From Halohasta litchfieldiae (GTDB lineage: Archaea > Halobacteriota > Halobacteria > Halobacteriales > Haloferacaceae): a stretch of DNA of 64,000 nt. The translations under genes and the position numbers were made by a program. Of the stretch, positions 1 to 64,000 are shown piece after piece. The notes beneath the pieces are model-generated. The model saw nothing but the letters and a program-made list of their open reading frames with translations. It made no database searches and had not been told where the DNA came from. The stretch's first letter is position 1. Each line of letters opens with the position of its first letter. The stretch covers positions 558,001-622,000 of the forward strand of contig NZ_CP024845.1 of assembly GCF_002788215.1 (NCBI RefSeq), read 5' to 3'.

Positions 1-998
1 ATCTCGCTCACAGACTGCTGGTCAAACCGGCTGTTGAGACCGTGCTCGTCCCCACGCTGCAGGATCTCCGCGACGAACTGGTCGACCTCGCCCACGAACA
101 CAGCGACCTCTCGATGCTGGCCCGGACCCATGGCCAGCCCGCGACGCCGACCACGTTCGGCAAGGAGATGGCCGTCTACGCCTCCCGGCTCGGCAAGGCC
201 ATCGGGCGTGTGCAGGCCACCACTGACGACCTCTCGGGCAAACTCGCAGGGGCTTCTGGGACCTACGCGGCCCACCACGCCGCCTATCCCGATGTCGACT
301 GGCAGGCCTTTTCGGAATCCTTTGTCACCGACCTCGGTCTCGACCACACCGAACTCGCCACGCAGGTCAACCCCTGTGACGATCTGAGCGCGGTATTCGA
401 CGCCCTGCGCGGCGTTAATAACGTTCTAACAGATATGGATCGGGATATGTGGCTCTACATCTCGGATCGCTATCTCGGTCAACAGACCGTCAAAGGCGAA
501 ACCGGCTCGTCGACGATGCCCCACAAGGTCAACCCCATCGACTTCGAGAACAGCGAGGGCAACCTCTCGAAAGCCAACTCGGATCTCACGTTCCTCGCTG
601 ACTACATCACAACCTCTCGACTCCAGCGGGATCTCTCGGATTCGACGGTCAAACGCAACATCGGTGCGGCCTTCGGTCACTGTCTGATCGGGTATAAAAA
701 GGCCCAAGCCGGATTGGACAAGATCGTCCCCAACGAGCAGGTAATGACCGAGGAGCTGGAGGCCACCCCCGAGATCATCGGTGAGGCGGTTCAGACGATC
801 CTCCGACGAGAGGGCGACACCGACGCCTACGAGCGTGTCAAGGACCTCACTCGCGGCAAACACGTGACAATCGAAGACTTCTACGACCTCTTTGAGTCGC
901 TTGATGTCGACGAGTCAGTTCGTGAGGAACTGCTCGCACTGACGCCGACCGGCTACACTGGCGTTGCCGACGAGTTGGTCGACCAAGTCGACGACTGA
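1..998 (+). CDS. purB: Adenylosuccinate lyase, 3' part (5' end outside window)
   Basis: Cleaves SAICAR and adenylosuccinate in purine and AMP synthesis (cytoplasm). The frame is open from base 3, so the N-terminus lies upstream and about 331 residues remain. The fumarase/aspartase-superfamily signature GSSTMPHKVNPIDFEN is encoded from base 504 and contains the mobile active-site loop. An upstream THGQPATPTTFGKE block is the other conserved substrate-binding segment. The MPHKVNPIDFEN form resembles the E. coli-type PurB. The GTG at 42 is internal, because conserved-looking sequence continues in frame before it. A 5-bp inverted repeat (992-1007) spans the TGA stop. Identification is firm; only completeness is unknown. 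Confidence 0.95.
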   Translation, partial: LAHRLLVKPAVETVLVPTLQDLRDELVDLAHEHSDLSMLARTHGQPATPTTFGKEMAVYASRLGKAIGRVQATTDDLSGKLAGASGTYAAHHAAYPDVDWQAFSESFVTDLGLDHTELATQVNPCDDLSAVFDALRGVNNVLTDMDRDMWLYISDRYLGQQTVKGETGSSTMPHKVNPIDFENSEGNLSKANSDLTFLADYITTSRLQRDLSDSTVKRNIGAAFGHCLIGYKKAQAGLDKIVPNEQVMTEELEATPEIIGEAVQTILRREGDTDAYERVKDLTRGKHVTIEDFYDLFESLDVDESVREELLALTPTGYTGVADELVDQVDD

Positions 999-1085
999 TC
1001 GTAGTCGGTGACTAACGGGAGTAGAGATCAAGTAACGCAGGTGTCGACTTTTAGAAAACGACTACTCAGTAGCGTCGCGAACCGG

Positions 1086-1898
1086 TCACTCCGAATCCTT
1101 GGCGTGGGCGACGATAACGGGTGAGTCGGCCTCTCGCTGGACGTGTTTTGTGGTTGAGCCAAAGACGAACCGTTCGAGCGGGCCGACCGTCGGCGCCCCC
1201 ATGACAGTGAGATCGTAGTAACTCGACTGCTCGGTGATTGCCTCGGTTGCATCCGACGCTTCGTAGAGCCAGGTGTCGACGCGCTCGGCGTCCTCCTCGG
1301 AGATGGTGGCCAGCGCCGAGTTCAGTACGGTCTTCCCCCGGTCGTGGCTCTCGTCGTCGTCGGATTCGATCACGTGAAACAGGTCGACTGCGGCATCGTT
1401 GGCGCGGGCGACCGCAACCGCGGTTTCGACGGCCAACTGGCTGTGGTGGCCGCCCGCAATCGGGACCAGAATCGAGGCAATCCGGTCGGTGGTCCCCCGA
1501 CCGTCGACGGTGAGGACATCAGTTTTCGAGGAAAGTCGCTCGGCGCAATCCGAGAACAGTTCGCCGATCAGATGCTGTTTGGCGTCCCGTTCGATAACGA
1601 GCGCCGAGGGCTTGTGCTGGCTGACCACCGGGTCAAGCGACAGTTCGGTTTCGACTGGTGACGTCTGCGAGCAGTGACCGTCACGATGGCTTTCGGGAAG
1701 CGAGTCTGGGTTGTCGGCCGTGTCAGCCACTTCAGCCTCGGCGCTGACAAGCAGGTCACACTCTCGGCTCGTGGCGAGTGCATGGGCGACCGACGCAGCG
1801 CGGCGATAGGTCGTCTCCTCGCTGATCGGACCGAGTAAACAGGGACCAATCCGCGGATACTCCTCTGTGATTGATCCGGTTTCGGATACGCCGATCAT
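1086..1898 (-). CDS. Universal stress protein (UspA family), 270 aa
   Basis: A soluble Usp-fold protein, probably nucleotide-binding and acting in stress adaptation; the exact role is unknown. The C-terminal half (from about residue 130) is a good UspA domain: a SILVPIAGG first strand and, near the end, the nucleotide-binding pattern GAPTVGPLERFVFGST, followed by the SPVIVAHA terminal strand. The N-terminal half looks like a degenerate second Usp domain, so the protein is probably a tandem Usp of about 270 aa, common in haloarchaea. A TATA-like element lies about 34 bp upstream. It stands alone, on the same strand as the aromatic genes that follow at higher coordinates. Confidence 0.82.
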   Translation of the reverse strand: MIGVSETGSITEEYPRIGPCLLGPISEETTYRRAASVAHALATSRECDLLVSAEAEVADTADNPDSLPESHRDGHCSQTSPVETELSLDPVVSQHKPSALVIERDAKQHLIGELFSDCAERLSSKTDVLTVDGRGTTDRIASILVPIAGGHHSQLAVETAVAVARANDAAVDLFHVIESDDDESHDRGKTVLNSALATISEEDAERVDTWLYEASDATEAITEQSSYYDLTVMGAPTVGPLERFVFGSTTKHVQREADSPVIVAHAKDSE

Positions 1899-1927
1899 TA
1901 GTATACACCATCCTGTGTGCTGATGTG

Positions 1928-1936
1928 GTATAAAGA
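1928..1936 (-). promoter_or_regulatory. TATA box of the universal stress protein gene
   Basis: Read on the minus strand, CTTTATACC lies about 34 bp before the start codon at 1898. This fits an archaeal TATA element with a short leader. Confidence 0.45.
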
Positions 1937-1969
1937 ACAGTGATATTGGACTGAGTGGTATGTATCGCG

Positions 1970-3133
1970 TTATTTTTCGATGATACTTTCTTCGACCGCC
2001 TCACCGAAGTGTCGGGCCACGTCTTCGTAGTAGACCAGCATCTCGTCGCCGGGTTCGAGGTCGGTGACGGCTTTTCGACCCTCACTGGTTGCGACCTTGA
2101 TCGTCTCGGCGTTCTGGAGCAGTGTCTCGATCCGGTCGCCGTCGACGTCGAGTTCGATCCGGAACATCGGTCGTTTTTCGATCTTCACGCGGCCGACAAT
2201 CGCCTCGCGCGTGTTGCCCTCGGTGTCGACGACCTGGACCTCGTCGCCGCTTTTGAGTTCGGCGAGATACTTCGTACCGCCGTCGGGCGTGCGAACGTAG
2301 GCGTGGACCGCGCCGGCGTTGACTCTAAACGGTCGGGAGGCGACGTACGGCGACTGGGCGGTTTCGGCGTGGACAAAGAACAGCCCGCGGGACATCGAAC
2401 CGATCAACATCCCCTCGTCGTGGTCCATCAGGCTTCCCGTGTCGATACAGACGCGGTCGGCCATTCCGGTTCGTTCGACCTCCAAGACTTCGCCGTACTG
2501 CAGATCGAGTGTTTCGCGCTCGGCGGCATCGCGGACTTCGACAGTCTCGCGGATCTCGTCGGGATTGTCTGTGTCGAGCAGGACGCCATCAGAGCCGATT
2601 TCGAGCGTTTCGAAGGCGGTCTGTGCCTCGGAGGCGGTTGTCACACCAGCCAAGAGATCGGTTTCCTCGCCAATTCGGGCGATCAGGTTTTCGAGGGGGA
2701 TAATCGTCCAATCCTCGCCGATGACGATGGTGTAGTCGGCATCGAGGGCCGCGGCCTCGGCGAAGGCCTCGTAGTCCTGATCGAAGATCCGAACGTAGGC
2801 TCCCTGTGCCCGATCATCGCTGTGTCGAAGTGTCGTCAGATCAGCGGAGCCCGAGAAGTCGGAGGGGAGGTCGACTGTCCCGTCGCCCTCGCCGTCTTTG
2901 CCCACGAAGTAGGCATCGGCTACTGCGGTCTCGGTTTCGGCCTCGTCGACCATGTCGGCGTCCGAGCGGAATGCGGCGACGTTGATGTCGCCGAGCTCCC
3001 GGACGCGCCCCACGTCGTGTTCGTCGACGAGGATCCAGTCGACGCCCGCCTCGATTGCGGTGGTGATTCGTTGCTTGCGAGTCTCCCAGTCGCCGACCGT
3101 GTCGTCGGCCTTCAGCCAAACCGTTCGCGTCAT
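1970..3133 (-). CDS. 3-dehydroquinate synthase II (archaeal AroB'), 387 aa
   Basis: Converts 2-amino-3,7-dideoxy-D-threo-hept-6-ulosonate to 3-dehydroquinate with NAD+, the second step of the archaeal shikimate entry that replaces DAHP synthase and classical AroB. The whole protein matches this archaeal family in length (387 aa) and character, beginning MTRTVWLKADD and containing the conserved MSRGLFFVHAET and RPFRVNAGAVHAYV segments. It lies 63 bp downstream of the synthase that makes its substrate, on the same strand, so the two are very probably co-transcribed. No truncation or frameshift is visible. The ATG at 3133 is the natural start. Confidence 0.93.
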   Translation of the reverse strand: MTRTVWLKADDTVGDWETRKQRITTAIEAGVDWILVDEHDVGRVRELGDINVAAFRSDADMVDEAETETAVADAYFVGKDGEGDGTVDLPSDFSGSADLTTLRHSDDRAQGAYVRIFDQDYEAFAEAAALDADYTIVIGEDWTIIPLENLIARIGEETDLLAGVTTASEAQTAFETLEIGSDGVLLDTDNPDEIRETVEVRDAAERETLDLQYGEVLEVERTGMADRVCIDTGSLMDHDEGMLIGSMSRGLFFVHAETAQSPYVASRPFRVNAGAVHAYVRTPDGGTKYLAELKSGDEVQVVDTEGNTREAIVGRVKIEKRPMFRIELDVDGDRIETLLQNAETIKVATSEGRKAVTDLEPGDEMLVYYEDVARHFGEAVEESIIEK

Positions 3134-3196
3134 TACCTGTTGGTCAAAGCCGGACGGCTTGAACGTGACGGAACGACAGTCTCGTCAGTAGCAAAA

Positions 3197-3991
3197 TCAG
3201 GCTTCGACAGTAAGTCCGGCCGCAGCAAGTGCGTCCTCAGCGTCGTGGTCGTCGTGAACAATCGCTGCTACTGCACGCGTGATCGCCTCGGGATCTTCGT
3301 GTTGGAAGATCGACCGTCCCATCGAGACACCCGATGCACCGGCATCCATCGCCCCACGGACCATTTCGGCGGTTTCGAAGTCCGTCCCGCGGCTCCCGCC
3401 AGCGATGACGATTGGGAGGTTCGTCGAATCACAGACGTGCTGGAAGCTCTCGGCGTCACCGCTGTAGCCGGTTTTCACCACATCCGCGCCGAGTTCTTCG
3501 GCGAGTCGGACCGCATGACCGAGATACTCCGGCTCGTCGCCTTCGATGCCCGGTCCGCGAGCGTAGGCCATCGCGAGGACGGGGAGTCCGTAGCGGGCAG
3601 CCTCACTGGTGAGTTCGGCGAGATCTTCGATCTGCTTGGGCTCGTAGTTGGAGCCGACGTTGATATGGAACGAAACGGCGTCGGCACCTGCGCGGATCGC
3701 CTCCTCGATGTTGCAGGTGACGCGTTTGTCGTTTTCGTCGGGCCCAATCGAGGTCGAGGCGTTCATGTGGACGATATAGCCGCTCCCGTTTTTGTGCGGG
3801 TGGACGCGGTCGGCGACGCCCTTCTGGGTGAGGACGGCGTCAGCGCCGCCGCTCGTGATACTGTCGACCGTTCCTTCGAGATCTTTGAGGCCATTGACCG
3901 CCCCGAGTGTGATCCCGTGATCCATTGGGACGATCAGGTAGCGACCGTCTGTGGAGATGCGTTCGAGTCGTGCGCTGAGTCCTGCGGACAT
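3197..3991 (-). CDS. 2-amino-3,7-dideoxy-D-threo-hept-6-ulosonate synthase (archaeal AroA'), 264 aa
   Basis: Condenses aspartate semialdehyde with a 6-deoxy-5-ketofructose phosphate, the first committed step of archaeal aromatic amino-acid synthesis. It is a class I aldolase of the DhnA/Fba type. The N-terminal PMDHG (residues 22-26) and the VVKTGYSGD segment with Schiff-base lysine K173 are present, as is the C-terminal phosphate-binding IAGGSRG and GVSMGRSIFQ glycine motifs. The related archaeal fructose-bisphosphate aldolase shares this fold. The dehydroquinate synthase II gene immediately downstream favours the aromatic function. A short T4 tract follows the stop codon. Confidence 0.9.
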   Translation of the reverse strand: MSAGLSARLERISTDGRYLIVPMDHGITLGAVNGLKDLEGTVDSITSGGADAVLTQKGVADRVHPHKNGSGYIVHMNASTSIGPDENDKRVTCNIEEAIRAGADAVSFHINVGSNYEPKQIEDLAELTSEAARYGLPVLAMAYARGPGIEGDEPEYLGHAVRLAEELGADVVKTGYSGDAESFQHVCDSTNLPIVIAGGSRGTDFETAEMVRGAMDAGASGVSMGRSIFQHEDPEAITRAVAAIVHDDHDAEDALAAAGLTVEA

Positions 3992-4041
3992 AGTTGTTGT
4001 GTCACTCTCTGTCAGTAGTGGGCTATGTAGCTTGCGACTCC

Positions 4042-4062
4042 GACACCGTCTCAGACGGTGTC
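4042..4062 (-). other. Perfect hairpin centred on the trpA stop codon
   Basis: GACACCGTC (4042-4050), three bases, then GACGGTGTC (4054-4062) form a perfect 9-bp stem. The three-base loop is the TGA stop codon of trpA as read on the minus strand. No U-tract follows, so it may be an mRNA 3'-end or processing structure between trpCBA and the downstream aro genes rather than a classical terminator. Confidence 0.6.
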
Positions 4063-4908
4063 AACGTCCGGCGACTGACGCGCCGCACCCTTGTGTGTGC
4101 CGTCTGCGAGTTCGCGAGCCTTCATTTCGAGTTGTGCGGCGGTCTCGTCGACCGGCCGGTCGGAGTCGGCTCCCTCCGCGACGATGTCGACTAAGGCAGA
4201 GCCGACGATAATTCCGTCGGCTCCATTGGCGACGATCCGCGCGGCTTGATCGCCCGAGGAGATCCCGAAGCCGACCGCTTTCGGGACGTCCCATTCGGAG
4301 AGCCGCGCTAAACTCTGGGAGGTCTGGTCCGAGACATCCGTTTTCGCGCCGGTCGTTCCGAGTCGCGCCTGTACGTAGACGTAGCCCGAAACGCGGTCCA
4401 TCATCCCTTCGAGTCGCTCGCCTTCCGTGGTCGGAGCGACAATAAAGACCAGATCCAGTCCGTGTTTGTCACACGCCTCACGGAGCGGGTCAGCCTCCTC
4501 TGCCGGGAGATCAGGGACGACAAAGCCAGAAATCCCGACCTCGGCGGCCCGCTTGACAAAGGCTTCGGGACCGGCCTCACCGCCACGGGAGCGACCGTAT
4601 TGGTAAATGAGGTTATAATATGTCATACAGACGAGTGGCACGTCGACATCCAACTCCTCGACGAACTCGAAAAACTTCGAGGGCGTCATCCCGCCTTTCA
4701 GTGCACGGACAATCGCATTCTGGATCGTCGGCCCCTCAGCGATGGGCTCCGAAAAGGGAAGCCCGAGTTCGATGATATCCGCGCCGCCCTCGGCGAGTGC
4801 CTCGACATACGCTTTGGAGGCCTCATACGATGGATCGCCAACTGCGAGATACGGAATAAAGGCGGGGCCGTCGGCAAACGCCGCGGCGATAGCCTCGTTT
4901 TCGGCCAT
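4051..4908 (-). CDS. trpA: Tryptophan synthase alpha subunit, 285 aa
   Basis: Cleaves indole-3-glycerol phosphate to indole and glyceraldehyde 3-phosphate in the alpha2-beta2 complex. The TIM-barrel sequence shows [19 protein letters not shown] (catalytic glutamate at residue 47). The bacterial Asp60 position reads Glu (residue 58, in IAEGP), a conservative but notable change. Later phosphate-binding segments ([10 protein letters not shown] and [12 protein letters not shown]) are intact. The ATG directly follows the trpB stop codon with no spacer (TAAATG), so translation is coupled. It is the last gene of trpC-trpB-trpA, and its stop codon lies inside a 9-bp hairpin. Confidence 0.95.
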
Positions 4909-6147
4909 TTAAATCCCCTCCGAGAACATCGACATATCCGGCGCATTCGGAATCTCGCGGGCTTCCGTTTCCTCAATGGCCGACTGCAGGTCTTTGTCGC
5001 CGCGTCCCGAGACGTTGATGACCACGCTGCCCGAAAGCTCCTCGTAGTTTTCTTCGAGATACCCAAAGGCGTGGGCAGTTTCGAGGGCCGGAATAATCCC
5101 CTCGGTTTGGGAAAGTCGGTGGAACCCTTCGAGTGCCGCGTCGTCGTCGACCGTGACGGGCGTCACGCGATCCGTATCAACCAGATACGCCAACTCCGGG
5201 CCGACGCCAGCGTAATCAAGCCCCGACGAAATGCTGTGAGACTCCATAATCTGGCCGTAGGTGTCTTGGAGAAGCTTCGTGCGCGCACCATGCAGCACGC
5301 CCTCGTCGCCGGTCGAAAGCGACGCGGAGTTCGGCGCGACGCCCTCTTCTTCGTCGACCGCGAGCGACGAGCCACCGGCCTCGACTGCATAGAGGTCGAC
5401 CGACTCGTCGTCGACGAAGTTGGCAAACGTCCCCATCGTGTTCGAGCCGCCGCCCGCACACGCGATGACTGAGTCTGGTAGCCCACCGATCTTCTCGTGG
5501 GCCTGCTCGCGAGCCTCTTCGGAGATCACGGCCTGGAAGTCCCGAACCATCGCCGGGAACGGGTGGGGGCCGACGACCGATCCGATGACGTAGTGGGTCG
5601 TCTCGACGCTTGCGGCCCAGTCGCGCATCGTCTCCGAAATCGCTTCCTTGAGCGTGCCCCGGCCCGCCGTAACCGGTTTGACGTCCGAGCCGTTGAGCTT
5701 CATCCGGAACACGTTGGGTCGCTGGCGATTGATGTCGCGTTCGCCCATATAAATGGTACAGGGCATATCCAGATGCGCCGCGGCCATCGCGGTCGCGGTG
5801 CCGTGTTGGCCCGCGCCGGTCTCGGCGATGATCCGGTCTTTGCCCATATATTTGGCAAGGAGGACCTGCCCAAGGGCGTTGTTGAGTTTGTGTGCCCCAC
5901 CGTGGAGCAAGTCCTCACGCTTGAGGTATACATCGAGATCGTAGCGCTCGGAGAGTCGGTCCGCGTGCTGGAGCGGGGTGGGTCGACCGCCGAAATCCGC
6001 CAGTCGCTGGCGGAACTCGTCCATGAACCCATCCTCATTCTCCAACACATACCGCTGGTAGGCATCCTCTAACTCCCCGATTGCGGGCATCAGTGCCTCG
6101 GGTACGTACTGTCCGCCGTAGTCGCCGAATTTGCCGTCAGTGCTCAT
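4909..6147 (-). CDS. trpB: Tryptophan synthase beta subunit, 412 aa
   Basis: PLP enzyme that joins indole and serine to give tryptophan. The sequence shows the PLP lysine motif [12 protein letters not shown], the substrate loop [16 protein letters not shown], the glycine-rich phosphate-binding [11 protein letters not shown] and the C-terminal [11 protein letters not shown]. It is the canonical TrpB1 type, with normal length (about 400 aa). Its ATG overlaps the trpC stop by 4 bp (ATGA), indicating translational coupling. Confidence 0.97.
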
Positions 6148-6911
6148 TGTGTCTCACTTCGTGTAAACCGCTCAGTGTTCGTCTGTGGATCGCCATCCAT
6201 GATGGCAGTTCCGATGAGCAGTCCATCGGCCCCTGCCTCACCCATTCGCTGCACGTCTTCGACCGTCGACACACCACTCTCCGCGATCAGCGTCACGTCG
6301 TCTGGAACCTGCGGAGCCAGTTCCTCGAACGTTGCGAGGTCGACTTCCAGTTGGCCGAGATCCCGGTTGTTGATCCCGATTATCGACGCGCCTGCGTCGA
6401 CTGCCGCATCGAGTTCGTCCTCTGTGTGAACTTCGACGAGTGGCTGGAAGCCACGATCCTCGGCTGCCCGCAGCATGGGTTCGAGGTCGTCGCCGAGGAA
6501 CCGCGCGATCAGGAGGATCACGTCGCTTTCGACGGCATCGAGGTGGGCCTCTCGCAGCAGGAAATCCTTGCGGAGGACTGGGACGTCGACCGCCGCCCGA
6601 ATGCGTTCGAGGTTCTCGACTGAGCCGCCGAAATGGTCCGGTTCGGTGAGTACTGACAGTGCAGCGGCCCCACCCTCGACCATCGCTTTGGCGAGGTCGA
6701 CCGGATCGTTCCTGTTGGTTCCCTCAGTCGTCGGACTGGTCGGTTTGACCTCCGCGATAATCGGCACGCGCCCCTCAGATTCGGCAGCCGCGAAGGCTTC
6801 GGGAAGGGACCGTGGGTCGATTGTGAGACGACCCTCGCCACCGTCTCGCTCGGCGGCCGAATCGAGAATTCCCCGGACTGCTGGTGCCAACTCATCCGCA
6901 GTATAGTTCAT
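6144..6911 (-). CDS. trpC: Indole-3-glycerol phosphate synthase, 255 aa
   Basis: Closes the indole ring from carboxyphenylaminodeoxyribulose phosphate. The barrel carries the expected motifs: [11 protein letters not shown] near residue 50, [10 protein letters not shown], the GINNRDL strand, LIAESGVST, and [12 protein letters not shown] near the C-terminus. It is the first gene of the trpC-trpB-trpA operon. A TATA-like AGTATTAT lies about 33 bp upstream. The remaining trp genes (D, E, F, G) are not in this window, so the pathway is split between loci, as is usual in haloarchaea. Confidence 0.95.
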
Positions 6912-6938
6912 CTATGTACACTGATGTACGTATGTGTT

Positions 6939-6948
6939 CATAATACTT
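6939..6948 (-). promoter_or_regulatory. TATA box of the trpCBA operon
   Basis: On the minus strand AAGTATTATG lies about 30-35 bp before the trpC start. It is the only AT-rich block in the 70-bp gap between trpC and the divergent MGMT-like gene. Confidence 0.5.
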
Positions 6949-6996
6949 GCGCCCTGAGACAGAACCCTTGAAGGCACCCGGGGCGTGAGCAGAACT

Positions 6997-7455
6997 ATGA
7001 CTACCGCAGGCATCTTTGCACGACGGTTCGATGCTATCGATACCGTGGTGCAACTAGGAGTTGCAAGCGGTCGGGCGATCAACGTCTCGTTTCCGGAAGA
7101 TATCCCGGAAGACGCTGAGACGGACCACGAACTGCTTGATGCGGTCGAGGCGTTTCTCGACGGCGACCCGACTGCGGTCAACGAGGCCGAGATCGGGCTG
7201 ACGGTGCCGACCGACCAGCGAGCGGTGCTCGAAGCTCTCGACTCGGTATCACCGGGGTCGACGGTAACCGTCTCAGGACTCGCGCGGATCGCGGGACTCG
7301 ATCCCAGCGACGAGGGGGATATCGCCACGGTTCGGGACGCGCTCCGCAACAACCCGCTGCCGATCTTTTTGCCGGATCACCGCGTTCGCGACGGGCAGGG
7401 CGCAACCCCACCACAGGTCGCCGCGGCGCTGCGTCGACTCGAAAACGACTCTTAG
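6997..7455 (+). CDS. MGMT/alkyltransferase-like DNA-binding protein lacking the acceptor cysteine, 152 aa
   Basis: The C-terminal half resembles the DNA-binding domain of O6-alkylguanine-DNA alkyltransferases: a PGSTVTVSGLARIAGLD helix-turn-helix region, then VRDALRNNPLPIFLPDHRVR, which aligns with the family's NP..I..PCHRV. The catalytic Cys of PCHRV is Asp here, so direct alkyl transfer is not expected. The protein is better viewed as an alkyltransferase-like (ATL-type) lesion sensor or a repurposed DNA binder. I chose the ATG at 6997 over the GTG at 6985. It is divergent from trpC and its last codons overlap the convergent membrane-protein gene by 4 bp. Confidence 0.7.
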   Translation: MTTAGIFARRFDAIDTVVQLGVASGRAINVSFPEDIPEDAETDHELLDAVEAFLDGDPTAVNEAEIGLTVPTDQRAVLEALDSVSPGSTVTVSGLARIAGLDPSDEGDIATVRDALRNNPLPIFLPDHRVRDGQGATPPQVAAALRRLENDS

Positions 7456-7793
7456 TCGTCGAGGTATCTCGACATCCCGAGTGCACCGAACAGGAAGAAG
7501 GCCGCCCCAACTGGGCCATCGAACTCGAAGGCAAACTGAAACTCGATACTGACGAGTGTACTCCCGAGGATCATACTGATCGCGGCGGCTGCGACGGTGA
7601 GATTTCGCTCGGGAATCCGAAACAGCGTCAGCGCGACGAAGGCAACGGTGCCACCGATAACCAAGGTCGGCACCAGCGGATGGCTCGCTCCGATATCCAA
7701 GATGACGAGAATACAGCCAACGGCGATCATCCCGGTCGCCACTAACAGCGGGATATCATCGGGGTCGACTGCGAACAGCCCCTCGGTATCCAT
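7452..7793 (-). CDS. Small integral membrane protein, 113 aa, unknown function
   Basis: Not recognised as a named family. It has about four hydrophobic segments with short loops, starting MDTEGLFAVDPDDIPLLVATG and ending in a charged tail. I prefer the ATG at 7793; the in-frame TTG at 7835 would add 14 polar residues. It lies downstream of, and on the same strand as, a CPBP protease and LonB, so it is probably the last gene of that membrane-proteolysis transcript. Its stop overlaps the MGMT-like gene on the other strand. Confidence 0.6.
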   Translation of the reverse strand: MDTEGLFAVDPDDIPLLVATGMIAVGCILVILDIGASHPLVPTLVIGGTVAFVALTLFRIPERNLTVAAAAISMILGSTLVSIEFQFAFEFDGPVGAAFFLFGALGMSRYLDD

Positions 7794-7856
7794 GCCGCCG
7801 ACAAAGACGTCATCCCTCTTGAATCTACGGTTCAAATTACCATTGCTGAGAGCCCT

Positions 7857-8759
7857 TTAGGCCATCTCCGGGCCTTCGTGGACGACGAACTCCGCAGCGT
7901 TGACAACGTAGTGCGCCACGATCACGACGACCAAACTCTCGGTGAGTACGAAGGCAGCCGCCAACCCGAGACTGAGCAGCCCGGTGACGACGATTCCCAG
8001 CCGACCCTGTGCACCATGGCCAAGCGCGAACGCGACCGAGGAGCCAACAGCAAGGAGCCACGGCGAGACTCCAAATCCGGCGTGGACGACGCCGATCAGT
8101 GCCCCCCGGAATAGCAGTTCCTCGAATCCCGCGATAATGGGGAGGACGACGACCAACAAAATCGCCCACCCGGCGGCCGTCTCCGGTGTGAGAGCCTCTC
8201 GAAGCGTGCTCGGCGTCGACAGTCCCTGCCAGCGGGCGACTCTACCCGCCGCCTCGTTGAGTCCGTACAACACGACGCCGACGGCGACGCCAGTACCGAC
8301 TGCTCCGACTGTCAGGGTCTCCGAGGAGAGACCGAACGCTCGGGCCGGAACTTGGGTATACCACGCCATCGCAAGAAGCAGGACTCCGAACAGTCCCTGT
8401 GAAAAAACAACGTTCGCCAACAGCGCGGGCGTCGACAGTGGGGGTGCATCCGGCGTTCTGGTCGACTCGGCTGGTTGTGTGATCGGTGCTTCGTCGGCGT
8501 CGACTGACTCACCCTCGACATGAACTGGCTCCTCGGTGTCGAATCGATCCCGCTCGCTGTCGCTTGCGTCAGTCTCGGTATCAAATAGCGTCTCGTCGCT
8601 CACACCTCCGTCAACCTCATCTGTCACCTCGGGCGAGTCGGTCGACTTCGGTTCGGACAGTGCCGCCTCATCCAACTCAGTCGCCGAGGCACGTGCTAAC
8701 ACAAGTAGCAACACGAGAATAATACCGACAGCGCCGGAAAATGTTGCCCAGTCAGCCAT
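7857..8759 (-). CDS. CPBP-family intramembrane metalloprotease (CAAX-protease-like), 300 aa
   Basis: Predicted polytopic membrane protease of the Rce1/Abi (CPBP) superfamily; the substrate is unknown. An N-terminal membrane segment is followed by an acidic Ser/Asp/Glu-rich linker (residues about 25-90), then the multi-pass core. The catalytic motifs are visible: EELLFRG (EExxxR), FALGHG (FxxxH) and a final HYVVNAA (HxxxN). The ATG lies only 12 bp after the lonB stop, so it is probably co-transcribed with the membrane protease LonB, suggesting a shared role in membrane protein quality control. The acidic linker is longer than in the second CPBP protein of this window. Confidence 0.85.
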   Translation of the reverse strand: MADWATFSGAVGIILVLLLVLARASATELDEAALSEPKSTDSPEVTDEVDGGVSDETLFDTETDASDSERDRFDTEEPVHVEGESVDADEAPITQPAESTRTPDAPPLSTPALLANVVFSQGLFGVLLLAMAWYTQVPARAFGLSSETLTVGAVGTGVAVGVVLYGLNEAAGRVARWQGLSTPSTLREALTPETAAGWAILLVVVLPIIAGFEELLFRGALIGVVHAGFGVSPWLLAVGSSVAFALGHGAQGRLGIVVTGLLSLGLAAAFVLTESLVVVIVAHYVVNAAEFVVHEGPEMA

Positions 8760-8771
8760 ACGGAGCGGCTG

Positions 8772-11012
8772 TTACTGCGGGCTTGGACTGGATGGACCGG
8801 CGACGTTCCCGTCTTGGAGCGCCGAGCCGGTAATGGATTTGAGCCGGGCGATCAGCGAATCCTTCTCGCCTTCGCCTTCGAGGGCGACTTCGAGGACTTC
8901 GCTGATGTGACTGACAGGGATGATCTCGATCATCTCTCTGTACTCGTCTTCGATCATCACGTCCTGTTCGTTCGCCTTCGGAATGATGACCGTCTTACAG
9001 CCGGCCTTGGCAGCGGCCTCGATCTTGTGGGTCACCCCACCGACCGGTAGCACGTCACCGCGAACCGACAGCGAGCCGGTCATCGCCAAATTCTGACTGA
9101 CACCGACGTCTTCCAGCGCCGAGATGACCGCCGTCGCAACCGTAATCGACGCCGAATCGCCGTCGACACCGGACTGGCCGGTCTGGACGAACTGGATGTG
9201 AACGTCCTTCTCGGCGAGGTTCTGATCCGAGAACTTCTTGATGATTGCCGAGACGTTCTGCACGGATTCCTCGGCCATCTCCTTGAGTTGGCCGGTCGCG
9301 ATGACTTGGCCGGGGCCCTGTGATGGCGTCACTTCGGCCATCACCGGGAGCATGATGCCGGAGTCCTCGCCCATCACGGCGAGGCCGTTGACACGGCCGA
9401 CTTGGTAACCGTCCGAGACCTGCAACTCGTAGTCTTTGCGGCGCTCGATGAACTCGTCGGCCAACTGCTGTTCAATCGACCGTGAGCGTTCTTTGGCCTG
9501 CAGGACGTGGTCTCGCGTCGTGAACTCGGCGTCCTCGGCGCGTGCGATGTCGCCTGCGACACGCACCAGTCCACCGAGATCACGGAACTTGAGCGTGAGG
9601 TGGCCTTTTCGACCAGCACGCCGGCGAGCTTCGAGGATGATCTCCTCGATGGCTTCGTCGTCGAACTGCGGCAGTCGACCGTCGTTGGCGACCTCCTGGG
9701 CCACGAACCGGACGTACTTCCGGCGCATCTCGGGGGTGTCCTCGATGGTGTCCTCCATGTACACTTCGTAGCCGTACCCCTTGATCCGCGAGCGAAGCGC
9801 GGGGTGCATGTTCTCCATCGCATCGAGGTTCCCGGCGGCGATCATGATGAAGTCCGTCGGGACGGGCTCGGTCTGGACCATCGCACCCGAGGAGCGCTCG
9901 GACTGGCCCGTGATCGAGAACTCGCCCTCCTGAATCGCGGTCATCAGGTGCTGCTGGGAGCGAATGTCGAGGGTGTTGATCTCGTCGATGAACAGCACAC
10001 CCTTGTTCGCCTTGTGGATGGCACCGGGCTCAACGCGGTCGTGGCTCGGTGTCTCCATCCCACCGGACTGGAAGGGGTCGTGTCGAACGTCGCCCAGCAG
10101 TGCGCCGGCGTGACCACCGGTTGCGTCGCGGAACGGCGCGGTGGTGGTATCGGAGTTGTTGACGAGCAAGTTCGGCACCATCGCGTCGCTGCCGCGGGAT
10201 GCGTAGCGGAAGGCGAGATAGATGATCCCGGCTGCTAGGATGCCCAAGAGGATCTGGCCGGCGATGATGAGCGCGTAGCCCAACACGACGGCGATGATGA
10301 TCCACATCAGGAAGGTCCGCATCTGGTTTCGCTTGCGGGCTTCTTCCTTGTGGGCGTCGACGATCTGTTCGCCTTTGCCGGCTGGCACAGTGCGAACTTT
10401 CGGCTTGTTGCCGTCGTCGGGATTGTGGTAGATCAGGACGTCCTGCAACTCCTCTTTGGGGAGGAGTTCGGTCATCGCCTTGGCCAGCATCGATTTGCCG
10501 GTCCCGGGCGAGCCGATCATCATCACGTGGCGGCGCTGTTTGGCCGCTTTGATGATGACGTCGCGGGCGTGTTCTTGACCGATGACCTGATCCACGAGTC
10601 GCTCGGGGATCGACACGTCCTCGGTCGAGTCGATCAGGAGGCCGCCCAGCAGGTCGTCTTTGTCGACATCGTCGGCGATTGGGGCGTCGACCTCGACATC
10701 GCTGCCGAGTTCCTCAATCGACGGTGGGTCATCGTCGTCGTTGGTCTCCGACGGTGTGTTCGCGCGTGACCGGGAGTCGCCGCCAGAAGGTCCTGACTCG
10801 AACAGTTCGTCGTCGGTCAGCACCGCTTCCGGTTGCGATGGCTCATCGTCCGCCGACTGCTGGTCGTCGACTGGGTCACCGGCCGACTCCTCGGTGAGTT
10901 GCTGCCCGTCGTCGTGCCCGTTGTCGACCGACTGGTCGTCGGTGGTGGACGGTTTCTCGTCGTTCACCCCTGAATCGGGGGGACCGTCGTCAGTGTCCGT
11001 ATCGTTACTCAT
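8772..11012 (-). CDS. lonB: ATP-dependent membrane protease LonB, 746 aa
   Basis: Archaeal membrane-anchored Lon, essential in some haloarchaea and linked there to carotenoid control and membrane protein turnover. Domains in order: a long acidic N-terminal extension (about 110 residues, rich in Asp, Ser and Gln), an AAA+ domain with Walker A GSPGTGKS, two transmembrane helices inserted before Walker B (from MRTFLMWIIIAVVLGYA), Walker B VLFIDEINTL, and a C-terminal Lon protease domain with nucleophile Ser in GVDGDSASI and the partner Lys in GGVTHKIEAA. I start at the ATG at 11012 (MSNDTD) because the longer frame runs into the promoter. It heads the lonB-CPBP-small membrane protein group. Confidence 0.95.
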   Translation of the reverse strand: MSNDTDTDDGPPDSGVNDEKPSTTDDQSVDNGHDDGQQLTEESAGDPVDDQQSADDEPSQPEAVLTDDELFESGPSGGDSRSRANTPSETNDDDDPPSIEELGSDVEVDAPIADDVDKDDLLGGLLIDSTEDVSIPERLVDQVIGQEHARDVIIKAAKQRRHVMMIGSPGTGKSMLAKAMTELLPKEELQDVLIYHNPDDGNKPKVRTVPAGKGEQIVDAHKEEARKRNQMRTFLMWIIIAVVLGYALIIAGQILLGILAAGIIYLAFRYASRGSDAMVPNLLVNNSDTTTAPFRDATGGHAGALLGDVRHDPFQSGGMETPSHDRVEPGAIHKANKGVLFIDEINTLDIRSQQHLMTAIQEGEFSITGQSERSSGAMVQTEPVPTDFIMIAAGNLDAMENMHPALRSRIKGYGYEVYMEDTIEDTPEMRRKYVRFVAQEVANDGRLPQFDDEAIEEIILEARRRAGRKGHLTLKFRDLGGLVRVAGDIARAEDAEFTTRDHVLQAKERSRSIEQQLADEFIERRKDYELQVSDGYQVGRVNGLAVMGEDSGIMLPVMAEVTPSQGPGQVIATGQLKEMAEESVQNVSAIIKKFSDQNLAEKDVHIQFVQTGQSGVDGDSASITVATAVISALEDVGVSQNLAMTGSLSVRGDVLPVGGVTHKIEAAAKAGCKTVIIPKANEQDVMIEDEYREMIEIIPVSHISEVLEVALEGEGEKDSLIARLKSITGSALQDGNVAGPSSPSPQ

Positions 11013-11051
11013 AGAGAACTCTTTCGCTGTCAGAAAAGACGAACTGGCGAT

Positions 11052-11064
11052 TGATATACTTTCT
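11052..11064 (-). promoter_or_regulatory. TATA box of lonB
   Basis: On the minus strand GAAAGTATATCAA lies 40-52 bp before the lonB ATG, predicting a leader of about 20-25 nt. Its position upstream of 11012 supports the shorter start. Confidence 0.5.
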
Positions 11065-11149
11065 CCCATTCACCAACACTGCCACTACACCATAATCACC
11101 GGATACAGACGCTCTCAATCCGTAATAACTGAATCGTGGAAACTCGCCG

Positions 11150-11160
11150 TATTTATAAAT
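11150..11160 (+). promoter_or_regulatory. TATA box of nadM, predicting a leaderless mRNA
   Basis: TATTTATAAAT is centred 27 bp before the nadM ATG at 11182. This spacing puts transcription start at or next to the start codon. Confidence 0.65.
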
Positions 11161-11181
11161 AGCGCCGTGGTATGAGGCGGT

Positions 11182-11706
11182 ATGCGAGGGTTCTATATCG
11201 GTCGGTTTCAGCCCTATCACGACGGTCACCACCACATGGTCGAGGAGATCGCCGACCAAGTCGACGAACTCGTCCTCGGCATCGGGAGTGCGGGCGATTC
11301 CCACAGTCGACGGAACCCGTTTACAGCGGGCGAACGCGTGATGATGGTCACCAAATCGGTCGCCGAGTTCGATATACCGACCTACGTGGTGCCCATCGAG
11401 GACCTCGAACGTAACTCGGTGTGGGTGAGCCACGTCCAGAGCATGTCCCCAGCGTTCGATGTCGCCTTCTCCAACAATCCACTCGTGATTCGGCTGTTCG
11501 AGGAGGCTGGCGTCGAGGTCCGACAGTCACCGATGTTCCACCGCGAGGTGCTCGAAGGGACCGAACTCAGAGAGCGAATGATTGACGGCGGTGACTGGGA
11601 ATCGCTGGTCCCCGATCCGGCCGCAGCGGTCATCAGAGAGTGTGGCGGCGACAAACGCATCCAGCAGGTCACCGATTCTGATGGGGCAACTCACACCGGT
11701 CGATGA
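11182..11706 (+). CDS. nadM: Nicotinamide-nucleotide adenylyltransferase, archaeal type, 174 aa
   Basis: Makes NAD+ from NMN and ATP (cytoplasm). The nucleotidyltransferase signature GRFQPYHDGHHHMVEEI (T/HxGH type) is at the N-terminus, and GSAGDSHSRRNPFTAGER follows at residues 36-53. Length and the archaeal motif set match NadM rather than bacterial NadD. Its stop overlaps the next start by 4 bp (ATGA at 11703-11706), so the two genes are translationally coupled. The TATA box position supports this ATG over the out-of-frame ATG at 11172. Confidence 0.94.
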   Translation: MRGFYIGRFQPYHDGHHHMVEEIADQVDELVLGIGSAGDSHSRRNPFTAGERVMMVTKSVAEFDIPTYVVPIEDLERNSVWVSHVQSMSPAFDVAFSNNPLVIRLFEEAGVEVRQSPMFHREVLEGTELRERMIDGGDWESLVPDPAAAVIRECGGDKRIQQVTDSDGATHTGR

Positions 11707-12494
11707 TTACACTCGCCTCCGATTTCGGATCGCCGTATCCCGCCGCGATGAAGGGCGTGATACTCTCGCGGACAGAGACAGAGTTGGTCGACATTAGTCA
11801 CGACCTGCCGCGACAGGACCCGCGTCCGGCGGCCTTCTGGCTCCGCGAAACGGTTCCTTATTTTCCACCAGCCGTCCACCTCGCGGTGGTCGATCCGGGT
11901 GTCGGTACCGACCGACGAGCAATCGTGATCCGTGTTGGTGACCATGCGCTGGTCGCCCCCGATAACGGTCTGCTTCGGCCGGTCGTCCGTCGACTCGCCG
12001 AAGAGGCCGACTCACCGGTGATCTCGGCCTACGAAATCACGGTCGACGATCCGGCCTCGTCGACGTTCCACGGTCGGGACGTGTTTGCGCCGGCAGCCGC
12101 CGAGATCCACGAAATCGGCGTCGACCGACTCGCCGACCTCGACATGCTCTCGCCTATCGACCTCACGTCCTGCGTCGACCTCTCATTCCCCGAGCCAACC
12201 ATCGAGGGCGAGATCATCCACGGCGAGGTCCTCGTTGTCGACGACTTCGGCAACGTGATTACGAACGTTCCGGGCGAGCTGCTCGCAGACGCCGAGCAAG
12301 CTACCGTTGCCGGTGTCACCGTGCCGTATGTCGACACGTTCGACCGCGTCGACGCCGGCGAGAAACTGCTTACGGTCGGGAGTCACGGCTACGTCGAGTG
12401 CGACGTGAATCAGGGCCGAGGTGACGAGGCGTTCGGACTCGCCGCCGGTGATGCTGTGCGGATCGTAGTCGACGGCACGACAGCCCCCGAGTAG
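11703..12494 (+). CDS. SAM hydroxide adenosyltransferase (DUF62/SalA-duf62 family), 263 aa
   Basis: Predicted to hydrolyse S-adenosylmethionine to adenosine and methionine with water as nucleophile. The protein opens ITLASDFGSPYPAAMKG, with the family's conserved Asp in SDFG. VDPGVGTDRR and APDNGLL are the other SAM-binding motifs, and the C-terminal domain has VLVVDDFGNVITNV. Length matches the archaeal members. It overlaps nadM by 4 bp, so NAD synthesis and SAM removal are expressed together here; no direct biochemical link is known to me. A 7-bp hairpin (12501-12529) follows the stop. Confidence 0.88.
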   Translation: MITLASDFGSPYPAAMKGVILSRTETELVDISHDLPRQDPRPAAFWLRETVPYFPPAVHLAVVDPGVGTDRRAIVIRVGDHALVAPDNGLLRPVVRRLAEEADSPVISAYEITVDDPASSTFHGRDVFAPAAAEIHEIGVDRLADLDMLSPIDLTSCVDLSFPEPTIEGEIIHGEVLVVDDFGNVITNVPGELLADAEQATVAGVTVPYVDTFDRVDAGEKLLTVGSHGYVECDVNQGRGDEAFGLAAGDAVRIVVDGTTAPE

Positions 12495-12500
12495 CGACAG

Positions 12501-12529
12501 CAGCCGAGGGCGGCACGTTCTTTCGGCTG
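12501..12529 (+). terminator. Hairpin after the SAM hydroxide adenosyltransferase gene
   Basis: CAGCCGA (12501-12507) and TCGGCTG (12523-12529) pair perfectly over a 15-nt loop that ends in a T-rich stretch. It starts 7 bp after the stop codon and may end or process the nadM transcript. Confidence 0.4.
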
Positions 12530-12546
12530 GCGACCCAAACGTGGGT

Positions 12547-13707
12547 ATGCATGTCGTTGTCCTCGGTGCTGGCTACGCTGGTGTGACACTTACTCGCAAG
12601 CTCGAAGCCTCGTTGCCACCCGAAGCGACGCTCACACTCGTCGACGAAAGCGACACCCACCTCGTCCAACACGAGGTCCACCGCGTCATTCGGCGGCCTT
12701 CGATCACCGACACCATCGAGGTCCCATTGGAGTCGCTGTTTGATCGCGCCGAAATCGTCACTGGGCGTATCGAGGACGTCGACACCGACACCAATAGTGT
12801 GGTCCTCGACAGTGGCGAGACGCTTGAGTACGACTACGCCGGGCTCTGTCTGGGTGCCGAAACCGCCTTTTATGACCTGCCGGGGATCGAAGCCCACGGT
12901 GTGCCACTCAAGTCGGTCAGTGACGCCGAGAGGGTCCGACAGCAGGCCCTCGACGCCATCGACTCCGGCGAGCAGTCGACGTTCGTCGTCGGTGGCGCAG
13001 GCCTCTCAGGCGTCCAAGTCGCCGGAGAGTTGGCAACCCTCGCCGAGGAGGAAGACGCAGCCGACCGGATCGACGTAATCCTCCTCGAACAGTTGGCGTC
13101 GGTTGCCCCGGCGTTCCCCGAGGCATTTCAGCAGGCGGTTGCCGACGAACTCACTGAGCGAGACATCGAGATTCGAACTGAGACCGCGGTCAGCGAGGCC
13201 ACCGAGTCGACCATCGAGACTCGCCACGAGTCGACTGGCGAGACACACTCAATCAACTCTAATCTCTTTGTCTGGACCGGCGGCATCGGCGGCTCGGCGG
13301 CGATGGCTGGCGATCGCCCGGTCGTCCAAAGTGACCTCCGGCTAACGAAGTCGACGTTCGCACTTGGCGATGCCGCGAAAATTGTCGACGCCGACGGCGA
13401 GGCGGTCCCGGCCAGCGCGTCGGCAGCGATTCGGTCGGCCAACGTGGCGGCGAAGAACATTTCCCAACTCGTAGAGTGGGAGCTATCGGACCGTGAGGGG
13501 TTCGAACCACGGCTAAAACAGTTCAGATTCGACGTGCCGGGCTGGATCGTCTCGGTCGGCGACGGTGCGATCGCACAGGTCGGCCCGAAGGTCGTGACCG
13601 GGACGGCAGCGAAGGCGCTGAAGGCCAGCGTCGGCGCGGGCTATCTGAGTTCGGTACGAGCCATTCGGCAGGCGACGGAGTTGGTGGGCGAGGAGCTCAA
13701 CGCCTGA
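12547..13707 (+). CDS. NAD(P)/FAD-dependent oxidoreductase, type-2 NADH dehydrogenase-like, 386 aa
   Basis: Flavoprotein of the pyridine nucleotide-disulfide oxidoreductase fold, closest in layout to Ndh-2/sulfide-quinone-type enzymes that feed electrons to membrane quinones. Visible are the FAD-binding GAGYAGVTLTRKLE at the N-terminus, a second Rossmann motif FVVGGAGLSGVQVAGE (NAD site) near residue 145, and the FAD-contacting FALGDAAKIVDADG around residue 275. The C-terminal stretch PGWIVSVGDGAIAQVGPKVVTG is typical of haloarchaeal Ndh-like proteins. There are no redox-active CxxC cysteines, which argues against a thioredoxin-reductase-type enzyme. I start at the ATG at 12547, two codons inside a GTG. 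Confidence 0.85.
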   Translation: MHVVVLGAGYAGVTLTRKLEASLPPEATLTLVDESDTHLVQHEVHRVIRRPSITDTIEVPLESLFDRAEIVTGRIEDVDTDTNSVVLDSGETLEYDYAGLCLGAETAFYDLPGIEAHGVPLKSVSDAERVRQQALDAIDSGEQSTFVVGGAGLSGVQVAGELATLAEEEDAADRIDVILLEQLASVAPAFPEAFQQAVADELTERDIEIRTETAVSEATESTIETRHESTGETHSINSNLFVWTGGIGGSAAMAGDRPVVQSDLRLTKSTFALGDAAKIVDADGEAVPASASAAIRSANVAAKNISQLVEWELSDREGFEPRLKQFRFDVPGWIVSVGDGAIAQVGPKVVTGTAAKALKASVGAGYLSSVRAIRQATELVGEELNA

Positions 13708-13823
13708 GAGCCGACCCGTAATCGCTTACCTTTATTTCCTGCATCGATGGTCAGTAAGCGACACATGACGATTATATAAGGGCCTTCACGATTCCAGATT
13801 GGTGAGAATTCGAGGTTATTTGA

Positions 13824-13833
13824 TGTATATATA
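13824..13833 (+). promoter_or_regulatory. TATA box of the DoxX gene
   Basis: TGTATATATA is centred about 25 bp before the ATG at 13853 and supports that start. A second AT-rich element (ATTATATAAGG, about 13771-13781) lies further upstream. Confidence 0.5.
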
Positions 13834-13852
13834 CTCCGTTTGTACACCTGTA

Positions 13853-14407
13853 ATGGCTACATCAGAGATACAACTCCGAAGCACTATCGGGGGATTCACC
13901 GCGACTGGTCGACTGCACACGCTGAGCGTCTGGTTCATTCTCGCGCTCAGACTCATGATCGGGATCGCCTTTTTCCAGAGCGGTCTCGACAAGGTGCTTT
14001 CGGGGGAGTTTAGCGCCTCGGGCTACCTGCTGAACGCCCCGGCATCCAACGGGAGCCCCGCAGCCGACCTGTTTGCCGCAATGGGGCAGACCACATGGTT
14101 CGTCGAGTTCGTGAACGTCGCCGTGCCGTGGGGTGAGGTCCTCATTGGTCTCGGCGTGATCCTCGGCGCATTCACCCGACTCGCCGCCTTCTGGGGCGCG
14201 TTCATGATGCTGTTGTTCTACCTCGGCAACTGGGACATTGCCCATGGGTACATCAACGGCGACTTCGCCTACATGCTCGTGTTCCTCTCGGTGGCCGCCT
14301 TCGGTGCGGGTCGCATCCTCGGCCTCGACACCTACATCGAGGCTTACGAGATCGGTGGCGAACCTCTCACCGAGCGCTATCCGTGGATGCGGTACTTCCT
14401 CGGCTGA
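13853..14407 (+). CDS. DoxX-family membrane protein, 184 aa
   Basis: Predicted four-helix membrane protein of the DoxX/quinol-oxidase-subunit-like family, often linked to respiration or redox stress; the exact role is unknown. Hydrophobic spans begin at LSVWFILALRLMIGIAFF. Conserved DoxX features include the GLDKVLSGEF segment, the VPWGEVLIGLGVILGAFTRL span and the final GAGRILGLD. The ATG at 13853 is chosen because a TATA box overlaps the longer frame. It is convergent with the cupin gene. Confidence 0.82.
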   Translation: MATSEIQLRSTIGGFTATGRLHTLSVWFILALRLMIGIAFFQSGLDKVLSGEFSASGYLLNAPASNGSPAADLFAAMGQTTWFVEFVNVAVPWGEVLIGLGVILGAFTRLAAFWGAFMMLLFYLGNWDIAHGYINGDFAYMLVFLSVAAFGAGRILGLDTYIEAYEIGGEPLTERYPWMRYFLG

Positions 14408-14472
14408 CCACGAACAATCCCACACTAATTTTTGAGGAGTCGACAAGCGACGGTGTTGTGGGCGATGAACTC

Positions 14473-14494
14473 AACGACTGAACAACGACTGAAC
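14473..14494. repeat. Two tandem 11-bp repeats
   Basis: AACGACTGAAC occurs twice with no spacer between the convergent doxX and cupin genes. It looks like a simple local duplication. Confidence 0.7.
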
Positions 14495-14502
14495 AGAGTC
14501 GA

Positions 14503-14880
14503 CTACTGTGTCTCTGGTTCGTAGCGATGGACGTCGTCGACTGAGGGCGCGCCGATGGCGAGCACCTCAACAGGGCTGTCTGCACCACTGGGATTGAACG
14601 CTCGGTGGGGATTTTCCGGTTCGACAATGAACAGGTCGCCCTCGTCGATGACGTACTCTTTGTCTGGCGTGTCGACGTGTAGTTCGCCCCGTATTACGTA
14701 GAAGGCTTCCTCCTGTTCGTCGTGGTAATGGTATTTAAGCGGAATCTGTTCGCCCGGTGCTGCAGTCACGTGATTGAGGCCAAGCGTGTCGAGGCCGAAA
14801 GTTCGCCCAATCGACCGAAACTCACCGTCGGCTCTGTCGGCTGGCTCAATGCTATCCGGATCTACGACGTGATAACTCAT
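14503..14880 (-). CDS. Cupin-domain protein, 125 aa
   Basis: A single small beta-barrel (cupin_2) domain, probably metal-binding; substrate unknown. The metal motif is visible: PLKYHYHDEQEEAFYVIRG (two His, Glu), then a second motif GDLFIVEPENPHRAFNP with a later His. Proteins of this size may be isomerases, sugar-binding proteins or sensors, and nothing here decides. Start at 14880: the longer frame crosses the divergent promoter of the XPB helicase. It shares a roughly 90-bp promoter region with the helicase gene. Confidence 0.8.
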   Translation of the reverse strand: MSYHVVDPDSIEPADRADGEFRSIGRTFGLDTLGLNHVTAAPGEQIPLKYHYHDEQEEAFYVIRGELHVDTPDKEYVIDEGDLFIVEPENPHRAFNPSGADSPVEVLAIGAPSVDDVHRYEPETQ

Positions 14881-14904
14881 CCTAAGAGGTCTAATTGATT
14901 GTGG

Positions 14905-14915
14905 ACATATATAGT
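14905..14915 (-). promoter_or_regulatory. TATA box of the cupin gene
   Basis: On the minus strand CTATATATG lies about 30 bp before the cupin ATG at 14880. Confidence 0.45.
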
Positions 14916-14944
14916 TCAGCAGGCGGAATCCGGAGCCGGAGCGC

Positions 14945-14951
14945 ATTTATC
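14945..14951 (+). promoter_or_regulatory. TATA box of the XPB helicase gene
   Basis: ATTTATC lies about 26 bp before the GTG at 14974. It therefore favours a leaderless GTG start over the ATG at 14899, which would lie upstream of the promoter. Confidence 0.5.
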
Positions 14952-14973
14952 GCCCGCCAGTCGACTGCCCACA

Positions 14974-16326
14974 GTGACAGTCCGGCTCGAATACGACGAG
15001 GGCACGCTCCGCATCGAGAGCGACCGCGAGAGCGATCCACCCCTCAGTGGCCTGCCGGGCGTCGAACCTGACCCCCGCAGCGACATGTCCCGCGCACCCG
15101 CCCAGTTCTACGCGCCGATCCGCGATGTTCTCCGTGAACTCGACGCTGACGTAGCGGACGCTGTGCTCACCCCCGAGCCACTGGCCCTCGCAACCTCCTA
15201 CGAACTTCGCGACTACCAGCAGGACGCGCTCGACGCGTGGGTCGACAGCAACCGCCGCGGCGTACTCGAACTCCCAACGGGAGCCGGGAAAACCGTCATC
15301 GCGCTCGCCGCGATTGCCGACGCCGGAACGCCAACCCTGATCGTCGTCCCGACAATCGACCTGCTCGAACAGTGGCAGCGCGAACTCGAAACCGAGTTCG
15401 ACGTGCCGATTGGTCGACTCGGCGGCGGCGAACAACGAGTAGAGGACGTAACCGTCGCTACGTACGATTCGGCGTACCTCCGAGCCGATGAACTCGGCGA
15501 CCGATTTGGTCTCGTGGTCTTCGACGAGGTCCACCACCTCGGAGCCGAAGGATACCAAGACATTGCGCGACTGATGGCCGCGCCGGACCGCCTCGGCCTG
15601 ACAGCCACCTTCGAGCGACCCGACGGCGCACACGAGGCGATCCGTGATCTCGTTGGGCCACGCGTGTTCCAGATTGCGGTCGACGAGCTGGCGGGCGACC
15701 ATCTCGCCCCCTACGAAATTCGACGAATCGAGGTCGAACTCACCCCCGAGGAGCGCGCTGAGTACGACGATGTTCAGGGAATATTTGTCGACTACGTCCG
15801 CAAATCGAATATCAGCTTCAACAGCGGGAGTGACTACCTCCAGTTGGTCAAGCGCTCGGGCAACGACCCCGCCGCAAGGGAGGCCTTGCTGGCCAAACAG
15901 CGGGCCCGCGAGTTGATGATGAATGCCGAAAACAAACGCCACCAGTTGGCCCGAATTTTTGACCGTCATAAGGAGGATCGGATCATCGTCTTCACCGCCC
16001 ACACGGAACTCGTCTACCGACTCTCCGAGCGATTTCTGCTACCAGCGATCACCAACGAGACCGGCGCAGCCGAACGCCGCGAGATCCTCGAACGGTTTCG
16101 GGACGGAACCTACAGCCGAATCGTCGCGGCCAACGTGCTCGATGAGGGCGTCGACGTCCCCGATGCCAACGTGGCAGTCGTCCTTTCCGGCAGCGGCAGC
16201 CAACGGGAGTTCACCCAGCGACTCGGGCGGATTCTGCGGCCGAAAGACGACGGCGGCCGGGCCATTCTCTACGAACTCGTGAGTGCGGAGACTGCTGAGG
16301 AGCGAGTGGCAGCGCGTCGACGGTGA
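14974..16326 (+). CDS. XPB/Rad25-family DNA helicase, 450 aa
   Basis: Superfamily 2 helicase, the archaeal counterpart of the TFIIH helicase XPB used in nucleotide excision repair and promoter opening. An N-terminal damage-recognition-like region is followed by RecA domain 1: Q-motif-like YELRDYQQDALDAW, Walker A PTGAGKT, DEVHH box and LTATFERPDG. RecA domain 2 includes IIVFTAHTELVY, VLDEGVDVPDANV and motif VI QRLGRILRPK. An insertion between them (VDYVRKSNISFNSGSDYLQL) corresponds to the thumb. The next gene encodes its known nuclease partner Bax1. A weak hairpin lies at the stop codon. Confidence 0.92.
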   Translation: MTVRLEYDEGTLRIESDRESDPPLSGLPGVEPDPRSDMSRAPAQFYAPIRDVLRELDADVADAVLTPEPLALATSYELRDYQQDALDAWVDSNRRGVLELPTGAGKTVIALAAIADAGTPTLIVVPTIDLLEQWQRELETEFDVPIGRLGGGEQRVEDVTVATYDSAYLRADELGDRFGLVVFDEVHHLGAEGYQDIARLMAAPDRLGLTATFERPDGAHEAIRDLVGPRVFQIAVDELAGDHLAPYEIRRIEVELTPEERAEYDDVQGIFVDYVRKSNISFNSGSDYLQLVKRSGNDPAAREALLAKQRARELMMNAENKRHQLARIFDRHKEDRIIVFTAHTELVYRLSERFLLPAITNETGAAERREILERFRDGTYSRIVAANVLDEGVDVPDANVAVVLSGSGSQREFTQRLGRILRPKDDGGRAILYELVSAETAEERVAARRR

Positions 16327-16397
16327 GTCGTCACGCCGACAGCGAGGCCGCTGCCTCGTGACGCTAAGCCGCGGTCGAGATAGACCTTCCTCGGGGT

Positions 16398-16407
16398 GTT
16401 TATAAGT
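16398..16407 (+). promoter_or_regulatory. TATA box of bax1
   Basis: GTTTATAAGT is centred 27-28 bp before the GTG at 16430. This suggests a leaderless transcript separate from the helicase gene and supports the GTG start. Confidence 0.6.
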
Positions 16408-16429
16408 AGTCGCTTGCTAACGATACGCT

Positions 16430-17941
16430 GTGCTGACGAAGGACCTCCTCCGTGTCTCCCGGCGCGGCGGCAGCTACCGCCCGGAGTTCATCGGCCATGA
16501 GATACGGCCACTGGCCGTTCAACTGATCGAGATTTATAAGAATCACGTCGACCAATCACACCGAGCAGTCGACGAGGCCGTCGAGGCTATCGAACGTGAG
16601 GAGTCCGATTTTAAACTGGTCCGCGGGCTTGCCGCCCTGCTCGACCGCGAGGCGACCTTCGAGACGGTTGCACCGCTGCCACCCGAGCGAACCCGCCGTC
16701 GGGCCTTCGAGGCCGCCGAGACGGTCGGTGTCGCAACCAGCGAGGGGCGCAAGCAGGCTATCGAGATCGCTGCAGAGGGACTAGCGGTCGACACCGATGC
16801 TGTCGAAAAGTCGCTGTACGCCGACCGCGACTGCAACCAACGACTCACCGAATTCGATTGCCGGTGGGACCCAGAGACGCTCATCGAGCAGTACAACCTC
16901 TCGCTGGCCCAGACCGCGCTGTTCGACGCCACCGAAGTCCGGATTACGAGCGACGATCCACGTGGACTCATCTCGGCAATCAAACGACTCCGGCTGATGT
17001 ACGAGATCGAACGCACGGAGTCCGAGGGGTCGACCCAACGAACCGTTGTCGTCACTGGGCCGGACCGACTCTTTCGGCGGACCCGGCGGTACGGAACCGC
17101 CTTCGCCCGACTGCTCCGGTCGGTCGCCACGAGTAGCGAGTGGGAGCTCCGAGCAACTGTTGACGACCGCGGCACCGAACGCGAGTTGGTGCTGACCGAC
17201 CGCGATGTCTCAGTGCCGGGCGTCGACCCAATTGCCGAGCCAAGCTACGACAGCGGCGTCGAGGCCGACTTCGCTGCCCGCTTTTCAAACCTTGACCTCG
17301 ACTGGGAGCTACACCGCGAGCCTGACCTCTTGGAGACCGGAACAAGCGTAATGATCCCCGATTTCGCCTTCGACTACCGCTATGCCGACTTCCGGGTCTA
17401 TTTTGAGGTCATGGGCTTTTGGACACCGGCGTACGTCGACAAGAAGCTCGGCCAACTCGAAGCAGTCGAAGATGTCGACCTCATTGTCGCCGTCGACGAT
17501 TCGCTGGGTGTCGGTGAGGAGATTACAGCCGCCGACCATCGGGCAGTTCCCTACAGCGGGTCGGTCCGCCTCAAGGATGTTGTCGACGTGCTTCGGGAGT
17601 ACGAAACTGACCTTCTTGAGGCGGCCAGCGCTGATTTGCCCGAGTCGTTTACCCCTGTTGCAGATGTGACAACCATCGAGGCCGTCGCTGCGGAGTACGG
17701 TGTGTCGACTGACGCGCTTGCAGGGCGGGCGTTTCCGGACCACGAGCGTCTCGGGGAGCTGTTGGTTCGACCCACTGTGCTTGCCGATGTTAGTGAGCGG
17801 CTAACGGAGGGGATGTCGCTCACTGAGGCCGAATCCGTGCTCTCGGAGTACGGATTGACTGACACCAGTGCCGTATTATCAGCGGTCGACTACCGGGTTG
17901 TCTGGGAGGGTCTGACCGGTGGTACGTTGGAAAAACGGTAA
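16430..17941 (+). CDS. Bax1-type nuclease, partner of XPB (DUF790), 503 aa
   Basis: DUF790/Bax1 ('binds archaeal XPB') proteins are structure-specific nucleases that form a helicase-nuclease pair with XPB. The N-terminal region (MLTKDLLRVSRRGG, then RPEFIG) is the typical opening. A nuclease-like core has IPDFAFDYRYADFRVYFEVMGFW, reminiscent of a PD-(D/E)XK fold with candidate acidic residues D311 and E326 and a following KK. Adjacency to XPB is the usual archaeal arrangement. Length (503 aa) is normal. The 103-bp gap with its own TATA box suggests independent expression as well as possible read-through. Confidence 0.88.
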   Translation: MLTKDLLRVSRRGGSYRPEFIGHEIRPLAVQLIEIYKNHVDQSHRAVDEAVEAIEREESDFKLVRGLAALLDREATFETVAPLPPERTRRRAFEAAETVGVATSEGRKQAIEIAAEGLAVDTDAVEKSLYADRDCNQRLTEFDCRWDPETLIEQYNLSLAQTALFDATEVRITSDDPRGLISAIKRLRLMYEIERTESEGSTQRTVVVTGPDRLFRRTRRYGTAFARLLRSVATSSEWELRATVDDRGTERELVLTDRDVSVPGVDPIAEPSYDSGVEADFAARFSNLDLDWELHREPDLLETGTSVMIPDFAFDYRYADFRVYFEVMGFWTPAYVDKKLGQLEAVEDVDLIVAVDDSLGVGEEITAADHRAVPYSGSVRLKDVVDVLREYETDLLEAASADLPESFTPVADVTTIEAVAAEYGVSTDALAGRAFPDHERLGELLVRPTVLADVSERLTEGMSLTEAESVLSEYGLTDTSAVLSAVDYRVVWEGLTGGTLEKR

Positions 17942-18003
17942 CCGGTAGCTGACTGTCCGCGTACTGCCACGGGACTTTTGCTGGTTGGGCTCCTCTGTTA
18001 GCT

Positions 18004-18243
18004 ATGGTCCTCAAACAACTGTTCGCCTCGAAATGGTCGCGGCTGTTTAGTCTCGTCTCGGTGTTGATTAACGGGATTCGGGCACTGCTGAGTGGCAACC
18101 GACGCGTTGGTGCGCTGTTGGTTGGGGTCGCACTACTGGCCTACCGATGGTCGCCGCTTGGCATCGTGGTCACGATACTAATGTCCCTGTATGGTGATGA
18201 AATCCGCAACTGGGCGATGGATCAACCCGAACGACAGCCCTGA
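18004..18243 (+). CDS. Small basic membrane-associated protein, 79 aa, unknown
   Basis: Not recognised. A Lys/Arg-rich N-terminus (MVLKQLFASKWSRLF) is followed by two hydrophobic stretches (around residues 15-27 and 37-62), consistent with one or two membrane helices, and a short polar tail. The positive charge is unusual for a haloarchaeal protein and suggests a membrane orientation signal. It lies 62 bp after bax1 on the same strand and converges with the next gene (1 bp apart). It could share the bax1 transcript; function is not inferable. Confidence 0.55.
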   Translation: MVLKQLFASKWSRLFSLVSVLINGIRALLSGNRRVGALLVGVALLAYRWSPLGIVVTILMSLYGDEIRNWAMDQPERQP

Positions 18244-18244
18244 T

Positions 18245-18796
18245 TTATAGCGTCGACAGCGCTTCTTGGTTGCCTTTCGGCACCGTCGACCGCAGTTCGT
18301 CGTACAGATACAGCCCAACCCCAACCGGTTCGCGCTCGCCAGCGAACTGGTGGGCAGCGATCAGATACCCCCAGTCGCCGTCCCAGTCGACATCTTGATC
18401 GTTGCCGCGGGCGAACTGCGCGGCCTCCTCAGCCGAGAGGTCGACGACGTTTTTCGTCGCGTGCTTGCCGAACCGCTGGACTGCGCTGTGGGTCGGTTTC
18501 CAGTGTTCTTGGCGAGTGCGGAGCACGGTCATCCCGAGTCCCTCGATACGAATCGGACTCGGCATGTCGTCTGCAAAGATCCATATTTTCCCTTTGCCTT
18601 TTTCCCAGAACGTGAACGACTCGAAGACGGCTGGCTCGATACCGAACCGTTCTTCGAAGAAGTCGACCACTTCCTCGCGGGAGGCCCGACCTGTCACCTC
18701 TCGGTCGTCGGGTGTGGCAGGCAGTCGACCGAACCGCTGGCCGACGTTGTCCCGCAGGTCCTCATTTTCGCTGGCTTCGTCACCAACATCGCTCAT
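18245..18796 (-). CDS. Conserved haloarchaeal protein, PUA-like partner of the RNA methyltransferase, 183 aa
   Basis: Soluble acidic protein without a recognised catalytic motif. The middle (IWIFADDMPSPIRIEGLGMTVLRTRQEHWKPTH, split here as the IWIFADD and GLGMTVLR segments) resembles the PUA/RNA-binding C-terminal domain found fused to NOP2/Sun RNA methyltransferases. The neighbouring methyltransferase (stop overlapping this start by 4 bp) lacks such a domain, so this gene may supply the RNA-binding half as a separate polypeptide. That is inference from context and length. The N-terminus is a disordered acidic tail. Confidence 0.65.
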   Translation of the reverse strand: MSDVGDEASENEDLRDNVGQRFGRLPATPDDREVTGRASREEVVDFFEERFGIEPAVFESFTFWEKGKGKIWIFADDMPSPIRIEGLGMTVLRTRQEHWKPTHSAVQRFGKHATKNVVDLSAEEAAQFARGNDQDVDWDGDWGYLIAAHQFAGEREPVGVGLYLYDELRSTVPKGNQEALSTL

Positions 18797-19701
18797 GCGG
18801 TCACCTCCAGTTTCGCACAGTAGAAGCCGCCGGTATCGTTAAGATGTGGATAGATCCGATGGGTGTTTTCGACGCTCGAATCGTAGGTTTCGTCCTCCCA
18901 CTCAGTAACCCCCGGCCGCGATTCGATTGGGCAGTCGAACTCGACGACTTCACAGCCCTCTGTGTCGAGGACGTGGTCGACCACGGCCTCGTTTTCTTCG
19001 GGCGCGAACGTACAGGTAGAGTAGACAACCGTCCCGCCGGGTTTGGTCGCCTGAACCGCCCGCGAGAGGATTCCCTTTTGAATGGCCGACACGCTGTGGA
19101 CGTGTTCGAGTGTCCACTGGTCGAGCGTATCGGGGTTCTTCCGAACCGTTCCCTCACAGGAACAGGGCGCGTCGACCAGCGCCCGGTCGAACTCGTCGAA
19201 CCCGAACGGTTTCAGCGAGAAGTTTCGGCCGTCCTGCTGGGTCACGACGAGATTCGTGATCCCGAGTCGTTCGGCATTGTGCCGAAGCGCCGAGAGTCGA
19301 CCGAGGTTGTTGTCGTTGCCAATGACGACCCCGGTGTCGTCCATCATCGCCGACAACTGAGTGGTCTTACTGCCGGGTGCTGCACAGCTATCCCATACCT
19401 TCTCGCCGGGTTGGGGGTTGAGCGCAATGGCTGGGAGTGCCGAGACCTCTTCCTGGCCGTGGAGCCAGCCATGGAAGTAGGGCCACGACGTGCCCGGGCC
19501 GCGTTCGTCGAGTCGCAGGATTTCGTCGTTCCAGTCGACCGTCTCGTAGCCGACGCCCTCCTCGTCAAGCCCAGCACGCACACGTTCTGGTGTCGCGTTG
19601 ATCGTGTTGACGCGGACGACCGACGGCAGCGGTCGCTCACAGGCGGCAAAAAACGCCTCGCGGTCCTCGACCAGCGGGGCATACCGCTCTAACGGATTCA
19701 T
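18793..19701 (-). CDS. NOP2/Sun (RsmB/RsmF-like) RNA cytosine-5 methyltransferase, 302 aa
   Basis: SAM-dependent RNA m5C methyltransferase; the substrate may be rRNA or tRNA. The core shows VRVNTINATPERV, the SAM motif VWDSCAAPGSKTTQLSAMM, motif IV VDAPCSCEGTVRKNP (first conserved Cys), and motif VI VVYSTCTFAPEENEAVV, whose TC cysteine is the catalytic nucleophile in this family. It ends with the usual GGFYCAKLE strand and has no C-terminal PUA domain. Start chosen at 19701 (MNPLERYAP), the common opening. Translationally coupled to the downstream 183-aa protein (ATGA). Confidence 0.9.
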   Translation of the reverse strand: MNPLERYAPLVEDREAFFAACERPLPSVVRVNTINATPERVRAGLDEEGVGYETVDWNDEILRLDERGPGTSWPYFHGWLHGQEEVSALPAIALNPQPGEKVWDSCAAPGSKTTQLSAMMDDTGVVIGNDNNLGRLSALRHNAERLGITNLVVTQQDGRNFSLKPFGFDEFDRALVDAPCSCEGTVRKNPDTLDQWTLEHVHSVSAIQKGILSRAVQATKPGGTVVYSTCTFAPEENEAVVDHVLDTEGCEVVEFDCPIESRPGVTEWEDETYDSSVENTHRIYPHLNDTGGFYCAKLEVTA

Positions 19702-19822
19702 AGACTCTCTTCTCAGCGCCTCCGTTAGTCGGTTTCGGAGCGTGGCTCCGGCCCAGTCGACCAGTAGCCACCGACTACTACTGGACACCAATCGTTAGGT
19801 GCTGGCACACGTAGCTTAACCT

Positions 19823-20563
19823 ATGGCACAAATTGACATTGTCGACGAACAGGTGTCGCTTGAAAGGCCGGTCCTGATCGAAGGCTTCCCCGGCGTGGGG
19901 TTGGTCGGGAAGATGGCAGGCGACCACCTGATCGATGCCTTCGATATGGACCACTATGCCAACGTCTTCTGTGAGAGTATTCCGCCGGTAGCAACCTACC
20001 AGAAGGACAACCGAGAGCTGGTGACGCCAGTTCGACTCTACGTCGACGCCGAGCGGGAGCTGCTGGTACTCCAGAGCGATGTCCCAATCGGGCCGGAAGG
20101 AGCCACAGAGTTCGGCAACTGTGTCGCCGGCTGGTTCGCCGAAACCGAGATCCTGCCGGTCTACATCTCTGGACTGCCGCGGCAGACCGAGGAGACACCT
20201 GCACTGTACGGTGTGTCGACTGATGGTACTGCTGGTGAACGACTCACCGAGGCAGGGGTCGACCAACCGGCCGAGATGGGACTCATTTCGGGACCGACCG
20301 GCGCGCTGTTGGCGCATGCAACCGAACACGACCACACTGCGGTTGGACTCATCGTCGAGTCGAACCCACAGCTCCCGGATCCAATCGCCTCGCAGGTCGT
20401 CATCGAGCAGGGTATTGAGCCTCTTGCGGACATCTCAGTACCAACTGAGAATCTGTCGACCCGTGCCGAGGAGATCGAGGAGGCACGCCAACAGCTGATC
20501 CAGCGGATGCAGCAAGCCAACGACGACAGCAGCCGCGCCCAGCCACTCCGAATGTATCAGTAG
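19823..20563 (+). CDS. PAC2-family protein (proteasome assembly chaperone-like), 246 aa
   Basis: Member of the PAC2 family, related to eukaryotic proteasome assembly chaperone 2 and widespread in archaea; its archaeal role is not established. The conserved opening RPVLIEGFPGVGLVGKMAGDHL and the later EMGLISGPTGALLAHA are characteristic. A charged, probably helical C-terminus (residues about 212-240) ends in Gln- and Arg-rich sequence. Single gene, 73 bp ahead of grpE and on the same strand. The link to protein quality control with grpE-dnaK is suggestive only. Confidence 0.85.
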   Translation: MAQIDIVDEQVSLERPVLIEGFPGVGLVGKMAGDHLIDAFDMDHYANVFCESIPPVATYQKDNRELVTPVRLYVDAERELLVLQSDVPIGPEGATEFGNCVAGWFAETEILPVYISGLPRQTEETPALYGVSTDGTAGERLTEAGVDQPAEMGLISGPTGALLAHATEHDHTAVGLIVESNPQLPDPIASQVVIEQGIEPLADISVPTENLSTRAEEIEEARQQLIQRMQQANDDSSRAQPLRMYQ

Positions 20564-20604
20564 AGGCGTCGATAGTAGGTGTCCGTTTGCCATCCGTTTC
20601 TGAA

Positions 20605-20613
20605 CTCTTAAGC
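20605..20613 (+). promoter_or_regulatory. TATA box of grpE
   Basis: CTCTTAAGC is centred about 28 bp before the grpE ATG, so a leaderless transcript is likely. Confidence 0.5.
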
Positions 20614-20636
20614 CGCCGAAGCGACTGTACGGGAAT

Positions 20637-21236
20637 ATGAGCGAGGACCCAGCAGCGGTCGACGAATCGGCGTCCAAAAGCGACGACTCGGAGCCCGAAG
20701 AAGCCGAGACTGCTGGCACTGATCTGTTTGAGGAGGAAGAAGAAGAGGAAGAGGAATTCTTCGACGATGAGCAGAATGTCGAGGAACTCAAAGCCGAACT
20801 CGAAGCCAAAGACGCTGAGATCGAGGACCTCACCGACAAGCTCAGCCGGTCGCGGGCCGACTTCCAGAACTACAAAAAGCGGATGCAGAACAAACAGGAG
20901 GAGATGCAGGCCCGCGCGACCGAGGATCTCGTCTCCCGATTCACCAAGATCCGAGAGAACCTCGTCCGGGCACTCGATCAAGATCAGGATGCGGATATTC
21001 GACCGGGCATCCAGTCGACGCTCGACGAGTTGGATGCTATTCTCGACGAGGAAAACGTCGAGATCATCTCGCCGGAACCGGGCGAGGCAGTCGACCCCCA
21101 GCGTCACGAAGTGATGATGAACGTCGCAAGCGATCAGCCCGATGGCACGGTCGCCGACGTCTATCAAGCAGGCTACGAGATGGCGGGCAAAGTCTTGCAG
21201 GCCGCACAGGTCACCGTCAGCAGTGACGACGCCTGA
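20637..21236 (+). CDS. grpE: Nucleotide exchange factor GrpE, 199 aa
   Basis: Releases ADP from DnaK in the Hsp70 cycle. A very acidic N-terminal tail (with a run of Glu near residues 32-41) precedes a long coiled coil (about residues 47-100), then the compact beta domain with GEAVDPQRHEVMMNV and the terminal YEMAGKVLQAAQVTVS. Length fits the family. dnaK follows after 166 bp and has its own TATA-like element, so the two may be separately regulated. dnaJ is not in the window. Confidence 0.95.
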   Translation: MSEDPAAVDESASKSDDSEPEEAETAGTDLFEEEEEEEEEFFDDEQNVEELKAELEAKDAEIEDLTDKLSRSRADFQNYKKRMQNKQEEMQARATEDLVSRFTKIRENLVRALDQDQDADIRPGIQSTLDELDAILDEENVEIISPEPGEAVDPQRHEVMMNVASDQPDGTVADVYQAGYEMAGKVLQAAQVTVSSDDA

Positions 21237-21368
21237 GCAAGCAGTGGGTGAGTAAGTCGGTAACATTGCGGTCGTACAAAGAAACGTCGACCGGATCGAT
21301 TTCTTCAGCCGCTAATCGCAAGACAGCGGCGACCCCTGCTGTCCGTTTGCGTCGGGCTGTCTAGTAAC

Positions 21369-21376
21369 CTTTAACC
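21369..21376 (+). promoter_or_regulatory. TATA-like element of dnaK
   Basis: CTTTAACC lies 28-34 bp before the dnaK ATG at the end of the 166-bp grpE-dnaK gap. No other clear promoter element is visible there. Confidence 0.45.
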
Positions 21377-21402
21377 GAGACAAGCCGGTAATTGGGGCCA
21401 AC

Positions 21403-23304
21403 ATGGCTAGCGAGAAGATTCTCGGAATTGACCTTGGGACCACGAACAGCGCGTTCGCGGTAATGGAGGGTGGAGAGCCGGAGATCATCGTCAACTCGGA
21501 GGGTAACCGAACGACCCCGTCGGTTGTCGCGTTCTCCGATGACGACGAACGGCTTGTCGGCAAGCCAGCCAAAAACCAGGCTGTACAGAACCCTGATAAA
21601 ACGATCCAATCGATCAAACGCCACATGGGCGAGGAGGGGTACGAGGTTGAGGTTGAGGGCGAATCCTACACCCCCGAACAGATCTCGGCGATGATCCTCC
21701 AGAAGATCAAACGCGACGCCGAGGAGTATCTCGGCCACGATGTCGAGAAGGCCGTCATTACGGTTCCGGCCTACTTCAACGACAAACAGCGACAGGCAAC
21801 GAAAAACGCCGGTCAGATCGCCGGCTTCGAGGTCGAACGCATCGTCAACGAGCCGACCGCAGCCTCGATGGCCTACGGCCTCGACGACGAATCCGATCAG
21901 ACAGTTCTCGTCTACGATCTGGGTGGCGGCACGTTCGATGTGTCGGTCCTCGAACTCGGCGGCGGCGTCTACGATGTTGTCGCAACCAACGGTGACAACG
22001 ATCTCGGTGGCGACGACTGGGACCAGGCGATCATCGATCATCTCGCCACAGAGTTCAAAAACGATCACGGCATCGAACTCCGCGACGACCGACAGGCACT
22101 CCAGCGACTCAAGGAAGCCGCCGAAGAGGCCAAGATCGAACTCTCCTCGCGGAAAGAGGCGAAAATCAATCTGCCGTTCATCACAGCGACTGACTCCGGC
22201 CCGGTCCACCTCGAAACCTCGATCACCCGCGCAACCTTCGAGAAGATTACCTCGGATCTGATCGAGCGAACCGTCGGCCCGACAGAGCAGGCCATCGAAG
22301 ACGCCGGGATCTCCGACAGCGACATTGACGAGGTCATCCTCGTCGGTGGTTCGACCCGGATGCCACAGGTCGCTGACAAGGTCGAAGAGATCATCGGTCA
22401 AGAGCCAAAGAAGAACGTCAACCCCGACGAAGCCGTCGCCCTCGGTGCAGCGATTCAGGGCGGCGTCCTCGCAGGCGACGTCGACGACATCGTGCTGCTC
22501 GACGTGACCCCACTGAGCCTCGGTATCGAGGTCAAAGGCGGGCTCTTCGAGCGACTCATCGACAAGAACACGACGATCCCGACCGACGCCGCGAAGGTGT
22601 TCACCACCGCGGCGGACAACCAGACCTCGGTGCAGATCCGGGTGTTCCAAGGCGAACGCGAGATCGCCAACGAGAACGAACTGCTCGGGGAGTTCATGCT
22701 GACCGGCATCCCACCGTCACCGGCCGGCATGCCGCAGATCGAAGTCGAGTTCTCGATTGACGCCGACGGCATCGTCAACGTCTCGGCGGAGGATCAGGGC
22801 TCGGGCAACGCCGAGTCGATCACCATCGAGGGCGGTGCTGGACTCTCCGACGAGGAAGTCGACCGCATGCAGGAAGAAGCAGAGGAACACGCCGAAGAGG
22901 ACCAAGAGCGCCGCGAGCGCATCGAGGCACGCAACGACGCCGAGGGCGCAGTCCAGCGCGCCGAGTCGCTCCTCGAAGAGAACGAAGAGGCCGTCGACGA
23001 CGATCTCGAAGCCGGTATTCGAGACGCCATGGACGACGTCGAGGACGTGCTCGAAGACGAGGACGCCGACACCGAAGAGCTTCACGACGTGACCGAGGAA
23101 CTCACCGAAGAGCTTCAAGAGATCGGCAAGCAGATGTACGAAGGACAGGCCCAACAGGCTCAGGCCGGTGCTGGCGGTGCCGGTGCCGCGGGTGGTCCTG
23201 AGGGCGGCTTCGGTCCGGGCGGTCCCGACGGCGCGGCTGGCGAAGGCGACGAGTACGTCGACGCCGACTTCGAGGATGCGGACGAAGAAAAAGACGACGA
23301 GTAG
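21403..23304 (+). CDS. dnaK: Molecular chaperone DnaK (Hsp70), 633 aa
   Basis: ATP-driven chaperone. The nucleotide-binding domain starts with [19 protein letters not shown] and includes [19 protein letters not shown] and [10 protein letters not shown]. The linker [10 protein letters not shown] leads to the substrate-binding domain with [16 protein letters not shown]. The C-terminal lid is followed by a Gly/Ala-rich stretch and an acidic tail, as in bacterial-type DnaK, which haloarchaea are thought to have acquired from bacteria. Complete, with no insertions. Confidence 0.98.
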
Positions 23305-23420
23305 TCGACGCTGACGGTCGGTTGCAGTCGCTGCGTTTTGTTCTCGTATATATACTGGCCTGTCGACAGATCACCGAAACGGACATCTGACCTTTGGTCT
23401 CGGCGACCGAACACAGGGAC

Positions 23421-24857
23421 ATGTCCGCCAGTCGACCGAACGTCCTCCTACTTTTGACCGACCAAGAGCGTGCCGACCTCGTGGCTCCCGACGGGCTACC
23501 GGTCGACACGCCGAATATCGACCGCCTCCGCGAGGAGGGAATGTGGTTCGAGTCGGCCTACACGCCGACGAGCATCTGTACGAGTGCCCGTGCCTCATTG
23601 TTAACCGGCCTCTATTCGCATGCTCACGGCCTGCTTAACAACAGCCACGAGGCGGATGCGATCCGAACCGATCTCCCCGAGGAGCTGCCGACGCTCGGTG
23701 AACTCCTCGCAGAGAGTGGCTACACCAACACCTATCTCGGGAAATGGCACGTCAGCCACAATCACACGCCCGGTGATTTCGGGTTTCGGTACTTCGGGGG
23801 GAGCGACTATCACCACGACAACTTCGATGTGGCGTTCGAACACTTCCGGGAGTCACAGGGAATCAGGGTCCCCGAAGTCGATGTCGAAGATAAAATCTAT
23901 GCCGGTGAGGGTGACGACACCACCCTCATCGCAGGCACTGATCCAGTGCCAGTCGAGGCCTCGCGGCCCTACTTTCTGGCCGAACGGACGATCAACGCGC
24001 TGGAACGCTGGGTCGACGACGACCGGCAACCCTGTTTCCACCGCACCGACTTCCTCGGTCCACACCACCCGTATGTCGTCCCCGAACCCTACGCGTCGAT
24101 GTACGAGCCGACCGAGATCGAGCCGTGGTCAAACTACGCCGAAACCTTCGAGAGCAAGCCGCGTGTCCACGAGCAGTATCTTCACTACCGGGGCGTAGAG
24201 GGCTTCGAGTGGGAGACGTGGGCCGAAGCCATCGCGAAGTATTTCGGCTTCATGACGCTGATCGACGACCAGATCGGCCGGATTCTCGACGCCCTCGACG
24301 ATCTCGGCATGGCAGACAAGACGGCTGTCGTCCATACCTCGGATCACGGCGATCTCACGGGGTCACACCGCCTGTTCAACAAGGGGCCGATGATGTACGA
24401 CGAAACCTACCGAATCCCCCTCGTCGTTCGGTGGCCGGGTGTCGTCGACCCCGGCAGCCAGTCGACCGACTTCGTCCGTCTCCACGATCTGATGCCGACG
24501 TTTCTCGATTGGGCCGGTATCGAACCTCCTGAGGGGATCCACGCCCGGAGTATACAGCCCCTACTAATGGGCGACCTCCCGGATGACTGGCCAGCGTCGA
24601 CCTACGCCCAGTACCATGGCGACGAGTTCGGCCTCTACTCACAGCGGATGGTCCGAACTGAGGAGTACAAGTTCATATATAATGGGCCGGATCGAAACGA
24701 ACTGTACGATCTGACGGCAGATCCCCACGAACTCCGGAATCTCGCCGACCATCCGGCGTATGCGGACGTGCAACGGGAGATGGAGGGTCGGCTGGTCGAC
24801 TGGATGGACGAGGTCGACGATTCGCTCCGGCGGTGGGTGCCGAAAACACTGCAATAA
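23421..24857 (+). CDS. Sulfatase-family hydrolase, 478 aa
   Basis: Alkaline-phosphatase-superfamily enzyme of the arylsulfatase/choline-sulfatase type. The N-terminal metal site NVLLLLTDQERAD, the nucleophile region SICTSARASLLTG, GKWHVSHN and HTSDHGDLTGSHRLFNKG are all visible. The formylglycine motif is CTSAR: the Cys is present, but the usual third residue (Pro or Ala) is Ser, so enzymatic maturation is uncertain. No signal peptide, so it is probably cytoplasmic. Start at the ATG at 23421; the upstream GTG at 23394 adds nine unlikely residues. A 7-bp hairpin with one G-T pair (24863-24881) follows the stop. Substrate unknown. Confidence 0.85.
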   Translation: MSASRPNVLLLLTDQERADLVAPDGLPVDTPNIDRLREEGMWFESAYTPTSICTSARASLLTGLYSHAHGLLNNSHEADAIRTDLPEELPTLGELLAESGYTNTYLGKWHVSHNHTPGDFGFRYFGGSDYHHDNFDVAFEHFRESQGIRVPEVDVEDKIYAGEGDDTTLIAGTDPVPVEASRPYFLAERTINALERWVDDDRQPCFHRTDFLGPHHPYVVPEPYASMYEPTEIEPWSNYAETFESKPRVHEQYLHYRGVEGFEWETWAEAIAKYFGFMTLIDDQIGRILDALDDLGMADKTAVVHTSDHGDLTGSHRLFNKGPMMYDETYRIPLVVRWPGVVDPGSQSTDFVRLHDLMPTFLDWAGIEPPEGIHARSIQPLLMGDLPDDWPASTYAQYHGDEFGLYSQRMVRTEEYKFIYNGPDRNELYDLTADPHELRNLADHPAYADVQREMEGRLVDWMDEVDDSLRRWVPKTLQ

Positions 24858-25208
24858 CTGGGGTTCGGTCACCAACTGAACGGTCGACAGTAGCATCCGC
24901 GGATGTGACTGGAAAGCAGGATATCAGGAATTGTGTACAGTATCTGACCGAGTTATCTACCGTCTACCCGTCAGTAGGCGTAGTTATCTTGCAGAAGATA
25001 CTGGCCGAAGACACCCTCTCGGAGACAGTCTCACCTGTTTGTACGGTCGAAAAATCGATAGAATCGGTACGTCTCGGTAGTAGGTATATCTACTACCCAC
25101 TTATTCTAGTAGTGATTTTATAAAATCCTGTAGGTGACTGATTACAATAGGGTTATCCAGTGGAGTATCCGGTACTCTTCGGCCCGAAAACGGCTGGGAG
25201 GACCAACC
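24858..25208. other. 350-bp gap between sulfatase and beta-helix protein genes
   Basis: AT-richer than its flanks. It holds a weak hairpin after the sulfatase (24863-24881) and TATA-like runs near 25083-25125 that could serve the secreted-protein gene with a leader of about 60-90 nt. I see no RNA gene or conserved open frame. Confidence 0.5.
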
Positions 25209-27350
25209 ATGTCCGACGAACGAAAGCTATCCAGACGAGCGAGCCTCCGAGGAATCGTAGCGACCGGCGCAATCATCAGCGGTACCAGCCTCAGTGCCGG
25301 GACGGTCAGCGCGAGCGAAAAAAAGGTCGACAGCATCAAAGAAATCGATTTCAAGGACTGTCATTCGATGGCCGTACACCTCAAAGACGGCCATGAAACG
25401 GTCCCAATCACGATTAGGGCCTACAACGACGACAGCGAGCGAATCGAAAACATCCAGCAGACGATCAAGAAAAAAGAGCTGCTGCCGTACGAATTGTGGA
25501 AGGAGATCCACGACGGCAACGACCACGAGGACGATCTCGACGATTACGACGACCACGACGACAAAAAGAAAGACGACGACCACGACGAGAAGTGTCTCTG
25601 CGGTGAGCACGATGATGACGACCACAAAAAGAAAGGCGACCACGACCGCAAATACGTCTGGACGTTCGACATCTACCAGTTCTACGACCACGCTATCGAC
25701 GCCGACGACAAGATCCTCTCGGTAAAAGTCGGCGACAAGCGGATCAAAAACACCAACGACTGCGCCAAGAAATACTCCAACGACTACGACAAGAAGGGCG
25801 ATATCGACACCGACGACATCGGCCTCGTGGCGATCTGTGTCAATAGCGACACCAACACCGCACGCTACCGCGTCGACAACTGGAACAAAAAGGCGGTCAC
25901 GGTCCAGTACGACGTCTACAACACCGACCGTGGCGGCGAGATGATGGTCGAACCCAAGAGCACGACCTACTTCGATGTCGAGGCGAGTGGCTCGGGTGGC
26001 GAAGCGACCGTCCGACTGTTCTACGAGGGCGAGGAGATCGACGTCAAAGCCAGCAACACCGAGCGCGACTGCCTCGCCGAGAACGATGTCGCGTTTAGCG
26101 TGAACGATATCGACTTCTCGAAACGGAAAATCGAGTTCTATCTCCACGACGGAACCGACTTCGACCGGACGTTCAACTACTACAACTATGAGACTGGAGC
26201 CGCGGGGACGATCACGGTTCACGACGACCCTGCCAGTGCCGAAACGTTCTGGGTGGACGCACCGCGCTGCAAGGCATCGGTCACACTGTTCTACCAGGGC
26301 CACGTTGTCGGCAAGGCCAAAAACGACAGTGATCTCGACGGGCCAGTAGTCAACAAAACCCAACAGGAGAGCTACGAGACGATCCAAGAGGCGGTCGACG
26401 ACGCCAACGAGGGCGATACGATCATCGTCTGCGAGGACCAGGAACCCGACGGGACGGTTGTGGTCGACGTAGAGAACCTCACGATAGAAGGGTTCGAAAA
26501 ACCGGTTGTCGAGGTGAACGCCAGTTCTGCATTCAGCATTGAGGCCGACGGCGTAACAGTTGACGGCCTCGAAATACGAAATCCGGCAAGTGGGATCTCG
26601 GCTACCCCGGGCGACTTCAGTGGGGCCGTCGGGATAACTGTCAGTGCCGGAAGTGAGGACGCGTGTATACAAAACAATGTGATCACCGAGATTGGAACAG
26701 AGAACGACGACGCGAACGCAATCGGAGTTCTGGCGAATGACGGCACCAGCGGGATCAAGATCAAGAACAACAAAATCACCAACCTCGAAGGGACTGACGA
26801 AGACCAAGGTGCTGTGCAAGCGATCCTGATCGACGAATCGGGCACACCGATCACCGACGTGAAGGTCAAAGACAATACGATCAGCGACCTGCTCGACACG
26901 CGCTCGACAGTTGCTGTCCGATTCAATGGCGACGTTTCCGGTGACATTACTGACAACGACATCAGCGATCTGAACACCGAAGGAACGATTCCCGGTTCAG
27001 GTGGCGATCCCGGTGGCTTCACGCAGGTTATTTCGCTGGCTCGAGGCGGCGCTAGTACTAACGGTCCTTCGAATGTCACCATCGAAGACAACTCCATTTC
27101 TGACATCGAGACGACGACTCCGGACAACTTCTTTGCACCGACCCATATCATCGTCGGAGCAGATGCGGACGCAGCGACGATTACCATCGAATCGAACGAC
27201 TTCTCCGGAGACAGTACTGACGACGACGAATTCTACGTCATCGACGAGACTGGCGATCTCGATCTGAATACTGTGCTGGATGACAACAGCTTCAATCCGC
27301 CCGGAGATGTCACTTCGTTCAACGGTGGCGCAATCGTGAGAGACGACTAG
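25209..27350 (+). CDS. Tat-exported beta-helix surface protein with an Asp/His/Lys-rich tract, 713 aa
   Basis: Not a named family. The N-terminus (LSRRASLRGIVATGAIISG) is a Tat signal, cleaved probably near VSA-SEKK. Residues about 101-148 form a low-complexity tract of Asp, His and Lys around a CLCGEH motif, a plausible metal-binding region. Two similar beta-sandwich-like segments follow, each ending in related sequence (ATVRLFYEGEEID and ASVTLFYQGHVVG). From residue about 390 a right-handed beta-helix begins with ETIQEAVDDANEGDTIIV (NosD/pectate-lyase-like opening) and many N-N-x-I turns. There is no C-terminal sorting signal or catalytic motif that I can identify. It has high lysine for a haloarchaeon. 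Start at 25209 places the twin arginines at residues 9-10. Confidence 0.75.
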   Translation: MSDERKLSRRASLRGIVATGAIISGTSLSAGTVSASEKKVDSIKEIDFKDCHSMAVHLKDGHETVPITIRAYNDDSERIENIQQTIKKKELLPYELWKEIHDGNDHEDDLDDYDDHDDKKKDDDHDEKCLCGEHDDDDHKKKGDHDRKYVWTFDIYQFYDHAIDADDKILSVKVGDKRIKNTNDCAKKYSNDYDKKGDIDTDDIGLVAICVNSDTNTARYRVDNWNKKAVTVQYDVYNTDRGGEMMVEPKSTTYFDVEASGSGGEATVRLFYEGEEIDVKASNTERDCLAENDVAFSVNDIDFSKRKIEFYLHDGTDFDRTFNYYNYETGAAGTITVHDDPASAETFWVDAPRCKASVTLFYQGHVVGKAKNDSDLDGPVVNKTQQESYETIQEAVDDANEGDTIIVCEDQEPDGTVVVDVENLTIEGFEKPVVEVNASSAFSIEADGVTVDGLEIRNPASGISATPGDFSGAVGITVSAGSEDACIQNNVITEIGTENDDANAIGVLANDGTSGIKIKNNKITNLEGTDEDQGAVQAILIDESGTPITDVKVKDNTISDLLDTRSTVAVRFNGDVSGDITDNDISDLNTEGTIPGSGGDPGGFTQVISLARGGASTNGPSNVTIEDNSISDIETTTPDNFFAPTHIIVGADADAATITIESNDFSGDSTDDDEFYVIDETGDLDLNTVLDDNSFNPPGDVTSFNGGAIVRDD

Positions 27351-27370
27351 ACGAGAATTCACGAACTCCC

Positions 27371-27417
27371 GACACCACACGATACCGATGGTGTCACTCC
27401 CTCCGGGTTTCTTTTGA
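27371..27417 (+). terminator. Hairpin plus T-rich terminator after the beta-helix gene
   Basis: GACACCA (27371-27377) and TGGTGTC (27389-27395) pair perfectly with an 11-nt loop. The T-rich GGGTTTCTTTTG follows at 27406-27417. It sits 21 bp after the stop codon. Confidence 0.65.
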
Positions 27418-27513
27418 TGGCAGAGATCACAAACGACTCGTGTCGAACTCAGTGCAGTAGCGGAGGGATCACGGCATCCCGCTGACTGTGTCTGGATGTG
27501 TTCTATCTATTGA

Positions 27514-28085
27514 TGTATTATTAGTTACCTCCGCAACACATCCTTCGAAAGACGAACGCTCACGCCCGACGAGGATATCATCGCCTTCCTCTACGCGGAT
27601 ACGCTGGGTAGCATCAGCCGAATTGCTCAGCTCTCCGATGTGGGGTATGCTACTGTCGACACGACCATCCGCAGGTCGAAGCCGCTTGTGATCGCGGTTT
27701 CGACCTTGTCTGGACACGTATCCAAGAAGATGGTGACAGTCCTCCCCAGATCGACGAAACGGGCCAGCAACGTTCTGGCTTCAAGCGACAGACGCCGACG
27801 CGAGACGGTCTGTTCGACGGCTCGGGCGAACCGGGGAGATCACGCTGGAAACGTACAGCAGGCGAGACAGTGATACTCGTTGGACGTGTCGAGAGACACT
27901 CCGCGTGATTCGTGGAGCGTGATGCACAACCTGACGAACTGGGACGGACGCTTGATGAGGTAGAGATCCTCTCAGGGATGATTGATGAACGGTGGTCTGG
28001 CGGGGAGCGCGGCTACGCGCCACCCGTTTATCACACCGAAAAGGTCGTTCCACACTCCGAAGACATCGAAGCGAAAAGTCGAACT
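27514..28085 (+). pseudogene. Decayed DDE-type transposase remnant
   Basis: Three consecutive pieces read as one protein only if frameshifts and a stop are ignored. 27514-27700 encodes TLTPDEDIIAFLYADTLGS and an HTH-like SRIAQLSDVGYATVDTTIRR. A frame change near 27700 then gives VWTRIQEDGD, QIDETGQQRSGFKRQTP and EPGRSRWKR up to a TGA at 27906. Beyond it, in frame, is ERDAQPDELGRTLDE, MIDERWSGGERGY and VVPHSED. The order (HTH, then 'DE' motif, then later acidic motif) resembles haloarchaeal IS1595/ISXO2-like transposases, but the family is uncertain and I see no clear terminal repeats. Non-functional. Confidence 0.55.
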
Positions 28086-28092
28086 CCGTCGA

Positions 28093-29019
28093 CTATCGGT
28101 GACTCAGGCGAGCCCCGACAACCAGTGCAAACATCGCCACAACCGTTCCGACGATGCCGAAGCCGGGGGCTTCGTCGGCTGTCGCAGAGCCATCGTCTCC
28201 GTCCGTCTCGTTCGCATCAGTGCCGTTGCCTGCTGTCGTTTCGTTCGTGTCGACACCTGTTGCAGTCTCGTTTTCGGCTGGATTGTCCGAGGCGAGCTGC
28301 AACACGACGACGACCTGTCCGTGTGATTCTGATTCGCGGTAGGTCCAGCCGCCGCCGGTCTCCTCGTAGGAGGTTGCAGCCTCGAGTGGATCGATATCCG
28401 TCTCCCACGTACTGGTTTTTTCGATGTAGCCGACAACTTCGATCCGATCCGCGTGGTCGCCGTCGACATTGGCTTCGCCGTACGAGATCTCCGCGTCGAC
28501 GGCCGGGCCGTGGAACTCGATACAGTGGCTATCCATGTAGCCATCACCTTGGCCGATGTCGTCGGCAGTGCCGAACTGATCGGAGTCGAGCGGTCGGTCG
28601 TAGTGGTCGGTGAGCGGATACTCGACGGTCATCGGATCGGCACCGCTGTGCCACTCCAGAGTCTCGCCGGTCGGAATCGTGACGGTCGTGTTCGGAACTG
28701 TCTCGCCAACGATTGGCTCGCCCGCCTCGTTGAGCAGGACCGTGCAGATCTTTCCCGATCCATCGCCGAGATACGGATCACGATACTCGTCGCGGGGGTT
28801 GACGTAGCTCACCCAGCGGCCGTCGCTGGCCTCCGCCTCGAAATACTCGTCGCCGGGCTCGGGCGCCGGCTGACTGTATGCTGCTTCGGTTACTGAACTA
28901 TTGGCTTCCTGCGCAGCGACGGCTGCAGGAGTACTGATACTGCCGATGAGACAGACACACAACAGAACGGTGAGAACGATCCGGCTGCGGTGCAAGCCTC
29001 GTGAGTGTTGCTGTGACAT
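28093..29019 (-). CDS. Secreted PGF-CTERM surface protein, 308 aa
   Basis: Exported protein of unknown function, probably anchored by archaeosortase A processing. There is a Sec-type signal (IVLTVLLCVCLIGSISTPAAVAAQE) at residues about 14-38, then an acidic ectodomain with a conserved-looking YFEAEASDGRWVSYVNPRDEYR opening. A Thr/Asn/Glu-rich, likely glycosylated linker follows (NETATGVDTNETTAG). The C-terminal tripartite signal PGFGIVGTVVAMFALVVG plus Arg is the PGF-CTERM tail. Start set at the ATG at 29019, giving a proper signal peptide. It lies between the transposase remnant and a sulfatase-fold gene. Confidence 0.78.
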   Translation of the reverse strand: MSQQHSRGLHRSRIVLTVLLCVCLIGSISTPAAVAAQEANSSVTEAAYSQPAPEPGDEYFEAEASDGRWVSYVNPRDEYRDPYLGDGSGKICTVLLNEAGEPIVGETVPNTTVTIPTGETLEWHSGADPMTVEYPLTDHYDRPLDSDQFGTADDIGQGDGYMDSHCIEFHGPAVDAEISYGEANVDGDHADRIEVVGYIEKTSTWETDIDPLEAATSYEETGGGWTYRESESHGQVVVVLQLASDNPAENETATGVDTNETTAGNGTDANETDGDDGSATADEAPGFGIVGTVVAMFALVVGARLSHR

Positions 29020-29274
29020 TGTTGTCGTTCGTAGTGTCACTCGACGTACGCCGACACAGCAGTGAGGAAGGTCGACGGTGAATCGAGAGTGACAATCCCA
29101 CTGCTGGCTACACCGGTCGATCATTTAGGTATACTCTGGATAACCGACACAATAGCTGGCTCACCTGTCGCAGCGTCCGATACTCGCGGCAGTAAACAGT
29201 GTCTACCCTAGCGTAGCCGCCTCCTACCACTCGTATGCGGTCGAAAACTGTACCAACACGACTGGCAACTCGGG

Positions 29275-30786
29275 TTAGAGATAGCCCAAATCAGCAAGCC
29301 GCTGTTCGGTCGACGCACTCATCGCCACGCTGGTCTGGGTCGTGTGATCTCGTTCGACAGTCCCCAGCCAGTCATCGAGTTTGGTGTCGAGTCGAGCGAC
29401 AAGCGCCGGTCGCTGGTCGACCCGGTTCTGTCGTTCACTGCTCGCGGCAGGATACAGCCATTGACTGCCATCCGACCCCCTGATGTAGGTCGCTTGGTTG
29501 GTTCGAACCGAACGAAGTGACCGGTCGAAGGCTTTCACGCGGTCAGGGAGCTCGCCGAACCGGGCTTCCAGCGAGTCGACGGATGGCTGGGGCTGAACGT
29601 GTTCGGCGTAGACGGCTTCACGAGGAGGCGTGGTCGACTGCGGGTGAAACGATTGGCCCTGCAGTTGCGTGAGGAGTTCAGGGGCCGAAATCCCGGTTTC
29701 GTCCAGCAGGGTCGGAACCAGATCCAGCAGTTGGACGAGCGACTCCTGTTGGCCACCACCTGAAAACGCCCCGCCGGAGATAACCAGCGGCACGTGGACG
29801 ACCGTCTCGTGGAGGTTGTACTGGTGACCAAAAAAGCCGTACTCGCCGATGTTTTCGCCATGGTCACCAAGCACGACGAAAATCGTGTTCTCCCACTCAC
29901 CGGCAGCCTGTAGCGACTCCCGGAGTCGACCGATCTGGGCGTCGACGTAGGCGAGTTCCCCCTGATACAGCCCGCGGAGCAGTTCACACTCTCGATCTGT
30001 GAGTTCGTAGTCGCCAACATCGAAGGCCCGAGGATCCTGTCGAAGCTGGATTGCCTCCTCAACCGCCGATGACGAGAGGAACTGTTCAGCGTACTCTCGG
30101 GGTGGATCGTACTCGATGTGGGGTTCGATGTAGTTACAGAACAGAAAAAACGGCTGGTCGTCCCCGTTTGTTTTTCGCCTAGTGAGCCAGGTGTCGACCC
30201 AATCGGTCGTCCGGGCGGCACCGTCGTCGTCACAGAGATATCGTTCGTAGGCAACGTTGGCGAGTGTGATCGCTGGATTGCCCGCCAGTAGCTGCTCTCT
30301 AAGTGACGTTAGTCGCTCACTAACACCGCTAGCACGGACGACCGCACCGGTGTCGACCTCGCTTTGGATGTACTGCCAGCCCTTCCGAAACTGATCGAAG
30401 CCGCGGTCGAAGCCGAACTCGCCGGTGATCCAGCAGTTGTTCGAGACGCCGACCGTCTCGTAGCCAGCCGACTGGAAGGCTTCCGGCAGTGTTTCGTGGT
30501 CGGCATCGAGATAGGTGTGGCCGCCGTGGGCACCGTGGGCGGCGGTATACTGGCCGGTGAACAGTGAGGCGTGTGCAGGGAGTGTCCACGGAGCACTCGT
30601 GTAGGCGTGAGTGAACTCGGTTCCGGAGCCTGCCAGCGACGCCAGCGTCGGGGTAATAGCGGACGTTGCGGGCACCGTTTCTCTGGCGCGGGCCGTATCC
30701 ATGACGACGAGAACAATGTTTGGCGCGTCCCCGTCGCCGAGATCATGGGGTTCAGATGTATCGTCCGAGTGGCTGTCGGGAGACAT
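29275..30786 (-). CDS. Sulfatase-superfamily enzyme without cysteine nucleophile, 503 aa
   Basis: Alkaline-phosphatase-superfamily hydrolase or phospho-/sulfotransferase. Metal-binding motifs are clear: NIVLVVMDTARA at the N-terminus, and FVVLGDHGENIGEYGFFGHQ towards the middle. The nucleophile region reads SAPWTLPAHASLFTGQY, with Thr where formylglycine sulfatases have Cys or Ser; this is closer to phosphoglycerol-transferase/phosphodiesterase branches than to true sulfatases. No signal peptide or membrane helix, so it is probably cytoplasmic. Many haloarchaea carry this type near surface-glycan genes, and a surface-protein gene lies next to it. Substrate unknown. Confidence 0.82.
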   Translation of the reverse strand: MSPDSHSDDTSEPHDLGDGDAPNIVLVVMDTARARETVPATSAITPTLASLAGSGTEFTHAYTSAPWTLPAHASLFTGQYTAAHGAHGGHTYLDADHETLPEAFQSAGYETVGVSNNCWITGEFGFDRGFDQFRKGWQYIQSEVDTGAVVRASGVSERLTSLREQLLAGNPAITLANVAYERYLCDDDGAARTTDWVDTWLTRRKTNGDDQPFFLFCNYIEPHIEYDPPREYAEQFLSSSAVEEAIQLRQDPRAFDVGDYELTDRECELLRGLYQGELAYVDAQIGRLRESLQAAGEWENTIFVVLGDHGENIGEYGFFGHQYNLHETVVHVPLVISGGAFSGGGQQESLVQLLDLVPTLLDETGISAPELLTQLQGQSFHPQSTTPPREAVYAEHVQPQPSVDSLEARFGELPDRVKAFDRSLRSVRTNQATYIRGSDGSQWLYPAASSERQNRVDQRPALVARLDTKLDDWLGTVERDHTTQTSVAMSASTEQRLADLGYL

Positions 30787-30923
30787 GTTGATTCTACTAC
30801 GCCAACTCGCGGGAAGGCAGTAGTTGCCGAACGCTTGCGGTATGTTCTTGATACAGTCCTGTTGTCACTCTCCCCCGGTCTCTCACAATCAGTATTTACC
30901 GAGAGCGAACAGACAGTCCTGTA

Positions 30924-31766
30924 ATGCGTGCGTTTCGTCTTGCCTACGATGGTCGCCCTTTTTATGGCTTTCAGCGACAGCCCGACGTTCCAACCGTCGA
31001 GGACACGCTGTTCGACGCTCTTCGGTCACTGTCGGTGCTGTCGACTGACGCCAGTCGACCAGTGGGGTATGCGGCGGCGGGCCGAACTGACACCGGGGTG
31101 TCGGCAGTCGCCCAGACGGTCGCGTTTGACGCCCCGGAATGGCTCAAGCCACGCGTGCTCAACAGCGAACTCCCCGGCACGATCCGGGCGTGGGCCAGCG
31201 CCGATGTCGACGACGACTTTCATGCGACTCACCACGCGGTCCGCCGGGAATACAGCTACCGGCTATATGCGCCACAGCATGAGGCCCAAAGTTTTGACGG
31301 TCGACCGCCAGTCGACGCGGATCGGGCAGCAGCCGCGCTTACGGCACTCTGTGGCAGCCACGATTTCCACAACCTGACCCCGGACGACGAGGGGACCCGA
31401 CGCGGGCTCTCGGGCTGGGTCGACCGCGATGGCGAGTTTTTGCTCATCGAGTTCGCGGCTGGTGGCTTCGCCCGCGAACTCGTCCGTCGACTCGTCTCGG
31501 TGATTCGACTCGTGGGAACTGGCCACCGAGATGTTGCATGGATCGAGAATCTCCTCGGCCCCGAGCCAGTCGAACAGCGTCCACCTGCGGCGCCACCCGA
31601 GCCACTGTTGCTTTCGGATGTTCGGTATCCGGGCGTCGACTTCGAGCGAGACCCGGAAGCCGCCGAGAGTGGGGCCGTCGCCTTCGGCGAGCGGGCCATT
31701 GAATCGCAGGCCCGGTCACGTGTCTCGCGGGCAGTCGTCGACCGACTCCGCGGTGGCGACCAGTAA
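30924..31766 (+). CDS. truA: tRNA pseudouridine synthase A, 280 aa
   Basis: Isomerises uridines in the tRNA anticodon stem-loop (positions 38-40). The start MRAFRLAYDGRPFYGFQRQP is typical, and the catalytic Asp (D56) sits in AAGRTDTGVSA. Other motifs include VRREYSYRLYAPQ and the FLLIEFAAGGFARELVRRLV segment that lines the active site. Length matches the archaeal TruA. It is divergent from the sulfatase-fold gene, with a 137-bp gap. Confidence 0.95.
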   Translation: MRAFRLAYDGRPFYGFQRQPDVPTVEDTLFDALRSLSVLSTDASRPVGYAAAGRTDTGVSAVAQTVAFDAPEWLKPRVLNSELPGTIRAWASADVDDDFHATHHAVRREYSYRLYAPQHEAQSFDGRPPVDADRAAAALTALCGSHDFHNLTPDDEGTRRGLSGWVDRDGEFLLIEFAAGGFARELVRRLVSVIRLVGTGHRDVAWIENLLGPEPVEQRPPAAPPEPLLLSDVRYPGVDFERDPEAAESGAVAFGERAIESQARSRVSRAVVDRLRGGDQ

Positions 31767-31801
31767 CAAGATTTACACGCGCTCTCGGCCTTCGGTCGGC
31801 C

Positions 31802-33601
31802 ATGAGTACGGTTCCCGAACGATCTGAGCTGGCCGAACAACACAAATGGGCACTCGAAAGCATCTTCGAGTCCGACGAGGCGTGGCGCGAACAGTTCGAG
31901 ACGGTTTCGGATCGCGTCGACGAACTCACTGCCTACGAGGGCCGAGTCACCGAAAGCCCGGAAACGCTGCTCGAACTGCTTGAACTCCGGGAAGAGATTA
32001 TGCGAGAGGTCTCCCAGCTCGCAGTGTATGCCAACCTTCGAGCCAGTGAAGACACCAGAAATCAGGAGTATCAGGCACTCTCAGGGAAGGCCCAAGCACT
32101 CTCCTCGGAGGCCTCAAGCGCGACTTCCTACATCGAGCCAGAACTGCAGGAACTGACAGAGGCTGATATCGAGGAATTTGTCGACAGCGAGCCGGAACTC
32201 GCCAACTACGACCAGTTTTTCGACGATGTCCTGCGAGCGAAACCACACACTCGCTCAGCAGAGGTCGAAGAACTGCTGGCCGAACTGGGTGAAGTCACCA
32301 GTTCGCCCAGCGAAATCTACTCCATGTTGGCGGATGCGGATATGACGTTCCCGACCGTCGAAGACCCCGACGGCGATGAGATCGAGATTAGCCAAGGGAA
32401 CTTTACGAAGCTCCTGAAACACGAGGACAGAGCGTTCCGGAAGCTGGTCCACGAGGAGTATTACGACGAGTGGGAAGGCGTGCGAAATACGGTCGGCACC
32501 TCGCTTAAAAAGCAGGTCCGAAAGGACGTCAAAGTCGCCCGGGCCCGTCACTACGAGACGGCCCGCGAGGCCGCCCTTGACGGCCCGAACGTCCCGGTCG
32601 AAGTGTATGACACCCTCGTCGACACCGTTCGGGACAATCTCCCCAAACTTCACCGCCACGCTGAGCTTAAACAGGAGTCTCTCGGCGTCGACGAACTCCA
32701 GCCGTGGGATCTGTACATGTCGCTCACTGGTGAGGAGGGACCGGATATCGAGTACGAACAGGCCAAATCCTGGATCATCGAGGCGGTCGCACCGTTAGGC
32801 GAGGCCTATCAAAAGCGGATGGCCGAAGGACTGGAGAGCCGATGGGTCGACGTCTACGAAAATCGCGGCAAGCGGTCGGGGGCCTTTTCGTCGGGAACCT
32901 ACGACACCCAACCGTTCATCCTGATGAACTATCAGGACGACATCTCGTCGATGTACACACTGGCCCACGAGCTGGGTCACTCGATGCATTCGGAGCTGTC
33001 GGCCGAGGCCCAGCCATGGCACGATGCAGGCTACGAAATCTTCGTCGCCGAGGTCGCGTCGACGGTTAATGAGACGCTCCTGACCCACCATCTGCTGGAG
33101 ACCGTCGACGACGACGAACTCCGCCTGCACGTGCTCGATGAGTATCTCGAACGGTTCCGGTCGACGCTGTTCCGCCAGACGATGTTCGCGGAGTTCGAAC
33201 AGCAAATTCACGAACACGCCGAGGCCGACCAGCCGCTGACACCCGACGTGTTCGACGAGCTGTACGGCGATCTCAAATCGAGCTACTACGAGCCGGCGTC
33301 AGTCGACGACCACATTCAGCGGGAGTGGCAGCGGATTCCCCACTTCTATTACAACTTCTACGTCTACCAGTATGCGACCGGGATTTCGGCGGCGGTCGCG
33401 ATTGTCGAGGGAATTCGGCAGGACGGCGAGGCTGGCGAGGAATCTGCGGCGGCCTACCGCGAGATGCTGCGTGCCGGTGGGAGCGTCTACCCCATCGAGG
33501 CGCTCGAACTCGCAGGCATCGATATGACGACCCCCGACCCAATCGAGTCGGCGCTCTCGGTGTACGGCGACTATCTCGACCGGGTTGCGGCATTGTTGTA
33601 G
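31802..33601 (+). CDS. pepF: M3-family oligoendopeptidase F, 599 aa
   Basis: Cytosolic zinc metallopeptidase that cleaves short peptides. The zinc motif LAHELGHSMHS (HExxH) lies at about residue 385, with the third ligand Glu in FVAEVASTVNE about 30 residues later, and the C-terminal HFYYNFYVYQYATG is characteristic of PepF. Long helical N-terminal domain, complete length. It follows truA by 35 bp with a weak AT-rich element (GATTTACA) in between, so it may have its own promoter. Confidence 0.95.
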   Translation: MSTVPERSELAEQHKWALESIFESDEAWREQFETVSDRVDELTAYEGRVTESPETLLELLELREEIMREVSQLAVYANLRASEDTRNQEYQALSGKAQALSSEASSATSYIEPELQELTEADIEEFVDSEPELANYDQFFDDVLRAKPHTRSAEVEELLAELGEVTSSPSEIYSMLADADMTFPTVEDPDGDEIEISQGNFTKLLKHEDRAFRKLVHEEYYDEWEGVRNTVGTSLKKQVRKDVKVARARHYETAREAALDGPNVPVEVYDTLVDTVRDNLPKLHRHAELKQESLGVDELQPWDLYMSLTGEEGPDIEYEQAKSWIIEAVAPLGEAYQKRMAEGLESRWVDVYENRGKRSGAFSSGTYDTQPFILMNYQDDISSMYTLAHELGHSMHSELSAEAQPWHDAGYEIFVAEVASTVNETLLTHHLLETVDDDELRLHVLDEYLERFRSTLFRQTMFAEFEQQIHEHAEADQPLTPDVFDELYGDLKSSYYEPASVDDHIQREWQRIPHFYYNFYVYQYATGISAAVAIVEGIRQDGEAGEESAAAYREMLRAGGSVYPIEALELAGIDMTTPDPIESALSVYGDYLDRVAALL

Positions 33602-33700
33602 TCAGAGGAGTCGACGACTGTCGTTGGTTACGGGACGTCGGCCCAACAGTTGCCCGAGACCAAAGGCCCATTTACGTCCGGTTCCAACCACTGACAACAA

Positions 33701-34924
33701 ATGTCACGTAGCCCGTCGCTTCCGGACCGCCCACGGCTGGACCTAGACCCCGAGATGTCGACTGCCGAGCGGCTCGATGCGATCCGTAAGCACTTCTTTC
33801 GGCTTGTCGAGGTCAACGACGAACTCGACGACCGGCTCACCGACGCCAGCGACCGCCGCAACGATCTCCAAGAGGAGGTCTCCCAACTTAAGGACCACAA
33901 CGAGGCGCTCAAAACCTCGGCGCTCTATATCGCCAGCGTCGAAGAGCTAACTGACGACCAGAGTCTCGTTATCAAACAGCACGGCAACAATCAGGAGGTG
34001 CTGACCGAGGTCTCCCCGCAGCTCTACGAGGAGATTGAATCGGGCGACCGCGTTGCGATCAACGAATCGTTCGGCGTCCAGATGGTGCTGGACGACGAAA
34101 CCGACTCACGGGCACAGGCGATGGAGGTCACCGAGTCGCCCGACGTCCGCTACGAGGATATCGGTGGGATCGATGATCAGGTCCGGGAGGTCCGGGAGGC
34201 CGTCGAGGACCCAATCGACAACCCCGAGCAGTTCGAACAGGTCGGTATCGAGCCGCCGTCGGGCGTCCTCCTCCACGGTCCACCGGGCACCGGCAAAACG
34301 ATGCTGGCGAAGGCCGTCGCCAACGAAAGCGATGCGACGTTCATCAAGATGACCGGCTCCGAGCTGGTTCAGAAATTCATCGGCGAAGGTGCGCGGCTGG
34401 TCCGGGATCTGTTCCAGCTGGCGGCCGAAGAGGAGCCGGCGGTCGTCTTCATCGACGAGATCGACGCCATCGCCTCCCGGCGCACTGATTCAAAGACCTC
34501 CGGGGACGCCGAGGTCCAGCGAACGATGATGCAACTGCTCTCGGAGATGGATGGCTTCGACGACCGCGGCGAGATCCGCATTATGGCGGCGACCAACCGC
34601 TTCGACATGCTGGACGAGGCCATCCTGCGTCCCGGCCGATTTGATCGGCTTATCGAAGTACCGAAGCCCGGCGTCGAGGGCCGGGAGAAAATACTCGAAA
34701 TCCACAGTCGAGAGATCAACGTCGACCCCGAGATCGACTTCGCCGAACTTGCCGAGGAACTCGACGACTACAGTGGCGCGGACATCGAGAGCCTCGTGAC
34801 CGAGGCCGGGATGTTCGCGATCCGCAACGACCGGACGACGGTCACCCGCGAGGATATCGACTACGCCCGCGAGAAACTCTCCCGTGGCGAGACCGAACAC
34901 GGCGTCGTTCGCTACCAGTACTAG
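33701..34924 (+). CDS. pan: Proteasome-activating nucleotidase PAN, 407 aa
   Basis: AAA+ ring ATPase that unfolds proteins for the 20S proteasome. N-terminal coiled coil (about residues 25-75), OB domain, then AAA+ domain with Walker A GPPGTGKT, Walker B VVFIDEIDAI, the SRH region MAATNRFDMLDEAILRPGRFD, and the pore-loop-like KFIGEGARLVRDLF. The C-terminus ends VVRYQY. The canonical HbYX gate-opening motif needs Tyr as the second-last residue, but here it is Gln, so docking may differ. Haloarchaea usually have two PAN paralogues; I cannot tell which this is. Confidence 0.93.
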   Translation: MSRSPSLPDRPRLDLDPEMSTAERLDAIRKHFFRLVEVNDELDDRLTDASDRRNDLQEEVSQLKDHNEALKTSALYIASVEELTDDQSLVIKQHGNNQEVLTEVSPQLYEEIESGDRVAINESFGVQMVLDDETDSRAQAMEVTESPDVRYEDIGGIDDQVREVREAVEDPIDNPEQFEQVGIEPPSGVLLHGPPGTGKTMLAKAVANESDATFIKMTGSELVQKFIGEGARLVRDLFQLAAEEEPAVVFIDEIDAIASRRTDSKTSGDAEVQRTMMQLLSEMDGFDDRGEIRIMAATNRFDMLDEAILRPGRFDRLIEVPKPGVEGREKILEIHSREINVDPEIDFAELAEELDDYSGADIESLVTEAGMFAIRNDRTTVTREDIDYAREKLSRGETEHGVVRYQY

Positions 34925-34981
34925 TTCCAGTTCCGACTGCAATTCGTAACCGATTACCGCCCCGACCGCCGTTTCTCAGTA

Positions 34982-35461
34982 ATGACCACTATTCACGTCG
35001 CAGGTGGGGTGGGTGTCGCGCCGACCGAGATGTCGGCCTACGATGCCGCGCTTGCCGACGCGAATCTGCATAACTACAACCTGATCACGGTCTCGTCGGT
35101 GATTCCAGCCGACGGCCAGCTTGCGGTCGTCGACGAGGCCCCCGACCTCGGCCCAGCGGGGAACCAACTCACGGTCGTTCAGGGGAAAATCGTCGCTGGA
35201 CCTGACACCGACACAGAGTCGATTACGACTGGCATTGGCTGGGCGACCGGTCCCGGTCCCGGACTGTTTTACGAGGCCTCGGGGACCGACCGCGAGGCAG
35301 TCGCCGAGGAGATTCGTCAGGGGCTGGCGGCCGGCTGTGAACTCCGCGAGTGGACGTTCACCGAGCAAGATCAGAAGCTGTCGACTGCCGAGCCGGTCGA
35401 CGGGAGCTACACGGCCGCAGTTGTGCTGGCGGCCTACGGTGACAGCGAGCCGATCCTGTAG
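34982..35461 (+). CDS. pdaD: Pyruvoyl-dependent arginine decarboxylase, 159 aa
   Basis: Converts arginine to agmatine, used in polyamine and, in archaea, tRNA-Ile2 agmatidine synthesis. The proenzyme self-cleaves at a Ser-Ser pair to make the pyruvoyl group. The site is visible in NLITVSSVIPADG (Ser38-Ser39). GIGWATGPGPGLFYEASG is the conserved second block. Length about 160 aa is typical. It follows pan after 57 bp with an independent short AT-rich region. Confidence 0.93.
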   Translation: MTTIHVAGGVGVAPTEMSAYDAALADANLHNYNLITVSSVIPADGQLAVVDEAPDLGPAGNQLTVVQGKIVAGPDTDTESITTGIGWATGPGPGLFYEASGTDREAVAEEIRQGLAAGCELREWTFTEQDQKLSTAEPVDGSYTAAVVLAAYGDSEPIL

Positions 35462-35543
35462 GGCGGCTGTGGTCGCTGAAACGGTCGTCTGCCCCCGGCG
35501 ACGCCTTTTTACGACCACCACACCAATACTGAGTAACGATCAT

Positions 35544-35921
35544 ATGAATGGAAACTACACGGGGTCCGGGGGACCGCCGGTTGGTGGGGACCAGTCGCCG
35601 AACGCCGAAGAGCTGTCGGGTGGGCAGAAAGACGCCCTCCGACATGCCGTTGCCGGCATCGTCGACGAGACACAGTCGTATCTCCCAGAGGGGTACCATG
35701 TCGGCTCCGAGCTGACCTCCGGCAGCGGTGCGACCGCGACGGTGGCGGTCGATCCGCCGGCGGGTCACCCGGTAACGGCGGGCTACTCACCGACGCCCGA
35801 AGATCTGGAATCCGGACTTGACGTCGACACACAGCAAGAGGTCGCACAGGGACTTGCGGCCAGTGCTGTGATGCAGGTGATGGACGCTGTCGGTGACAAC
35901 ATTACGCCAACAGCCCGATAG
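35544..35921 (+). CDS. Conserved haloarchaeal protein, 125 aa, unknown function
   Basis: Small soluble protein starting MNGNYTGSGGPPVGGDQSPN, with a helical acidic core (about residues 25-50), a Pro/Gly-rich middle and a C-terminal QGLAASAVMQVMDAV helix. It resembles a haloarchaea-specific conserved family (of the DUF5811 type), without known function. No membrane segment, cysteine or catalytic motif. A TTTTTACG element about 30 bp upstream may serve as TATA box, and a T5 tract (35931-35937 region) follows the stop. Confidence 0.7.
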   Translation: MNGNYTGSGGPPVGGDQSPNAEELSGGQKDALRHAVAGIVDETQSYLPEGYHVGSELTSGSGATATVAVDPPAGHPVTAGYSPTPEDLESGLDVDTQQEVAQGLAASAVMQVMDAVGDNITPTAR

Positions 35922-35952
35922 CAGTTTTTAGGCTCGTTCGAGAACAGCTATT

Positions 35953-36222
35953 TCAATCAGCCTGATGTGACCGTTCGTGGAGTCGTGGCTCTCGACTGTT
36001 GGATCTAGACATAATCCGTGCGACTGCGTACACACTGTAGCCAATAAGTCCCGCAGCGATAGCTGCGCCGAGAGCGACGCCGACGAACTGCGGGACTGAG
36101 AACAAGAAGACACTGCTGAGGCCTGCCAACAGTGCGAGCGGTATCGCTGCCAGTAGGAGATCAAACTGTGAGGGCCGTCGATCACCGTCTGCCGTCTCAA
36201 CTTGTGAGTGGTTCCGACTCAT
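35953..36222 (-). CDS. Small two-helix membrane protein, 89 aa, unknown
   Basis: Polar N-terminus (MSRNHSQVETADGD), two strongly hydrophobic segments (about residues 21-42 and 45-68) and a polar Arg/His tail. Not a recognised family. It converges on the 125-aa gene and has a long AT-rich intergenic region upstream containing its likely promoter. Function cannot be inferred. Confidence 0.55.
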   Translation of the reverse strand: MSRNHSQVETADGDRRPSQFDLLLAAIPLALLAGLSSVFLFSVPQFVGVALGAAIAAGLIGYSVYAVARIMSRSNSREPRLHERSHQAD

Positions 36223-36355
36223 CCGCTATCTCTCTAATTATATTTAATTAGCCGTTCCACTTATATTCTTACATATTACGGTAGTCGTGTCTGTCATCAC
36301 GAACAGAGTGTGTCGACTGTAATCGAGACTGTCACAAGTATTCGAGACGGCCGAA

Positions 36356-36371
36356 ACCCACCGAGGTGGGT
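36356..36371. other. Perfect 7-bp inverted repeat in the 36223-36459 gap
   Basis: ACCCACC, two bases, GGTGGGT. It lies in a 237-bp gap between a membrane-protein gene and infB that is otherwise AT-rich and gene-free. It could be part of a small RNA or a terminator stem; nothing decides. Confidence 0.4.
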
Positions 36372-36412
36372 GTGAACAGTGGTTGGTCAGTCAGGGTCCG
36401 ATTCGCCCACGA

Positions 36413-36419
36413 CAAAAAT
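36413..36419 (-). terminator. T-rich terminator of infB
   Basis: On the minus strand a CTATTTTTG run lies about 40 bp after the infB stop codon. T-tracts of this kind are sufficient for termination in many archaea. Confidence 0.45.
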
Positions 36420-36459
36420 AGGTTAGATTTACTTATATGTCTGGATAGAATCAGCGACT

Positions 36460-38247
36460 CTACTTCCCCCAGAACGGGTCGCGTTTCCGGCGCTTGTTGA
36501 GATAGCCGGAGAGTGCCTCCAGTTCGTCGGCCGGAATATCGTCCGACAGCTCCTGTTCAAGGATTTTAGCGTGTTTTTCGGGCAGGTCGACCCACAGCTC
36601 GTCGCCTTCCTCGATCTGTCGACCCACGGTCGGCCCATCAATCGCGATACTCACTCGCTGGCCAGCCCGTGCCTCCGAGACGTCTTCGCCCTGCAACTGG
36701 ATCCCCGAGAGTTCGCCCACACGGTTCGGCTCGTTGTTCTCGAATTTGGCGACGTTGGTGTTGTTTTTGACCGTCCCGGACATGATCTCGACGCCGACGA
36801 CCGCCGGATCGGACTGCCGGAAGGTGTGGTCCTGCAGAATTTGGAACCGGGCGGGCCGGATGATCTTGTCGAGAATCGTCTCCTGTTGGGACCGCTTCAT
36901 CTCCTCGACGTACTCGTCGTACTCCTCGACGAGTTGGTAGATGACGTCATCGTCGAACAGTCGCACGTCGGACTGTTCGAGTTCGCGTTCGGCGTTCGGC
37001 AGTACGTCGACGTTGAACCCCAGAATCGTTTTGTTCTCGACCTCGCGGGCGGTGCCGGCGACCGCAACGTCGCGGGGTGCGATGTCGCCGACCTCCGCGC
37101 GGAGGATCGGGATCTCGGCCTCTTCGAGGGCGTTGGCCATCGCTTCGAGGCTGCCGAGGGTGTCGGCCTTGACGACGACGCCCTCCTCTTGGGTGTCGAC
37201 CTCGATCTCTGCGAGTTCGGCTTTGACTTCGGCGATAACCTCGTCCTCAGAGCGGTCACGGACGACGCGAACGGGCGCGCCGGCGATTGCCTTATCGAGA
37301 TCCGGCGCGGCGATCTTGACACCCGCGGCCGCGCCGACCGATTCGACGCGCTCGAAGCGTTTTTCGACCCGAATTTCCGCATTGGGCCGCGGCTGTAGGA
37401 GCGCCCGAACCTCGGTGACGATTGGCTCGTCGCTCGCGCCGACGACGATGGTATCGCCCTCGCGGATGATGCCATCGTAGACCACGACATCGAGGGTTGC
37501 GCCGAACCCCTGTTGATCTTTGACTTCGAGGACGGTTCCCTCGCCGGGGCCCTCGACATCGATCTCCATTTCGGCTTTCATGAACCGCTGGGAGAGCCCC
37601 ATCAGCACGGCGAGGATGTCCGGAACGCCCTCGCCGGTGAGCGCCGAACAGGGGACGACGCCGATGTTGTTCTGGAAGTTCTGGACGCGCCAGTAGAAAT
37701 CCGCCGAGAAATCCCGATCCGAGAGTTGGCCGATGAGTTCGTAGAGGTTCTCGTCAAGTCGACTGCGGGCCGAATCGCTTTGGCCGTCGTAGCTGGGCTT
37801 GATCGGCGAATCCTCAACTGGGTTCCAGCCCGGTGTCGTGTCGACCTTGTTGGCGGCGACAACGAAGGGGGTGCCGGTTCGCTGGAGGATGTCGATTGCC
37901 TCCTCGGTCTGGGGTTGGAACCCGTCGTTGACGTCGACGACAAGGATCGCGATATCCGCAAGGGCACCGCCACGCGCTCGGAGCGTCGAAAACGAGTGGT
38001 GCCCCGGCGTGTCGATAAACAGCAGTCCGGGGAGATCGAAATCGGTGGGTTGGACGAGACTCCCGGCCATCTCGGAGATGGTTTCGAGGGGGACCGCCGT
38101 TGCACCGATATGTTGGGTAATCGCCCCGGCTTCGCCGTCGCTGACCGCCGAGCCGCGGATCTTGTCGAGTAAACTGGTCTTGCCGTGGTCGACGTGGCCG
38201 AGGACGGCGACGATGGGTGTACGTAACGAGTTGGCTTGATCAGACAT
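36460..38247 (-). CDS. infB: Translation initiation factor aIF5B (IF-2), 595 aa
   Basis: GTPase that promotes ribosomal subunit joining. G1 [17 protein letters not shown]3 [12 protein letters not shown], and G4 NKVD are at the N-terminal end, followed by the EF-Tu-like domain II, an alpha/beta domain and the C-terminal domain ending [11 protein letters not shown]. No intein interrupts the GTPase domain, in contrast to some archaeal homologues. Start at the ATG at 38247 ([13 protein letters not shown]) because the alternative at 38262 runs into a TATA-like element. Single gene. Confidence 0.96.
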
Positions 38248-38268
38248 GGAATAAAACCTCAAAAGGTC

Positions 38269-38276
38269 GCTTTATG
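38269..38276 (-). promoter_or_regulatory. TATA box of infB
   Basis: On the minus strand TCATAAAG lies about 25 bp before the ATG at 38247. Confidence 0.45.
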
Positions 38277-38349
38277 AGAGTTCAGTGTGGCGTTGGTGTT
38301 AAGTGTTTCAACTTTCGGTCCACGGCGCGGCGCGATGTGGTCGGTGCCG

Positions 38350-40209
38350 TTAGTTGTGTGGATGGAACCGTCGGACTGCCCCTTCGACGGCCTCGTGTCG
38401 ACCGAGGAACGTGACGTGATCGCCGTAGTCGAGTTCCTCGTCAGCGGAGGGAACGTGTGTTTCCTCACCCCGGCCGATGACAGCGATGATACAGCCATCC
38501 GGGATCGCACTGTTGACCTCACGTATCGTCTGGCCGACGAGATCGTCGGCGGTGAGTTCGATCTCTTGGACGTCGTGGCCCTCGCCGAGTTTGGTCATCC
38601 AGTGGGCGAGTTCCGGCCGTTCGATCTCGTTGTCGATCGACCACGCGGTCGCCTCGGAGGCACTGATTGCGGTCACGTCCAGCGATTCGAACGTTTGGAC
38701 GTTTTCGGGTTCGTTGACCCGCGCCAACACGTTCTCGATACCGAACTTGGTGCGGGCGATCTGGGCCACAAGCAGGTTGGTATCGTCATCACCAGTGACC
38801 GCAACCACTCGTTTTGCATTTCCGGTTCCGACCGCTTCGAGCACGTCGGTTTCGGTCCCGTCGCCCTGTCGGGCCGTGTGGCCTGCTTTTTGGAGTTGGT
38901 CGACAGTCTCCTGATCGGTATCGAGGATGACGACGTTTTCGCCACGGTTCTCCAGTCGTTCGGCGAGCATGCGGCCGACGCGGCCGCCGCCGATGAGGAT
39001 TGTGCGCATAGGGATGACGTTGAGTGCGGTTGCGATCTGGCGGGCGAGTCCGGCCTGGAGGATGACAGTCACGAGAATGACCAAAAAGACGGTTCCGGCG
39101 AGGATTTGGGCCTCGTCGAACTGTCCGGCTCCCTGGAGCTCAATCGCAAAGAGGGTGGCAATGCTGGCGGGGATGATTCCACGCGGGCCGACGAGACTCA
39201 CGAACACCATCTCGTTGCGGCTGAACTGTGGATCGCGTGCCGAAAGCAGGACGACAAGTGGGCGAATGACGAGTGTGACGACGACAACAACACCGATTCC
39301 GCCGATGCCGAGGCCCAACAGCGCGTCGAACTCGATCAGCGCGGCCAGTGCGATGAACACGATCGCTAGGACGATCAGTGTCAGATCCCGGTTGAAGTCG
39401 TGGATCGACTCGCGGTGTGGGAGGTCCATGTTGCCCATGATAAGTCCGGCAGCAGCCACTGCTGCAACACCCGTTTCCGGAAACAGTGCCTCCGAAACCC
39501 CGTAGGCGAGAATCACCGCCGACAGCACGACGAGCCGGGCGACACGGGGGGCGTCATCGGCCGGGATCGTCATCCAGACGAGCAGCGCCCGGATACTGAT
39601 GGCGACCGCAGCACCGACACCGACGCCAACGGCCAGTCGGGCCAGAAAGCCGCCGGGGAGCGCCAGTGGCATCGACTCGACGACTAGCGTCTCGAAGACG
39701 ACGATAGCGAGGATCGCCGCAGTCACATCGTTGAAAATCCCCTCGGCCTCGAAGGTGGTCTCGACATGTTCACGGACCGTAATCACGTCCAAAATCGGCG
39801 TGATGACGGTCGGTCCGGTTGCGATCAAAAGCGAGCCGATGAGCAACGAGAGCCCCCAGTCGGTCCCGAGAAACACCCGGACGGCCAGTGCCGTGCCGAG
39901 GAACATCACCAGCGCACCGACTGTCGTCAGTCCGGTGATGGCTTTCGGGGCCAACTGGAGTTTCTTTCGGCGGAGCTGAAAGGCTCCATCGAAGACGATG
40001 ATCGCCACACTGAGCCCGACGATCGTCGACAGTCCCTCCCCGAACGTCTCGGATGTCACAAGCCCCAGTCCGGACGGCCCGAGTCCGACACCAATCAGAA
40101 TGAGAAACAGGGCACTCGGGATTTTGAGGCGTTTGGCGACCACTTGGGCCCCGATGCCGAGGGCCAAAATAATCGCGGTGACGGTGAGCACACTGGAGGA
40201 CACGGACAT
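38350..40209 (-). CDS. CPA-type cation:proton antiporter with TrkA regulatory domains, 619 aa
   Basis: Membrane transporter, probably Na+ or K+/H+ exchange. Residues about 1-385 form 12-13 hydrophobic helices of the NhaP/KefB type, with conserved stretches such as IGVGLGPSGLG, VIVFDGAFQLRR and FVSLVGPRGIIPA. A TrkA-N nucleotide-binding domain follows (ILIGGGRVGRMLAERLENRG) and then a TrkA-C domain near the C-terminus (IREVNSAIPDGCIIAVIGRG). These RCK-like domains suggest gating by NAD(H) or nucleotides. Start at the ATG at 40209. Single gene, divergent from the PRC-barrel gene. Confidence 0.9.
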   Translation of the reverse strand: MSVSSSVLTVTAIILALGIGAQVVAKRLKIPSALFLILIGVGLGPSGLGLVTSETFGEGLSTIVGLSVAIIVFDGAFQLRRKKLQLAPKAITGLTTVGALVMFLGTALAVRVFLGTDWGLSLLIGSLLIATGPTVITPILDVITVREHVETTFEAEGIFNDVTAAILAIVVFETLVVESMPLALPGGFLARLAVGVGVGAAVAISIRALLVWMTIPADDAPRVARLVVLSAVILAYGVSEALFPETGVAAVAAAGLIMGNMDLPHRESIHDFNRDLTLIVLAIVFIALAALIEFDALLGLGIGGIGVVVVVTLVIRPLVVLLSARDPQFSRNEMVFVSLVGPRGIIPASIATLFAIELQGAGQFDEAQILAGTVFLVILVTVILQAGLARQIATALNVIPMRTILIGGGRVGRMLAERLENRGENVVILDTDQETVDQLQKAGHTARQGDGTETDVLEAVGTGNAKRVVAVTGDDDTNLLVAQIARTKFGIENVLARVNEPENVQTFESLDVTAISASEATAWSIDNEIERPELAHWMTKLGEGHDVQEIELTADDLVGQTIREVNSAIPDGCIIAVIGRGEETHVPSADEELDYGDHVTFLGRHEAVEGAVRRFHPHN

Positions 40210-40288
40210 TACAATAGACGCGTGGAGTACTGATAACAACTTGGTAGGTTCGAAGAGCGACAGACAGTCGTCAGACGGTCCCCGTGGT

Positions 40289-40298
40289 GTTTATATAA
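40289..40298 (+). promoter_or_regulatory. TATA box of the PRC-barrel/nob1 pair
   Basis: GTTTATATAA is centred 26 bp before the ATG at 40320, so a leaderless mRNA is predicted. Confidence 0.6.
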
Positions 40299-40319
40299 TT
40301 CCGTCCGGTTAGCAGAGGT

Positions 40320-40565
40320 ATGGTAGACATACTCGCCGAAAACCTCTCCGGGAAAGCGGTGATGGGGACGGATGGCACCGAACTCGGTGATCTGTACAAC
40401 ATTACGATGGAGATGAAGACGGGCGGGCTTCGCAGCCTGCTTGTCGTTCCCAACGAGGGGATTTCGGCCCACGCTGTCGGCTTCGATACCGACGAGGCCG
40501 GTCGACTCAAGATCCCTATCAGTGGTGTTCAGGCCGTCAAAGACTACATCGTCGTCTCTCGCTAA
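40320..40565 (+). CDS. PRC-barrel domain protein, 81 aa
   Basis: A single PRC-barrel domain, the fold found in RimM-type ribosome assembly factors and archaeal small proteins. Conserved pieces are ILAENLSGKAVMGTDGTELGDLYNI and KIPISGVQAVKDYIVV. Stand-alone archaeal PRC-barrels have been linked to RNA processing and cell division (CdpB-like), but the role of this one is not decided. It is 3 bp ahead of nob1, so co-translation is likely; a ribosome-biogenesis link is the natural inference. Confidence 0.85.
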   Translation: MVDILAENLSGKAVMGTDGTELGDLYNITMEMKTGGLRSLLVVPNEGISAHAVGFDTDEAGRLKIPISGVQAVKDYIVVSR

Positions 40566-40568
40566 CGA

Positions 40569-41027
40569 ATGGAAATCCTCGACACGTCGGCTTTTATTCA
40601 CGAGTATCACACTGACGACGAGACGGCCTCCGTTCCGCAGGTCCACGAGGAACTGGAAGGCGAACACGCCTTCCGGTTCGACGCCGAGGAGGGTGCCGGA
40701 ATGCATATCCACATTCCCGCCGATGGCACCACCGAGAAAGTCCAACGCGTCGCCACCGAAACCGGCGACGCCGACGAACTCTCGGAGACCGACTTGCTTT
40801 TGGTTTCGGCCGCGTTCGAACTCGACGGCACGCTCGTCACCGACGACTACGCGATGCAGAACGTCGCCGAGCGACTGAACGTCTCGGTCCAAGTCATCGC
40901 CCGCGACGGCATTACCGAACAGCGCGACTGGCAGTTCCAGTGTGCCGGCTGTGGCCGCACCTTCGACGACGACCACGAGCGGTGCCCGATCTGTGGCAGC
41001 GACCTTACACGCAAAAACCCGGCCTAA
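40569..41027 (+). CDS. nob1: NOB1-family ribosome-maturation endonuclease, 152 aa
   Basis: Cuts the 3' end of pre-16S rRNA. N-terminal PIN domain: the first acidic residue in MEILDTSAFI (Asp5), later acidic positions in LSETDLLLVSA and GTLVTDDYAMQNVA. The C-terminal zinc ribbon has CAGCGRTF and CPICGSDL (two CxxC pairs). Length matches archaeal NOB1. Downstream partner of the PRC-barrel gene. The stop converges on the CPBP gene 10 bp away. Confidence 0.93.
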   Translation: MEILDTSAFIHEYHTDDETASVPQVHEELEGEHAFRFDAEEGAGMHIHIPADGTTEKVQRVATETGDADELSETDLLLVSAAFELDGTLVTDDYAMQNVAERLNVSVQVIARDGITEQRDWQFQCAGCGRTFDDDHERCPICGSDLTRKNPA

Positions 41028-41037
41028 CTGTCGCTGT

Positions 41038-41772
41038 TTACAGGAGGCCGATTTCGCCCAGATACAGCAGTGCGAACAGTGTCCCGTTGTAGCTGCCGTG
41101 AATCACGGACGGAACCACGATGTTTTGGGTGTAGTCGTACAGATAGCCAAGCACGAGACCGAGCACTCCTGCCAGCAGTGCATACGAGAGTTGGGCACCG
41201 AACCCGCCGCTCACCGCGGGAATATGGATCAGCCCGAACAGCACGGTGGCGAGGATAATCGCCGGCCAGCGTCCCCACGATTCTCTGAGCCGACCCTGTA
41301 CGGCGCCTCGAAACAAGAGTTCCTCGGCGGGACCCACCAACAGCAGTGAGACGGGGACCATAAGCAGATAGTAGAGCGGATCGCCGACGCCCGCGGTCAC
41401 TGCCTGATTGGCACCCGGCGAGAAGTTCGCCCACTGGAGCAGTTGGTTGATCACATACTGTCCACCCAACAGGACGAGTGTGCCGCCGACGATAACTCCG
41501 ACACTGCGAGGGGTGGGAAGCATCAGCCTGACCAGCCTGTCGGTGTCGACGACCCGCAGATACAGCGCGACAACACCAATTATCGTTAGGAGTTGGATGG
41601 CTGTTTGGGTGATCCCGACGATATTGGTCGAGACCACCGAGCCGACGAGTGATATCACCAGTGGGTCGGTGGCTGCTTTGGTGATATTCGCTGCCAAATA
41701 GGCACCGAAGATAACGAGAATAGCTTCACCGATGTGTTGGAGTCGACGGCCGGTCGGTGCTGACTGCGCCAT
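41038..41772 (-). CDS. CPBP-family intramembrane metalloprotease, 244 aa
   Basis: Second Abi/CAAX-type membrane protease of the window, shorter than the lonB-linked one and without its acidic linker. About seven hydrophobic spans. Motifs: PAEELLFRGAVQGRL (EExxxR), FGLIHIP (FxxxH) and HGSYNGT (HxxxN). Substrate unknown. Single gene, divergent from the M29-like peptidase. Confidence 0.85.
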   Translation of the reverse strand: MAQSAPTGRRLQHIGEAILVIFGAYLAANITKAATDPLVISLVGSVVSTNIVGITQTAIQLLTIIGVVALYLRVVDTDRLVRLMLPTPRSVGVIVGGTLVLLGGQYVINQLLQWANFSPGANQAVTAGVGDPLYYLLMVPVSLLLVGPAEELLFRGAVQGRLRESWGRWPAIILATVLFGLIHIPAVSGGFGAQLSYALLAGVLGLVLGYLYDYTQNIVVPSVIHGSYNGTLFALLYLGEIGLL

Positions 41773-41876
41773 TACTGCCGCTGTCTACGACCGGGCGACT
41801 GTTAGAGACACCGATTTGGCTGATCCACCCCTCAAACGACAGAAAGGGATAACCCGCGCCGATAGCAATGACACCT

Positions 41877-42827
41877 ATGAGCGACGCCGAGCTACGAGCG
41901 GCCGCCGAGACGGCACTCACCCAGTGTCTCAATCTCGGCCCAGCCGAGACCTGTCTGATTGTCACCGACGACAAACGCGAACGAATTGGCGAGACCCTCT
42001 ACACTGTCGCCAGCGAGATCACCGACGACCCAGTGATCGTCCGCTACCCACCCGGAGAACAGCACGGTACCGAGCCACCCGAACCTATCGCAGCAGCCCT
42101 CCGCGAGGCCGATGTCTTCCTCGCACCGACGACAAAGAGTTTGAGTCATACCCGCGCCCGCGGGGCCGCCTGCGAGGCCGGTGCCCGCGGTGCAACCCTA
42201 CCCGGAATCACCGAATCAGTGTTCACGAAGGGATTGGACGCCGACTACGAGGCTATCGACGCCCACTCGCAGGCCATGCACGAACAGGTGGTTGAGGCCG
42301 ACGAGATCCGGGTCACCTCGCCACAGGGCACCGATATCACGTTCCAGATCGGCGACCGTGAGTGGCTCCTCGACACCGGAATCGTCCACGAGGCGGGTGG
42401 GTTCTCGAACCTCCCGGCGGGCGAAATCTTCGTCAGCCCAGAGAGTGCAACCGGCACCTACGTTGTCGACGGGACGATGCGACCCCACGGCCTGCTCGAT
42501 GCCGACCAGCGACTCCGGTTCGAGGTCGAAGACGGCTACGTGACCGAGATTTCGGACGACGAAATCCGCGAGCAGATCGAGACCGCCGCCGAAGCGGCCG
42601 GGCAAGCGGCCTACAATCTCGCCGAGTTGGGAATCGGAACGAATGTCGGGGTCGACGACCTCGTCGGATCGGTTCTCTTGGACGAGAAGGCCGCCGGGAC
42701 CGTCCACATTGCTATCGGTGACAACGCCTCAATTGGCGGCGAAACCGATGCGCCGCTTCATCTGGACGGGATTCTGCGGGAGCCGACTGTCTTTGCGGAT
42801 GGCGTCGAACTGGAACTACCGGCGTAG
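41877..42827 (+). CDS. M29-like aminopeptidase (leucyl aminopeptidase family), 316 aa
   Basis: Probably a cytoplasmic metal-dependent exopeptidase. The C-terminal half matches aminopeptidase T/M29 architecture: FSNLPAGEIFVSPES, DGTMRPHG, then TVHIAIGDNASIGG, APLHLDGILREPTVF ending the protein. The N-terminal part is the less conserved substrate domain. I prefer the ATG at 41877 (MSDAELR) over the one at 41868, since a GGGATAACC element sits about 27 bp before it. The stop codon lies inside a long stem-loop (42823-42883). Confidence 0.75.
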   Translation: MSDAELRAAAETALTQCLNLGPAETCLIVTDDKRERIGETLYTVASEITDDPVIVRYPPGEQHGTEPPEPIAAALREADVFLAPTTKSLSHTRARGAACEAGARGATLPGITESVFTKGLDADYEAIDAHSQAMHEQVVEADEIRVTSPQGTDITFQIGDREWLLDTGIVHEAGGFSNLPAGEIFVSPESATGTYVVDGTMRPHGLLDADQRLRFEVEDGYVTEISDDEIREQIETAAEAAGQAAYNLAELGIGTNVGVDDLVGSVLLDEKAAGTVHIAIGDNASIGGETDAPLHLDGILREPTVFADGVELELPA

Positions 42828-42883
42828 TCGGTGGCTACTGCTGGAGTAGTCGACCCCTACTCCACGAGTAGCCGTCGACTACG
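42823..42883 (+). other. Long stem-loop spanning the peptidase stop codon
   Basis: 42823-42839 pairs with 42867-42883 (17 bp with two G-U pairs). A 2x2 internal loop follows, then 42842-42849 pairs with 42857-42864 (8 bp) closing a 7-nt loop. That is about 25 base pairs in 61 nt. The G-U pairs form only in plus-strand RNA. The TAG stop (42825-42827) is inside the stem. A T5 tract lies some 45 bp further on. It may be a terminator, a 3'-end processing site or a structured RNA. Confidence 0.7.
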
Positions 42884-42947
42884 GTAGCCAGCCACATACC
42901 GCCGCTACAAGCACGACTTTTTACCCACAGCCCTCGGAGGACGACCT

Positions 42948-43607
42948 ATGAGCGATACAGACGCCGGCGACAGAGTGGCACTCACCTGCCCCTCCTGTTC
43001 GCCACGCGAGGAAACGGTCCACGAGGTGCTGAAACCCGGCGGCGACGTCACTGTCCGCTGTACTGACTGTAGTCACGTTCACAAAACCCAGATCGAATCG
43101 ACCTCGACGGTCGACAAAAAGGTCATCGTCTCCCAAGACGGCGAATCCTTTAGCACGCAACTCCAGGCCGAACCCGACGAAACCGTCGAAGTTGGCGACG
43201 AGTTCATCGTCGACACCCCCGAGGCAATCTTGCAGGTCCGTGTCACCGGTCTCGAACTGCTGGATAGCGACGCTCGCTTCGAGAGCGCGATCATGGAAGA
43301 CGTCGAAACCGTCTGGACGCGCGCGATCGACAATGTTGGCGTCAACGTAACCCTCCACCCAAAAGACGGCTCCCGTGACGATACCCGGAGTCTGAAGGTC
43401 AACGTCCCCGGCGACTACGAGTTCACCGTTGGCGACACCGACAGCTTCGGTGACGACGAGTTCACGATTACCGGCATTATCGTCCGCGACGACGCCGATG
43501 GTTACCGCTTCGACAAGTTCGACGAGCGTGGCGATATGGTGTACGCCAAGGACATCAAACGCATCTACGGTACTGACGAAACGACCAGCGCGTGGTCGGC
43601 CTGGTAG
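42948..43607 (+). CDS. HVO_0476-like zinc-finger protein, 219 aa
   Basis: Haloarchaeal conserved protein with an N-terminal zinc finger: CPSCSPREETVHEV and VRCTDCSHVHK give two CxxC pairs (residues about 14-43). The rest is beta-rich and acidic, including QTIVDTPEAILQV-like and GDYEFTVGDTD strands, and resembles a translation- or transcription-linked family of unknown function. No membrane segment. It precedes the PCMT gene by 81 bp. Confidence 0.75.
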   Translation: MSDTDAGDRVALTCPSCSPREETVHEVLKPGGDVTVRCTDCSHVHKTQIESTSTVDKKVIVSQDGESFSTQLQAEPDETVEVGDEFIVDTPEAILQVRVTGLELLDSDARFESAIMEDVETVWTRAIDNVGVNVTLHPKDGSRDDTRSLKVNVPGDYEFTVGDTDSFGDDEFTITGIIVRDDADGYRFDKFDERGDMVYAKDIKRIYGTDETTSAWSAW

Positions 43608-43688
43608 TGCGGTTCGACCCGCTTTCTGCGGCCAGATATCGACTAGTCGAACGCACGATTCAAGCCCGTCGACCCCGGAGTGTGGATA

Positions 43689-44432
43689 ATGGATCGTGAA
43701 ACACTCCGGGCGGACATGCTCGACGGGCTGGAGTACAGCCTCGACCAGCCGCTCGGAGCCGACATTGTCGACGCCCTCAAGAAGGTCCCTCGACACGAAT
43801 TCACCAACCCTGAGGCCGCCAACAACGCCGACAGCTCCGACTCGCGCATTCTCCAGCCGGAGCTGGTGGCACGGCTCCTGATCGCGCTGGATGCTCAGTC
43901 AGGCGATGAGACGCTGATCGTCGGCTCGGGGGTCGGATACACCGCCGCCGCACTCGCCGAAATCGTCGGCGGTCGACACGTCCACGCTATCGATCTCGAC
44001 CGCCAACTCGTCTCGCTGGCCCGCCAGAACCTCCAGTCGACGGGCTACGACCACGTCTTGGTCGACCGCCGAGACGGAGCCAACGGCTACCCCGAGTACG
44101 CCCCGTTTGACCGTATTTTGGTCGAGAGTTCGGTCATCGAGCCACCGCGCGCGCTGGTCGACCAACTCGCTCCCGGTGGTCGACTGGTCATCCCACAGGG
44201 CACGACCAGTCAAACGCTCGTAGCCTTTGAGCGCGATCCCAAGAGTCGGACCGTCGAGACGGCTGCCGAATTCGGCCCAGTGCGGTTCCGACCGATGTTG
44301 GTCGACGGCGAGCAGGCAAGCACCCCGGTTCGCAACCGCACCGAACGCGAGGACAGCGAGTTCGACGAGCAGGGCTACTTCGCGCCGTCGGGCTGGGAAT
44401 ACGAGTGGCTCGATTGGGACGAACGGTTGTAA
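43689..44432 (+). CDS. pcm: Protein-L-isoaspartate O-methyltransferase-like protein, 247 aa
   Basis: SAM-dependent repair of isoaspartate residues is the expected activity. After an N-terminal helix region the SAM fold shows LIVGSGVGYTAAALAEIVGG, VHAIDLDRQLVSLARQNL, APFDRILVESSVIEPP and LAPGGRLVIPQG. It is a divergent family member: the usual TGSGYQ reads GSGVGY. The C-terminal 60 residues carry a haloarchaea-style extension. Start at the ATG at 43689, three codons inside a GTG. Confidence 0.82.
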   Translation: MDRETLRADMLDGLEYSLDQPLGADIVDALKKVPRHEFTNPEAANNADSSDSRILQPELVARLLIALDAQSGDETLIVGSGVGYTAAALAEIVGGRHVHAIDLDRQLVSLARQNLQSTGYDHVLVDRRDGANGYPEYAPFDRILVESSVIEPPRALVDQLAPGGRLVIPQGTTSQTLVAFERDPKSRTVETAAEFGPVRFRPMLVDGEQASTPVRNRTEREDSEFDEQGYFAPSGWEYEWLDWDERL

Positions 44433-44470
44433 GCGACACACTCAGGAATTAGGGGTCCAAATAAGGGAAT

Positions 44471-44767
44471 ATGGCTGACTCAGCACAACCGCCGGGCGAC
44501 GAACGCGTCGACCCCTCGTCCGGAGAGCGGGCCGCAGATGTTGATTTTGGGGAGCTCACACTGAAAGAGCGGATCGCACTCGCAACCGCCCAACGGCCCG
44601 CCCTCGGTCTGTTTCTCGTCCTCTTTAGCCTGTTTGCCTTCACGTTCTTCATCGCGCTTGCGCTGGTCTATCCCACCGTCGCCGGCCTGTTTATTCTCGT
44701 GACGCTGGTGGTCACCCTGCTCGGCGTTGGTGGGTTTCTTATACTGCGTCGACTTGACCGAATGTGA
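44471..44767 (+). CDS. Small two-helix membrane protein, 98 aa
   Basis: Acidic, polar N-terminus (MADSAQPPGDERVDPSSGER), then two adjacent hydrophobic helices (about residues 46-68 and 70-90), and a short charged end RRLDRM. Haloarchaeal conserved family of unknown function. It begins 38 bp after the PCMT stop on the same strand and may be co-transcribed. Its stop codon TGA abuts a perfect 7-bp GTCGAC hairpin. Confidence 0.65.
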   Translation: MADSAQPPGDERVDPSSGERAADVDFGELTLKERIALATAQRPALGLFLVLFSLFAFTFFIALALVYPTVAGLFILVTLVVTLLGVGGFLILRRLDRM

Positions 44768-44785
44768 GTCGACGGAAGGTCGACT
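44767..44785 (+). terminator. GTCGAC hairpin at the stop codon of the 98-aa protein gene
   Basis: AGTCGAC (44767-44773), loop GGAAG, GTCGACT (44779-44785): a perfect 7-bp stem that includes the last base of the stop codon. No T-tract directly follows. Confidence 0.5.
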
Positions 44786-44811
44786 GTTCTAAGTAAATAT
44801 AATTAAGTAGT

Positions 44812-44881
44812 GCCCGGAGCGGGATTTGAACCTCAGTCGTTTCGCTCTCTGCGTTCGCTTCACTCCTTGGTTCAAATCCGC
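44812..44881 (-). repeat. tRNA-Asp 3'-end fragment with inverted T-loop copy (unit 1)
   Basis: The 21 bases from 44812 are identical to the 3' end (acceptor and T-arm) of the neighbouring tRNA-Asp; then similarity stops. About 35 bp later GGTTCAAATCC (44869-44879) repeats the T-loop in opposite orientation, giving an inverted repeat around a GC-rich spacer. Confidence 0.75.
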
Positions 44882-44957
44882 AGACAGTCGTTTCTCGGAT
44901 TTAGAACTAGTCGCGACACGGTAAACCGGTCGCTCATGAAAGTTGAATCCGAGAAAA

Positions 44958-45030
44958 CGCCCGGAGCGGGATTTGAACCCGCGTCACAACCGTGACAGGG
45001 TTGTATGATGGGCCACTACACCATCCGGGC
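44958..45030 (-). tRNA. tRNA-Asp (GTC), copy 1
   Basis: 73 nt with discriminator G, read on the minus strand. A 7-bp acceptor stem (GCCCGGA/TCCGGGC), anticodon stem CAACC/GGTTG with loop CTGTCAC (anticodon GTC), and T-arm GCGGG TTCAAAT CCCGC. No intron, CCA not encoded. A TATA-like CCTTAAAC lies about 35 bp upstream. Confidence 0.95.
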
Positions 45031-45060
45031 TTCCTGCAACCATTCGTATCCGGGGCAGAC

Positions 45061-45070
45061 GTTTAAGGCT
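45061..45070 (-). promoter_or_regulatory. TATA box of tRNA-Asp copy 1
   Basis: On the minus strand GCCTTAAACG lies 30-40 bp before the tRNA 5' end. Confidence 0.5.
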
Positions 45071-45108
45071 TATTAGTTGCCCCCGCCCCGTCGTGCGATA
45101 CCGTGCCA

Positions 45109-45160
45109 CTGGCCGGTCGACGGATCGACCACGTTGTCCGGTCGCTGGTCGACTGGCCGG
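45109..45160 (+). other. Nested hairpin beside tRNA fragment unit 2
   Basis: 45109-45121 pairs with 45148-45160 (13 bp, two G-U pairs), enclosing a smaller CGACC/GGTCG stem. The right arm runs into the tRNA-Asp 3' fragment at 45155. It is built around two GTCGAC sequences. Confidence 0.45.
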
Positions 45161-45225
45161 AGCGGGATTTGAACTTCGGTCGCTCTGCTCACTACGTTCG
45201 CGTCGCTCCTTAGTTCAAATCCCTC
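45155..45225 (-). repeat. tRNA-Asp 3'-end fragment with inverted T-loop copy (unit 2)
   Basis: From 45157 (CCGGAGCGGGATTTGAAC) it matches the tRNA-Asp 3' end; about 40 bp later AGTTCAAATCC repeats the T-loop in reverse orientation. It has the same layout as the fragment at 44812, with related but diverged spacer sequence. Confidence 0.7.
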
Positions 45226-45351
45226 AGTGAGTCGTTTTACCGACTCACGGTGTTGCTGAGTACACGCTACGCTCACGGCTACGCCGTTCGCTGTCGTGGC
45301 GCGTAGCGCCACGCAAACGCGCTGCTCAGCGTTATTGTTCGTCGGAAAAAG

Positions 45352-45424
45352 CGCCCGGAGCGGGATTTGAACCCGCGTCACAACCGTGACAGGGTTGTAT
45401 GATGGGCCACTACACCATCCGGGC
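45352..45424 (-). tRNA. tRNA-Asp (GTC), copy 2
   Basis: Identical over all 73 positions, including the discriminator G, to the tRNA-Asp at 44958. Same orientation. A TATA-like CCTTATTTG is about 33 bp upstream. Confidence 0.95.
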
Positions 45425-45454
45425 GAACCGTACTACAACGTCTCCCCGAGACAC

Positions 45455-45463
45455 AAATAAGGC
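45455..45463 (-). promoter_or_regulatory. TATA box of tRNA-Asp copy 2
   Basis: On the minus strand CCTTATTTG lies about 33 bp before the tRNA 5' end. Confidence 0.5.
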
Positions 45464-45670
45464 TTCCTTTTTGAAGGCCGTGTGGTATCCGGTACCGAAC
45501 AGGCCCAAAAGCATATAGTAGTCGACAGCCTGCCATACAGTATCACGCCCTCCTGCGGTCGGTGAGCCGCTGGTGTCGGGCGAAGTTGGCAACTGTTAAA
45601 TGGCTCGGCTTTCTAACTCGCTGTAGTATCTCGTGACAGTAGCTTCTTCCCACCAACAGATAACTCACCC

Positions 45671-45898
45671 ATGGTAGATGTCAGCCAACACGAACTTGTC
45701 CCAGACCATATCATCCTCGATGAGCCCGAAATCGAATCGGTTCTCGAGGAGTATGATCTCAGCCGTACCGACTTACCGAAAATTAAAACCAATGATCCAG
45801 CACTTCCCGACGACGCCACACCGGGCGACGTCCTCAAAATCGTCCGCGACTCACGTACAACCGAAACCGCAATCTCATACCGACTGGTGATCGAATGA
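45671..45898 (+). CDS. rpoH: RNA polymerase subunit H (Rpo5), 75 aa
   Basis: Small archaeal RNA polymerase subunit equivalent to the C-terminal domain of eukaryotic Rpb5. Start [19 protein letters not shown], then [11 protein letters not shown] and [22 protein letters not shown], the conserved end. First gene of the rpoH-B''-B'-A'-A''-nusA-rpsL-rpsG run. Overlaps rpoB'' by 4 bp. A CTGTTAAATG element at about 45592-45601 could be the operon TATA box with a leader of about 45 nt. Confidence 0.95.
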
Positions 45899-47463
45899 AC
45901 CGGCAAGACCGACGCACGATCTCCCGGGAGTATTTCGAGGAAGACCGACTCGCAGAACACCACTTCCGCTCGTTCAACGCCTTTCTCGACAAGGGCATGC
46001 AGCAGGTCGTCGACGAAAAAGAGACCATCGACACCGACATCGGCGACAAGGAGGGCCAAGAGCCCGTCTACGTCGAACTCGGTGACATCCGCATCCTCAC
46101 GCCGCGTGTGCGAGAGGCCGACGGCTCCGAAGAACTCCTGTACCCACAGGAAGCGCGACTCCGGAATATCACCTACGCAGCCCCCGTTTTCATGGAGATG
46201 TCGATCATCCGCGGTGGCGAAGACGAACCCGAAACGGTCGTCGACTCCACCGAAACCAAGGTCGGCCGCATGCCGATCATGGTCGGCTCCCAGAACTGTA
46301 ACATTCAGGGCTTCTCGGATCAGGAACTGATCGAGATCGGTGAAGACCCCGTCGACCCCGGTGGCTACTTCATCGTCAACGGCTCCGAGCGCGTGCTGAT
46401 GACCAGCGAGGACCTCGCCCCGAACAAGATTCTGGCCGAACACGATACGAAATACGGCGACGATATTCAGGTCGCCAAAACGTTTAGCCAGCGTCGTGGC
46501 TACCGCGCACTCGTTCTCTGTGAGCGCAACCGCGAAGGCCTGCTCGAAGTCAGCTTCCCATCCGTTTCGGGCAGCGTCGACTTCGTCACACTCGTCCGGG
46601 CACTCGGGCTCGAATCCGACCAGGAGATCGTCCACCGTGTGTCGGAAGACCCCGAGATCGTCAAATTCATGCTGGAGAATCTGGAGGAAGCCGAAGTCCA
46701 GACCACCGAGGAAGCAATCGAAACCCTCGGAAAACGTGTTGCCTCCGGGCAAGGCAAAAACTACCAGCTCAAACGCGCCAACTACGTCATTGATCGATAT
46801 CTCCTGCCACACCTCCACGAGGAGGGTGCCGAAGACGAGGAGATCCGCATCAACAAGGCCTACTACCTCTGCCGAATGGCCGAAGCCTGCTTTGAGCTCG
46901 CTCTCGACCGACGCGAGGCCGACGACAAGGACCACTACGCCAACAAGCGGCTGAAGGTCTCGGGCGATCTGATGACCGACCTGTTCCGGACAGCCCTCAA
47001 CAAGCTCTCCCGGGACGTGAAATATCAGCTCGAACGCGCCAACATGCGAAACCGTGATCTCTCGGTCGGCACCGTCGTCCGTTCCGACGTGCTCACCGAG
47101 CGACTCGAACACCCGATTGCCACTGGTAATTGGGTCGGTGGCCGCTCCGGCGTGAGCCAGCTGGTCGACCGAACTGACTACATGGGGGTTCTGTCCCACC
47201 TGCGCCGACTTCGCTCGCCGCTGAGTCGCTCGCAGCCGCACTTCGAGGCACGGGATCTGCACGCGACCCAGTGGGGTCGCATCTGTCCCTCCGAGACGCC
47301 GGAGGGGCCAAACTGTGGTTTGGTGAAGAACTTCGCTCAGGCAATGGAGCTGAGCCAGGATATCGAGGACGAACAGGGACTGAAACGAGAGCTGTCGTCG
47401 ATGGGAGTCGAGGGGATCCCCGGCATTGACAGTATTGAACGAACCACCCCGGCGGACGACTAA
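45895..47463 (+). CDS. rpoB2: RNA polymerase subunit B'' (Rpo2 N-terminal), 522 aa
   Basis: N-terminal half of the beta-type catalytic subunit, covering protrusion, lobe and fork. Visible: [11 protein letters not shown]-like opening, the [21 protein letters not shown] block, and near the end the fork region [25 protein letters not shown]. The split from B' by separate genes is the usual Euryarchaeota arrangement. Coupled to rpoH by ATGA overlap and 2 bp from rpoB'. No intein. Confidence 0.97.
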
Positions 47464-47465
47464 CA

Positions 47466-49292
47466 ATGGCTCAGGCACGAGAAGCGAAAGTATACGTCAA
47501 CGGTAGTCTGGTTGGAACCCACCCGGACCCCGAACAGCTCGCCGAACAGATCCGAGAAGCCCGCCGCCGCGGCGACGTCTCGGACATGGTCAACGTCTCG
47601 GTCCGTGGTCGGACCCAAGAGGTCATCATCAACGCCGATGCTGGCCGGGCCCGCCGCCCACTGATCGTCGTCGAAAACGGCGAACCGCTCCTCGGTGACG
47701 AGGAAATCGAGGCCGTCGACGAGGGCGACCTCGAATTCGAGGACCTCGTCGACCGCGGCTACGTCGAGTTCATCGACGCCGAAGAGGAAGAAGACATCCT
47801 GATCGGTGTCGACGAAGATGACCTCACCGACAAGCACACCCACCTCGAAATCGATCCGTCGCTGATCTTCGGGATCGGTGCAGGGATGATTCCGTATCCG
47901 GAACACAACGCCAGTCCCCGGATTACGATGGGCGCAGGGATGATGAAACAGTCGCTGGGGCTGCCATCCGCCAACTACCGGATCCGACCCGACACGCGTC
48001 AGCACCTCCTGCACTACCCGCAGCTCTCGATGGTCAAAACCCAGACCACCGATCAGATCAACTACGACGAGCGACCCGCCGCCCAGAACTTCACGGTCGC
48101 CGTCATGAGCTACGAAGGGTTCAATATCGAGGACGCACTCGTGATGAACCAAGGCTCGGTCGACCGCGCGCTCATGCGGTCGCACTTCTTCCGCACCTAC
48201 GAGGGCGAGGAACGACGCTACCCCGGCGGTCAGGAAGACCACTTCGAGATTCCAAGTCAGGATGTCCGCGGCGCACGCGGGGAAGACGCCTACACGCATC
48301 TCGACGACGACGGGCTCGTCAACCCCGAGACGGTTGTCGACGAGAATTCGGTCCTGCTCGGCAAGACCAGCCCACCGCGGTTCCTCGAAGAACCCGACGA
48401 TATGGGCGGTCTTAGCCCGCAGAAGCGGCGTGAGACTTCGGTGACGATGCGTTCGGGCGAGGACGGCGTCGTCGACACGGTCACGCTGATGGAGGGCGAA
48501 GACGGCTCGAAGCTCTCGAAGGTCAAAGTTCGAGACGAGCGAATCCCAGAGCTTGGTGACAAGTTCGCCTCCCGGCACGGCCAGAAGGGTGTTGTGGGCC
48601 ACTTGGCACCACAGGAAGATATGCCGTTTACCGAGGAAGGACTCGTTCCCGACCTCGTGCTGAACCCACACGCACTCCCATCGCGGATGACTGTGGGCCA
48701 CGTGCTGGAAATGCTCGGCGGGAAGGTTGGTGCGCTCGAAGGACGGCGCGTCGACGGGACGCCGTTCCAGGGCGAAGACGAAGAGGAACTCCGTGGCGCA
48801 CTCGAAGACCACGGCTTCAAATCCTCCGGCAAGGAGGTCATGTATTCGGGTGTGACGGGTGAGAAAATCGACGCCGAGATTTTCGTCGGCACGATTTTCT
48901 ACCACAAACTCTACCACATGGTCTCGAACAAGCTGCACGCCCGCTCCCGCGGGCCTGTGCAGGTGCTGACCCGCCAGCCGACCGAGGGGCGTGCCCGTGA
49001 GGGTGGGCTCCGTGTCGGTGAGATGGAGCGGGATACCATCATCGGTCACGGTGCGGCGATGGTGCTCAACGAACGCCTGCTGGATTCCTCGGACAAAGAG
49101 ACGGTGTACGTCTCGGCCGATACAGGCATGATCGCGGTCCAGGACCGCGAACAGCGCCGTGTCTACGATCAGGTGACCGGCAGCGAGGACAACATCCACG
49201 AACTCGAAGTCAGTTACGCGTTCAAACTCCTCCTGGACGAACTGATGGCGCTCGGCATTCGACCAACACTCGAACTTGAGGACGCAGTCTAA
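47466..49292 (+). CDS. rpoB1: RNA polymerase subunit B' (Rpo2 C-terminal), 608 aa
   Basis: C-terminal half of the beta-type subunit with hybrid-binding and wall regions: [49 protein letters not shown] and [20 protein letters not shown]. The C-terminal clamp normally holds a four-cysteine zinc site; here the equivalent stretch ([20 protein letters not shown] to [10 protein letters not shown]) has no cysteines, so zinc binding seems lost. Otherwise complete. Confidence 0.97.
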
Positions 49293-49305
49293 GGGCTCAC
49301 ACACA

Positions 49306-52224
49306 ATGTCAATGCAAACACCAAAACAGCTCGGTGGGATCCGGTTCGGTCTGATGGATCCCGAGACGTACCGCGACATGTCGGCCACGAAAGTGATTAC
49401 GGCCGACACCTACAACGACGACGGCTACCCCATCGACATGGGGCTGATGGACCCCCGACTCGGCGTCATCGACCCCGGTCTCGAATGCCGAACCTGCGGC
49501 CAGCACTCGGGTTCGTGTCCCGGCCACTTCGGCCACATCGAACTCGCCGCGCCGGTCATCCACGTCGGCTTCACGACGCTGATGCGTCGACTCCTGCGGG
49601 CGACCTGTCGGGAGTGCGGCGGACTGACGCTGACCGAAGACAAAAAAGAGCAGTTCCGCGAGAACCTCGTTCGCGCGGAGGAACTCGGCAAAGACCCCGA
49701 CACGGTGCTCAAAAACGCCGTTCGAGAGGCACGGAAATCCAACACCTGTCCACACTGTGGCAACCCACAGGCCGACATCAAACACGAGAAGCCGACGACC
49801 TACTACGAGGTCGAAGACGTGCTGGCCTCGGAGTACTCCGAAGTCATCGCCGAGGCAATGCAGCCCGACGAGGATGACGAAGACGACGAGGGGATCAGTC
49901 CCTCGGAGTTGGCCGACCAGACCGGCATCTCGCTGGAACGGATCAACCAGATCCTCGGCGGCGAGTTCCGCCCGCTCGACGAGGACCGACGGGCCCTCGA
50001 AAAGGCACTCGACGTCGACTTGACGGAAGAAGATATGAACAAACTGATGCCCTCGGATATTCGCGACTGGTTCGAGGACATCCCGGATTCGGATATCGAA
50101 GTACTGGGCATCGACTCGGAGAACTCCCGGCCGGAGTGGATGATCATGACCGTGCTGCCGGTGCCGCCGGTCACAGCCCGCCCATCGATCACCCTCGACA
50201 ACGGCCAGCGCTCCGAGGACGACCTCACGCACAAGCTGGTCGACATCATCCGCATCAACCAGCGGTTCATGGAGAACCGCGAGGCAGGAGCCCCACAGCT
50301 GATTATCGAGGACCTCTGGGAGCTGCTGCAGTACCACGTGACGACCTTCGTGGACAACGAGATTTCCGGAACTCCACCGGCCCGACACCGCTCGGGTCGA
50401 CCCCTCAAAACCCTCAGCCAGCGCTTAAAAGGCAAAGAGGGGCGGTTCCGCGGCTCGCTGTCGGGGAAACGCGTCAACTTCTCGGCGCGTACCGTCATTA
50501 GCCCCGACCCGACGCTGAGCCTCAACGAGGTCGGGATTCCGGACCGCGTGGCCAGCGAGATGACGATCACGATCAACGTCACCGACCGCAACACCGAAGA
50601 GGCCCGCCAGTACGTCGCCAACGGCCCCGAGAAACATCCCGGTGCCAACTACGTCAAACGGCCCGACGGTCGACGGCTGAAGGTCACGCCGAAGAACTGC
50701 GAAGAACTATCGACAAAAATCGAGGAAGGCTGGGAGGTCAACCGCCACCTCGTCGACGGCGACATCGTGATCTTCAACCGCCAGCCGTCGCTGCACCGAA
50801 TGAGTATTATGGCCCACGAGGTCGTCGTGATGCCGTACAAGACCTTCCGGCTCAACACGGTTGTCTGTCCGCCGTACAACGCTGACTTCGACGGCGACGA
50901 GATGAACCTCCACGCCCTCCAGACCGAGGAGTCCCGTGCCGAGGCCCGTGTGCTCATGCGCGTCCAAGAGCAGATCCTCTCGCCGCGCTTCGGCGAGAAC
51001 ATCATCGGGGCGATTCAGGACCACATTTCGGGGACCTACCTGCTGACCAACGACAATCCCCACTTCACCGAGACACAGGCACTCGACCTGCTCCGAGCGA
51101 CCCGCGTCGACGAGTTACCCGACCCCGACGGCGAGGACGAGACCGGTCCCTACTGGACCGGTCGGACCGTCTTCTCGCTGCTCCTTCCGGACGGCCTGAA
51201 TCTCGAGTTCACCTCGTCGACCGGCGGCGACGTGATCATCGAGGACGGCGTGCTGCTCGAAGGGACGATCGACGAGGACGCTGTCGGCGCCTTCGGCGGC
51301 GAGATCGTCGACACTATCGTCAAACAGTACTCGGAGACACGCGCGCGAGTGTTCATTAATGAGGTCGCCGCGCTGGCGATGCGGGCGATCATGCACTTCG
51401 GGTTCTCGATCGGGATCGACGACGAGTCGATTCCACCCGTTGCGGACGAGCAGGTCGACGAGGCAATCGACAGCGCCTACGACCGAATCGAAGAGCTGAT
51501 CGACACCTACGAGGCCGGCGAACTCGAATCGCTCCCCGGCCGAACGGTCGACGAGACGCTCGAAATGAAGATCATGCAGACGCTCGGCAAAGCCCGGGAC
51601 TCCGCCGGTGAGATCGCCGACGACCACTTCGCCGATGACAACCCGGCAGTCATCATGGCCCGTTCCGGGGCTCGGGGTTCGATGCTCAACCTCACCCAGA
51701 TGGCCGGCTGTGTCGGCCAGCAGGCAGTCCGTGGCGAACGAATCAATCGGGGTTACGAGGATCGAACCCTCGCCCACTACGAGCCGAACGATCTGTCCGC
51801 GGAGGCCCACGGCTTCGTCGAGAACTCCTACCGAAGCGGTCTCACCCCGCGTGAGTTCTTCTTCCACGCGATGGGTGGCCGCGAGGGGCTCGTCGATACG
51901 GCAGTCCGGACGTCGAAATCCGGGTACCTGCAGCGCCGACTGATCAACGCGCTGTCTGAACTCGAAGCCCAGTACGACGGTACCGTGCGGGACACCTCTG
52001 GAACGGTTATCCAGTTCGAGTTCGGTGAGGACGGTACCTCGCCGGTGCGTGTCTCTTCCGACGAGGACTTCGATATCGACGTCGAGGGAATTACGGATCG
52101 CGTTGTCGACGCGGAGTTCGGCAGCGAGAGCGAAAAGGAGGCATTCCTCGGTCGGCGCGAGCCGCCGACGAACCTCTCAGAGCGTAGTGAGCCGCGGTTC
52201 GAGGAGGTGGAATCCGATGACTGA
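49306..52224 (+). CDS. rpoA1: RNA polymerase subunit A' (Rpo1 N-terminal), 972 aa
   Basis: Largest catalytic subunit, N-terminal part. Zinc-binding [17 protein letters not shown] and CRECGG/CPHCGN motifs are intact. The active-site [12 protein letters not shown] (Mg2+-binding Asp triad) is present, as are [13 protein letters not shown] and the bridge-helix region [17 protein letters not shown]. After the clamp an acidic stretch of about 60 residues ([20 protein letters not shown], then an HTH-like [15 protein letters not shown]) is longer than in non-halophilic archaea. Start at the first ATG after the rpoB' stop. It overlaps rpoA'' by 8 bp. Confidence 0.97.
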
Positions 52225-53449
52225 AGCAGAGTACGATCCGATGGCTGCCTACAGCCACATTACCGACGATATCGAAGCAATCGTCGAAGACACGGTGCTG
52301 CCACGCCGACTCAAGGATCGGGTCTACGACACCATCGAAGACCACGAGGGCGTGACGACCGAGCAGGCGACCGACATCGCCCGTGGGGTCGAATCACAGT
52401 ACACCGACACGCGCGTCGACCCACTCGAACCTGTGGGTACTGTCTCGGCCCAGTCGATTGGTGAGCCCGGAACGCAGATGACGATGAACACGTTCCACTA
52501 TGCGGGGGTCGCAGAGATTGACGTGACCCAAGGGCTGCCACGACTCATCGAGCTTGTGGACGCCCGGAAGACGCCGGATACGCCGATGATGACGGTGTAT
52601 CTCGAAGACGAGTACGCCGAAAAACGAGAGAAGGCCCACGAGGTCGTCTGGGCACTCGAAGCAACCGACATCCTGTCGCTCGGCGATGTCTCGACCAACG
52701 TCGCGGACATGCTCGTCCGGATCGACCTCAACGAGGAGACGCTGCTCGAACGGTGGCCAACGGTCGACTCCGCAAACACCGTCGCCACTGAGATTTCCGA
52801 AACCATCGAGGACAAACTCGGTGTTTCGACCCGGCAGAGCGGGATGGCAATCGAGTTCGGTCCCAACGAACCGAGCTACCGAGAACTGCTCCAGCTCGTC
52901 GAACAGCTCCGAGAGATCGTCTTCAAGGGGATCGAAGAGATCAGCCGCGTCGTGATCCGGAAAGAGGAGTTAGAGGACGGCGAGGAGTTCGTCCTCTACA
53001 CCGAGGGATCGGCGTTCGGCGACGTGCTCCACATCGAGGGCGTCGACGCCAGCCGCTCTACGTGTAACAACATCCACGAGATCCGTGCGGAACTCGGCGT
53101 CGAGGCCGCCCGCGAGGCGATCATCAACGAGACGATTGACACGCTCCGCGAGCAGGGTCTCGACGACGTGAACATTCGGCACCTGATGCTGGTCGCCGAC
53201 ATCATGACCAACGAAGGGACGATTGAGTCGATTGGTCGACACGGAATTTCGGGCTCGAAGGACTCGGTGCTGGCGCGTGCGGCCTTCGAGGTGACGGTCA
53301 ACCACCTGCTGGACGCCGCGGTTCACGGCCAGAGCGACGATCTCAACGGCATCATCGAGAACGTCATCGCTGGCAAACCGATTGCACTGGGCACCGGCGA
53401 CGTCAAACTCCGCATGGGATCGATTGACGCCAACCCGGCCGACGACTGA
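52217..53449 (+). CDS. rpoA2: RNA polymerase subunit A'' (Rpo1 C-terminal), 410 aa
   Basis: C-terminal part of the largest subunit: trigger loop and jaw. [37 protein letters not shown] is the conserved trigger-loop region (shown here by its pieces [20 protein letters not shown] and VTQGLPRL). The C-terminus has [19 protein letters not shown] and [17 protein letters not shown]. Start at the ATG at 52217, overlapping rpoA' (ATGACTGA). No intein at the usual trigger-loop site. Confidence 0.96.
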
Positions 53450-53451
53450 CC

Positions 53452-53871
53452 ATGAAAGTCACGCTCTCCGACGAGGCACGACGGTATATGGGGCTGTTCG
53501 ACGAGGAGACCGACGTCAGCCCCAACGACTGTCTCGTCGAGAGCGACCGTGTGGTGTTTCTGATCCCGGCCGGTGAGATGGCCGACGCTATCGGTCCCGA
53601 CGGGCGGATCGTCCGTCGTGTCGAGGAGAAAATCGGCCGGACAGTCGACCTCGTTGAGGACGCCGAGACACCCGCAGCGTTCGTCGAAAACGCACTCGCC
53701 CCCGCAGTCGTTCGCGGGGTGACGATCTCCGAACAGGGCGACCGGGTCGCCTACGTCGAGGTGGTCGACGCCGACCGTGGGGTCGCTATCGGCTCGAACG
53801 GCCAACATATCGAGACGGCGCGTCGACTGGCCCGTCGACAACACGATATCGACGACATTCAGTTGACGTAG
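53452..53871 (+). CDS. nusA: Archaeal NusA-like KH-domain protein, 139 aa
   Basis: Short archaeal NusA homologue with two KH domains and no S1 or N-terminal RNA polymerase-binding domain. VFLIPAGEMADAIGPDGRIVRRVEEKIG is the first KH (GPDG loop), and VAIGSNGQHIETARRLARR the second (GSNG loop). Starts 2 bp after rpoA''. Likely binds RNA in transcription or ribosome-linked processes. A 7-bp hairpin lies 26 bp after its stop. Confidence 0.93.
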   Translation: MKVTLSDEARRYMGLFDEETDVSPNDCLVESDRVVFLIPAGEMADAIGPDGRIVRRVEEKIGRTVDLVEDAETPAAFVENALAPAVVRGVTISEQGDRVAYVEVVDADRGVAIGSNGQHIETARRLARRQHDIDDIQLT

Positions 53872-53896
53872 CTTCTCACAACAGTCAACTGACACA

Positions 53897-53931
53897 GACA
53901 GTCGACGTTCTGTTCTTTGAGACTGTCGACT
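53897..53931 (+). other. Alternative GTCGAC hairpins after nusA
   Basis: GACAGTC (53897-53903) can pair with GACTGTC (53921-53927), or AGTCGAC (53900-53906) with GTCGACT (53925-53931). Both are perfect 7-bp stems. T-rich TCCGTTTT runs follow at about 53950-53990, making the region a plausible terminator before the rpsL promoter. Confidence 0.45.
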
Positions 53932-54074
53932 AGCTGTAAGCGGCTTTCCGTCCGTTTTGTGCGCTCCGAGTCGGTTTCACTCCGTTTTATCTCACACTGG
54001 GAAACAGTCTCAGATTCGATTAGCGACCCCTAAGAAGCGATTTGCGTGGGTTTCGCTGAGTCCAAAGAGAGATG

Positions 54075-54083
54075 CTTAAGTAT
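54075..54083 (+). promoter_or_regulatory. TATA box of the rpsL-rpsG operon
   Basis: CTTAAGTAT is centred about 28 bp before the rpsL ATG at 54107. It predicts a leaderless ribosomal-protein transcript, separate from the rpo genes. Confidence 0.6.
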
Positions 54084-54106
54084 CCGCATCCGAAACGAGA
54101 GGCTAC

Positions 54107-54535
54107 ATGGCCAACGGCAAATATGCCGCCCGGAAGCTCAAGAAAGACCGGCAGAAGCGACGCTGGTCGGACTCCGAGTACGCTCGACGAGAGCGCGGGC
54201 TCAAAAAGAAGTCAGACCCACTCGAAGGCGCACCGCAGGGACGCGGCATCGTCCTCGAAAAGGTCGGTATCGAAGCAAAGCAGCCGAACTCCGCGATCCG
54301 AAAATGTGTTCGGGTCCAGCTCATCAAGAACGGCAAGCAGGTCACCGCCTTCTGTCCCGGTGACGGTGCGATCTCGTTCATCGACGAACACGACGAGGTC
54401 ACGATTGCCGGAATCGGTGGCGCGAAGGGTCGTGCAATGGGCGACCTTTCGGGTGTCAACTACAAGGTCGAGAAGGTCAACGGCGTTTCGATGATCGAAC
54501 TCGTCCGCGGCAACGCAGAGAAACCGGTGCGATAA
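54107..54535 (+). CDS. rpsL: 30S ribosomal protein S12, 142 aa
   Basis: Decoding-centre protein uS12. The archaeal/eukaryotic type (142 aa, rps23-like in eukaryotes) with [20 protein letters not shown] and the conserved [27 protein letters not shown] core (quoted here as [20 protein letters not shown]). [21 protein letters not shown] is present. The stop overlaps the rpsG start (TAATG). Confidence 0.97.
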
Positions 54536-55248
54536 TGTCCGAGAGCGAATCTGACGTCTCCGAAGACGTAGAGGAAGAAGAGATCGACGCTGAGGATGTT
54601 GACGCCGAAGAAGTCGACGCCGAAACTGAGGATGTTGACGCTGAGGAAGTCGACGCCGAAGACGCCGAGGAAGCCAAAGAGTCGGCTGTCGAGGGCGCAC
54701 TGCTGTTCGGTGTGTGGGATGTCTCGGAGATCGAGTACACCGATCCCAGTACCCAGACGTATCTCACCGTGACGCCGATCGCTCACACGATGGGTCGACA
54801 CGCCTCGAAACAGTTCGAGAAAAGCGAGATCTCGATCGTCGAGCGGCTCATCAACCGGCTGATGCAGACCGAAGAAAACACGGGCAAAAAACAGCAGGCC
54901 GCTTCGATCGTTCAGGACGCCTTCGAGATCGTCCACGAGCGGACCGAAGAAAACCCAGTGCAGGTGCTGGTCCGTGCGGTCGAAAACGCCGCCCCACGTG
55001 AGGAGACTGTTCGCCTCAAATACGGTGGGATCTCGGTTCCCAAGGCCGTCGACGTCGCCCCACAGCGCCGTGTCGACGAGGCCCTGAAGTTCCTCGCCGT
55101 TGGGACAAAAAACGCCAGCTACAAATCGAAAACGACTGCTGCCGAGGCACTCGCCCAGCAGATCATCGGTGCAGCCAGCTACGACGTCCAGACGTACGCG
55201 ATCTCCCAGAAGGAAGAGCGCGAACGCGTTGCAGCTGCAGCCCGCTAA
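54535..55248 (+). CDS. rpsG: 30S ribosomal protein S7 with an extended acidic N-terminus, 237 aa
   Basis: uS7 nucleates the head of the small subunit. The core from about residue 55 is canonical: LLFGVWDVSEIEYTDPST, PIAHTMGRHASKQFEKSEIS, ENPVQVLVRAVENAAPREET and the C-terminal AISQKEERERVAAAAR. The first 50 residues are unusual: a run of Asp/Glu/Val/Ala with two exact copies of a 12-residue repeat, encoded by tandem 36-bp units (54589-54660). Translationally coupled to rpsL. Confidence 0.96.
   Translation: MSESESDVSEDVEEEEIDAEDVDAEEVDAETEDVDAEEVDAEDAEEAKESAVEGALLFGVWDVSEIEYTDPSTQTYLTVTPIAHTMGRHASKQFEKSEISIVERLINRLMQTEENTGKKQQAASIVQDAFEIVHERTEENPVQVLVRAVENAAPREETVRLKYGGISVPKAVDVAPQRRVDEALKFLAVGTKNASYKSKTTAAEALAQQIIGAASYDVQTYAISQKEERERVAAAAR
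54589..54660. repeat. Tandem 36-bp repeat inside rpsG
   Basis: Two adjacent 36-bp units (54589-54624 and 54625-54660), nearly identical, encode AEDVDAEEVDAE and TEDVDAEEVDAE. It looks like a recent in-frame duplication. Confidence 0.85.
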
Positions 55249-55251
55249 CGC

Positions 55252-55270
55252 TGTTTTCGGTTTTCATTTT
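55252..55270 (+). terminator. T-rich terminator of the rpsL-rpsG operon
   Basis: TGTTTTCGGTTTTCATTTT starts just after the rpsG stop: three T4 runs in 19 bp, the typical archaeal termination signal. The rest of the gap to 55463 holds no gene. Confidence 0.65.
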
Positions 55271-55463
55271 CGAAGAATCAAAATCAGAGCAACTGCTATC
55301 GAGCTTCGTCTATTCGACGTCGAGGCAGTTCAGGTTCGGTCGACAACGTCGACTGTGTTTTCTACCACAAACTCTGTACCATCGCCGGCGGTCTGAGAGC
55401 AGTAGAAAATGGAGTGGCCGGTAGAAATTCGTGCGGTTGTGAGTCGAAAAGCCGTTTCCCCGA

Positions 55464-56162
55464 CTATACCACGAGGTACTCTTCGAGGTGGTCGCGGTCC
55501 GCAAGCGTAGCCCCATCGAGTTCGTCGACCATCCGGCCGTGGTCCATCGCATAACAGCGCTCGGCGAGCCCCTGAATCACAGACAAGTTCTGCTCGACGA
55601 ACAAAATCGTCGTGCCAAACTCCTCGTTGATCCGCTTGAGGTCCTCGGTAATAGATTGCACAATCGACGGTTGGACACCCTCGGATGGTTCGTCGACCAA
55701 CAACAGATCGGGATCACCGACGAGTGCACGGCCAATTGCCAGCATCTGCTGTTGGCCGCCGCTCATAGTTCCAGCATCCTGATCGGCTCGTTCTTCGAGG
55801 ATCGGGAAGTAGTCGTATACGCGGTCGTAGAGCGTCTCTTCGCCGGTTCCGATTCCTTCACCGATCATGAGGTTCTGCTCGACAGTCAGCCCTGCAAAAA
55901 CGTCTCGGCCCTGTGGAACGTAGCCGATTCCTCGGCGGGCGTGAACGTCGGCCGATTCGGCAGTTACATCCTCACCGTTGAACTGCACGGTTCCGGCTTC
56001 AGGTTCTAACAACCCCATGACTGCTTTCAGCAGCGTTGTTTTACCGACACCGTTGCGGCCGACGATCCCGACGATTTCGCCCTCCTCGACCGTACAGTCG
56101 ACATCGTGGAGAATCGGCGTACCATCATAGCCTGCATTCAGCCCCGTAATTTCGAGACTCAT
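55464..56162 (-). CDS. urtE: Urea-type ABC transporter ATPase UrtE, 232 aa
   Basis: ATPase of a branched-chain amino acid/urea-type importer. Walker A GRNGVGKTTLLKAVMG, signature MSGGQQQMLAIGRAL, and Walker B LLLVDEPSEGVQP. The GRNGVGKTT loop and GIGYVPQGRDVF segment resemble UrtE more than LivF. Last gene of a tight five-gene operon in urtABCDE order; overlaps urtD by 4 bp. Urea as substrate is inferred from the family and from the nickel-uptake genes next door. Confidence 0.8.
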   Translation of the reverse strand: MSLEITGLNAGYDGTPILHDVDCTVEEGEIVGIVGRNGVGKTTLLKAVMGLLEPEAGTVQFNGEDVTAESADVHARRGIGYVPQGRDVFAGLTVEQNLMIGEGIGTGEETLYDRVYDYFPILEERADQDAGTMSGGQQQMLAIGRALVGDPDLLLVDEPSEGVQPSIVQSITEDLKRINEEFGTTILFVEQNLSVIQGLAERCYAMDHGRMVDELDGATLADRDHLEEYLVV

Positions 56163-56932
56163 GCGTTCTCCCCCAAGTAGATCCGGCGGACGGCCTCGTC
56201 GGTCTCGATCTCCTCGATCGGTCCCTGTCGGAAGACAGCCCCTTGATTCAACACGGTGACCTGCTCGGAGATCTCACGGACAAACTCCATGTCGTGTTCG
56301 ACGACGAGAAACGCCATCCCATCGTCGTGCAGCGAGGTGATCAAATCAGCCACGTCAGCCGTTTCGTCGACCGACATGCCTGCGACCGGCTCGTCGAGCA
56401 ACATCAGCTCGGGATCGAGCGTGATCGCCATGCCGATCTCAAGGCGCTGTTGTTGGCCGTGCGAGAGATCACCGGCCGGCGTGTCGGCCTGCTCGGTGAG
56501 TGCGATCTGTTCGAGCGTTTCGGCCATTACACGGTCGACATTGCGGTCGGTCCGCTGGAGCGGTACCTGGAGGTTCCGCTTGACAGAAAGGTTCTCGTAG
56601 ACGTGCGGCGACTGGAACTTGACGCTGAGGCCGGTGTCGATCCGCTCGTGTGGATCGAGCCCGGTGAGGTCGTTCCCATCAAAGTAGATGTCGCCCTCGC
56701 TCGGCGAGAGTTTGCCTGTAATCAGATTGAGCAGTGTGCTCTTGCCAGCCCCATTTGGACCGATCAGACACCGGATTTCGCCCCGGTTGACTTCGAAGTC
56801 GACATCGTCGACGGCGGTCAGCCCGCCGAATTTCTTGGTCAGCTGTCGGGTCGCCAAAATGACGTTTGTGCCGGAGCCAGTCGTGGCGACCGCCGGTTTC
56901 TGTCGTGCGTTAATGTCTTCAGGTGCGCTCAT
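56159..56932 (-). CDS. urtD: Urea-type ABC transporter ATPase UrtD, 257 aa
   Basis: ATPase partner of Urt[19 protein letters not shown], then [20 protein letters not shown] (Walker A; the [12 protein letters not shown] form is UrtD-like), signature [16 protein letters not shown] and Walker [13 protein letters not shown]. The helical [12 protein letters not shown] segment contacts the permease. A polar 28-residue N-terminal extension is present. 4-bp overlaps on both sides. Confidence 0.8.
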
Positions 56933-58038
56933 TTGACTGAGTCCTCCGTTGGGCTACCGGTGGGCGACTGACTCGATCGCCGGTCCAGCAGCGTGTCTTT
57001 GAGATCGTTGAGTGTCGGTGCGATTCCGGCTGGCATGTACAGGATGACTCCTAGCAGGAGCCCCCCGACAATGACCAGTGCCCATTCGGGACCGACTGGG
57101 CCGATTCCGCTTGACAGCCCGGTTCGCATCCGCTCGATGAGAAGTGTTGCACCGATTGCACCCAGCAGCGACTGGCGGCCACCGATACTCACCCAAACGA
57201 CCGGGAGAGCTGCGAAGGCGATACTGAATACACTGGGGTCGACGTAGTTGCCCCAACTGGCGTAGAAGACGCCACCGAGAGCAGCCAGTCCGCCACCGAT
57301 AGTGAAGACGACGAGTTTGATGAACGGGACGTTGTAGCCGAACATCGCGGTTCGTTCCTCGTCTTCGCGGACCGCAACCATCGTCATCCCGAAGGAACTG
57401 TTCAACAGGACGCGAAGCCCCAGATAGGTTCCGACGAGTACGAACAGCGCCGCGTAATAGAAGCCAACCGTCTGGAAGACGATCCCGGCCCCGCCGATTC
57501 CGAATGTGAGGTTCGGAATATTTGTCATCCCGTTGAACCCGCCGAGTCGAGCAGCTCCGATGGCCCACTCGCTACCAGCGGTCTGGCCCATAAACGTGTT
57601 CAATACAAGCGCGACGACAAGCGTCATGATCGTGACGTAGACGTCACGGACACCCCCGTAGAACATGAAGTAGCCCAAGATTGCGGCCGCCAGTGTGCCG
57701 ACGACAACCGCGCCGAACAACGCGGCCGTCGCGCCGGTCATCGACGCAAAGTTGATGCCGATAATGCCGAACGTGTAGGCCGAGACGCCGAAAAACGCCA
57801 CCTGCCCGAAACTCAGCACACCGCAGTAGCCCCAGACGAAACTGAGGCTGATTGCGAGAAAGGCGAGCCCGAAGTACCGGGAAGTCTGTAAGGCGGTGTA
57901 CGGGTCGGTCACCTGGGGGTAGACCGCAAGCGCCACAACGGCGACGGCAAAGGCGACCCAAAACGGTGTGGAGTTGCCCAGTGTGTTCGGCCCTTCGAAC
58001 AGCCCGCGAACGCGCGAAAGCACCCCTTCGGCGCTCAT
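56929..58038 (-). CDS. urtC: Urea-type ABC transporter permease UrtC, 369 aa
   Basis: LivM-like inner membrane permease with about ten hydrophobic segments. Conserved [24 protein letters not shown] (given as its pieces [16 protein letters not shown]), [17 protein letters not shown], the EAA-like coupling loop, and [18 protein letters not shown] are visible. Start at 58038, overlapping the urtB stop by 4 bp (ATGA). Confidence 0.8.
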
Positions 58039-58958
58039 TCTTCGGCCCTCCGGCGTTGCCGCCACGATTCAACGTAGCCGGTGATCCCCTCCGGCAGCAG
58101 TCGAAGGGCGACAATTGCGACCGACAACATCAGCATCTGGCCGAAAAAGGTGTCGACGAAGAAGCTCCCCGTGGCGTTGAATAGACTGAGGACGCCCGCC
58201 GCCGACAGTGTGCCGATGATGACCGATGGCCCGCCGACGACGACGGCAACGAACGCCTCGACGAGGAAGGTTCCCCCACGGTTTGGAGTGATCGACCCTA
58301 ACGACGGTGCCGAGAGCGCGCCCGTCAGCCCGGCCAGCGCCGAGCCGATAGCGAACGTCACGACGTACATCCGGTCGGTGTCGATCCCCATCGCCCGAGC
58401 GGTTTCAGGGTCCTTGATGGTCGCGCGTGCTTTGACGCCGAACTCGGTTCGGGTAAACAGCACGTACAGCCCAGCGAGGACGAAGATGGCGATCATCGGC
58501 AGGAGGATGCTTCGGTACACTGACGAGGAAAACGGTCCGTAGTCGACGTTCCCCAGGGGTGTCGAGATACTATCGAGACTCGACCCGAAGACGATCAACA
58601 GCAACTGTGCGACGATGAGGCTGAGTCCCCAGGTGGCGACCATCGAATCGAGCAGTCGATCATAGAAGTGCCGGACGATCGTTCGCTCGATGATGATTCC
58701 GAACACAGTTGTGACAAGGACGCCGATGATCATTGCAATCGGCAGTGGGATCCCAGCGTGGTACGGCAGTGCAGTGCCGTAGACACCGATCAGGATGAAC
58801 TCGCCGTGGGCGAGGTTGATCACACCCATCATCCCGAAGATGATGGCCAGTCCCACTGTCGCCAGCACGATGAAGCCGAAGCTATTGAGAAACTGGAAGA
58901 ACAGTGCTCCGAGGCTGGCGACCGACAACTGCAATGGCGTCGCTACCGCGTCAATCAC
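58035..58958 (-). CDS. urtB: Urea-type ABC transporter permease UrtB, 307 aa
   Basis: LivH-like permease with about eight hydrophobic segments. GMMGVINLAHGEFILIGVYG is the classic LivH/UrtB motif, and IKDPETARAMGIDTDRMY the coupling loop. FLVEAFVAVVVGGPSVIIGT follows. It lacks the long N-terminal extension of bacterial UrtB, as expected for archaeal versions. A 55-bp gap separates it from urtA and contains TGCATGTGC. Confidence 0.8.
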   Translation of the reverse strand: MIDAVATPLQLSVASLGALFFQFLNSFGFIVLATVGLAIIFGMMGVINLAHGEFILIGVYGTALPYHAGIPLPIAMIIGVLVTTVFGIIIERTIVRHFYDRLLDSMVATWGLSLIVAQLLLIVFGSSLDSISTPLGNVDYGPFSSSVYRSILLPMIAIFVLAGLYVLFTRTEFGVKARATIKDPETARAMGIDTDRMYVVTFAIGSALAGLTGALSAPSLGSITPNRGGTFLVEAFVAVVVGGPSVIIGTLSAAGVLSLFNATGSFFVDTFFGQMLMLSVAIVALRLLPEGITGYVESWRQRRRAEE

Positions 58959-59013
58959 GGCGTCCCGACCTCCAATGGCTTGGTGGTTGTATGCATGTGC
59001 TCATTGGTTCTCT

Positions 59014-60276
59014 TTAGACGTCGTAGACGTCGCTTGGGACGTACTGGGTCGTCTTGTCTTCCTCGCGGAGGTCACAGCCTGCACCACCTTCGACCTCTTC
59101 GCGGAGGAAGCTCGGTCCGATACGTTCGTTGTTGGTGAACGAAATCTCGTGGTTCTCGTCGGCATGAGCGACACGCATTTCGTGTTCCATGTGGTGGGTC
59201 GCCCCGTCGAGGGTGAGTTCGCCCGATGGTGCACTGATATCCCGACCCTGCTCGAGCACTTCGATCACCGCTTCCTGATCGAAGGTGCCTGCCTCCTCGA
59301 CGGCTTCAGCCCAGAGGTACACCGAGAAGTAGTTGTTCTGTGCCTCTTGGTTGAGGTAGTTTGCGTCGGGCCACCGGGTATAGAAGTCCTCGACGAAGTT
59401 CTCGCCTTCCCGGAGATCACCCAACTCCTCCATGTAGCTGACGCCGCAGTAGACGTCGGTCAGCGCCGGTGGATCGTAGCGTTTGTGCTCAAAGCCTTGA
59501 GCCATCGCCGTCGACGTTCCGACCGGAATCGTCAGGTCGTTGGTCGCCCGCTGATCGTAGAAGTTCTCGTGGTTCGCACCGACGAGCATCGACATGATAA
59601 AGTCGGGATCCTCCTGTTGGATCCGGTTGATCACCGACGAAAAGTCAGTCTCACTGAGTGGGATGTACTCCTCGCCGACGATGTTGTAGTCGTTCTCCTG
59701 TGCGAGGACGTTGACCCAATCTCCGGAGAGTTGGCCGAAGTTGTAGTCGGCAGCAACAATGTAGATATCCTCGCCGTACTGGTCGGCGAGATATGGTGTG
59801 ACAATACCTAACTGTTGGCGAGCGGTCGCGCCGACCGGGAAGATAGTATTGTCACAGACGCCACCCTCGTACTGCGTCGTGTAGAAATAGAGCTGCTCGT
59901 TCTCGTTGATGATCGGACGGATCGCCTCGCGGGTCGCACTCGAATAGCCCGCCCACAGGGCGTCGACCTCGTCCTGTAGAATCAGTCGTTCGGTCAGTTC
60001 TTGATAGCGCTGGTTGTCGGACTGTGGATCGGGGTCGACGATCTCGACCTGCTCGCCGAGAATACCACCCTCTTCGTTGATCTCTTCGATTGCCAAGCGG
60101 GTTGCCTGCCACTTCGAGGTGCCGTTGAGCTGGAAGTTTCCGGAGCGATCTTCGAGAATTCCGACCGTCGGACCATCACTGCCGCCGCTACCGCCCGAAC
60201 AGCCAGCAAGCGAAATTCCGAGTCCAGTAGCACCTGCTGCCAACACTGATCGACGGGAGACGTTATTGTAGCTCAT
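59014..60276 (-). CDS. urtA: Urea-type ABC transporter substrate-binding lipoprotein UrtA, 420 aa
   Basis: Extracellular substrate-binding protein. The N-terminus NVSRRSVLAAGATGLGISLAGC combines a Tat motif with a lipobox (LAGC), so it is a Tat lipoprotein. The ligand domain is type-1 periplasmic-binding fold, with YEGGVCDNTIFPVGATARQQ, the YIPLSETDFSSVINRIQQEDPD block and a GDLREGENFVEDFY segment, close to UrtA/amide-binding proteins. First gene of the operon. An SD-like GAGGG lies about 10 bp before the ATG. Confidence 0.82.
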   Translation of the reverse strand: MSYNNVSRRSVLAAGATGLGISLAGCSGGSGGSDGPTVGILEDRSGNFQLNGTSKWQATRLAIEEINEEGGILGEQVEIVDPDPQSDNQRYQELTERLILQDEVDALWAGYSSATREAIRPIINENEQLYFYTTQYEGGVCDNTIFPVGATARQQLGIVTPYLADQYGEDIYIVAADYNFGQLSGDWVNVLAQENDYNIVGEEYIPLSETDFSSVINRIQQEDPDFIMSMLVGANHENFYDQRATNDLTIPVGTSTAMAQGFEHKRYDPPALTDVYCGVSYMEELGDLREGENFVEDFYTRWPDANYLNQEAQNNYFSVYLWAEAVEEAGTFDQEAVIEVLEQGRDISAPSGELTLDGATHHMEHEMRVAHADENHEISFTNNERIGPSFLREEVEGGAGCDLREEDKTTQYVPSDVYDV

Positions 60277-60610
60277 TGAGTACCCTCAACTATTTCGGCG
60301 AAATTGTGTGCATGTGCAACTTGGTCAGCTGTTTTCTGCATCGTACGTCTACTCATTTCAACAACGATGCGAAGGTGAGGGTATTTGATAAATGTTTTCA
60401 AAATATACGGTACAATAGAATATATAGTAGAATGCAATCAAATGTGTCATTATACCCTTATATATTGGACATATATTCTCTGTATCTGGCAGAGGTGTGT
60501 GAGAAATATAAAGGTGGTTACTAACCGACCTTTCTTTGTTAGCTTCTACAATTATTCTGTGTTCGTAGAGAGGTGATGTAGTATTACCAGTCAAGCTAGT
60601 TTTGATCCGT
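60277..60610. other. AT-rich intergenic region between urtA and nikR
   Basis: About 330 bp, much richer in A+T than its surroundings. It carries the probable urtA promoter (minus-strand ATTTATCAAATA near 60378-60392, predicting a leader of about 80 nt) and the 3' end of nikR. TGCATGTGC occurs at 60309-60317. I see no gene: the short open frames here have no haloarchaeal coding character. Confidence 0.5.
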
Positions 60611-61027
60611 CTACCGGTCTGCCTCGACGACAGTGAGTTTGACGGCATGAACTCCTTTTAAAGGCTGGAGCCGCGCGACGAGCTGTTCGATCCGGCTCCC
60701 CGTACCGTCGACAGCGATCGATTCGAGACAGAAGTGGGCGCTCAGGTGGACGTGGTGGACCGCGATGATCGTGTCGACGAAATCGTGCTGGAGGGCCGAC
60801 ATTTCGTCGGTCACGCCGTGCTGGTCGTGGTCGTAGAGCACCACGACGGTTCCACTAAGCGTCCCCGAAAGCCCGGTCTGCTGATTGAACTCGGTGACAA
60901 ACGCCCGAAGGGCGTCTCGGGTTGCCTCCGACCGACTATCGTAATCGCCAGTCTCGACTACGGTATCCAGTTCGGCGAGGAGATCAGGCGGTAGTGTGAC
61001 GCTCATCCGGTCGACATCGTTGGCCAT
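60611..61027 (-). CDS. nikR: NikR-type nickel-responsive regulator, 138 aa
   Basis: Ribbon-helix-helix repressor with a metal-sensing ACT-like domain. Residues 1-48 form the DNA-binding RHH (MSVTLPPDLLAELDTVV, then RSEATRDALRAFV). The nickel ligands have the same spacing as in E. coli NikR: H81, H92, H94 and C100, in QHDF and HHVHLSAHFC. Divergent from the ECF transporter it probably controls, with a TATTA-type direct repeat in between. Own TATA box about 26 bp upstream. Confidence 0.9.
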   Translation of the reverse strand: MANDVDRMSVTLPPDLLAELDTVVETGDYDSRSEATRDALRAFVTEFNQQTGLSGTLSGTVVVLYDHDQHGVTDEMSALQHDFVDTIIAVHHVHLSAHFCLESIAVDGTGSRIEQLVARLQPLKGVHAVKLTVVEADR

Positions 61028-61049
61028 AGGATCGTGTTTTCATCTGCCC

Positions 61050-61058
61050 ATTTAATCG
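61050..61058 (-). promoter_or_regulatory. TATA box of nikR
   Basis: On the minus strand CGATTAAAT is centred about 26 bp before the nikR ATG, predicting a leaderless mRNA. Confidence 0.5.
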
Positions 61059-61097
61059 TTTGTAGGAGCGATGGATGCGCAGTATCTCTCCAGATAG

Positions 61098-61124
61098 TAT
61101 TACGATTTAGACCAAAAGTATTAT
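61098..61124 (+). promoter_or_regulatory. Candidate NikR operator and TATA box of the nickel ECF transporter
   Basis: GTATTA occurs at 61098-61103 and again at 61118-61123, exactly 20 bp (about two helical turns) apart. The second copy overlaps the likely TATA box about 30 bp before the cbiM ATG. A TATCT/AGATA dyad lies just upstream. Position suits repression by NikR, but no haloarchaeal NikR site is known to me. Confidence 0.4.
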
Positions 61125-61153
61125 CATGTGCCTGAATAACAGATTTCGTATCA

Positions 61154-61810
61154 ATGCATATTCCCGATGGATTCCTCGACCCGTGGGTTGCCGGGCTGTT
61201 TTGGCTCGGCTCCGGTGTGGCGATCGGTGTGGCTGTTCGCCGTGCCCGCACCAAACTCGGTGACAAACGAACCCCACTACTGGGTGTCGTTGCAGCCGGT
61301 GTCTTCGCCGCCCAAATGCTCAACTGGCCGATTCCCGGCGGTACAAGTGCTCATTTCGTCGGCGGCGCGTTCGCCGGAATCCTCCTCGGGCCCTCGCTGG
61401 GAATCCTCGCGATGACAGCAGTCGTCACGATTCAGGCACTTGTCTTCGGCGACGGTGGGATCATCGCCCTCGGTGGCAATCTGTTTGCGATGGCGGTCGT
61501 CGACGTGCTCGTGGGCTACGTCCTGTTCAGTGCGTTCAGACGCGTCCACGAAACCGGCGCGGCGTTTCTCGGCGGCTGGGCGGCGATCACGGTCTCGGCG
61601 CTCGTGGTCGGTGCTGGTGTCGGCGTCTCGTCGGCGTTTGCCTACGAGTTGGGCACGACGATCCCGATCATGGTCGTCGGACACGCCGTCTTAGGGCTGA
61701 TCGAAGGTGCGATCACGGCGGTCGTCTACGGCTATGTGGTGTCGACCCGTCCTGATCTGATCTGTGGCCGCTTCACAGGTGAGACAGTCGTCCCAGAGGT
61801 TAGCGCATGA
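61154..61810 (+). CDS. cbiM: ECF-type nickel/cobalt transporter S component CbiM/NikM, 218 aa
   Basis: Substrate-specific membrane component of a nickel or cobalt importer. The N-terminal MHIPDGFLDPWV is diagnostic: Met1 and His2 help bind the metal. About seven hydrophobic segments, including the conserved GGTSAHFVGGAFAGILLGPSLG (as GGTSAHFVGGAFAG). NikR next door favours nickel. Overlaps the next gene by 4 bp. Confidence 0.92.
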   Translation: MHIPDGFLDPWVAGLFWLGSGVAIGVAVRRARTKLGDKRTPLLGVVAAGVFAAQMLNWPIPGGTSAHFVGGAFAGILLGPSLGILAMTAVVTIQALVFGDGGIIALGGNLFAMAVVDVLVGYVLFSAFRRVHETGAAFLGGWAAITVSALVVGAGVGVSSAFAYELGTTIPIMVVGHAVLGLIEGAITAVVYGYVVSTRPDLICGRFTGETVVPEVSA

Positions 61811-62106
61811 GTGTCCAGTCGACCGAGCCATGGATCAAAGGGGCGTTGCTGGGTATTCTCGTGCTCGTCGTCTTGGCTCCCCTCTTCGGGTGGGCCTCAG
61901 GTGCAGTCGGTTACGCCGAACCGCTCGAAAACGCGGCCGAAGCAACCGGTGGGGCTGAGGCTGCCACCACCACCCTCCCCGGACTGTTTCCTGACTACTC
62001 CGTACCGGGACTCAGCACGTCAGTTGGCACACTCGTTTCTGCAATTGTCGGAACTGGTCTCACACTGCTGATTGCGGTTGGGACTGGTCGACTGCTCGAA
62101 CCGTGA
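61807..62106 (+). CDS. CbiN/NikN-like (PDGLE-domain) accessory subunit, 99 aa
   Basis: Small two-helix membrane protein needed by the CbiM/NikM component. First helix IKGALLGILVLVVLAPLFGW, a short extracellular loop with EPLENAAEATG and FPDYSVPGL (the degenerate PDGLE region), second helix LVSAIVGTGLTLLIAV. The literal PDGLE motif is not present. Gene overlaps on both sides (ATGA, GTGA). Confidence 0.8.
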   Translation: MSVQSTEPWIKGALLGILVLVVLAPLFGWASGAVGYAEPLENAAEATGGAEAATTTLPGLFPDYSVPGLSTSVGTLVSAIVGTGLTLLIAVGTGRLLEP

Positions 62107-62915
62107 CCGGAACTGTTGCTGATTCGGCCGAAACTATCTCGGGGCACCTCCGGCGATTTTTCACAGCCGAGCAGATTGCCGCCGAAAATGGCCTGCTTCA
62201 GCAGCGCGATCCGCGTGTCTCGCTTTTGTCTATCGCCGGACTCGCACTGGCGGTCATGCTCTCTCGAAGGCTCGCGGTTGTCTGTCTGTTTGCTGGCGTG
62301 ACGCTGCTGTTAGCACGGCTCTCGAAAGTTCCACTCCGTCGACTGCTCGGGCGGTCGGCAGTCGTCCCACTTTTTTCGGGGTTGATTGTCCTTCCACAGA
62401 TCGTGTTACTCCCTGGCGAAGCGCTCGTCGGGGCATATGGTTTCACGATTACTGATGCCGGTCTCGGCTATCTCCTGTTTTTCACCTTGCGCGTCGGTGT
62501 CGGTGTCGCACTGCTGTCGTTGCTCGTGTTGACAACACCGTTTTCAGCGATTGTCGCTGCAATGAGTTCGCTTCGAATTCCAGTTGCCCTCGTCTGGGTG
62601 ATCGCCATTACCTATCGATATCTGTTTTTGTTTTTCGACGAACTCCAACGGCTGGTGTTGGCTCGAAACAGCCGGTCGACTGGCTCGAAGAGTTACCGTG
62701 CAGGATGGGATGATCTCCGGCGAATCGCCGGGACGTTCCTGCTCCGGACGCTCGATCGTGGAGAGCGTGTTGGTAGAGGGATGCGAGCTCGTGGCGGGGC
62801 TCGACCACCGTCGCCCTACAGCCAGTCGACAGCTCTCGACATCTCGGATTATGCCCTCCTCTCGGGAGCCTGCCTCGCGATTGTCGGCTCGGGGGTTGTT
62901 CGATGGGGCCTGTAA
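62103..62915 (+). CDS. cbiQ: ECF transporter T component CbiQ/NikQ, 270 aa
   Basis: Energy-coupling transmembrane protein. Five or so hydrophobic segments, then the cytoplasmic coupling region with two Ala-Arg-Gly-like motifs: LVLARNSRST and GRGMRARGGAR, which contact the ATPase. GTG start overlapping the upstream stop. The stop lies 13 bp inside the ATPase gene. Confidence 0.88.
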   Translation: MTGTVADSAETISGHLRRFFTAEQIAAENGLLQQRDPRVSLLSIAGLALAVMLSRRLAVVCLFAGVTLLLARLSKVPLRRLLGRSAVVPLFSGLIVLPQIVLLPGEALVGAYGFTITDAGLGYLLFFTLRVGVGVALLSLLVLTTPFSAIVAAMSSLRIPVALVWVIAITYRYLFLFFDELQRLVLARNSRSTGSKSYRAGWDDLRRIAGTFLLRTLDRGERVGRGMRARGGARPPSPYSQSTALDISDYALLSGACLAIVGSGVVRWGL

Positions 62916-63697
62916 TTGAGGCCCGTGGACTGACACACGAGTATCCTGACGGAACACGAGCACTCTCAGATCTGGATCTGACTGTTGAGACTGGCGAACA
63001 GATCGCGGTAATTGGAGCCAACGGTTCTGGCAAGAGTACACTCCAACTCGTTCTCGGCGGGTTGATCGAACCGACCGCGGGCTCGGTCGAGTACTTCGGT
63101 GAGACGAGCGACGCCGAAGCCGTCCGTGAGCGCCTGGGTGTGCTCCTACAAGATCCCGACGATTACCTGTTTAATACGACCGTTCGCGAGGATATCCAGT
63201 ACGGTCCCGCACAGCTGGGTCTTTCCCAGGCGGTCGCCGAGCGCCGTACCGAGGAGCTTGCCTCAACCCTTGGCCTCGCTGAACTACTGGATCGGCCGCC
63301 GTTCCGGCTTTCGGGCGGGGAAAAACAGCGAGCTGCGGTAGCGAGCGTCCTTTCGTTTGCACCGGAGGTGCTGTTGGTCGACGAGCCACTGGGTGCAGTG
63401 GATGCCCACTATCGGGTGAAAATCCTCGACCTGTTGGCGAACCATGCCGGGACGACACTTGTGTTTACACCGACACTGGAGTACGTTCCCGAGATCGCCA
63501 ACCGAGTCATCTGTATTAGTCGAGAGGGAACAATCGTCGCCGATGGGGACGTTCGGGACGTCCTCACTGACCAGTCATTGTTGGAACGCCACGGCTTGCG
63601 ACCACCACCGACCGTCCAGCTGTTCGACGGAATCGTCGACCGCGAACAGCTCCCACTGACTGTCTCAGAAGCTCGCCAGTATCTAACTGAAAAATAG
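62903..63697 (+). CDS. cbiO: ECF transporter ATPase CbiO/NikO, 264 aa
   Basis: Drives nickel/cobalt import. Walker A GANGSGKSTLQLVLGG, Q-loop LLQDPDDYLFNTTV (the QDPDDQLF-like ECF motif), signature LSGGEKQRAAVASVLSF and Walker B VLLVDEPLGAVD. Single ATPase, so it probably acts as a homodimer. The usual switch His after Walker B is not obvious: the expected TH reads FTPTLEY. Last gene of the operon. Confidence 0.9.
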   Translation: MGPVIEARGLTHEYPDGTRALSDLDLTVETGEQIAVIGANGSGKSTLQLVLGGLIEPTAGSVEYFGETSDAEAVRERLGVLLQDPDDYLFNTTVREDIQYGPAQLGLSQAVAERRTEELASTLGLAELLDRPPFRLSGGEKQRAAVASVLSFAPEVLLVDEPLGAVDAHYRVKILDLLANHAGTTLVFTPTLEYVPEIANRVICISREGTIVADGDVRDVLTDQSLLERHGLRPPPTVQLFDGIVDREQLPLTVSEARQYLTEK

Positions 63698-63980
63698 AAC
63701 TCTCTGCTCAAACAGCTATTTTCTCTGCTGGCAGTAGTCATTATAACGAACCTGTTTTCATTATTTGTTGGGTCGGAAGTTATGATTGTCAAAAATAACA
63801 ACAGGATATCCATGGAATCCTATTTTTTATTTTATTACCTGGATTTTTTGCATTGTTTATCTCTTTTTGGAGTACTATTGCAGTAGAAGAAAGGTTTTTA
63901 TCATGTTTGGTTCAACAACGTACTGTTATGGTTGTTTATTCCAAACGAATACACGATACCTTTTTTGAGGTGTTGAGCCA
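63698..63980. other. AT-rich tail after the nickel transporter
   Basis: Very AT-rich with several T-runs (such as 63717-63724 and a run near 63820-63836) that suit termination of the cbiMNQO transcript. The short open frames are not haloarchaeal in composition. No RNA gene recognised. Confidence 0.5.
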
Positions 63981-64000
63981 ATGAGTGGGCTCGTTCCAGG
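63981..64000 (+). CDS. Possible start of a further gene, cut off by the window
   Basis: ATG at 63981 follows a GAGGTG Shine-Dalgarno-like sequence by 8 bp, and GC content rises again at this point. Only MSGLVP can be read, so no product can be given. Confidence 0.35.

Follow-up and report, generated by a model that had tools for sequence, protein, structure and literature searches.

The closest described counterparts of the present locus include the Agl30/Agl31 proteins of Halobacterium salinarum (VNG1056C/VNG1057C), sulfatase-fold proteins that sulfate N-glycan sugars; in the portions of that report consulted, their deletion changed sulfation, their expression in Haloferax volcanii added sulfation, and Agl31 is soluble and structurally similar to PDB 6HHM (PMC11980604). 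A second point of reference is the formylglycine-dependent sulfatases of SulfAtlas family S1. According to the sections consulted of PMC5066984, sulfatase maturation follows a [CS]-x-P-x-R motif, and a threonine is not expected to yield formylglycine. A third is the OtsA-OtsB pathway; 2-sulfotrehalose is an osmolyte of haloalkaliphilic archaea, which the otsAB genes of Natrialba magadii were proposed to serve, as stated in the consulted parts of PMC3403918 and PMC2881530. No paper naming a 2-sulfotrehalose sulfotransferase was found in our search, which took in parts of PMC8600319 and PMC9995536, with Youssef et al. 2014 lying outside of it.

Herein, we analysed a 64-kb stretch of the Halohasta litchfieldiae genome (3,332,022 bases in one contig), hereafter the window. 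The original prediction had identified five features in it, i.e., two outer sulfatase-fold genes (here termed S1 and S2) enclosing a beta-helix protein, a transposase remnant, and a PGF-CTERM protein; all five were recovered where it had placed them, with Pfam Sulfatase PF00884 matching both outer genes. The features of the locus, with flanking genes, are as follows.

21403..23304, + strand: dnaK, which flanks S1 specifically in Halohasta, replacing hisS
23421..24857, + strand: S1, cytosolic Cys-type sulfatase-fold protein of 478 aa (motif C53-T-S-A-R57)
24858..29274, no strand: insert separating the stop codons of S1 and S2, which genus mates G001 and G002 lack
25209..27350, + strand: passenger, Tat-exported probable beta-helix protein of 713 aa (signal RRASLRG)
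27578..27848, no strand: remnant of an IS1595-family transposase, with stops in all six frames
28093..29019, - strand: passenger, surface-anchored PGF-CTERM protein of about 308 aa (from alignments of 7 and 30 orthologs)
29275..30786, - strand: S2, cytosolic Thr-type sulfatase-fold protein of 503 aa (motif PWT68-L-P-x-H72)
30924..31766, + strand: truA, the conserved flank of S2

Both outer proteins carry the sulfatase fold, with S1 matching PF00884 (E 6.2e-50) and PF16347 (E 6.3e-33), and S2 matching PF00884 (E 1.3e-41); the genome encodes four PF00884 proteins, of which S1 is the sole Cys-type member. The top PDB match for S1 is the exo-2S-iota-carrageenan sulfatase 6pt4, a 2-O-sulfatase (E 3.5e-59). 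Across 12 aligned orthologs of S1, residues D14, Q15, C53, R57, K108, H110, H215, D308, H309, and K321 are invariant, a set that comprises the usual sulfatase metal and sulfate ligands. S1 thus shares with SulfAtlas family S1 its fold, metal ligands, nucleophile Cys, and sulfate-binding Lys/His, but differs in displaying C-x-S/A-A-R instead of C-x-P-x-R, in having no maturase that we could find, and in being cytosolic. S2 differs from the same family in its nucleophile residue, Thr or Ser, and in its lack of the sulfatase lysines. Its invariant residues, in an alignment of 14 orthologs, are T68, H72, H223, D308, H309, and H321, with Thr68 occupying the nucleophile position in place of Cys/Ser. 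For the wider S2 cluster of 96 proteins, the position is Thr in 79 and Ser in 4, with the remaining 13 unmatched by the search pattern and all ≤436 aa in length; the S2 copy at locus L155 has Ser for Thr. Neither S1 nor S2 possesses a hydrophobic N-terminus or signal peptide. Compared by description, S1/S2 resemble Agl30/Agl31 (in the consulted portions of the account of the latter) in belonging to the alkaline-phosphatase superfamily, in being annotated as sulfatases, and in being encoded as two genes near each other; the genomic settings differ, with Agl30/Agl31 encoded in the aglB N-glycosylation cluster, versus hisS-truA or the vicinity of otsAB for S1/S2.

The S1 motif CTSAR does not match [CS]-x-P-x-R, and the 31 other S1 copies inspected read CTSAR (20), CSSAR (7), or CSAAR (2), with 2 unmatched by the pattern. 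A search of the window's own genome, the one genome covered for this family, yielded no formylglycine-generating enzyme (FGE; PF03781), and none of the anaerobic maturase anSME (TIGR03942) was found there either; of the 391 genomes, four encode anSME, and all four lack S1. Given its non-canonical motif and the failure to detect FGE or anSME, S1 may not be functional as a sulfatase. The locus thus raises the question of how a Cys-type sulfatase would work in an archaeon in which no known formylglycine maturase was found.

Screening of 391 Halobacteria-class genomes (presence threshold E <= 1e-120) revealed S1 in 117, S2 in 169, and both in 113, bringing to light a conserved enzyme pair among the haloarchaea sampled. 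Nearly every genome with S1 also encodes S2 (113/117, or 22/26 outside of family f7), the exceptions being G184, G193, G198, and G332. Fisher tests of co-occurrence returned P values of 1e-44 and below, which ignore shared ancestry and so are not counted as proof. At least 88 of 120 S1 copies share a contig with an S2 among the matches listed, with the two separated by <200 bp in at least 18 copies and by <7 kb in at least 28; close pairs occur in two arrangements, convergent and tandem.

Gene order was read from calls made by a simple codon-score script, which shortened some open reading frames in the fetched loci. In every fetched locus holding all four genes (15/15), the order is hisS, S1 (forward), S2 (reverse), truA, in the same orientation. 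An empty site is found at L091, where hisS and truA lie 1 bp apart with no pair between them, while L092 has two small genes in this position. S2 sits by truA at 12 other loci without S1 in the fetched stretch, and truA lies ≤6 kb from 32 of the 46 S2 genes in clade A (defined below). For four genomes (G041, G042, G051, and G057), S1 and S2 are distant or on separate contigs with both loci fetched; S1 is by hisS in two of these (G041 and G057). In Halohasta, grpE-dnaK occupies the usual hisS position. One genus mate (G001) displays the order dnaK, S1, S2, truA, with the S1 and S2 stop codons overlapping, and in another (G002), truA, S2, and S1 are adjacent. This shared order, together with the empty site, indicates that the pair is old and that its usual place is between hisS and truA. 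We thus conclude with high confidence that S1 and S2 form an ancient pair of convergent genes, usually located between hisS and truA (with grpE-dnaK in the case of Halohasta), and that the exported-protein genes and IS1595 element were inserted later between the two stop codons. The original prediction had proposed an insertion hotspot between dnaK and truA; an insertion site does exist, although its position is between the stops of S1 and S2, and the usual home of the pair is hisS-truA rather than dnaK-truA. The synteny comparison that it had suggested likewise shows that the two sulfatase-fold genes belong together, but that the other genes do not join them.

In a phylogeny of the 90 S2-like proteins encoded at the fetched loci, 46 genes form clade A (support 0.975), which includes all 22 S1-adjacent members, with a sister clade B of 16 genes (support for A+B, 0.996). 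The trehalose-synthesis genes otsA-otsB lie ≤4 kb from S2 in 5 of 46 clade-A loci, 2 of 16 clade-B loci, and none of the 28 others, i.e., 7 of the 62 loci in clades A and B, with four of the seven coming from one family (f14). The arrangements vary, being (i) otsA-otsB-S2-S1 on one strand at L149, (ii) otsA-otsB-S2 at L078, (iii) S2 divergent from otsAB at L066, L150, L151, and L155, and (iv) S2 followed by otsAB at L172; OtsA/OtsB were identified via Pfam at L149 and via tblastn with the L149 pair at the remaining loci. No otsA or otsB match was obtained inside the 64-kb window. A Poisson estimate puts the probability of at least four otsAB neighbours arising by chance at 62 loci (distance ≤4 kb) at 1.3e-5, with the count of four independent events being our own judgement. 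Any likeness to the OtsA-OtsB/2-sulfotrehalose pathway lies in S2, with or without S1, adjoining otsAB at seven loci; the difference is that the sulfatase-fold role there is putative. Sulfatase pairing also extends beyond S1, since six clade-B loci have the S2 relative beside another sulfatase gene (cluster c35).

Considering Agl30/Agl31, the otsAB neighbours, and the 2-O-sulfatase match of S1, the reading that we tentatively favour (at roughly 40%) is that S2 would be a cytosolic sulfotransferase and S1 a sulfatase removing sulfate, acting on a sugar osmolyte of the trehalose/2-sulfotrehalose type, both the direction of reaction and the substrate being deduced solely from gene context and active-site letters. 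In this mechanism, S2, with Thr at its nucleophile position and devoid of the sulfatase lysines, would be an alkaline-phosphatase-superfamily sulfotransferase like Agl30/Agl31; S1 would be a cytosolic sulfatase that strips the S2-added sulfate; the substrate would be a cytosolic sugar osmolyte, most likely of the trehalose/2-sulfotrehalose type; and the beta-helix and PGF-CTERM proteins would play no role in the sulfate cycle. A narrower version, in which S2 would be the haloarchaeal sulfotransferase that makes 2-sulfotrehalose by means of its Thr nucleophile, and S1 the eraser of a writer/eraser pair, using either an unmodified Cys or a novel maturase, is unlikely as a whole. If the trehalose link is true, these would be candidate genes for the sulfation of a known archaeal osmolyte.

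The same sulfotransferase chemistry could instead be directed at the cell envelope, with S1 and S2 both acting as sulfotransferases (or both as hydrolases) on envelope glycans or glycolipids, as for VNG1056C/VNG1057C of Halobacterium salinarum. The precedent is close, in that Agl30/Agl31 are sulfatase-fold sulfotransferases with adjacent gene numbers, and PDB 6HHM, to which Agl31 is likened in the portions consulted of PMC11980604, is also among the best structural matches for S2. The lack of a known maturase for S1 would also be expected were formylglycine unused, yet the sulfatase lysines and histidines are kept in S1. Genomic context divides along the tree; 24 of 28 S2 relatives outside of clades A and B lie near glycosylation-type clusters, as opposed to 0/46 in clade A and 0/16 in clade B, i.e., neither clade has the Agl30/Agl31-type N-glycosylation location, with "glycosylation-type" here being our own label. 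It was applied to seven clusters of sequences, three of which are sulfatase-fold neighbours and some of which were identified by eye as a glycosyltransferase or epimerase; the Pfam check covered one AglB-like protein and one of the sulfatase-fold neighbours. At L182, the S2 relative is near a gene for an STT3-domain AglB-like protein. We regard an envelope glycan or glycolipid role for S1 and S2 as rather doubtful.

Alternatively, the pair could be catabolic, with S1 as a scavenging sulfatase and S2 as a phosphoesterase, together freeing sulfate or phosphate from imported organic esters. The full sulfatase metal and sulfate ligand set of S1 is consistent with such a role, and at L074, S1 is followed by genes for a solute-binding protein (Pfam SBP_bac_1) and an apparent ABC transporter. 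However, the transporter neighbour was noticed in passing, at this one S1 locus, and the usual neighbours of the pair are hisS and truA. We consider a catabolic pair quite unlikely compared to the osmolyte-sulfation reading.

That all genes of the segment jointly process sulfated surface or environmental polysaccharides, as originally predicted, is highly improbable; all of the genes are indeed present in both Halohasta species that have the insert, and the genome sets of PGF-CTERM and S1 overlap (98 of 106 PGF-CTERM genomes have S1), but this overlap is explained by both being concentrated in one family (f7), just one of the 43 PGF-CTERM loci fetched, that of the sister Halohasta, has S1/S2 nearby, the gap between the stops is filled by unrelated genes in other clades, and neither S1 nor S2 has an export signal. 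Extracellular glycan processing by S1 and S2, be it of surface glycans or environmental polysaccharides, is unlikely given their lack of signal peptides, and the co-occurring unit with an exported sulfatase that typifies a polysaccharide utilisation locus was not found. The misleading view of a sulfatase island for surface glycans is hence corrected; a single functional island was rejected, as the two sulfatase-fold genes belong with each other but not with the remaining genes.

The inserted segment itself spans 4417 bp in the window and 4306 bp in the second Halohasta species (G003). Its GC content is 0.48-0.56 from 24858 to 28092, versus 0.60 for the whole window; by parts, positions 24858-25208 have 0.48, the beta-helix gene 0.555, the transposase stretch 0.559, and the PGF-CTERM gene 0.611. 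Over its first 2.7 kb, the insert is closer to G003 (85.8% identity) than are S1 (81.7%), S2 (79.9%), or truA (77.1%). In other clades, the same gap holds hydantoinase A/B with a PadR regulator, a histidine kinase, a thioredoxin, or a FilR1-type regulator. Given these varied gap contents, together with a PGF-CTERM gene near the pair only in Halohasta among the 43 loci and, among the matches listed, a full-length beta-helix relative only in G003, the beta-helix and PGF-CTERM genes are probably unrelated to S1/S2. The predicted dead transposase was confirmed: three Halococcus plasmids carry annotated transposases of the IS1595 family to which the remnant at 27578-27848 is roughly 66.5% identical in nucleotide sequence, and the decay may extend over positions ~27510 to ~28080. 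A viral origin or defence system was also considered and rejected, given that the passengers have no PHROGs matches, all four proteins lack PADLOC matches, and a search of viral contigs did not reveal S1.

By visual inspection, the 713-aa passenger bears a twin-arginine signal at its N-terminus; it is 89% identical to its G003 counterpart. Its proposed beta-helix fold gained modest support, in that beta-helix enzymes and tailspikes predominate among the top PDB matches, though none reached E 0.001 and the AlphaFold model has low confidence (mean pLDDT 40); searches gave no Pfam family above cut-off, nor any PHROGs or PADLOC family. Of 60 genomes, 5 (its own included) yielded matches to this gene. 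Among the matches listed, G003 has the only full-length relative outside of the window, with partial matches at four further places in three genomes.

The PGF-CTERM gene likely starts at the ATG at 29019 and not at 29124. Its product resembles archaeosortase-substrate PGF-CTERM proteins in combining a signal helix with a C-terminal tail made up of PGFG, hydrophobic, and basic parts, as its orthologs also do; this part of the original assignment holds, but the score against TIGR04126 (20.6 bits) falls under the 24.5 cut-off. It differs from those proteins in that its family, albeit conserved, has no Pfam match and no PDB match at E 0.001. Orthologs are present in 106 of the 391 class genomes, overlapping with S1 at the level of whole genomes but hardly at that of loci. 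A tie between PGF-CTERM and trehalose genes was set aside; in 4 of 43 PGF-CTERM loci (L100, L107, L114, and L118), otsA is located some 8 kb downstream, probably through shared synteny, as all four have a similar gene order.

Relatives of S2, the Thr-type sulfatase-fold gene, that fall within clade B of the S2 tree adjoin a sulfatase-fold gene of cluster c35, which is distinct from the Cys-type gene S1 (loci L077, L152, L154, L157, L185, and L191). One c35 member carries a Cys-type C-M-P-A-R motif, and clade B S2 together with cluster c35 is a second pairing of Thr-type and Cys-type sulfatase proteins. Separately, another sulfatase gene, of cluster c21, is located near S2 in L193, L195, L197-L200, L210, and L078; the canonical CSPSR motif was found in one member of this cluster.

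In genome G004, the hisS-truA site is empty; an S2 homologue encoded in this genome is apparently a pseudogene, as judged from its reading frame:

G004:C1:498787-499566, S2 homologue, apparent pseudogene (42% identity, two in-frame TGA codons)

Within the insert between S1 and S2, window positions 24947-27629 are 85.8% identical between the two Halohasta species, compared to 77-82% for flanking genes; this higher conservation may reflect either recent exchange or stronger constraint. At Natronorubrum/Haloterrigena-type loci (L100, L107, L114, and L118), the trehalose-synthesis gene otsA lies ~8 kb downstream of the PGF-CTERM gene.

Elsewhere in the window, two tRNA genes are separated by ~320 bases:

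44958-45030, minus strand, tRNA-Asp (GTC)
45351-45424, minus strand, tRNA-Asp (GTC)
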